From an uncultured Blautia sp. (lineage in GTDB: Bacteria > Bacillota > Clostridia > Lachnospirales > Lachnospiraceae): DNA of 24,829 bases. Position numbers and translations under genes: made by a program. The notes beneath the pieces are model-generated. The model had not been told where the DNA came from. It ran no database searches and saw only the letters and a list, made by a program, of their open reading frames with translations. Of the stretch, positions 1-24,829 are shown one piece after another. Numbering within the stretch: the first letter of the stretch is position 1; the number at the start of each line of letters is the position of its first letter. The stretch is taken from contig NZ_CALFLA010000107.1 of assembly GCF_937880195.1 (NCBI RefSeq), positions 1 through 24,829 of the forward strand, in the 5' to 3' direction.

Positions 1-68
1 AACAGGCAGCAGAACTTAGAGATAAGATGATGGAGCTGAAGAAAAACCTTCAGGAGATGGAAGAGTAG
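1..68 (+). CDS. C-terminal end of a UVR-motif protein, probably UvrB (partial)
   Basis: Only the last 21 codons lie in the window, in the frame starting at base 3 and ending in TAG at 66-68. The peptide QAAELRDKMMELKKNL followed by acidic residues fits the UVR motif (E/Q-A-A-x-L-R-D-x-I-x-x-L). In the family this motif ends UvrB, the damage-loading subunit of nucleotide excision repair, where it contacts UvrC. McsA- and ClpC-type proteins carry similar motifs, so UvrB is an inference from the motif's position at the extreme C-terminus. A terminator follows about 50 bp downstream, so this gene is separate from the heat-shock operon. Confidence 0.55.
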   Translation, partial: QAAELRDKMMELKKNLQEMEE

Positions 69-121
69 CGGTATAAAATCAGACAGTCAATTAGAGAGAT
101 AAAAAGAAGCAAACTAAGAAT

Positions 122-169
122 AAAAATACAGGTACTACAGAACCGGAGTTTTGTGGGGCCTGTATTTTT
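122..169 (+). terminator. Rho-independent terminator downstream of the UVR-motif gene
   Basis: Perfect 11-bp inverted repeat AAAAATACAGG (122-132) and CCTGTATTTTT (159-169) around a 26-base loop. The 3' arm ends in a T-run. It separates the upstream gene from the hrcA promoter. Confidence 0.7.
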
Positions 170-209
170 GTTGAAGAAAAAGATTTTCATAAAAAATATA
201 TCTTATGAC

Positions 210-238
210 TTGACAAACCATTTTAAGGGTGCTATCTT
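210..238 (+). promoter_or_regulatory. Sigma-A promoter of the hrcA operon
   Basis: A perfect -35 box TTGACA lies at 210-215. After exactly 17 bases comes the -10 box TATCTT at 233-238. The predicted start near 245 is just upstream of the CIRCE operator, the classical arrangement for HrcA repression. Confidence 0.85.
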
Positions 239-251
239 AACAATGTAGATG

Positions 252-278
252 TTAGCACTCCTTGATATTGAGTGCTAA
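252..278. promoter_or_regulatory. CIRCE operator (HrcA binding site)
   Basis: The sequence is TTAGCACTC, nine bases, then GAGTGCTAA, a perfect match to the CIRCE consensus. HrcA dimers bind this inverted repeat and repress the operon until GroE-dependent HrcA folding fails under heat stress. It lies in the 5' leader between the promoter and hrcA, so the operon is autoregulated. Confidence 0.97.
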
Positions 279-305
279 CAAACAAAAAGGAAAGGAGCTG
301 AGGGC

Positions 306-1361
306 GTGGAGGATGCTTTGACAGATCGTAAAAAGAAGATTTTAAAAGCGATTATCAAAACCTACATGGAAACAGGAGAGCCAGTTGGCTCCAGGACAAT
401 TTCCAAGTATACAGATCTGAATGTCAGCTCAGCGACAATCCGAAATGAAATGTCTGACCTGACAGATCTGGGCTACATTGTACAGCCCCATACATCAGCA
501 GGAAGAATCCCTTCTGATAAGGGCTACCGGTTATATGTAGACGAGTTGATGAAGGAAAAGGAAGACGAGATTGAAGAAATCCGTAATTTGATGATTGAGA
601 AGACTGACAAGATGGAAAAGGTCCTTAAGAAGGTGGCCAAGGTTCTTGCTTCCAATACAAATTACGCAACAATGATCTCTGTTCCCCAGTACAGCGGAAG
701 CAAGCTGAAATTTATTCAGCTTTCCAGAGTCAATGAACTGCAGCTTGTAGCGGTAGTGGTCTGTGAGGGAAACGTCATTCGGAACCAGATCATAGATCTT
801 GACGAGGAGATGGATGATGAGACGATCCTGAAGCTGAATCTTCTATTGAATACAAATCTGAATGGACTTCCTATTCAGGATATCAACCTGGGAATGATCG
901 CAAGATTGAAAGAACAGGCTGGAATCCACAGCGGACTGGTTGCGAGAGTGTTGGACGCTGTTGCAGCAACTATTCAGGTGGACGAGGAAGATTTGGAAAT
1001 CTATACGTCAGGTGCAACGAACTTCTTTAAATATCCAGAGCTTTCAGATAAACAGAAAGCCACAGAATTGATTTCTGCATTTGAAGAAAAACAGCAGCTT
1101 GCGGATCTTGTAAAAGAACATATGGCAGATGAGGATAATACAGGAGTTCAGGTATATATCGGCGACGAGCTTCCTATTCCAACTATGAAGGACTGCAGCG
1201 TTGTTACAGCAACTTATGAGCTGGGGCAGGGAATGCATGGAACCATTGGTATTGTAGGACCGAAACGGATGGATTATGAAAACGTGGTCAACAATCTGAA
1301 AACCCTGAAGGTTGAACTGGATGAGGTGTTCAGAAAGAATAAAAACGAAGACAGGCAGTAG
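306..1361 (+). CDS. hrcA: Heat-inducible transcription repressor HrcA
   Basis: This is the 351-residue repressor of class I heat-shock genes, and it binds the CIRCE site directly upstream. The N-terminal winged helix covers about residues 8-75, with GEPVGSRTIS and SSATIRNEM, followed by the family signature HTSAGRIPSDKGYR. The remainder is the dimerisation and regulatory domain. Length is normal for the family. The GTG start at 306 follows AAAGGAG (291-297) with 8 bases of spacing. hrcA is first in the operon, with grpE 28 bp downstream. Identification is firm. Confidence 0.97.
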   Translation: MEDALTDRKKKILKAIIKTYMETGEPVGSRTISKYTDLNVSSATIRNEMSDLTDLGYIVQPHTSAGRIPSDKGYRLYVDELMKEKEDEIEEIRNLMIEKTDKMEKVLKKVAKVLASNTNYATMISVPQYSGSKLKFIQLSRVNELQLVAVVVCEGNVIRNQIIDLDEEMDDETILKLNLLLNTNLNGLPIQDINLGMIARLKEQAGIHSGLVARVLDAVAATIQVDEEDLEIYTSGATNFFKYPELSDKQKATELISAFEEKQQLADLVKEHMADEDNTGVQVYIGDELPIPTMKDCSVVTATYELGQGMHGTIGIVGPKRMDYENVVNNLKTLKVELDEVFRKNKNEDRQ

Positions 1362-1389
1362 GTAAAAATAGAAAGGTGGTAGACAAAGC

Positions 1390-2019
1390 GTGGCAGAAGA
1401 AAATAAAAACACTTCTGAGGTACAGGAGGAAACAGAGCAGAATACTGTGGAAAACGAAACTGTAACAGAGGTGCAGGAGGAATCGCCGGAAGCCACAGCC
1501 GGAGAAGAAAGCACAGCAGAGACTTCTGAGGAAGCATCAGAAGAGAAGCCGGAAGGAAAAGCAAAAACTTCTTTCTTCAAAAAGAAAAAGGACAAAAAGG
1601 ATCAGCAGATCGAAGAACTGACAGATCGTCTGAAACGTAGCATGGCAGAGTTTGATAACTTCCGTAAGCGTACAGAAAAAGAAAAGTCCAGTATGTATAT
1701 TATCGGGGCAAAAGAAATCATTGAAAATATGCTTCCGGTGGTAGATAATTTTGAAAGAGGTCTTGCGCAGGCTGTTGAAGGCGATGCTTTTGCCGAAGGC
1801 ATGAAGATGATCTACAAACAGCTTATGACTACCCTGGAGGGGCTTGGAGTAGAAGCAATCGAAGCTGTAGGCAAAGAGTTTGATCCAGACTTCCACAATG
1901 CGGTAATGCATGTGGAGGATGAAGAAGCCGGAGAAAACATGGTTGTGGAAGAACTTCAAAAAGGATACACTTATAAAGGATTTGTAGTACGCCACAGCAT
2001 GGTGAAAGTTGCGAATTAG
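1390..2019 (+). CDS. grpE: Nucleotide exchange factor GrpE
   Basis: GrpE releases ADP from DnaK and resets its substrate cycle. The protein has 209 residues. Residues 1-55 are a very acidic Glu/Thr/Ser-rich stretch and are followed by a basic patch (KKKKDKKD). A long helix (QQIEELTDRLKRSMAEFDNF) and the C-terminal beta domain with EFDPDFHNAVMHVED and GFVVRHSMVKV complete it. The low-complexity acidic N-terminus is typical of Gram-positive GrpE. The GTG start at 1390 follows AAAGGTGG (1372-1379). A large structured element separates it from dnaK. Confidence 0.97.
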   Translation: MAEENKNTSEVQEETEQNTVENETVTEVQEESPEATAGEESTAETSEEASEEKPEGKAKTSFFKKKKDKKDQQIEELTDRLKRSMAEFDNFRKRTEKEKSSMYIIGAKEIIENMLPVVDNFERGLAQAVEGDAFAEGMKMIYKQLMTTLEGLGVEAIEAVGKEFDPDFHNAVMHVEDEEAGENMVVEELQKGYTYKGFVVRHSMVKVAN

Positions 2020-2129
2020 TCATGCCGCAAGAAAAGGAAGCGTCTGCAAAGCAGACATTTACTTTTCGGGCATGACACCGACAGAATCGAAAGTGCGAAG
2101 CACATCAAATGCGAAGCATTTGGATTCTG
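2020..2129 (+). other. Structured intergenic element between grpE and dnaK (stem-loop plus three-way junction)
   Basis: Two composite structures can be drawn from perfect repeats. The first is a long hairpin: TCATGCC (2020-2026) with GGCATGA (2069-2075), GAAAAG (2031-2036) with CTTTTC (2062-2067), and GTCTGC-AAA-GCAGAC at the tip (2042-2056). The second has an outer stem CAGAATC (2082-2088) with GATTCTG (2123-2129). It encloses two adjacent GAA-triloop hairpins, GTGC-GAA-GCAC (2093-2103) and CAAATGC-GAA-GCATTTG (2106-2122), forming a three-way junction. No T-run follows, so it is not a standard terminator. It could be an mRNA processing or stability element, or a dispersed repeat. The function is not known to me. 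Confidence 0.75.
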
Positions 2130-2152
2130 GAGGGATTGCCTTAACTTAATGC

Positions 2153-2161
2153 TGTTATACT
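2153..2161 (+). promoter_or_regulatory. Possible internal promoter for dnaK (extended -10)
   Basis: TGTTATACT at 2153-2161 fits an extended -10 (TGnTATACT). The nearest -35-like hexamer, TTGCCT at 2136-2141, is only 14 bases away, so any activity would depend on the extended -10. It lies 54 bp before the dnaK start and just after the structured element. Confidence 0.3.
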
Positions 2162-2214
2162 ACAGTTTTAAACAGATAGTTATGTAGGTTTATAATATAG
2201 GAGGATAAATTATC

Positions 2215-4092
2215 ATGGGAAAAATTATCGGTATTGACCTTGGAACAACAAACAGCTGCGTAGCAGTTATGGAAGGTGGACAGCCCACCGTTATCGCAAA
2301 CACAGAGGGAGCAAGAACAACACCGTCTGTAGTTGCTTTTACAAAGACAGGAGAGCGTCTGGTAGGAGAGCCTGCAAAACGTCAGGCAGTTACAAACGCT
2401 GAAAAAACAATTTCTTCCATTAAGAGAGAAATGGGTTCTGATTATCGTGTAACAATCGACGACAAAAAATATTCTCCACAGGAAATTTCTGCAATGATTC
2501 TTCAGAAACTGAAAAAAGACGCAGAAGGATATCTTGGAGAAACTGTTACAGAGGCAGTTATTACAGTTCCGGCTTACTTTAACGACGCGCAGCGTCAGGC
2601 AACAAAGGACGCTGGTAAAATTGCAGGACTTGATGTAAAACGTATCATCAACGAGCCTACAGCAGCAGCTCTGGCATATGGCCTTGACAATGAAAAAGAG
2701 CAGAAGATCATGGTATACGACCTTGGCGGCGGTACATTCGACGTTTCCATTATCGAAATCGGCGACGGTGTTATCGAGGTTCTTTCCACAGCAGGAAATA
2801 ACCGTCTTGGCGGCGATGACTTTGACCAGAAGATCACAGACTACATGCTGGCAGAATTCAAGAAAACAGAAGGCGTAGATCTTTCTAATGATAAGATGGC
2901 TCTTCAGAGACTGAAAGAGGCAGCAGAAAAAGCAAAGAAAGAGCTTTCTTCCGCAACAACAACAAACATTAACCTTCCGTTCATTACTGCTACAGCGGAA
3001 GGACCGAAGCACTTTGATATGAACCTTACAAGAGCTAAATTCGACGAGCTGACACATGATCTTGTAGAGAAAACAGCAGAGCCGGTACGCCGCGCACTTT
3101 CTGACGCAGGAATTACAGCATCTGAGCTGGGCCAGGTACTTCTTGTAGGCGGTTCCACACGTATTCCGGCTGTACAGGATAAAGTAAAACAGATCACAGG
3201 CAGAGAGCCAAGTAAATCCCTGAACCCGGACGAGTGCGTTGCACTTGGCGCTTCCGTACAGGGCGGTAAGCTTGCAGGAGACGCAGGCGCAGGAGATATC
3301 CTTCTTCTGGACGTTACTCCGCTTTCTCTTTCCATTGAGACAATGGGAGGAATCGCAACCCGTCTGATCGAGAGAAATACAACAATTCCTACAAAGAAGA
3401 GCCAGATCTTCTCCACAGCAGCAGATAACCAGACCGCTGTAGACATCAACGTTGTACAGGGTGAGCGTCAGTTTGCAAGAGATAATAAATCCCTTGGCCA
3501 GTTCCGTCTGGACGGAATCCCGCCAGCACGTCGTGGAGTTCCGCAGATCGAGGTAACATTTGATATTGATGCCAACGGTATTGTAAACGTATCTGCAAAG
3601 GATCTGGGAACAGGCAAAGAGCAGCATATCACTATCACTGCAGGCTCCAACATGTCTGATTCTGAAATCGACAAGGCTGTTAAGGAAGCTGCTGAGTTTG
3701 AGGCTCAGGACAAGAAGCGTAAAGAGGCGATTGATACAAGAAATAACGCAGACTCTATGGTATTCCAGGTTGAGAACGCTCTTAAAGAAGCAGGCGACAA
3801 ACTGGATGTAAACGATAAGGCTGCAGTTGAGGCAGATCTGAACGCACTGAAAGATCTCCTTTCCCAGACAGCAAACGCAGAGCTGACAGACGCACAGGTT
3901 GCAGACATTAAGGCAGCTCAGGAAAAAATGATGGAAAGCGCTCAGAAGCTGTTCCAGAAGATGTATGAGCAGACACAGCAGGGCGGTCAGGCTGGACCGG
4001 ACATGGGCAACATGGGCGGCGGAGCTTCCCAGGGCGGAAATGAAACCGGATATGGCGACGACGTGGTAGACGCAGACTACAAAGAAGTCTGA
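2215..4092 (+). CDS. dnaK: Molecular chaperone DnaK (Hsp70)
   Basis: This is the ATP-dependent cytosolic Hsp70. It has 625 residues, normal for Firmicutes. The phosphate-1 motif [15 protein letters not shown] lies at residues 4-18. The phosphate-2 motif [11 protein letters not shown] and adenosine motif [10 protein letters not shown] follow. The interdomain linker is [12 protein letters not shown], then come the beta substrate-binding domain ([17 protein letters not shown]), the helical lid and a Gly/Gln-rich tail ending [10 protein letters not shown]. The N-terminal lobe runs straight from [10 protein letters not shown] into [10 protein letters not shown], the shorter Gram-positive form. AGGAGG at 2199-2204 precedes ATG 2215 by 10 bases. 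dnaJ follows after 24 bp. Confidence 0.99.
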
Positions 4093-4116
4093 TAGAAAGC
4101 ATAGGAAAGAGAAGCA

Positions 4117-5298
4117 ATGGCTGATAAAAGAGATTACTATGAAGTCCTTGGCGTTGACAGAAACGCCAGTGACGCAGATCTGAAAAAAGCATATCGAAAA
4201 TTAGCCAAGAAATATCACCCGGATGTAAATCCGGGTGATAAAGACGCAGAGGCAAAATTTAAAGAAGCCACAGAGGCGTACGGCATTTTAAGCGACCCGG
4301 ATAAAAGAAAGCAGTATGACCAGTTTGGTCACGCGGCCTTTGAAAACGGCGGAGGCGGAGCCGGCGGCTTCGGCGGTTTTGACTTTAACGGCGCAGATAT
4401 GGGAGACATTTTCGGAGATATTTTCGGAGATCTGTTTGGCGGCGGAGGCAGAAGTCGTGCCAATAATGGCCCGATGCGCGGCGCAAACCTTCGAGCAAGA
4501 GTAAACATTACTTTTGAAGAGGCTGTATTTGGCTGTGAAAAGGAACTGGAAATTGTTCTGAAGGATGAATGCTCCACCTGTCACGGAACCGGAGCAAAGC
4601 CGGGAACACAGCCTGTTACCTGTCCGAAATGTAACGGAGAGGGACAGATTGTTTATACGCAGCAGTCTATGTTCGGTATGGTCCGTAATGTACAGACATG
4701 TCCAGAATGCGGCGGCACAGGTAAGGTGATCAAAGAGAAATGTACCTCCTGCCGTGGTACAGGATATACTTCCTCCAGAAAGAAGATCCAGGTATCTATT
4801 CCTGCTGGTATAGACAATGGTCAGAGCATCCGTATTCGTGAAAAAGGAGAACCGGGAACAAACGGCGGCCCAAGAGGAGATCTTCTGGTAGAGGTAAACA
4901 TTGCCCGCCATCCGATTTTCCAGAGACAGGATATGAACATTTTTTCATCTGCTCCGATCACATACGCACAGGCTGCTCTGGGCGGAGACGTACACATCAG
5001 TACAGTAGACGGAGACGTTGTCTACGAGGTGAAACCGGGAACCCAGACAGATACCCGTATCCGTCTGAAGGGCAAAGGCGTTCCGTCTTTGAGAAACAAA
5101 AACGTTCGCGGCGATCATTACGTAACTCTGGTAGTACAGGTTCCCACAAATCTTAACGAGGAGGCAAAAGAAGCTCTTCGTAAATTTAACGAGGCATGCG
5201 GCGGAAAACAGACAGAGGCAAAAGGCGGCACAGGTGAAAAAACCGAAAAGAAGAAAAAAAGTTTCATGGATAAGCTGAAAGAAACTTTTGAAGACTGA
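4117..5298 (+). CDS. dnaJ: Co-chaperone DnaJ (Hsp40)
   Basis: DnaJ delivers substrates to DnaK and stimulates its ATPase. It has 393 residues. The J domain (about 5-70) has the HPD motif at 34-36. A Gly/Phe-rich region with [16 protein letters not shown] and [14 protein letters not shown] follows. The zinc centre has four CxxCxGxG repeats ([32 protein letters not shown]). The C-terminal substrate domain ends in a Lys-rich tail before [12 protein letters not shown]. This is a full type I DnaJ. A strong terminator 36 bp downstream ends the heat-shock operon. Confidence 0.99.
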
Positions 5299-5333
5299 TC
5301 TGCTAAATGCAGAGAAATAAAGAAACTTTTAAG

Positions 5334-5363
5334 GAAAAGAGGGAAATCCTCTTTTCTTTTTTT
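5334..5363 (+). terminator. Terminator of the hrcA-grpE-dnaK-dnaJ operon
   Basis: Perfect 9-bp stem GAAAAGAGG (5334-5342) and CCTCTTTTC (5348-5356) with a 5-base loop. Seven T bases follow at 5357-5363. Confidence 0.92.
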
Positions 5364-5394
5364 ATGCTTTCGTGTATGATATAGTGCGAGGTAT

Positions 5395-5400
5395 TATAAT
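5395..5400 (+). promoter_or_regulatory. Probable -10 box of the prmA promoter
   Basis: A perfect TATAAT lies at 5395-5400, after the dnaJ terminator and 49 bp before the prmA start. No convincing -35 hexamer is visible at 16-18 bases. Position supports a promoter, but strength and exact start are uncertain. Confidence 0.45.
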
Positions 5401-5448
5401 CATAAAAGAACACGGAAGCGTTCTTAAATATCAACAGGAGAATTGGCC

Positions 5449-6435
5449 ATGAAGTGGAAAAAATTTAAAATAAAAACAAAAACCCAGGCAGAAGATATTA
5501 TTATCAGCACTTTATACGATATTGGTCTGGAGGGCGCGCAGATTGAGGATAATGTTCCTCTGACAGCTCTGGAAAAAGAGCAGATGTTTGTGGATATCCT
5601 TCCGCAGATGCAGGAGGATGACGGAACTGCATATCTGAGCTTCTTTGTGGAGGAGACAGAAGATGGAAGGCTTCTTAAAAACGGAGAGGAAACAGACGTA
5701 GAAACGATTCTTAAAGAGGTGAGGGAGGAACTGGACGGGTTACGCGGGTTCCTTGATATTGGAGAAGGTTCTATCGAGGTTGATGAAACAGAGGATATTG
5801 ACTGGATCAATAACTGGAAGCAGTATTTTAAACAGTTTTATGTGGATGATATCCTGATCGTTCCTTCCTGGGAAGAGGTAAAAGAAGAAGACAAGGACAA
5901 AATGATCCTTCATATTGATCCGGGTACAGCTTTTGGAACCGGAATGCATGAAACTACCCAGCTTGTGATCCGCCAGCTCAAAAAATATGTAAAAGAGGGC
6001 TGCCAGCTTCTTGACGTAGGAACAGGAAGCGGAATCCTTGGAATTACCGCCCTGAAGCTGGGGGCAGGCCATGTGGTTGGAACAGACCTTGATCCCTGCG
6101 CAGTTCCTGCAGTTCAGGAAAATAAAGAGGCAAACCAGATTCCTGAGGAAGATTTTGACATGATGATCGGAAATATCATTGACGACAAAGATGTGCAGGA
6201 TCAGGTAGGCTACGAAAAATACGATATTGTAGCAGCGAATATTCTTGCAGACGTTCTTGTTCCTCTGACGCCGGTAATAGTTTCTCATATGAAAAAGGGC
6301 GCTTATTACATTACTTCAGGTATTCTTGACATAAAAGAATCTGTTGTAACAGAAGCAGTGGAAAAGGCCGGACTTACCCTTGTGGAGGTAACAAAGCAGG
6401 GCGAGTGGGTATCTGTTACTGCCAGAAAGGACTGA
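5449..6435 (+). CDS. prmA: Ribosomal protein L11 methyltransferase PrmA
   Basis: PrmA uses S-adenosylmethionine to trimethylate amino groups of ribosomal protein L11. It has 328 residues from ATG 5449. I prefer this start because AGGAG (5436-5440) is 8 bases away, while an upstream in-frame TTG at 5443 would leave only 2. An N-terminal L11-recognition domain (about 1-120) precedes the Rossmann methyltransferase. Features are GTAFGTGMHETT, the SAM loop LLDVGTGSGILG (about 187-198) and NILADVLVPL (264-273). rsmE begins 3 bp after the stop. B. subtilis keeps prmA in the dnaK operon; here a terminator intervenes. Confidence 0.95.
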   Translation: MKWKKFKIKTKTQAEDIIISTLYDIGLEGAQIEDNVPLTALEKEQMFVDILPQMQEDDGTAYLSFFVEETEDGRLLKNGEETDVETILKEVREELDGLRGFLDIGEGSIEVDETEDIDWINNWKQYFKQFYVDDILIVPSWEEVKEEDKDKMILHIDPGTAFGTGMHETTQLVIRQLKKYVKEGCQLLDVGTGSGILGITALKLGAGHVVGTDLDPCAVPAVQENKEANQIPEEDFDMMIGNIIDDKDVQDQVGYEKYDIVAANILADVLVPLTPVIVSHMKKGAYYITSGILDIKESVVTEAVEKAGLTLVEVTKQGEWVSVTARKD

Positions 6436-6438
6436 GAA

Positions 6439-7182
6439 ATGCAGCGTTTTTTTGTAGATCCCTGTCAGATTGACGAAAAGACCCATCAGATCTATATTAC
6501 AGGGACAGACGTCAATCATATTGTAAATGTGCTGAGAATGAAACAGGGAGAAGAACTGTGGATCAGTGACGGAAGCAAAAAAGAATATCATTGTACCATT
6601 GAATCTTTTGACAGCGATCAGGTGTGCCTTCATATTCTCTATGCCCAGGAACCGGATTATGAGCTTCCTGGAAGGATCTATCTTTTTCAGGGGCTTCCCA
6701 AAGCGGACAAGATGGAACTGATCATTCAGAAGGCAGTGGAGCTAGGCGTTTATGAGATCATTCCAGTAGAAACCAGGCGTTGTGTGGTGCGTCTTGACGG
6801 TAAAAAGGCGGCAAAAAAAACAGAGCGCTGGAATCAGATCGCCCAGAGCGCTGCCAAGCAGTCAAAGAGAATGCTGATACCGGAAGTACATTCTGTAATG
6901 ACATATAAAGAGGCTCTGCATTATGCGGAGACCCTTGATGTAAAACTGATTCCCTATGAACTGGCAGAGGGGATGAAAGATACAAAGAATCTGATCAGTC
7001 AGATCCGTCCGGGGCAGTCCATTGGTATTTTTATCGGGCCGGAAGGCGGATTTGAGGAAGGGGAAGTAGAAGCTGCCGTTTCGGCGGGAGCGTCGCCTGT
7101 CACCCTTGGAAAGAGGATCCTTCGGACAGAAACTGCAGGACTTGCCATACTGTCTGTGCTGATGTTTCATCTGGAACAGTAA
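6439..7182 (+). CDS. rsmE: 16S rRNA (uracil-1498-N3)-methyltransferase RsmE
   Basis: RsmE methylates U1498 in the 30S decoding region using SAM. It has 247 residues, the usual length. The N-terminal PUA-like domain has HHxV-type features (TGTDVNHIVNVLRMKQGE). The SPOUT trefoil-knot domain has FIGPEGGFEEGE (about 198-209) and LGKRILRTETAGLAIL near the end. It is translationally coupled to prmA with a 3 bp gap, as in B. subtilis yqeT-yqeU. Confidence 0.95.
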   Translation: MQRFFVDPCQIDEKTHQIYITGTDVNHIVNVLRMKQGEELWISDGSKKEYHCTIESFDSDQVCLHILYAQEPDYELPGRIYLFQGLPKADKMELIIQKAVELGVYEIIPVETRRCVVRLDGKKAAKKTERWNQIAQSAAKQSKRMLIPEVHSVMTYKEALHYAETLDVKLIPYELAEGMKDTKNLISQIRPGQSIGIFIGPEGGFEEGEVEAAVSAGASPVTLGKRILRTETAGLAILSVLMFHLEQ

Positions 7183-7205
7183 AATACAAAGGGAGTTTAG
7201 ATATT

Positions 7206-8360
7206 ATGGAAGTATATTTTGATAATTCTGCAACTACCAGATGCTACGATTCTGTAAAAGATATTGTAGTAAAGACCATGACAGAGGATTATGGAAATCC
7301 CTCAGCCATGCATGGGAAGGGAGTAGAGGCAGAAAAATATATAAAGGAATCAGCTGCAAAGCTGGCGGCGCTTCTGAAGGTTCAGGAAAAAGAAATTCTT
7401 TTCACTTCAGGAGGTACGGAGTCTGACAATCTGGCCTTGGTTGGCGCGGCTATGGCAAATAAAAGAAGCGGAAACCACATTATTACGACAGCGGTAGAGC
7501 ATCCGGCAGTAAGCCAGCCGGCTCTGTATCTTCAGGAGCAGGGCTTTGAGGTGACATATCTTCCAGTAGACAAAAGAGGCGTAGTAAAAATGGATGCCCT
7601 GGAGGCTGTGTTAAGACCTGATACGATCCTGGTTTCTGTGATGTATGTAAATAATGAGGTGGGCGCGGTAATGCCCATAGAAGAAATCGCAAAAAAAATC
7701 CGTGAAAAATCTCCAAAAGCCCTGTTTCATGTAGATGCGATCCAGGCATTTGGAAAATACAAAATCCACCCCAAAAAGATGGGAATTGATCTTCTTTCTG
7801 TCAGCGGACACAAAATCCATGGACCAAAAGGCGTTGGATTCCTTTATATTAACGAAAAAGCAAAAATCCAGCCTCAGATCCTTGGAGGAGGCCAGCAGAA
7901 CGGTATGCGTTCAGGAACAGACAATGTTCCGGGAATTGCAGGACTTGGTATGGCGGCAGAAGAAATATGCAAAAATCTGGATGCCAATGCAGAAAAAATG
8001 TATGCGCTGAAAGAGTATATTGCCAGGGGACTGGAAAAGATCGGGGATATCCGCATCAACGGAATGGAGCTACGAGAAGGAGCACCCCAGATTTTAAGTA
8101 TCAGCGTAATGGGAGTGAGAAGCGAAGTGCTTCTTCATTCTTTGGAGGAAAGAAATATTTATGTATCAGCGGGAAGCGCCTGCTCCAGTCATAAGCGTAA
8201 ACCAAGCAGTACGCTTACAGCCATGGGAATGCCGAAAGATCAGATTGAGAGCACGGTCCGTCTTAGCTTCTGTGAAGAGAACACCATAGAGGAGGCAGAT
8301 TGTTTCCTTCATGTCATGGAAGAGCTGGTTCCCATGCTTCGAAGATATTCCCGAAGATAA
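7206..8360 (+). CDS. Cysteine desulfurase (NifS/IscS family, partner of ThiI)
   Basis: This PLP enzyme removes sulfur from cysteine as a persulfide. It has 384 residues. The N-terminus is YFDNSATTR. The PLP-binding lysine is K203 in SGHKIHGPKGVG, with the conserved His in VEHPAV. The persulfide cysteine is C326 in SAGSACSSHKRKPSS. RBS AAAGGGAG lies before ATG 7206. thiI follows 38 bp downstream, as in the B. subtilis nifZ-thiI pair, so the likely role is feeding sulfur to ThiI for tRNA 4-thiouridine and possibly thiazole. A general IscS role in Fe-S assembly cannot be excluded. Confidence 0.93.
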   Translation: MEVYFDNSATTRCYDSVKDIVVKTMTEDYGNPSAMHGKGVEAEKYIKESAAKLAALLKVQEKEILFTSGGTESDNLALVGAAMANKRSGNHIITTAVEHPAVSQPALYLQEQGFEVTYLPVDKRGVVKMDALEAVLRPDTILVSVMYVNNEVGAVMPIEEIAKKIREKSPKALFHVDAIQAFGKYKIHPKKMGIDLLSVSGHKIHGPKGVGFLYINEKAKIQPQILGGGQQNGMRSGTDNVPGIAGLGMAAEEICKNLDANAEKMYALKEYIARGLEKIGDIRINGMELREGAPQILSISVMGVRSEVLLHSLEERNIYVSAGSACSSHKRKPSSTLTAMGMPKDQIESTVRLSFCEENTIEEADCFLHVMEELVPMLRRYSRR

Positions 8361-8398
8361 AAACAAAACAGAAATAATAAGATAAAAGGAGAAAATCA

Positions 8399-9580
8399 AT
8401 GATATTTCATGCATTTTTGATTAAATATGCGGAAATTGCCATTAAGGGTAAAAACAGATATCTTTTTGAAGACGCCCTTGTAAAACAGATGCGTCTTGCA
8501 CTGGAGCCTGTAGAGGGAGAATTTCGTGTGATCAAGGAGCAGGGTCGTGTTTACGTGCTCTGTCCTGAGGTATATGATTTTGATGAGGCAGTGGAAGCTC
8601 TGCAGTGCGTATTTGGCATTGTAGGAATCAGCCCGGTAGTGATCTACGAAGACCAGGGCTTTGAGCAGATGGGAAAAGATGTGGTAAGCTACATGAAAGC
8701 CCGCTATCCAGAGTTTTCAGGAACCTTTAAGGTGTATACAAGAAGGGCAAAGAAATCTTATCCGATCAACTCCATGGAAGTAAGCGCGTCTCTGGGAGGC
8801 CTGATCCTTGATGCCTTTCCAGGCGCGTCCGTAGACGTTCATCACCCGGAACTTACTCTTTCTGTGGAGATCCGCGACAAAATTTACGTATATTCTGAAA
8901 CCATCCCGGGACCAGGAGGAATGCCTGTTGGAACAAACGGAAAAGCAATGCTCCTTCTTTCAGGCGGAATCGACAGCCCGGTTGCCGGTTATATGATCGC
9001 CAAAAGAGGCGTAAAGATCGACGCTGTGTATTTCCACGCTCCGCCTTATACAAGCGAGAGGGCAAAGCAGAAGGTAGTAGATCTTGCAAAACTGGTAGCC
9101 CGTTACAGCGGTCCTATCCGTCTTCATGTGGTAAACTTTACGGATATTCAGCTTTATATTTACGACCAGTGTCCTCATGAAGAACTGACGATCATCATGC
9201 GCCGCTATATGATGCGTATTGCAGAGCATTTTGCAAAGGAAACAGGCTGTCTGGGACTGATCACCGGGGAAAGTATCGGACAGGTGGCAAGCCAGACTCT
9301 TCAGAGCCTTGCTGCGACCAATGAGGTATGCACTCTTCCTGTTTACCGTCCGGTGATCGGATTTGACAAACAGGAGATCGTGGAGATTTCCAGAAAGATC
9401 AATACTTTTGAGACTTCCATCCAGCCTTTTGAGGATTGCTGTACTATTTTTGTTGCAAAGCATCCGGTTACAAAGCCAAATCTGAATGTGATCCACAGAT
9501 CTGAAACAAAACTGGAAGAAAAGATCGACCAGCTTATGGAAGAAGCGCTGGCGTCAACAGAAGTGATCGAGATTCAATAA
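8399..9580 (+). CDS. thiI: tRNA 4-thiouridine synthase ThiI
   Basis: ThiI adenylates U8 of tRNA and inserts sulfur; in some species it also supports thiamine thiazole synthesis. The 393-residue protein has an N-terminal ferredoxin-like/THUMP region (about 1-165, FLIKYAEIAIKGKNR at the start). The PP-loop ATPase domain follows, with SGGIDSP at 188-194. The sequence ends soon after EDCCTIFVAKHP, so the C-terminal rhodanese domain of E. coli ThiI is absent, as in Bacillus. The sulfur would then come directly from the neighbouring desulfurase. No plus-strand terminator is evident after the stop. Confidence 0.95.
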   Translation: MIFHAFLIKYAEIAIKGKNRYLFEDALVKQMRLALEPVEGEFRVIKEQGRVYVLCPEVYDFDEAVEALQCVFGIVGISPVVIYEDQGFEQMGKDVVSYMKARYPEFSGTFKVYTRRAKKSYPINSMEVSASLGGLILDAFPGASVDVHHPELTLSVEIRDKIYVYSETIPGPGGMPVGTNGKAMLLLSGGIDSPVAGYMIAKRGVKIDAVYFHAPPYTSERAKQKVVDLAKLVARYSGPIRLHVVNFTDIQLYIYDQCPHEELTIIMRRYMMRIAEHFAKETGCLGLITGESIGQVASQTLQSLAATNEVCTLPVYRPVIGFDKQEIVEISRKINTFETSIQPFEDCCTIFVAKHPVTKPNLNVIHRSETKLEEKIDQLMEEALASTEVIEIQ

Positions 9581-9597
9581 AAAGGTCAGAAAATGTG

Positions 9598-9629
9598 CAA
9601 AAAAAATATCCGGCGGGAATACCGCCGGA
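9598..9629 (-). terminator. Terminator of the HPr-like gene (minus strand)
   Basis: Perfect GC-rich stem TCCGGCGG (9609-9616) and CCGCCGGA (9622-9629) with a 5-base loop. The long A-run at 9598-9606 is a U-tract on the minus strand. On the plus strand only A bases follow the stem, so it should stop minus-strand transcripts but not thiI transcripts. Confidence 0.8.
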
Positions 9630-9662
9630 AAAATCTGCAATTACGATTTCGATGTTATTAGC

Positions 9663-9899
9663 TTATTCGATAACATATGCCTGAACAACTGCAAGGATGG
9701 CATCCAGTGCTGATCCTTCTGCATGAATATTCAGGTTAATCGGTTTGGACAGATCCAGACTGAAAATTCCCATGATAGATTTTGCATCGATGACATATCT
9801 GCCGGATACAAGATCAAAATCACAGTCAAATTTGCTGATTTCGTTTACAAATGCTTTCACTTTATCGATAGAGTTCAGTGAGATTTTTAACGTTTTCAT
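9663..9899 (-). CDS. HPr-like protein lacking the phosphorylatable histidine (Crh-like)
   Basis: A 78-residue protein with the HPr fold pattern. The strongest match to HPr/Crh is AKSIMGIFSLDL (39-50), in which S41 corresponds to the regulatory Ser46 phosphorylated by HPr kinase. The active-site segment normally GIHARPA reads SIDKVKA here (10-16), so the EI-phosphorylated His15 is missing. B. subtilis Crh, a regulator and not a sugar carrier, has the same combination. I infer a regulatory role. The protein is slightly short (HPr is about 85-88). AAGGGAGG (9908-9915) is 8 bases from the ATG. It is a single-gene unit on the minus strand between two plus-strand genes. Confidence 0.82.
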   Translation of the reverse strand: MKTLKISLNSIDKVKAFVNEISKFDCDFDLVSGRYVIDAKSIMGIFSLDLSKPINLNIHAEGSALDAILAVVQAYVIE

Positions 9900-9937
9900 G
9901 ATGATAACCTCCCTTGAATTATTGTTTTACAACTTTT

Positions 9938-9966
9938 ATCTTACCTGTACCATATTGAAAAGTCAA
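9938..9966 (-). promoter_or_regulatory. Promoter of the HPr-like gene
   Basis: On the minus strand, the -35 box TTGACT (complement of 9961-9966) is followed by exactly 17 bases and the -10 box TAAGAT (complement of 9938-9943). The -10 box lies 38 bp upstream of the ATG. Confidence 0.75.
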
Positions 9967-10009
9967 GGGAAAAGCTGTTAAATTTACATGAAAAGGAATG
10001 AAAATATAT

Positions 10010-11353
10010 ATGAGTAAAAAGGTTGCGCTTCACAATCTGGGATGTAAGGTTAATGCTTATGAGGTAGAGGCTATGCAGCAGCTTCTGGAAGAGGCAGGCT
10101 ATGAGATCGTGCCTTTTCAGGAGGGAGCGGACGTATATCTGATCAACACCTGCACAGTCACCAACATTGCAGACCGCAAATCCCGTCAGATGCTCCACAA
10201 AGCAAAAAAAATGAATCCTGACGCCATTGTGGTAGCTACAGGATGCTACGCCCAGACAGATACAGAAAAATTAAAGGAAGATGCGTCTGTAGATCTGATT
10301 TTGGGTAATAATCAGAAAAACAGAATTGTTGAGGCTCTGGAAGAATACGAAAAAGAGCATGAAAAAAAGACCAGAGTGATAGAAATTAACAGAACAAAAG
10401 AATATGAGAAGCTGTGTATTGACCATACGGCAGAGCATGTAAGAGCCTACATTAAAGTGCAGGACGGATGCAATCAATTCTGCACCTACTGTATCATACC
10501 TTTTGCCAGAGGCAGGGTCAGAAGCCGCAGTGTGGAGGATATTCTGGGAGAGGTACGCGCTCTTGCAGAAAAAGGCTACAAAGAAGTGGTGCTTACAGGA
10601 ATCCATTTAAGCTCCTACGGAGTGGATTTTAAAGATGAAAATACAAATCTTCTTTCGCTGATACAGGCGGTTCATCAGATTTCAGGAATCAGGAGAATAC
10701 GTCTGGGATCTCTGGAACCGCGTATTATTACAGAAGAATTTATGGAAGGAATCTCATCCCTTCCAAAAGTGTGTCCACACTTTCACTTATCTCTTCAGAG
10801 TGGATGCAACAGGACGCTGAAGGATATGAACAGGCGCTATACGGCTGAGGAATATGCAGAAAAATGCGCTCTGATCAGGAAATACTATCCGGCTCCGGCG
10901 CTGACTACAGATGTGATCGTGGGCTTTCCAAAGGAGAGCGAGGAAGATTTTCAGGAATCCTATGAGTTTGTAGAAAATATCCATTTTTATGAGACTCATA
11001 TTTTTAAGTATTCAAGGCGCCAGGGGACAAAAGCTGCTGCTATGGAGGGTCAGATTACAGAAGCAGTTAAGGGAGTAAGAAGCGATAAAATGCTTGAGCT
11101 TCATAACAGAAGAGCAAGAGAATATGAAGAATCCATGAAGGATAAATATCTGGAAGTGCTTCTGGAAGAGGAAGTGGAGATTGGCAAAAAAGCCTATTAT
11201 CTTGCCCATAGCAGGGAGTATATAAAGGTTGCAGTTGAAAAAACAGAGAAACTTAAAGTGAACGATCTTCTGACAGTAAAAACAGGAGGATTTTTGGAAG
11301 AACATATCCTTCTGGGAGAACCGTCAGAAAACTCTCCTTGTATTTTACAGTAA
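10010..11353 (+). CDS. mtaB: tRNA (t6A37) methylthiotransferase MtaB
   Basis: This radical-SAM enzyme adds a methylthio group to t6A37 in tRNAs, giving ms2t6A. It has 447 residues from ATG 10010. An in-frame ATG at 9998 touches the ribosome site AGGA (9994-9997) and leaves no spacing. The N-terminal UPF0004 domain has cysteines C12 (LGCKVN), C48 (NTCTVT) and C79 (TGCYAQ) for one [4Fe-4S] cluster. The radical-SAM cluster motif CNQFCTYC has C154, C158 and C161. The C-terminal part matches a TRAM domain. In B. subtilis the orthologue yqeV follows prmA-rsmE; here the desulfurase, thiI and HPr-like genes intervene. Confidence 0.94.
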   Translation: MSKKVALHNLGCKVNAYEVEAMQQLLEEAGYEIVPFQEGADVYLINTCTVTNIADRKSRQMLHKAKKMNPDAIVVATGCYAQTDTEKLKEDASVDLILGNNQKNRIVEALEEYEKEHEKKTRVIEINRTKEYEKLCIDHTAEHVRAYIKVQDGCNQFCTYCIIPFARGRVRSRSVEDILGEVRALAEKGYKEVVLTGIHLSSYGVDFKDENTNLLSLIQAVHQISGIRRIRLGSLEPRIITEEFMEGISSLPKVCPHFHLSLQSGCNRTLKDMNRRYTAEEYAEKCALIRKYYPAPALTTDVIVGFPKESEEDFQESYEFVENIHFYETHIFKYSRRQGTKAAAMEGQITEAVKGVRSDKMLELHNRRAREYEESMKDKYLEVLLEEEVEIGKKAYYLAHSREYIKVAVEKTEKLKVNDLLTVKTGGFLEEHILLGEPSENSPCILQ

Positions 11354-11366
11354 ATTAAACTATAAT
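11338..11366 (+). promoter_or_regulatory. Promoter of the ireB-ruvX operon
   Basis: TTGTAT at 11338-11343, 17 bases, then a perfect TATAAT at 11361-11366. The -35 lies within the last codons of mtaB. The -10 is 34 bp before the ireB start. Confidence 0.7.
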
Positions 11367-11399
11367 AGAAAAGAAATAATAGTAAGGACGTGAGAAAAA

Positions 11400-11672
11400 A
11401 TGGCAGAAAACAATTTAGGAAATACACAGTATTTCAGGACAAGACCAGACCAGGAGCTTGAGGTAAAGGAGGTTCTGGATCTGGTGTACAACGCAATGGA
11501 TGAAAAGGGCTACAACCCGGTAAACCAGATCGTAGGCTATATTATGTCCGGTGATCCCACTTATATCACCAGCCATAAGGGAGCCAGAAGCATGATCATG
11601 AAGGTTGAGAGAGACGAGCTGGTAGAGGAGCTTCTTAACGAGTACATTAAGAATCGTTCCTGGGAGCGCTGA
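11400..11672 (+). CDS. ireB: IreB family regulatory phosphoprotein (DUF965, YrzL)
   Basis: A 90-residue protein of the DUF965/IreB family. It has conserved text such as [42 protein letters not shown] and the C-terminal RDELVEELL. In Enterococcus faecalis IreB is a substrate of the PASTA kinase IreK near its N-terminus and modulates cephalosporin resistance. Here T9 is the only threonine in the N-terminal segment. RBS AAGGA (11384-11388) precedes ATG 11400. ruvX starts 1 bp after the stop. The order ireB-ruvX-DUF1292 matches B. subtilis yrzL-yrrK-yrzB. Confidence 0.95.
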
Positions 11673-11673
11673 T

Positions 11674-12099
11674 ATGCGTATTCTGGGATTGGATTATGGG
11701 TCAAAGACCGTAGGCGTGGCAGTCAGCGATCCACTGGGACTGACTGCACAGAGAGTAGAAACTATCTGGCGTAAGCAGGAGAATAAGCTTCGCAAGACAC
11801 TGGCCCGCATTGAGGAGCTGGTAAAGCAGTACGGCGTGGAAAAAATTGTCGTAGGACTTCCCAAAAATATGAACAATACGCTTGGAGAAAGGGCAGAAAA
11901 ATCTCTGGAGTTTAAGGATATGCTAGAGAGAAGGACGGGGCTGCCTGTTGAGATGTGGGATGAGCGTCTGACAACAATGGAGGCAAACCGGGTCCTGATG
12001 GAGGGCGGAGTGCGCCGTGAAGACAGAAAGGAGCATCTGGATTCTCTTGCAGCAGTATTGATCCTGCAGGGATATCTGGACGCACTGGCAAACAGATAA
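11674..12099 (+). CDS. ruvX: YqgF/RuvX family putative RNase H-fold resolvase (pre-16S rRNA nuclease)
   Basis: A 141-residue YqgF-family protein with an RNase H fold. Acidic residues expected at the active site are visible: D7 in [12 protein letters not shown]97 in WDERLTT and D123 in [30 protein letters not shown] is also family-typical. The family was annotated as a Holliday junction resolvase, and work on E. coli YqgF supports 5'-end maturation of 16S rRNA. It is tightly coupled to ireB with a 1 bp gap, and the DUF1292 gene follows after 10 bp. Confidence 0.95.
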
Positions 12100-12109
12100 G
12101 GAAAGTAAA

Positions 12110-12367
12110 ATGGAAAAAATCAGATTTCAGGCCCCAGATGGGACGACAGAGGAATTTTATGTAGAGGAACAGACCATGATAGGAGGAGAATCCTATCTTT
12201 TGGTATCAGATTCCCAGGAGGACGAAGCATCTGCCTATATTTTAAAAGACACTTCTTCTGACGACAGCCCGGAAGCCTGCTATGAAATGGTTGAGGACGA
12301 AGAAGAACTGCAGGCAGTTTATAAGGTTTTTGAGCAGATGCTGGACGACGTGGATTTGGAAATGTAA
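12110..12367 (+). CDS. DUF1292 domain protein (YrzB-like)
   Basis: A small, very acidic protein of 85 residues. The pattern is a short beta-rich start (IRFQAPDGTTEEFYVEEQ), a central YLLVSD...AYILKD segment and a Glu/Asp-rich helix (EEELQAVYKVFEQMLDD). Length, acidity and position directly after ruvX match the DUF1292 family (B. subtilis YrzB). Molecular function is unknown. GGAAAG before ATG 12110 is a modest ribosome site. Confidence 0.88.
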   Translation: MEKIRFQAPDGTTEEFYVEEQTMIGGESYLLVSDSQEDEASAYILKDTSSDDSPEACYEMVEDEEELQAVYKVFEQMLDDVDLEM

Positions 12368-12391
12368 AGCCGGAGGAGATTTTGGCTTTTT
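12366..12391 (+). terminator. Possible terminator after the DUF1292 gene
   Basis: AAAGCC (12366-12371) pairs with GGCTTT (12384-12389) around a 12-base loop. The T-run reaches 12391. The stem is short and the U-tract is brief, so it is probably weak or leaky. Confidence 0.4.
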
Positions 12392-12410
12392 GAGAGAAAC
12401 AAAAAAGAAA

Positions 12411-12435
12411 AGGAATGTCTGAAAAAGGCATTCCT
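12411..12435 (+). other. Hairpin upstream of RNase J
   Basis: AGGAATGTC (12411-12419) pairs with GGCATTCCT (12427-12435), nine pairs including one T-G, with a 7-base loop. Only GAGTTTTGG follows, so termination would be inefficient. With the weak hairpin before it, it may attenuate read-through from ireB-ruvX. Confidence 0.5.
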
Positions 12436-12440
12436 GAGTT

Positions 12441-12471
12441 TTGGTGCAAAAATAAGAACTCTGCGTATAAT
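12441..12471 (+). promoter_or_regulatory. Candidate promoter for rnj
   Basis: A perfect TATAAT lies at 12466-12471. The best -35 is TTGGTG at 12441-12446, with a rather long 19-base spacer. A start near 12478 would give a leader of about 60 bases. Confidence 0.45.
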
Positions 12472-12490
12472 TTTTAAGGGCAGGGGAAAC

Positions 12491-12505
12491 CGTAATGAAA
12501 TTACG
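12491..12505 (+). other. GAA-triloop hairpin in the rnj leader
   Basis: CGTAAT (12491-12496), GAA, ATTACG (12500-12505) form a perfect 6-bp hairpin. It lies 20 bp upstream of the ribosome site. If transcription starts near 12478, this is close to the 5' end of the rnj mRNA. Confidence 0.55.
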
Positions 12506-12538
12506 CATAAATGGCACAAGATAATGGAGGTGCATTGC

Positions 12539-14488
12539 TTGAACGATAATCATAATAATAAAGATAACGCAAAAAACGAATACAACAGCGATAATCAAAA
12601 ACGAAGAAATGGATACTACAGAAATTCCGAGTATAATCATACTAAAAAACAGGTAACAAGACAGAAAAACAATAAATATAAATCACAGACCAGACAGAAC
12701 AATAAAAATCAGGAAAAACAGCAGAAGCCTGTTTTCAAAAATACATCGAAAAATACTGTTAAAAATACAGTTAAGAATACAATAAACAAAACTCCGGGCA
12801 GAGGTTTTCAGAAGCAGAACAGAAGAGGAAGAAGAAACTCAGAGCGGCTTAAGATTATTCCGTTGGGAGGTCTGGAACAGATCGGAATGAATATCACAGC
12901 CTTCGAGTACGGAGAAAGTATTGTTGTAGTAGACTGCGGACTTTCTTTTCCAGAAGACGACATGCTGGGAATCGACCTTGTAATTCCGGACGTCACCTAT
13001 TTAAAAGAAAATATTTCCAAAGTGAAGGGATTTGTGATCACTCATGGCCACGAGGATCATATTGGCGCCCTTCCTTATGTATTGAAGGAAGTAAACGTAC
13101 CCATTTATTCTACCAAGCTGACCCTGGGGCTTATTACCAATAAGCTGAAAGAACACAATCTCATGCGTTCTACCAGACTGAAAGAGGTGAAGCATGGCCA
13201 GGTGATCAACCTGGGAGATTTCTCTATTGAATTTATTAAGACAAACCATAGTATTCAGGATGCATCTGCTCTTGCAATTTATTCTCCGGCAGGAATTGTT
13301 GTTCACACAGGAGACTTTAAGGTAGATTATACGCCGGTGTTTGGAGACGCCATTGACCTTCAGCGTTTTGCTGAGATCGGCAAAAAAGGTGTGCTTGCCC
13401 TGATGTGCGACAGTACCAATGCGGAACGTCCAGGCTTTACCATGTCGGAGCGTACCGTAGGAAGAGTGTTTGACAACCTGTTTAACGAGTACCATTCCAG
13501 CAGGATCATTATTGCCACCTTTGCTTCTAATGTAGACCGTGTGCAGCAGATCATCAATACAGCCTACCGTTTTGGCCGTAAGGTAGCTGTGGAAGGCCGA
13601 AGCATGGTTAATGTAATTTCCACTGCTTCCGAACTGGGATATCTGCGCATTCCCGAAAATACTCTGATCGAGATCGACCAGGTGAAGGATTACCCGGACG
13701 ACAAGGTGGTTCTGATCACTACAGGAAGCCAGGGAGAATCCATGGCTGCTCTTTCAAGAATGGCTGCCAATATCCACAAAAAAATTACGATCAAACCAAA
13801 TGATACGATCATTTTCAGCTCCAACCCTATCCCTGGCAATGAAAAAGCTGTTTCCAAGGTGATCAATGAGCTGTACATGAAGGGCGCAAAAGTTATTTTC
13901 CAGGATGCACATGTATCAGGACATGCCTGCCAGGAAGAAATCAAACTGATCTATTCTCTGGTACGTCCGAAATATGCTGTTCCGGTTCACGGTGAATATC
14001 GCCATCTGACAGCGCAGAAACATATTGCAGAGGAATTGGGAATACCAAAAGAAAACATTTTTATCCTTGCTTCAGGAAACGTTTTGGAACTGGATGAAAA
14101 CAGCGCCCAGATAACAGGAAGCGTACAGACTGGAGCGATCCTTGTAGACGGCCTTGGAGTGGGAGACGTTGGAAATATTGTTCTCCGTGACAGACAGCAT
14201 CTTGCTGAGGATGGAATCATGATCGTTGTTATGACGCTGGAACGTCACAGCAACGTGGTTCTTGCAGGACCGGATATTGTTTCCAGAGGATTTGTGTACG
14301 TACGGGAATCCGAAGATCTTATGGATCATGCAAGAGAAGTGGTGGAACAGGCGTTAGAATCCTGCATGGACAGAAATATTACAGACTGGGGCAAGATCAA
14401 ACTGGTAGTTAAGGATGCGGTAGGCGATTATCTCTGGAAGAGAACGAAGAGAAGACCTATGATCCTGCCTATCATTATGGAGGCCTGA
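12539..14488 (+). CDS. rnj: Ribonuclease J with a long basic N-terminal extension
   Basis: RNase J is a beta-CASP metallo-beta-lactamase nuclease with endo- and 5'-3' exonuclease activity in mRNA decay and rRNA maturation. The start is TTG 12539, because GGAGG (12526-12530) lies 8 bases before it and inside any protein starting at ATG 12524. This gives 649 residues against about 555 for B. subtilis J1. Residues 1-103 are an Asn/Lys/Arg/Gln-rich tail, including a KNT-x tandem repeat. The enzyme core starts at LKIIPLGGLEQIGMN. The metal motif is H169-x-H171-x-D173-H174 (THGHEDHIGALPY). The later VHGEYRHL motif and the C-terminal domain are present. A YlbF-family gene follows after 3 bp. Confidence 0.95.
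   Translation: MNDNHNNKDNAKNEYNSDNQKRRNGYYRNSEYNHTKKQVTRQKNNKYKSQTRQNNKNQEKQQKPVFKNTSKNTVKNTVKNTINKTPGRGFQKQNRRGRRNSERLKIIPLGGLEQIGMNITAFEYGESIVVVDCGLSFPEDDMLGIDLVIPDVTYLKENISKVKGFVITHGHEDHIGALPYVLKEVNVPIYSTKLTLGLITNKLKEHNLMRSTRLKEVKHGQVINLGDFSIEFIKTNHSIQDASALAIYSPAGIVVHTGDFKVDYTPVFGDAIDLQRFAEIGKKGVLALMCDSTNAERPGFTMSERTVGRVFDNLFNEYHSSRIIIATFASNVDRVQQIINTAYRFGRKVAVEGRSMVNVISTASELGYLRIPENTLIEIDQVKDYPDDKVVLITTGSQGESMAALSRMAANIHKKITIKPNDTIIFSSNPIPGNEKAVSKVINELYMKGAKVIFQDAHVSGHACQEEIKLIYSLVRPKYAVPVHGEYRHLTAQKHIAEELGIPKENIFILASGNVLELDENSAQITGSVQTGAILVDGLGVGDVGNIVLRDRQHLAEDGIMIVVMTLERHSNVVLAGPDIVSRGFVYVRESEDLMDHAREVVEQALESCMDRNITDWGKIKLVVKDAVGDYLWKRTKRRPMILPIIMEA
12737..12784 (+). repeat. 12-bp tandem repeat in the rnj N-terminal extension
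   Basis: Four consecutive 12-base units follow the pattern AAAAATACNGTT with drift. They encode KNTS, KNTV, KNTV and KNTI, and a partial copy (NKT) follows. The reading frame is kept whatever the copy number. Confidence 0.7.
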
Positions 14489-14491
14489 TCT

Positions 14492-14833
14492 ATGGAAACC
14501 ATTAACCGGAACATTCACATGCTGATCCAGTCTGTAAAAAAAAGCAGCGTATACAAGGAATACCGGCTTCAGGAACAGATACTGAACCAGAACCAGGAGC
14601 TGGCGCAAAGAGTACGCCAGTTTCGATCTGAAAATTTCCGCCTTCAGAACGAAGAGGACAGAGGACGGATGTTTCAGCTTGCAGATAAGCTTTCCAGGGA
14701 ATCGGCAGAGCTTCGGAGAAATCCTCAGGTAAACGCGTATCTGGATGCGGAGCTTGCCCTGTGCAGGATGATGCAGAGGATTTGCAGGATGTTGACAGAA
14801 GGCATAGAAATGGATATTCCACCGCTTGGATAG
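14492..14833 (+). CDS. ylbF: YlbF family protein
   Basis: A 113-residue, almost wholly helical protein. It has the YlbF/YmcA pattern: an N-terminal helix ending SSVYKEYRLQEQIL, an Arg/Gln/Glu-rich middle, and a helix near DAELALCRMMQRICRML. In B. subtilis YlbF acts with YmcA and YaaT in the Y-complex that directs RNase Y to certain mRNAs. Here the gene is coupled to RNase J, its ATG 3 bp after the rnj stop and its ribosome site GGAGG (14479-14483) inside rnj. I infer a role in RNA decay from this context. The match is by pattern and length, and the exact subfamily is uncertain. Confidence 0.8.
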   Translation: METINRNIHMLIQSVKKSSVYKEYRLQEQILNQNQELAQRVRQFRSENFRLQNEEDRGRMFQLADKLSRESAELRRNPQVNAYLDAELALCRMMQRICRMLTEGIEMDIPPLG

Positions 14834-14855
14834 GGCGGACAGTAAGGAGGATAAC

Positions 14856-15257
14856 ATGGGAGACACAAGGAACCAAATAGGAAAGGCAGGAGTCTTTGTT
14901 GCAGGAGGCGCTTTTAAGATTGCGCTGTATGTCTGTTTGGTTGTTCTGGTCATTTGGATCGGAAGAACCTCGTATCAGTTTGGACATGATATTTTTAACC
15001 AGCAGCCCATGAGTCCTGGAGAGGGACAGGAGATCACTGTAGTTGTCAAAGAAGACGATTCTGTGTATGATATCGCAAAGACCCTGGAGAGCAAGGGACT
15101 TGTTGAGGATGCAAAGGTATTCTGGGTTCAGGAAAAATTTTCCAACTATAAAGGTCAGATGAAACCGGGAACCTATCTTCTGAGCACAGCCTATGAGCCG
15201 TCCAGGATCATGGCCATCCTTTCAGGAGATGCGGAACAGGAAGGGGCAGATTCATGA
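14856..15257 (+). CDS. MltG-like membrane protein reduced to the N-terminal anchor and LysM-like domain
   Basis: 133 residues from ATG 14856, chosen because AAGGAGG (14844-14850) lies 5 bases upstream; an in-frame TTG at 14826 lacks this. Residues about 19-36 form one membrane helix (FKIALYVCLVVLVIWIG). The rest (about 60-128) resembles the small domain of MltG/YceG: VKEDDSVYDIAKTLESKGLV, then KPGTYLLS and PSRIMAILSG. MltG is an endolytic murein transglycosylase of about 340-380 residues, but here the catalytic domain with its glutamate is absent. The position between DUF1292 and trmR is that of B. subtilis yrrL, the MltG gene. The protein may bind glycan or a partner without cutting. The stop overlaps the trmR start (ATGA). 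Confidence 0.78.
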   Translation: MGDTRNQIGKAGVFVAGGAFKIALYVCLVVLVIWIGRTSYQFGHDIFNQQPMSPGEGQEITVVVKEDDSVYDIAKTLESKGLVEDAKVFWVQEKFSNYKGQMKPGTYLLSTAYEPSRIMAILSGDAEQEGADS

Positions 15258-15898
15258 TCGTAGAGGAGAGAATGAGAACGTATATCAATTCTCTGGATAT
15301 GGGAAATACTCCTTTTCTGGAAGAACTGGAAAAGGAGGCGCTCTCCAAAGGAGTACCGATCATCCGCAGGGAAATGCAGAGCTTTATAAAGGTGCTTCTG
15401 GCAATAAAACAGCCAAAGCGTATTCTGGAGGTGGGGACAGCCGTAGGCTTCTCCACACTTCTTATGTGCGAATATGGAAGGGCTGATCTTCAGATCACAA
15501 CTATAGAGAATTATGAAAAAAGGATTCCCATTGCAAAAGAGAATTTCCAAAAAGCAGGGCAGTGGGAAAAGGTCACTTTTCTGGAAGGGGATGCAGGACA
15601 GATCCTGAAGGAGTTGAAGGGAAGCTATGACCTGATTTTTATGGATGCAGCAAAAGGACAGTATATTCATTGGCTAGAGGATGTGATCCGCCTTCTGGAA
15701 CCGGAAGGGATTCTTCTTTCAGACAATGTTCTCCAGGAAGGGGAGCTGATAGAATCCCATTATCTGGTAGAACGGAGAAACCGGACTATTTATAAAAGAA
15801 TGAGAGACTATCTGTATACACTGAAGCATGACCAGCGTCTTATAACCAGCATCCTGCCATTGGGCGACGGCGCTGCCCTCAGTGTAAAGAAACCGTGA
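15254..15898 (+). CDS. trmR: SAM-dependent O-methyltransferase, probably tRNA 5-hydroxyuridine methyltransferase TrmR
   Basis: 214 residues of the class I O-methyltransferase family. The SAM motif is ILEVGTAVGFSTLLM (about 56-70). ITTIENYEKR supplies the ribose-binding acid, and LIFMDAAKGQYIHWLE with LLSDNVLQEGEL are metal and active-site segments. Size and neighbourhood match B. subtilis YrrM (TrmR), which makes 5-methoxyuridine at tRNA position 34 from the 5-hydroxyuridine made by YrrN/YrrO. A U32 family gene follows, supporting this. The start overlaps the previous stop by one base. Confidence 0.85.
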   Translation: MIVEERMRTYINSLDMGNTPFLEELEKEALSKGVPIIRREMQSFIKVLLAIKQPKRILEVGTAVGFSTLLMCEYGRADLQITTIENYEKRIPIAKENFQKAGQWEKVTFLEGDAGQILKELKGSYDLIFMDAAKGQYIHWLEDVIRLLEPEGILLSDNVLQEGELIESHYLVERRNRTIYKRMRDYLYTLKHDQRLITSILPLGDGAALSVKKP

Positions 15899-15930
15899 TA
15901 CAAAGGAACATCAGACAGTAAGGAGAAAAT

Positions 15931-17157
15931 ATGAGAAAAATAGAATTACTGGTTCCGGCCAGCAGCCTGGAAGTGCTGAAGATCGCTGTTATTTTTGGCG
16001 CGGACGCCGTATATATCGGAGGAGAAGCCTTTGGATTGAGAGCTAAGGCAAAAAACTTTTCTCATGAGGATATGGCAGAGGGAATCGCTTTTGCTCATGA
16101 GCATGGGGTAAAGGTTTATGTAACTGTAAATATTCTGGCTCATAATGAGGACCTGGAAGGGGTAAAAGAATATCTTAAGGAATTAAAGGAATTGAAGCCG
16201 GACGCTCTGATCATTGCGGACCCGGGTATTTTTACTTATGCCGGGGAGATATGCCCGGAAATTGAACGCCACATCAGTACCCAGGCCAATAATACCAATT
16301 ACGAAACCTACCGTTTCTGGTATAACCTTGGCGCAAAGAGAGTGGTGACTGCAAGAGAACTTTCCCTGGAGGAAATCAGGGAGATCAGAGCCCACATTCC
16401 TGAAGATATGGAAATTGAAACATTTGTCCATGGAGCTATGTGTATTTCCTATTCTGGACGGTGTCTTCTCAGCAATTATCTTGTGGGAAGAGACGCAAAC
16501 CGGGGCGCATGTACCCACCCCTGCCGCTGGAAATATTCCATAGTGGAAGAAAAAAGACCGGGAGAATATATGCCTGTCTTTGAAAATGAGAGAGGAACCT
16601 ATATTTTTAACTCCAAGGATCTCTGTATGATCGAGCATATGGACGATATTCTTACCTGTGGGATCGACAGTCTTAAGATCGAGGGAAGGATGAAGACTGC
16701 TCTCTATGTGGCAACAGTAGCCAGAACATACAGGAAGGCCATTGACGATTACATGGAATCGCCGGAAAAATATCATGCAAACATGGAATGGTATAAGGAG
16801 CAGATCTCCAACTGCACCTACCGCCAGTTTACAACAGGATTTTTCTACGGAAAGCCGGATGAAACCACGCAGATATATGACAGCAATACCTATGTGAAGG
16901 AATATACTTACCTGGGATATGCGGAATCTGTGGATGAAAAGGGATTTGCCCACATTACCCAGAGAAATAAGTTTACAGTGGGAGAAACCATAGAGATCAT
17001 GAAGCCGGACGGCCAGAATATCCAGGCCACTGTCAGAGCGATTTATGATGAAGAGGGAAATTCTGTAGAAAGCGCTCCTCATCCGCAGCAGAAGCTGGCT
17101 GTGGATCTGGGAGTAAGAATAGACCAATACGATCTTCTAAGGCGCGCAGAAGAATAA
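15931..17157 (+). CDS. trhP: U32 peptidase family protein, probable tRNA hydroxylation protein TrhP (YrrO-like)
   Basis: 408 residues of the U32 family, named as collagenase-like peptidases. The signature is ETFVHGAMCISYSGRC with C171 and C178, followed by C194 and C198 in GACTHPC, a set expected to bind an iron-sulfur cluster. The N-terminal barrel begins ELLVPASSLEVLKIAV, with ADAVYIGGEAFGLR following. In E. coli TrhP (YegQ) and B. subtilis YrrN/YrrO, family members are required for prephenate-dependent formation of 5-hydroxyuridine at tRNA position 34. Pairing with trmR supports that role over proteolysis. Only one U32 gene is here, while B. subtilis has two. AAGGAG (15919-15924) precedes ATG 15931. 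Confidence 0.88.
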   Translation: MRKIELLVPASSLEVLKIAVIFGADAVYIGGEAFGLRAKAKNFSHEDMAEGIAFAHEHGVKVYVTVNILAHNEDLEGVKEYLKELKELKPDALIIADPGIFTYAGEICPEIERHISTQANNTNYETYRFWYNLGAKRVVTARELSLEEIREIRAHIPEDMEIETFVHGAMCISYSGRCLLSNYLVGRDANRGACTHPCRWKYSIVEEKRPGEYMPVFENERGTYIFNSKDLCMIEHMDDILTCGIDSLKIEGRMKTALYVATVARTYRKAIDDYMESPEKYHANMEWYKEQISNCTYRQFTTGFFYGKPDETTQIYDSNTYVKEYTYLGYAESVDEKGFAHITQRNKFTVGETIEIMKPDGQNIQATVRAIYDEEGNSVESAPHPQQKLAVDLGVRIDQYDLLRRAEE

Positions 17158-17168
17158 GAACGCTGATT

Positions 17169-17217
17169 CCAGCAGGCGGACAAGTCCAGAGTGATTTGTG
17201 TACCTGCTGGTTTTTTT
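17169..17217 (+). terminator. Terminator of the ireB to trhP operon
   Basis: Perfect 8-bp stem CCAGCAGG (17169-17176) and CCTGCTGG (17203-17210), followed by seven T bases (17211-17217). The loop holds a small GGAC/GTCC stem. Confidence 0.92.
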
Positions 17218-17261
17218 ATCTCAGAAGGAGAAGGAGCCTGCTTCTAAAGAGGCCAGAGAAG

Positions 17262-17888
17262 CTAGGCGTCGTCAAAAAGAGAACGGAGTTTCAAAAGGGC
17301 GTTTTTCTCAATGCGTGAAACGTAGGACCGACTGATATGAAGCTGCCCGGCAACTGTTTTCTGGGTTTCCTGGGGAATGCCGAATAATCCGTATCGCAGG
17401 CAGATCACTTGATATTCTTTGGGTGTGAGAGCCGTCTTCAGTCCGGCCAGAAGTTTTTTGATCTCCTGTTTTGTGGCAAATTCTTCCACAATGTCTACCG
17501 GAGGACTTTCCATAATATCAAGAAGATTGATTTCATTTCCTTCTCTGTCAGTGCCAATGGGTTCGTACAGGGAAACTTCACGGGATCGTTTCTTTTTGGA
17601 GCGGAGCATCATCAAAAGCTCATTTTCGATACAGCGGGCGGCATAGGTGGAAAGACGGGCGGATTTTTTTGTGTCAAAGGTGGAAACTGCTTTGATCAGT
17701 CCGATGGTTCCAATGGAAATCAGATCATCCAGGTCTTCGTCAGAGCCCTGGTATTTTTTTACCACATGGGCTACCAGCCGGAGATTGCGCTCTATCAGAA
17801 TATTTTTTGCTTCCAAATCTCCCTCCCGGCAGCGTTGAAGATAATATTTTTCCTCGGCTGATGTCAAAGGTTTTAAAAATGTCTTCAA
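17262..17888 (-). CDS. sigK: Sporulation sigma factor SigK (no pro-sequence)
   Basis: 208 residues of the sigma-70 family, most like late mother-cell SigK. Region 2 has IERNLRLVAHVVKKY, DLDDLISIGTIGLIKA and LSTYAARCIENELLM. Region 3/4 has SLYEPIGTDREGNEINLLD and the helix-turn-helix AGQLHISRSYVSRIEKNAL. Residue 5 onward (LKPLTSAEEKYYL) aligns with mature B. subtilis SigK, so the roughly 20-residue inhibitory pro-sequence is missing. This is certain because an in-frame TGA (17898-17900) lies four codons before the TTG start at 17888. The ribosome site GAGGTGA (17893-17899) overlaps that stop. The gene is intact, with no skin-type interruption. SigE-like family members are the main alternative. 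Confidence 0.88.
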   Translation of the reverse strand: MKTFLKPLTSAEEKYYLQRCREGDLEAKNILIERNLRLVAHVVKKYQGSDEDLDDLISIGTIGLIKAVSTFDTKKSARLSTYAARCIENELLMMLRSKKKRSREVSLYEPIGTDREGNEINLLDIMESPPVDIVEEFATKQEIKKLLAGLKTALTPKEYQVICLRYGLFGIPQETQKTVAGQLHISRSYVSRIEKNALLKLRSLFDDA

Positions 17889-17915
17889 GTCTTCACCTCA
17901 AAGGGGATTTCTTTA

Positions 17916-17943
17916 TAGCTTATGTCCGGGACAGGCTTTTCGT
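17916..17943 (-). promoter_or_regulatory. Candidate SigK-type promoter upstream of sigK
   Basis: On the minus strand AC (complement of 17942-17943), 17 bases, then CATAAGCTA (complement of 17916-17924) fits the published SigK consensus AC-N16/17-CATAnnnTA. A start about 20 bases before the TTG codon would be sensible. The motif is short and could arise by chance. Confidence 0.45.
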
Positions 17944-17991
17944 GCTTTTCCAATAAAAAGAAACCAAAATGTCCGTCTGTTCTTTGCAGGT

Positions 17992-18025
17992 CAGGCGCAG
18001 GAGAGTGTATACTTTCTTGCGCCTG
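17992..18025. promoter_or_regulatory. Inverted repeat overlapping the promoter of the DUF5717-like operon (candidate operator)
   Basis: Perfect 8-bp arms CAGGCGCA (17992-17999) and TGCGCCTG (18018-18025) are separated by 18 bases. The right arm contains most of the -35 box of the plus-strand promoter, so a bound dimer would block it. It also lies upstream of the divergent sigK gene. Confidence 0.55.
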
Positions 18026-18045
18026 TTTCCATAGTGGTGTATAAT
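18017..18045 (+). promoter_or_regulatory. Promoter of the DUF5717/Hsp70-like/TPR operon
   Basis: TTGCGC at 18017-18022, 17 bases, then a perfect TATAAT at 18040-18045. The -10 lies 51 bp before the TTG start. Confidence 0.7.
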
Positions 18046-18096
18046 AGGGTAATAAAATTGTGAAGCCATAAGATAAAGGACAAAAGGTGAACCATA

Positions 18097-21000
18097 TTGA
18101 AGAAAAAAATAGAACAATTACTTAGCGGAAAATTCAGATATGAGGAGCCGCCTCTTCTCTTTTCCCAGGAGAGACTGGAAATTTCTCTGGAAGCCGGAAA
18201 AACAGTCCGGGGAGAGCTTTATCTGGGAACAGAGGATAACGAGAAGATCCAGGGCTACGTGACTTCATCCAACCGGAGACTGGTGACGGGAAACAGCCGT
18301 TTTTCAGGGACAACCGTATGTATTCCCTATGGGGCGGACGGAGTGGGTATGAAGCCTGGAGATATCTGTCAGGGCTGGCTCTGTGTGACAACAAGCGTTG
18401 GGGAATACAAGATCCCCTTTGAGATCCGGGCGCAGAAGGACAGGTTTCAGACAGCGTCAGGAGAATTAAAAAATATGGAAACCTTCCGGGAAATTGCAAA
18501 AAAAGATTTCAGGGAGGCGTATCGCCTTTTTACAGATAAATGTTTTTCCTCAGTTATGGAAGGGGCGGATAAGAAACAGAAAGCTCTTTATTTAGGGCTT
18601 TCCAGACAGCCGGTTACTTACCAGCATGTGGAGGAATTTTTTATAGGACTGAAGGAGAAGGAACCTGTAACGATTTCTTTAAAGACGCTTTGTCATGAAG
18701 CATATGAGATAGGAGAATCTGTGCAGGAATCTTTTGACATCCAAAGAAGCGGATGGGGACATTTACGCCTGGATATTTCTGCCTCAGGAGATTTTATTGA
18801 GTTGGAACGCCATGTGATTACTCAGGAAGAATTTATTGGAAGTACCTGCAGAGTAGAATATGTGATCCGTGCAGATAAACTGAAGGAAGGCAGACAGGTT
18901 GGCTGTATTGTAGTAAGAAGTCCTTACCAGAAGCTTGTTTTTGAAGTGATAGCTTCTAAGGGAACTCCGGTAAGAGTGGACGTTCGCTCAGAGGAAAAAC
19001 GCCGCCGCCTTTCTCTTGTAAAAGACTACATGGAATACAGAGAAGGCAAAATGGACTTTAATACCTGGGCGGGAAGCTCTCATTTTCATTTGAACCAGCT
19101 TCGCACCTCAGGCTGCGATTACCCGGAATATCAGATGTTTGAGGCATACCTATGTCATCTGGAGGGCAGAGATGAGGAAGCCATAGATATTCTCAAAAAA
19201 TATGGAGACAAAGAATTTTCCAGAGAAGAACTGGAACTTGCAGGCGTTTATCTTTATCTTTGTACGCTGACAGGACTTTATAAGGACAAAGGCCAGGCTG
19301 TGTGGAGGATCCAGAATTTCCATATGCAGAAATCAGACAGCTTTCAGCTTTTGTGGCTGTTGCTTCAGATGGACGGCGGCTATAAGAAGCTGCCGTCAGA
19401 AGGTATTTTTATGATGGAAGAGCAGTTTGAACGAGGCTGCCGCAGTCCTCTTCTCTATATGGAAGCCTGGAAGTGGATCAGCAGAGATATCAGCCTTTTT
19501 CACAGACTCAGTCCCTTCTGGATACAGGTGTTCTGTTATGCCGGAAGAAGAGGGCTTCTTACTGAGGAGCTTGTTATGCGCCTTGCCTATTTATCCGGCT
19601 ATGAAAAAAACTTCCATGGAAGTCTTTACAGGGCGCTGGTGGCTGGCTATGAGAAATTTCCTTCCAGCGACGTGCTGGAGGCAGTATGTAAATATATCAT
19701 GAAGGGGAATCCCAGGAAACAGGAATATTTCCGATGGTTTTCTCTTGCAGTGCAGCAGGGGCTTCGTCTTACAAGATTATATGAATATTATGTGGAAACC
19801 ATGGATATTACATATCAAAAAGAGCTTCCCAAGCCGCTTTTGATGTATTTTAATTATAATGACAACACTTTGGGAGATAACCGCAAGGCTTTTGTTTATG
19901 CAAGTGTGATCGCCCATAAAGAAAAAGAGCCTCTGATCTATGAGAGCTACAAAGACGCCATGGAACGGTTTGCAAAAAGAAAGATCCAAGAAGGGCATAT
20001 GGATGAAAATTATGCTGCTCTTTACCAGGAGTTTCTTTTTGAGCCAAAGAACCATAAAGAAGCGGAGACGGCTGCCCGTCAACTTTTTACCTGCCGTCTT
20101 TACTGCGACGACAAAAAGATCCGTCAGGTGATTGTCCGCCACAGCCAGTTTGAACAGGAAGAGGTATACCCCTGCGTACAGGGCGTGGCATATCCAAGGA
20201 TTTATACAGAGGATGCTGTGATACTGTTTCAGGATGATAAGCAGAGACGTTATGTTTCCACAGTTCACTATAATCTCAAAAAGCTGAATGATGAAAGCAG
20301 CGCTCTTACCAATTTTTTGAAACTTCAGTCAGAGGAACCGGGGCTTCTCCTTCATTATTGTGAACAAGAAGAAATGAACCGGGAAAACCTGGAATATTTT
20401 CAACGTCTGGCAGAATGCCCGGCATGTACAGAGGAATATAGAAACAGCATTTATAAAAGACTCCTTGACTATTATGAAGAGCATGTTCAGGGAGAAGATC
20501 TGGATCAGTATCTTCAGACAATGGACTACAGGAAATATGCGGCTGTAGACTGTCCGGGACTTTTAAGGGTGCTGATCTCCAGACGTATGTTCCGGCAGGC
20601 TATGGCTTTGGTAGAGGAATATGGATATGAGGGGCTTGAACTTGGCAGTCTTCTTAAACTCACAAGCCGTATGATATTGAAAGCGGATATGGCAGAGGAT
20701 GAGGAACTGCTGGCTCTTGCCTCTGAGGTATACAGACAGGGGAAATATGACGAGGTGATTCTTCACTATCTGATGCTGTACCGTTTTGGTCCTGTGGAGG
20801 AGCTTCTTTCCTTGTGGAAAAGCGCCCGCGGTTTTGAGATGGATACTTATGAATTGGAAGAAAGGATTCTTTCTCTTCTCATGTTTACTTCAGATTACCG
20901 CAAAGAAGGAGAGGCGGTTCTGGAGGCCTATGTAAAACAATCTGGAAGAGAGCGTATGATCGGAGCATATCTTACCCAGGTGGCTTATGGTATTTTTGTA

Positions 21001-21642
21001 AAGGAATATCCCATGACAGGGTTTATCCGGGAGCGTCTGGAATATGCGTATCGGAATCACTGGCCTGTGGACAAGGTGTGCCGTCTTGCTCTTTTGCAGG
21101 AGCTTTCCAAAGAAAAAGAACCGGATGAAGAGCATAAAAAAATGATGGAGACTCTTGTGGAGGAGTGCGCAAAAGAAAATATGGCCTTTGGATTTTTTCG
21201 AAGGCTGGATCCGAAGATTTTAAGCCCCTGGCAGATGGACGACAAGACTTTTGTAGAGTGTCACGCCCATCCAGATGCGCGGGTAACTCTTTATTATGCG
21301 CTGGATGCAGGTCTTGGGGGAGTACGGGAGTATAAAAGCGAGCCTTTAAGAGAGGTTTATCAGGGTATCTTTACAAAAAACTTTACCCTGTTTTACGGAG
21401 AAACTCTTCATTATTATTTCAGGATCGACAGAAACGGACAGTCAAAGGAATCGGCGGAACGCACTGTGACTATGAAAAAGGTGGAGGGAGCGCCGGGAAG
21501 CAAGTACCAGCTTCTGAACCAGATCCTTTCGGCAAGAAGGCTGGAAAAATCCAGTGAGGTAACGGAGGGACTGATAAGATATCTCAGACAGGAACAATAT
21601 GTAAAGGAAATGTTTACCATAGAAGAGGAACAGGAAAAATGA
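18097..21642 (+). CDS. Very large DUF5717-like protein (beta domains plus helical-repeat solenoid)
   Basis: 1181 residues with no signal peptide or membrane segment, so probably cytosolic. The TTG start follows AAGGTGA (18084-18090) by 6 bases. I recognise it as like DUF5717 proteins of Lachnospiraceae, whose function I do not know. Visible parts are: beta-rich domain (about 1-113, RLEISLEAGKTVRGELYLG), short helical linker, a second beta-sandwich-like domain (about 188-289, WGHLRLDISASGDFIELE), and a long run of helical pairs (about 300-1040) rich in TPR-like Tyr/Leu/Ala patterns. A third beta domain (about 1053-1134, ARVTLYYALD to YYFRIDRNGQ) and a helical tail complete it. The layout suggests a scaffold. 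The stop overlaps the next start (ATGA), indicating coupled synthesis with the Hsp70-like protein. Confidence 0.85.
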   Translation: MKKKIEQLLSGKFRYEEPPLLFSQERLEISLEAGKTVRGELYLGTEDNEKIQGYVTSSNRRLVTGNSRFSGTTVCIPYGADGVGMKPGDICQGWLCVTTSVGEYKIPFEIRAQKDRFQTASGELKNMETFREIAKKDFREAYRLFTDKCFSSVMEGADKKQKALYLGLSRQPVTYQHVEEFFIGLKEKEPVTISLKTLCHEAYEIGESVQESFDIQRSGWGHLRLDISASGDFIELERHVITQEEFIGSTCRVEYVIRADKLKEGRQVGCIVVRSPYQKLVFEVIASKGTPVRVDVRSEEKRRRLSLVKDYMEYREGKMDFNTWAGSSHFHLNQLRTSGCDYPEYQMFEAYLCHLEGRDEEAIDILKKYGDKEFSREELELAGVYLYLCTLTGLYKDKGQAVWRIQNFHMQKSDSFQLLWLLLQMDGGYKKLPSEGIFMMEEQFERGCRSPLLYMEAWKWISRDISLFHRLSPFWIQVFCYAGRRGLLTEELVMRLAYLSGYEKNFHGSLYRALVAGYEKFPSSDVLEAVCKYIMKGNPRKQEYFRWFSLAVQQGLRLTRLYEYYVETMDITYQKELPKPLLMYFNYNDNTLGDNRKAFVYASVIAHKEKEPLIYESYKDAMERFAKRKIQEGHMDENYAALYQEFLFEPKNHKEAETAARQLFTCRLYCDDKKIRQVIVRHSQFEQEEVYPCVQGVAYPRIYTEDAVILFQDDKQRRYVSTVHYNLKKLNDESSALTNFLKLQSEEPGLLLHYCEQEEMNRENLEYFQRLAECPACTEEYRNSIYKRLLDYYEEHVQGEDLDQYLQTMDYRKYAAVDCPGLLRVLISRRMFRQAMALVEEYGYEGLELGSLLKLTSRMILKADMAEDEELLALASEVYRQGKYDEVILHYLMLYRFGPVEELLSLWKSARGFEMDTYELEERILSLLMFTSDYRKEGEAVLEAYVKQSGRERMIGAYLTQVAYGIFVKEYPMTGFIRERLEYAYRNHWPVDKVCRLALLQELSKEKEPDEEHKKMMETLVEECAKENMAFGFFRRLDPKILSPWQMDDKTFVECHAHPDARVTLYYALDAGLGGVREYKSEPLREVYQGIFTKNFTLFYGETLHYYFRIDRNGQSKESAERTVTMKKVEGAPGSKYQLLNQILSARRLEKSSEVTEGLIRYLRQEQYVKEMFTIEEEQEK

Positions 21643-22886
21643 ACGAAACACGGGATTTGATTATTGGTATTGATTTTGGAAAAAAATATTCGCAGATCTG
21701 CTATTATGACCGAAAGGCTGAAGAAGCCCGTTCTCTTCCTGTAAAAGTGGGAAGCAGTCTTTTTGAAACGCCCACCTGTCTGTGCAGACGTTCCGGGCAG
21801 GGAGATTACTGTATTGGTCTGGAGGCAGAATATTTTGCAAGGGAAAAAGGAGGATTTCTTCTGGATGACCTTTATGGGATATCTGCTTCAACAGAAAAAA
21901 TCCAGGTTGCAGAAGAGGAAAAAGAACCCTGGGAGCTTCTGGGATATTTTCTTGAAGGAATGTTGAAATTTCTGGGAGTTGCCCAGATAGAAAAAAATAT
22001 AAAATGCCTGACTGTTGCCATGGAAACCATGGATTCTGTACAGGTGGCTAATCTACAAAAGGCCTGCGCGTTTCTGGGGCTTTCGGAAGATAGCTTCAGT
22101 CTTCTGGATTATGAAGAAAGTTTTTATTATTATGTGCTGACCCAAAAGGTAGAAACTTGGAACCGCAGCGTGGGATGGTACAGTTTTGACAATAATAAGG
22201 TTTCTTTCAGGAAGCTGGTAATGAGCACAGGAACAAAGCCTGTGCTTGTGCGCCTTGAAAACCCTGTGGAGACAGTCCTTCGGGAGCCTTCTGAAGAAAG
22301 AGACGAAGATTTTTATAAATTTGTAAAAGATACTCTGGGAACAGATCTTTATTCCAGCATCCAGATGAACGGAGAAGGATTTGACCAGGAATGGGCTGTA
22401 AAATCCGTTAAGCTTCTCTGCTATCAGAAGCGCAAGGTCTTTTATGGGAATAACCTTTTTGCAGCCGGAGCCTGCGGCGCCGGAGCTGAAAAGCTGATCA
22501 ACCGGAGACTGAAGGGATACCGTTATCTTGGAAGCTCCCTGGTTGTAAAAGACGTGGGCATGAATATGCGGGTTATGGGAGCTCCGGCTTATTATCCCCT
22601 TCTGGAGGCGGGAAACAACTGGTATGAAAGCAAGGCGTCCTGCGAACTGATCCTGGATCATACGGAGGAACTTGTATTTGTAGTAGGCACAATGGGAGAA
22701 ACAGAAAAAAAGAGGATGTCCATGAACCTCCCCGATCTTCCGAAGCGGCCTAATAAGACCACAAGGCTTTCTGTAAGTCTTCAGTATATTTCACGGAAGG
22801 AATGCCGGATCACAGTAAAGGATCTGGGGTTTGGAGAAATGTTCCCGTCTACGGGAAAGGTTTGGGAGGAAATCGTACAGTGGTAA
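21639..22886 (+). CDS. Divergent Hsp70/actin-fold protein (DUF5716-like)
   Basis: 415 residues. The N-terminus DLIIGIDFGKKYSQICYY (6-23) matches the Hsp70 phosphate-1 motif (DnaK here has [15 protein letters not shown]), but TT is replaced by KK. The expected phosphate-2 motif DLGGGT is not found; the corresponding place reads VGWYSFDNNKVSF (178-190). An adenosine-like loop LFAAGACGAGA is at 273-283. The last 80 residues resemble a beta substrate-binding domain: RITVKDLGFGE (390-400) parallels [11 protein letters not shown] of DnaK. There is no helical lid. It may bind nucleotide weakly or not hydrolyse it. It overlaps the scaffold gene by 4 bases. I associate this type with DUF5716, from memory of naming only. 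Confidence 0.82.
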   Translation: MNETRDLIIGIDFGKKYSQICYYDRKAEEARSLPVKVGSSLFETPTCLCRRSGQGDYCIGLEAEYFAREKGGFLLDDLYGISASTEKIQVAEEEKEPWELLGYFLEGMLKFLGVAQIEKNIKCLTVAMETMDSVQVANLQKACAFLGLSEDSFSLLDYEESFYYYVLTQKVETWNRSVGWYSFDNNKVSFRKLVMSTGTKPVLVRLENPVETVLREPSEERDEDFYKFVKDTLGTDLYSSIQMNGEGFDQEWAVKSVKLLCYQKRKVFYGNNLFAAGACGAGAEKLINRRLKGYRYLGSSLVVKDVGMNMRVMGAPAYYPLLEAGNNWYESKASCELILDHTEELVFVVGTMGETEKKRMSMNLPDLPKRPNKTTRLSVSLQYISRKECRITVKDLGFGEMFPSTGKVWEEIVQW

Positions 22887-22899
22887 AGGAGGGAAAGAT

Positions 22900-23682
22900 T
22901 TGAGCGGATATATTTTATGCCAGACCAAAAAAGCAGACAGACCGTATTTTATAGAGAATATCAGCACAAACATTTATACCCTGGAAGAACTGTGCTATTA
23001 TCTTTTTCATAATCTTTATCTGGTGGATGAAACGATCATCAACGAGGGGCTCTGCAGTTGGATCCAGGAGGAACTGAAACTTCCAAAGCTGGCCTATAAG
23101 CTGAGAATGGGACTTGGCAAGTTTTGCAGCGCCGAGGATGTGCTTTATCCGATTTTTAAAGAAATCAATTACCTTACTTATGAGGAACTTAAGGCGCTTA
23201 ACGGAAAACTCCAAAAGCTGGACAGAGAATCTCTTCCGGTTCGAGAAAAGCAAAAAGGAGATACTTTAATGGCAAACGGCATGTATGTCCATGCGATTCA
23301 GGTCTACCAAAAACTGCTGGAAACAGAAGATTTGGAGGAATACCGGGAAGGGCTTACGGAAAGTATCTGGCATAATCTGGGATGCGCCTACAGCTATCTT
23401 TTCCTGATGGAAAAAGCCCTGGAATGTTTTCAGAAGGCCTATGAAGCAGGAAAAAGCCAGACGGCCCTTAGAACCCTTCTTCTGGCTGCGCACAGTGTGA
23501 GAAGCAGAGAGGAATACGAAGCCTTTGCCAGGGATCTGGGTGCGGGAGAAGAGATTCTGGAAGAAATAGAAAGCATACTTAAAAATTTTGACATGAAGAA
23601 AAAGCCTTTTGTGGAACAGGGACAGGCCGACAATCTTCTGGAGAATCTTACCAGAGAATATCACAGAGGAACAGGATCGTGA
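22900..23682 (+). CDS. Small TPR protein, third gene of the Hsp70-like operon
   Basis: 260 residues from TTG 22900. GGAGG (22888-22892) gives 7-base spacing, while an in-frame ATG at 22831 would lie inside the previous gene and has no ribosome site. The N-terminal part (1-110) begins SGYILCQTKKADRPYFIENI and has NIYTLEELCYYLFHNLYLVDE, a helical domain I cannot assign. Two tetratricopeptide-like units follow: GDTLMANGMYVHAIQVYQKLLE (about 116-137) and HNLGCAYSYLFLMEKALECF (about 157-176). A charged helical tail ends the protein. No signal or membrane segment is present. It starts 13 bp after the Hsp70-like gene, so the three genes form an operon. TPR proteins often act as adaptors for Hsp70, which makes a partner role plausible but unproven. 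Confidence 0.8.
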   Translation: MSGYILCQTKKADRPYFIENISTNIYTLEELCYYLFHNLYLVDETIINEGLCSWIQEELKLPKLAYKLRMGLGKFCSAEDVLYPIFKEINYLTYEELKALNGKLQKLDRESLPVREKQKGDTLMANGMYVHAIQVYQKLLETEDLEEYREGLTESIWHNLGCAYSYLFLMEKALECFQKAYEAGKSQTALRTLLLAAHSVRSREEYEAFARDLGAGEEILEEIESILKNFDMKKKPFVEQGQADNLLENLTREYHRGTGS

Positions 23683-23699
23683 AAAAACAAACAAAACAG

Positions 23700-23728
23700 T
23701 AGACGAATCCGGCGGAATCTGGTAAACT
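23700..23728 (+). promoter_or_regulatory. Candidate promoter of the aldolase gene
   Basis: TAGACG (23700-23705), 17 bases, then TAAACT (23723-23728) preceded by TGG, an extended -10. It lies 60 bp before the ATG. No terminator separates it from the TPR gene, so read-through is also possible. Confidence 0.5.
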
Positions 23729-23740
23729 AAAAGTATATTT

Positions 23741-23764
23741 GGGGAAGGTGGGTAGCTTATCCCC
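23741..23764 (+). other. Small hairpin in the aldolase leader
   Basis: GGGGA (23741-23745) pairs with TCCCC (23760-23764), and AG with CT can extend it past a one-base bulge. It ends 11 bases before the ribosome site AGGAGG (23775-23780). Confidence 0.35.
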
Positions 23765-23788
23765 GTGAAAGATTAGGAGGAATTTATC

Positions 23789-24652
23789 ATGTTAGTAAAC
23801 GCATCAGAAATGCTGAAAAAAGCTAAAGCAGGTCATTATGCAGTAGGACAGTTTAACATCAATAACCTTGAGTGGACAAAGGCTATCCTGCTGACCGCGC
23901 AGGAAAACAATTCTCCGGTAATCCTGGGTGTTTCCGAAGGTGCAGGCAAATACATGGCTGGCTATAAAACTGTTGTAGGTATGGTAAAGGGAATGATCGA
24001 AGAACTGAACATCACAGTTCCGGTTGCTCTCCATCTGGATCACGGCAGCTATGAAGGATGCCTGAAATGCGTAGAGGCAGGCTTTACTTCCATTATGTTT
24101 GACGGTTCTCATTATCCTATCGACGAGAACGTTGCTAAGACAAAAGAACTGGTTAAGATCGTTGCAGATCATGGAATGTCTCTGGAGGCAGAGGTTGGTT
24201 CCATCGGCGGCGAGGAAGACGGCGTTGTAGGTATGGGCGAGTGTGCAGATCCTAAGGAATGCAAGATGATCGCAGACCTTGGTATTGATTTCCTTGCAGC
24301 AGGTATCGGAAATATCCACGGCAAATATCCAGAAAACTGGGCTGGATTAAGCTTTGAGACTCTGGACGCTATCCAGCAGCTTACAGGAGATATGCCTCTT
24401 GTACTTCACGGCGGCACAGGAATCCCGGCTGACATGATCAAAAAGGCAATCGACCTTGGCGTTTCCAAGATCAATGTAAACACAGAGTGCCAGCTTTCCT
24501 TCGCAGAGGCTACACGTGAGTATATTGAGGCTGGTAAGGATCAGCAGGGCAAAGGATATGACCCGCGTAAACTTCTTGCACCGGGCTTTGAAGCAATCAA
24601 GGCTACTGTAAAAGAAAAAATGGAACTTTTCGGCTCCATTGACAAAGCCTGA
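23789..24652 (+). CDS. fba: Class II fructose-1,6-bisphosphate aldolase
   Basis: This zinc enzyme splits fructose 1,6-bisphosphate to dihydroxyacetone phosphate and glyceraldehyde 3-phosphate in glycolysis, and does the reverse in gluconeogenesis. 287 residues, normal for the short bacterial type. HLDHGSYEG holds H82, the catalytic D84 and zinc ligand H85. SLEAEVGSIGGEEDG, GNIHGKYPE and LHGGTGIP supply further metal and phosphate-binding residues, and KINVNTECQ is typical. AGGAGG lies 8 bases before ATG 23789, as expected of a highly expressed gene. It stands alone, with its own terminator. Confidence 0.96.
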   Translation: MLVNASEMLKKAKAGHYAVGQFNINNLEWTKAILLTAQENNSPVILGVSEGAGKYMAGYKTVVGMVKGMIEELNITVPVALHLDHGSYEGCLKCVEAGFTSIMFDGSHYPIDENVAKTKELVKIVADHGMSLEAEVGSIGGEEDGVVGMGECADPKECKMIADLGIDFLAAGIGNIHGKYPENWAGLSFETLDAIQQLTGDMPLVLHGGTGIPADMIKKAIDLGVSKINVNTECQLSFAEATREYIEAGKDQQGKGYDPRKLLAPGFEAIKATVKEKMELFGSIDKA

Positions 24653-24702
24653 GAAATACAGGACCAGGCAATAACGATAAATTCACATGATTTAGTGGAT
24701 GG

Positions 24703-24723
24703 ATTCTATTACTTTAATAGAAT
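24703..24723. repeat. Perfect AT-rich palindrome after the aldolase gene
   Basis: ATTCTATTA (24703-24711), CTT, TAATAGAAT (24715-24723) is a perfect 9-bp inverted repeat. It lies 9 bases upstream of the terminator stem. It may stabilise the 3' end or be a protein site. Confidence 0.5.
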
Positions 24724-24732
24724 TTAACAAGG

Positions 24733-24767
24733 CCGGGAGCGCTTTTGACAGCGCTCCTGGTTTTTTT
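24733..24767 (+). terminator. Terminator of the aldolase gene
   Basis: An 11-bp stem CCGGGAGCGCT (24733-24743) and AGCGCTCCTGG (24750-24760) with one G-T pair and a 6-base loop. Seven T bases follow at 24761-24767. Confidence 0.95.
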
Positions 24768-24829
24768 GTTGTGAAACAAAAAGGAAGTTAGATGTAAGAA
24801 GAGTTTACCTTGCGTCAGGATTTGGTTCA

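Follow-up and report, generated by a model that had tools for sequence, protein, structure and literature searches.

The three genes at nt 18097–23682 of the DNA analysed here (24,829 nt from an uncultured Blautia sp., referred to below as the window) are probably the remains of a dedicated multi-Hsp70 machine, which would now serve as a constitutive housekeeping complex of an ATPase-dead adaptor and its scaffold. They encode a DUF5717 protein, a DUF5716 protein and a TPR protein, which may form one complex. Within a family of gut bacteria, the DUF5717 and DUF5716 genes are strongly conserved and unexplained. No mention of DUF5717 or of PF18984, PF18983 or PF18980 was found in the open-access literature (subscription papers may differ), the open-access text available for DUF5716 held only an unrelated motif listing, and 'DnaK paralog' together with Lachnospiraceae returned nothing from the open-access literature. 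The features of the operon are as follows.

18040..18045, + strand: TATAAT read by eye, candidate −10 of the operon promoter with a weak −35
18097..21642, + strand: DUF5717 scaffold gene, 1181 aa, TTG start (Pfam, AlphaFold2, fold matches)
18151..18954, + strand: DUF5717 residues 19–286, tandem Ig (PapD-like) unit; a gene of its own (~390 aa) in most distant loci read
18982..21639, + strand: DUF5717 residues 296–1181, solenoid and C-terminal Ig-like domain; a gene of its own (~900 aa) in most distant loci read (hhalign E 1.3e-81)
21639..22886, + strand: DUF5716 gene, 415 aa, ATG start, lidless degenerate Hsp70 homologue (Pfam, fold, profile, residue counts)
22900..23682, + strand: TPR protein gene, 260 aa, TTG start (ORF and Pfam)

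The DUF5717 and DUF5716 genes overlap by the four bases ATGA (nt 21639–21642), and the 13 bases between the DUF5716 and TPR genes (nt 22887–22899) hold a ribosome site, AAAGGAGG. This is the layout given in a preliminary description of the region, and all three ORFs are present as it had them. For the TPR protein, the listed ORF (283 aa) begins at an earlier TTG, nt 22831, and the 260-aa version at nt 22900. A single promoter common to the three genes, also part of that description, is plausible and unproven: the TATAAT has a poor −35, and a consensus promoter scan of nt 17889–18096 listed no site on the + strand. Pfam matches place the first protein in DUF5717_N and DUF5717 (8e-276 and 7e-99; 917.7 and 331.3 bits against a gathering score of 25) and the second in DUF5716_C (2e-99; 332.5 bits against 34.7), while the expectation of TPR repeats in the third was borne out by a Pfam TPR match (1e-7). 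An ordinary DnaK system (HrcA, GrpE, DnaK and DnaJ, nt 306–5298) lies in the same window and is separate from the operon, as had been suggested.

The AlphaFold2 model of DUF5717 (mean pLDDT 87.7, pTM 0.62) has tandem Ig-like domains at residues 27–113 and 192–286, a helical solenoid (296–1045) interrupted by a beta insert (665–729), a C-terminal Ig-like domain (1050–1125) and a helix pair. The architecture earlier proposed for this giant protein, beta domains with a long helical solenoid, is therefore present, but with four beta parts rather than three. The N-terminal tandem has the ASH/MSP/PapD-like Ig superfamily fold. Axonemal, IFT and centrosomal proteins matched by the solenoid and Ig domains were set aside as a functional lead, the likeness being one of fold only.

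DUF5716 is derived from Hsp70, as had been claimed for the second gene; profile and fold comparisons both rank DnaK and other Hsp70s as its best matches. The predicted model (pLDDT 91.7, pTM 0.86) is Hsp70-like and has the Hsp70/actin-fold nucleotide-binding domain; its alignment to DnaK covers this domain and continues into the substrate-domain beta portion, to residue ~503. The match of residues 363–408 to the SBD-beta of DnaK by profile is weak (3.7 bits only). The modelled chain of 415 aa finishes with beta strands and has no lid. The DLGGGT phosphate loop is replaced (hhalign against the DnaK of the window), and a DxGG(G)T motif occurs in none of the 53 DUF5716 rows aligned. Catalytic residues were counted in rows aligned against the window's DnaK, at positions K70, E171, D194 and T199 (E. 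coli numbering): DUF5716 retains K70 and E171 in 0/53 rows, T199 in 1/53 and D194 in 23/53, with the first aspartate (D8) kept in 48/53. DUF5716 is deduced to be without ATPase activity; nucleotide binding may remain, given how often D8 and, to a lesser extent, D194 are kept.

The operon is nearly universal in the family to which the window belongs. In a family sample of 200 genomes centred on Blautia schinkii (six of the eight close loci with names are Blautia), DUF5717 was found in 196 genomes and DUF5716 in 195, as a single match in 193 of the latter. Both occur in 193 genomes, DUF5717 only in three, DUF5716 only in two and neither in two. In the class sample DUF5717 was found in 11 of 243 genomes (one weakly) and DUF5716 in 10, ten genomes being shared, and neither was matched in 14 control genomes. 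A profile of the distant solenoid (see below) matched 17 of the 243 class genomes, strongly only in the ten already known; the other seven, which are short (1e-6 to 7e-4), appear to be noise from the repeats. Of 53 loci that were read over a longer stretch, 52 have DUF5717, DUF5716 and TPR in the same order and on the same strand, at identities down to 23%. The sole miss is the locus of a weak DUF5717 match in genome G102 (8e-5; L020, L094) that was taken as spurious. In the short loci returned by the searches, DUF5716 followed DUF5717 in 39/40, DUF5717 preceded DUF5716 in 40/40, and TPR came after in 40/40. Conservation of the order down to ~23% identity and in nearly all of the short loci indicates linkage beyond what chance would give. 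The survey agrees with the earlier proposal of one conserved three-gene module; homologues lying mostly apart were looked for, and the opposite was seen. One of the ordered loci (L089, nt 3818–5944, − strand) carries an in-frame DUF5716-TPR fusion of 709 aa, either real or an assembly error, the end of which matches the TPR profile at 3e-66.

A larger operon is found in distant genomes of the order, which appear to lie outside the window's family. DUF5717_N was matched in 122 of 246 genomes of the order-level sample, in many as two weaker adjacent matches; in the family sample nearly all DUF5717 matches listed are of full-length strength, a few genomes, such as G370, having at least two weaker ones. 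In 16 of 20 distant loci read, which were picked mainly for contig size, the scaffold consists of two genes (~390 and 900 aa), and in the remainder (L180, L181, L182, L184) of a single gene of ~1330 aa. An Hsp70 gene follows the scaffold in 19 of the 20 (L182 is cut by a contig end and L193 has insertions). In L188 (G550) no Hsp70 gene comes after the scaffold pair, and the next gene is PAS-GGDEF-like (by eye). All 13 loci extended downstream, two near-copies among them, show HspA, a GrpE-like protein, HspB, HspC and HspD in that order. TPR is present in 12 of the 13 (L208 ends before it, and HspD is also cut there). Unrelated inserted genes interrupt the large operon in L193, L195 and L208, with the order kept.

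The large operon begins with the PapD-like protein and the solenoid, and ends its Hsp70 series with HspD, an Hsp70 fused to a vWA domain (VWA Pfam match in 12/12). Pfam HSP70 was matched in one example each of HspA, HspB, HspC and HspD; the HspB of L178 is without this match. The GrpE-like protein, which has a Pfam GrpE match in 17 of 18 cases, is a putative exchange factor. HspA, HspC and HspD keep K70, E171, D194 and T199 in 17/17, 18/18 and 13/14 rows, respectively (the 14th HspD row is a gap), and the examples scored fall under the DnaK and HscA cut-offs. HspB is the degenerate member: K70 and T199 are kept in 0/18 rows, E171 in 3/18, D194 in 17/18 and the first aspartate in 18/18, and DxGG(G)T in 0/18. 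The DUF5716_C match is also strongest in HspB (2e-33, 3e-74), but the HspC of L186 is over the cut-off too (1e-12 against 2e-33 for its HspB), so that this model alone does not mark a DUF5716 orthologue. This larger multi-Hsp70 operon is apparently undescribed.

The direction of change between the two operon types is best read as reduction. In a maximum likelihood tree of 68 rows, DUF5716 forms one clade (100/99) with the HspB of L178 as its sister (100/100), and the other 17 HspB are the next group out when DnaK and the intact Hsp70s are taken as the outgroup (the program's own root is a midpoint, for drawing only). The program flags the L178 HspB and several other HspB and DUF5716 rows for unusual composition or long branches. 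The genome concerned (G442; L178/L202), nearest to the family, carries the full operon set, and since a full-operon genome is sister to the DUF5716 clade, the operon of the window would be a reduced machine, a reading that rests on this single sister genome. The simplest reading of the sequences is that HspA, the GrpE-like gene, HspC and HspD were lost from the operon, and the scaffold genes fused, on the branch to the family. Because HspB is also without K70 and T199, degeneration began before the operon types split, and went further in DUF5716. Hsp70 gene counts per genome agree with loss from the operon: seven of ten short-operon genomes have DnaK and otherwise only weak partial Hsp70 matches, three (G077, G288, G391) carry a single additional gene of Hsp70 size (572- to 638-aa frames, one of which contains a stop), and all six distant genomes show DnaK together with the operon's HspA, HspC and HspD. 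In L202, HspD is in two frames and HspD/TPR are split or short, through decay or assembly errors.

A fourth member, CC4, is a family of ~400 aa whose ends look like coiled coils by eye, with weak keratin matches; it has two predicted membrane segments (three in one case) and no convincing Pfam match. It is the next gene after the operon in 21 of the 53 loci, and of 37 checked loci with a CC4 match, 36 have DUF5716 and TPR directly before it. It was found in 92 of the 200 family-sample genomes (90 strongly) and in 8 of 243 class-sample genomes (7 strongly, all among the ten operon carriers); weak matches in G061, G286 and G301 and a second match in G381 were taken as spurious. CC4 also follows TPR in the large operons of L202 and L209, and in both valS lies downstream of it; valS is downstream in 10 of the 53 short-type loci, directly after CC4 in L106 and L123. 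CC4 is missing beside Blautia operons, and a profile search of the Blautia genome G001 gave no match. The view that all components are cytosolic fits DUF5717, DUF5716 and TPR, but nearly half of the family's genomes also carry the membrane-anchored CC4.

As judged from its relatives, the ancestral operon would have comprised genes for two scaffold components (a PapD-like protein with tandem Ig domains and a large solenoid of TPR type), three intact Hsp70s (one with vWA), a GrpE-like exchange factor, a degenerate Hsp70 ancestral to DUF5716, a TPR protein and a coiled-coil protein anchored in the membrane. In the window's lineage, the scaffold pair would have become one gene, and the operon would have lost its GrpE-like gene and its intact Hsp70s; the scaffold, the pseudo-Hsp70 and the TPR protein would have stayed, as would the membrane protein in nearly half of the family. 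The DUF5717 solenoid may hold the other two proteins, of which the pseudo-Hsp70 would act like Ssz1, as an adaptor (nucleotide-binding or nucleotide-free) and not as a foldase. The complex would be constitutive and housekeeping, located near the membrane in genomes that have the fourth protein, and would perhaps hand clients to DnaK. In the eukaryotic ribosome-associated complex, Ssz1 uses the Hsp70 fold as a non-hydrolysing adaptor within a stable complex. Ssz1 structures are among the fold matches of DUF5716, and the likeness is by fold and proposed role; the partner of Ssz1 is a J-protein, whereas the neighbours of DUF5716 are TPR and Ig/solenoid proteins. Compared with the DnaK/DnaJ/GrpE system, DUF5716 has the fold and may have part of SBD-beta, and the larger operon has a GrpE-like protein of its own, but DUF5716 is without most catalytic residues and the lid, and no J-domain match was found in the conserved genes scanned. 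With regard to the earlier idea of a chaperone-type machine, a chaperone origin is supported by the three intact Hsp70s, the GrpE-like protein and the vWA-Hsp70 fusion of the distant operon. An autonomous ATP-driven machine is unlikely, given the missing residues and lid of DUF5716 and the absence of intact partners and the GrpE-like gene from the operon.

For the order as a whole, we tentatively suggest a self-contained Hsp70 complex comprising scaffold, exchange factor, vWA-Hsp70, pseudo-Hsp70, TPR protein and, in some, an anchor, of which the window's family dropped every intact operon Hsp70 and kept the pseudo-Hsp70 and scaffold as a near-universal housekeeping complex. If true, a chaperone has been turned into a structural or adaptor machine. 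The multi-Hsp70 context, the missing catalytic residues of DUF5716 and the departure of its intact sisters from the operon turn 'unknown function' into precise questions, namely nucleotide binding, the complex and a link to DnaK. As a naturally occurring cluster of specialised Hsp70 genes, the larger operon is useful for studying division of labour among paralogous Hsp70s.

Other roles were considered less probable. It is unlikely that the proteins form a membrane-associated cytoskeletal or cell-shape scaffold, in which the actin-fold DUF5716 and the Ig/solenoid DUF5717 would be static and tethered by CC4 where present. An actin/Hsp70 fold without intact catalysis would suit such a role, as would an Ig tandem similar to axonemal and centrosomal ASH/MSP structural domains and a neighbour with two membrane segments (36/37 CC4 loci), but DUF5716 is closest to DnaK/Hsp70s by profile and fold, the relatives have intact Hsp70s and a GrpE-like factor, and the ASH/PapD likeness is of a common fold only. 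An ordinary heat-shock accessory in the HrcA regulon is highly improbable. The descent from Hsp70 and the DnaK operon ~13 kb upstream in the window speak for it, but the single perfect CIRCE of the window (nt 252–278) precedes hrcA-grpE-dnaK-dnaJ, none lies near nt 18097 within 3 mismatches, and the short distance is not general, as in the five genomes with both genes on one contig (G001, G210, G288, G344, G380) dnaK is ~124 kb to 1.25 Mb from DUF5717.

Defence genes are typically patchy in distribution, and the presence of both DUF5717 and DUF5716 in 193 of 200 family genomes argues against a conflict (anti-phage or self-recognition) system built of Hsp70, GrpE, vWA and TPR parts, such as one centred on a GAP1-N2 GTPase or a CoCoNuT. 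There is no PADLOC model for DUF5717, DUF5716, TPR or CC4, and a PADLOC scan of these four with HspA and HspB gave no match; those of the GrpE-like protein to ZorA (0.0014) and of the vWA-Hsp70 to PDC-M61B (6e-7, over the Hsp70 part) were judged generic. The parts list of the larger operon does have a great deal in common with the HSP70/GrpE theme of GAP1-N2 systems, as set out by Kaur et al. 2020 (PMC7159879): an Hsp70 and GrpE neighbourhood, a subset with a second Hsp70 that lacks a domain for peptide binding, and a protein in which FNIII repeats are fused to DnaJ or TPRs, for which those authors inferred a place near the membrane. Here, however, the genes are near-core in one family, with three intact and one degenerate Hsp70 of which the intact ones are gone from the operon in the window's lineage, and the Pfam matches listed for the scanned conserved genes include no GAP1-N2 protein or TRAFAC GTPase. 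CnuD of the CoCoNuTs is likewise a degenerate Hsp70, described (PMC11090510) as an Hsp70-like NBD/SBD with degenerate nucleotide motifs beside helical repeats and coiled coils, expected to bind ATP/ADP with very little hydrolysis. CoCoNuTs are built round McrB/McrC (PMC11090510), and no McrB GTPase or McrC was seen in the Pfam and PADLOC matches listed for the conserved genes scanned, nor any nuclease or effector over cut-off in the Pfam ones. Of the published systems found in the open-access literature, these two stand closest. As neither GTPase/GAP1 nor McrBC parts were found in the conserved genes scanned, membership of either kind of system is not claimed, and a conflict role is considered a rather poor prospect.

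The flanks of the operon are variable; besides CC4, the commonest neighbour families occur in 20, 19 and 18 of the 53 loci. In the window it lies between a SigK-type sigma factor gene (nt 17262–17888, − strand) and a fructose-bisphosphate aldolase gene. The SigK-type protein passes one SigK cut-off, with 286.1 against 252 bits, and falls just short of the other, with 283.4 against 298.65. Among the 53 loci, sigK is directly beside the operon only in the close relatives L001, L002, L004 and L005, and the aldolase gene is a direct neighbour only in L001–L005; L098 has two sigma-factor matches further off. Sporulation as the main role was rejected on the absence of SpoIVA_ATPase from many DUF5717 carriers: 22 of 80 DUF5717-positive genomes, many of them drafts, have no match, and one more is sub-threshold. 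A histidinol-phosphate/threonine-phosphate aminotransferase-like gene (by eye) is often divergent upstream of DUF5717 (most of 18/53 loci, such as L116 and L092), and purB-, purC- and purF-like genes (by eye) often lie downstream of the operon. In L114, L118, L112, L123 and L103, a protein of ~456 aa with an N-terminal cysteine-rich, zinc-ribbon-like stretch is encoded 7 to 11 kb downstream.
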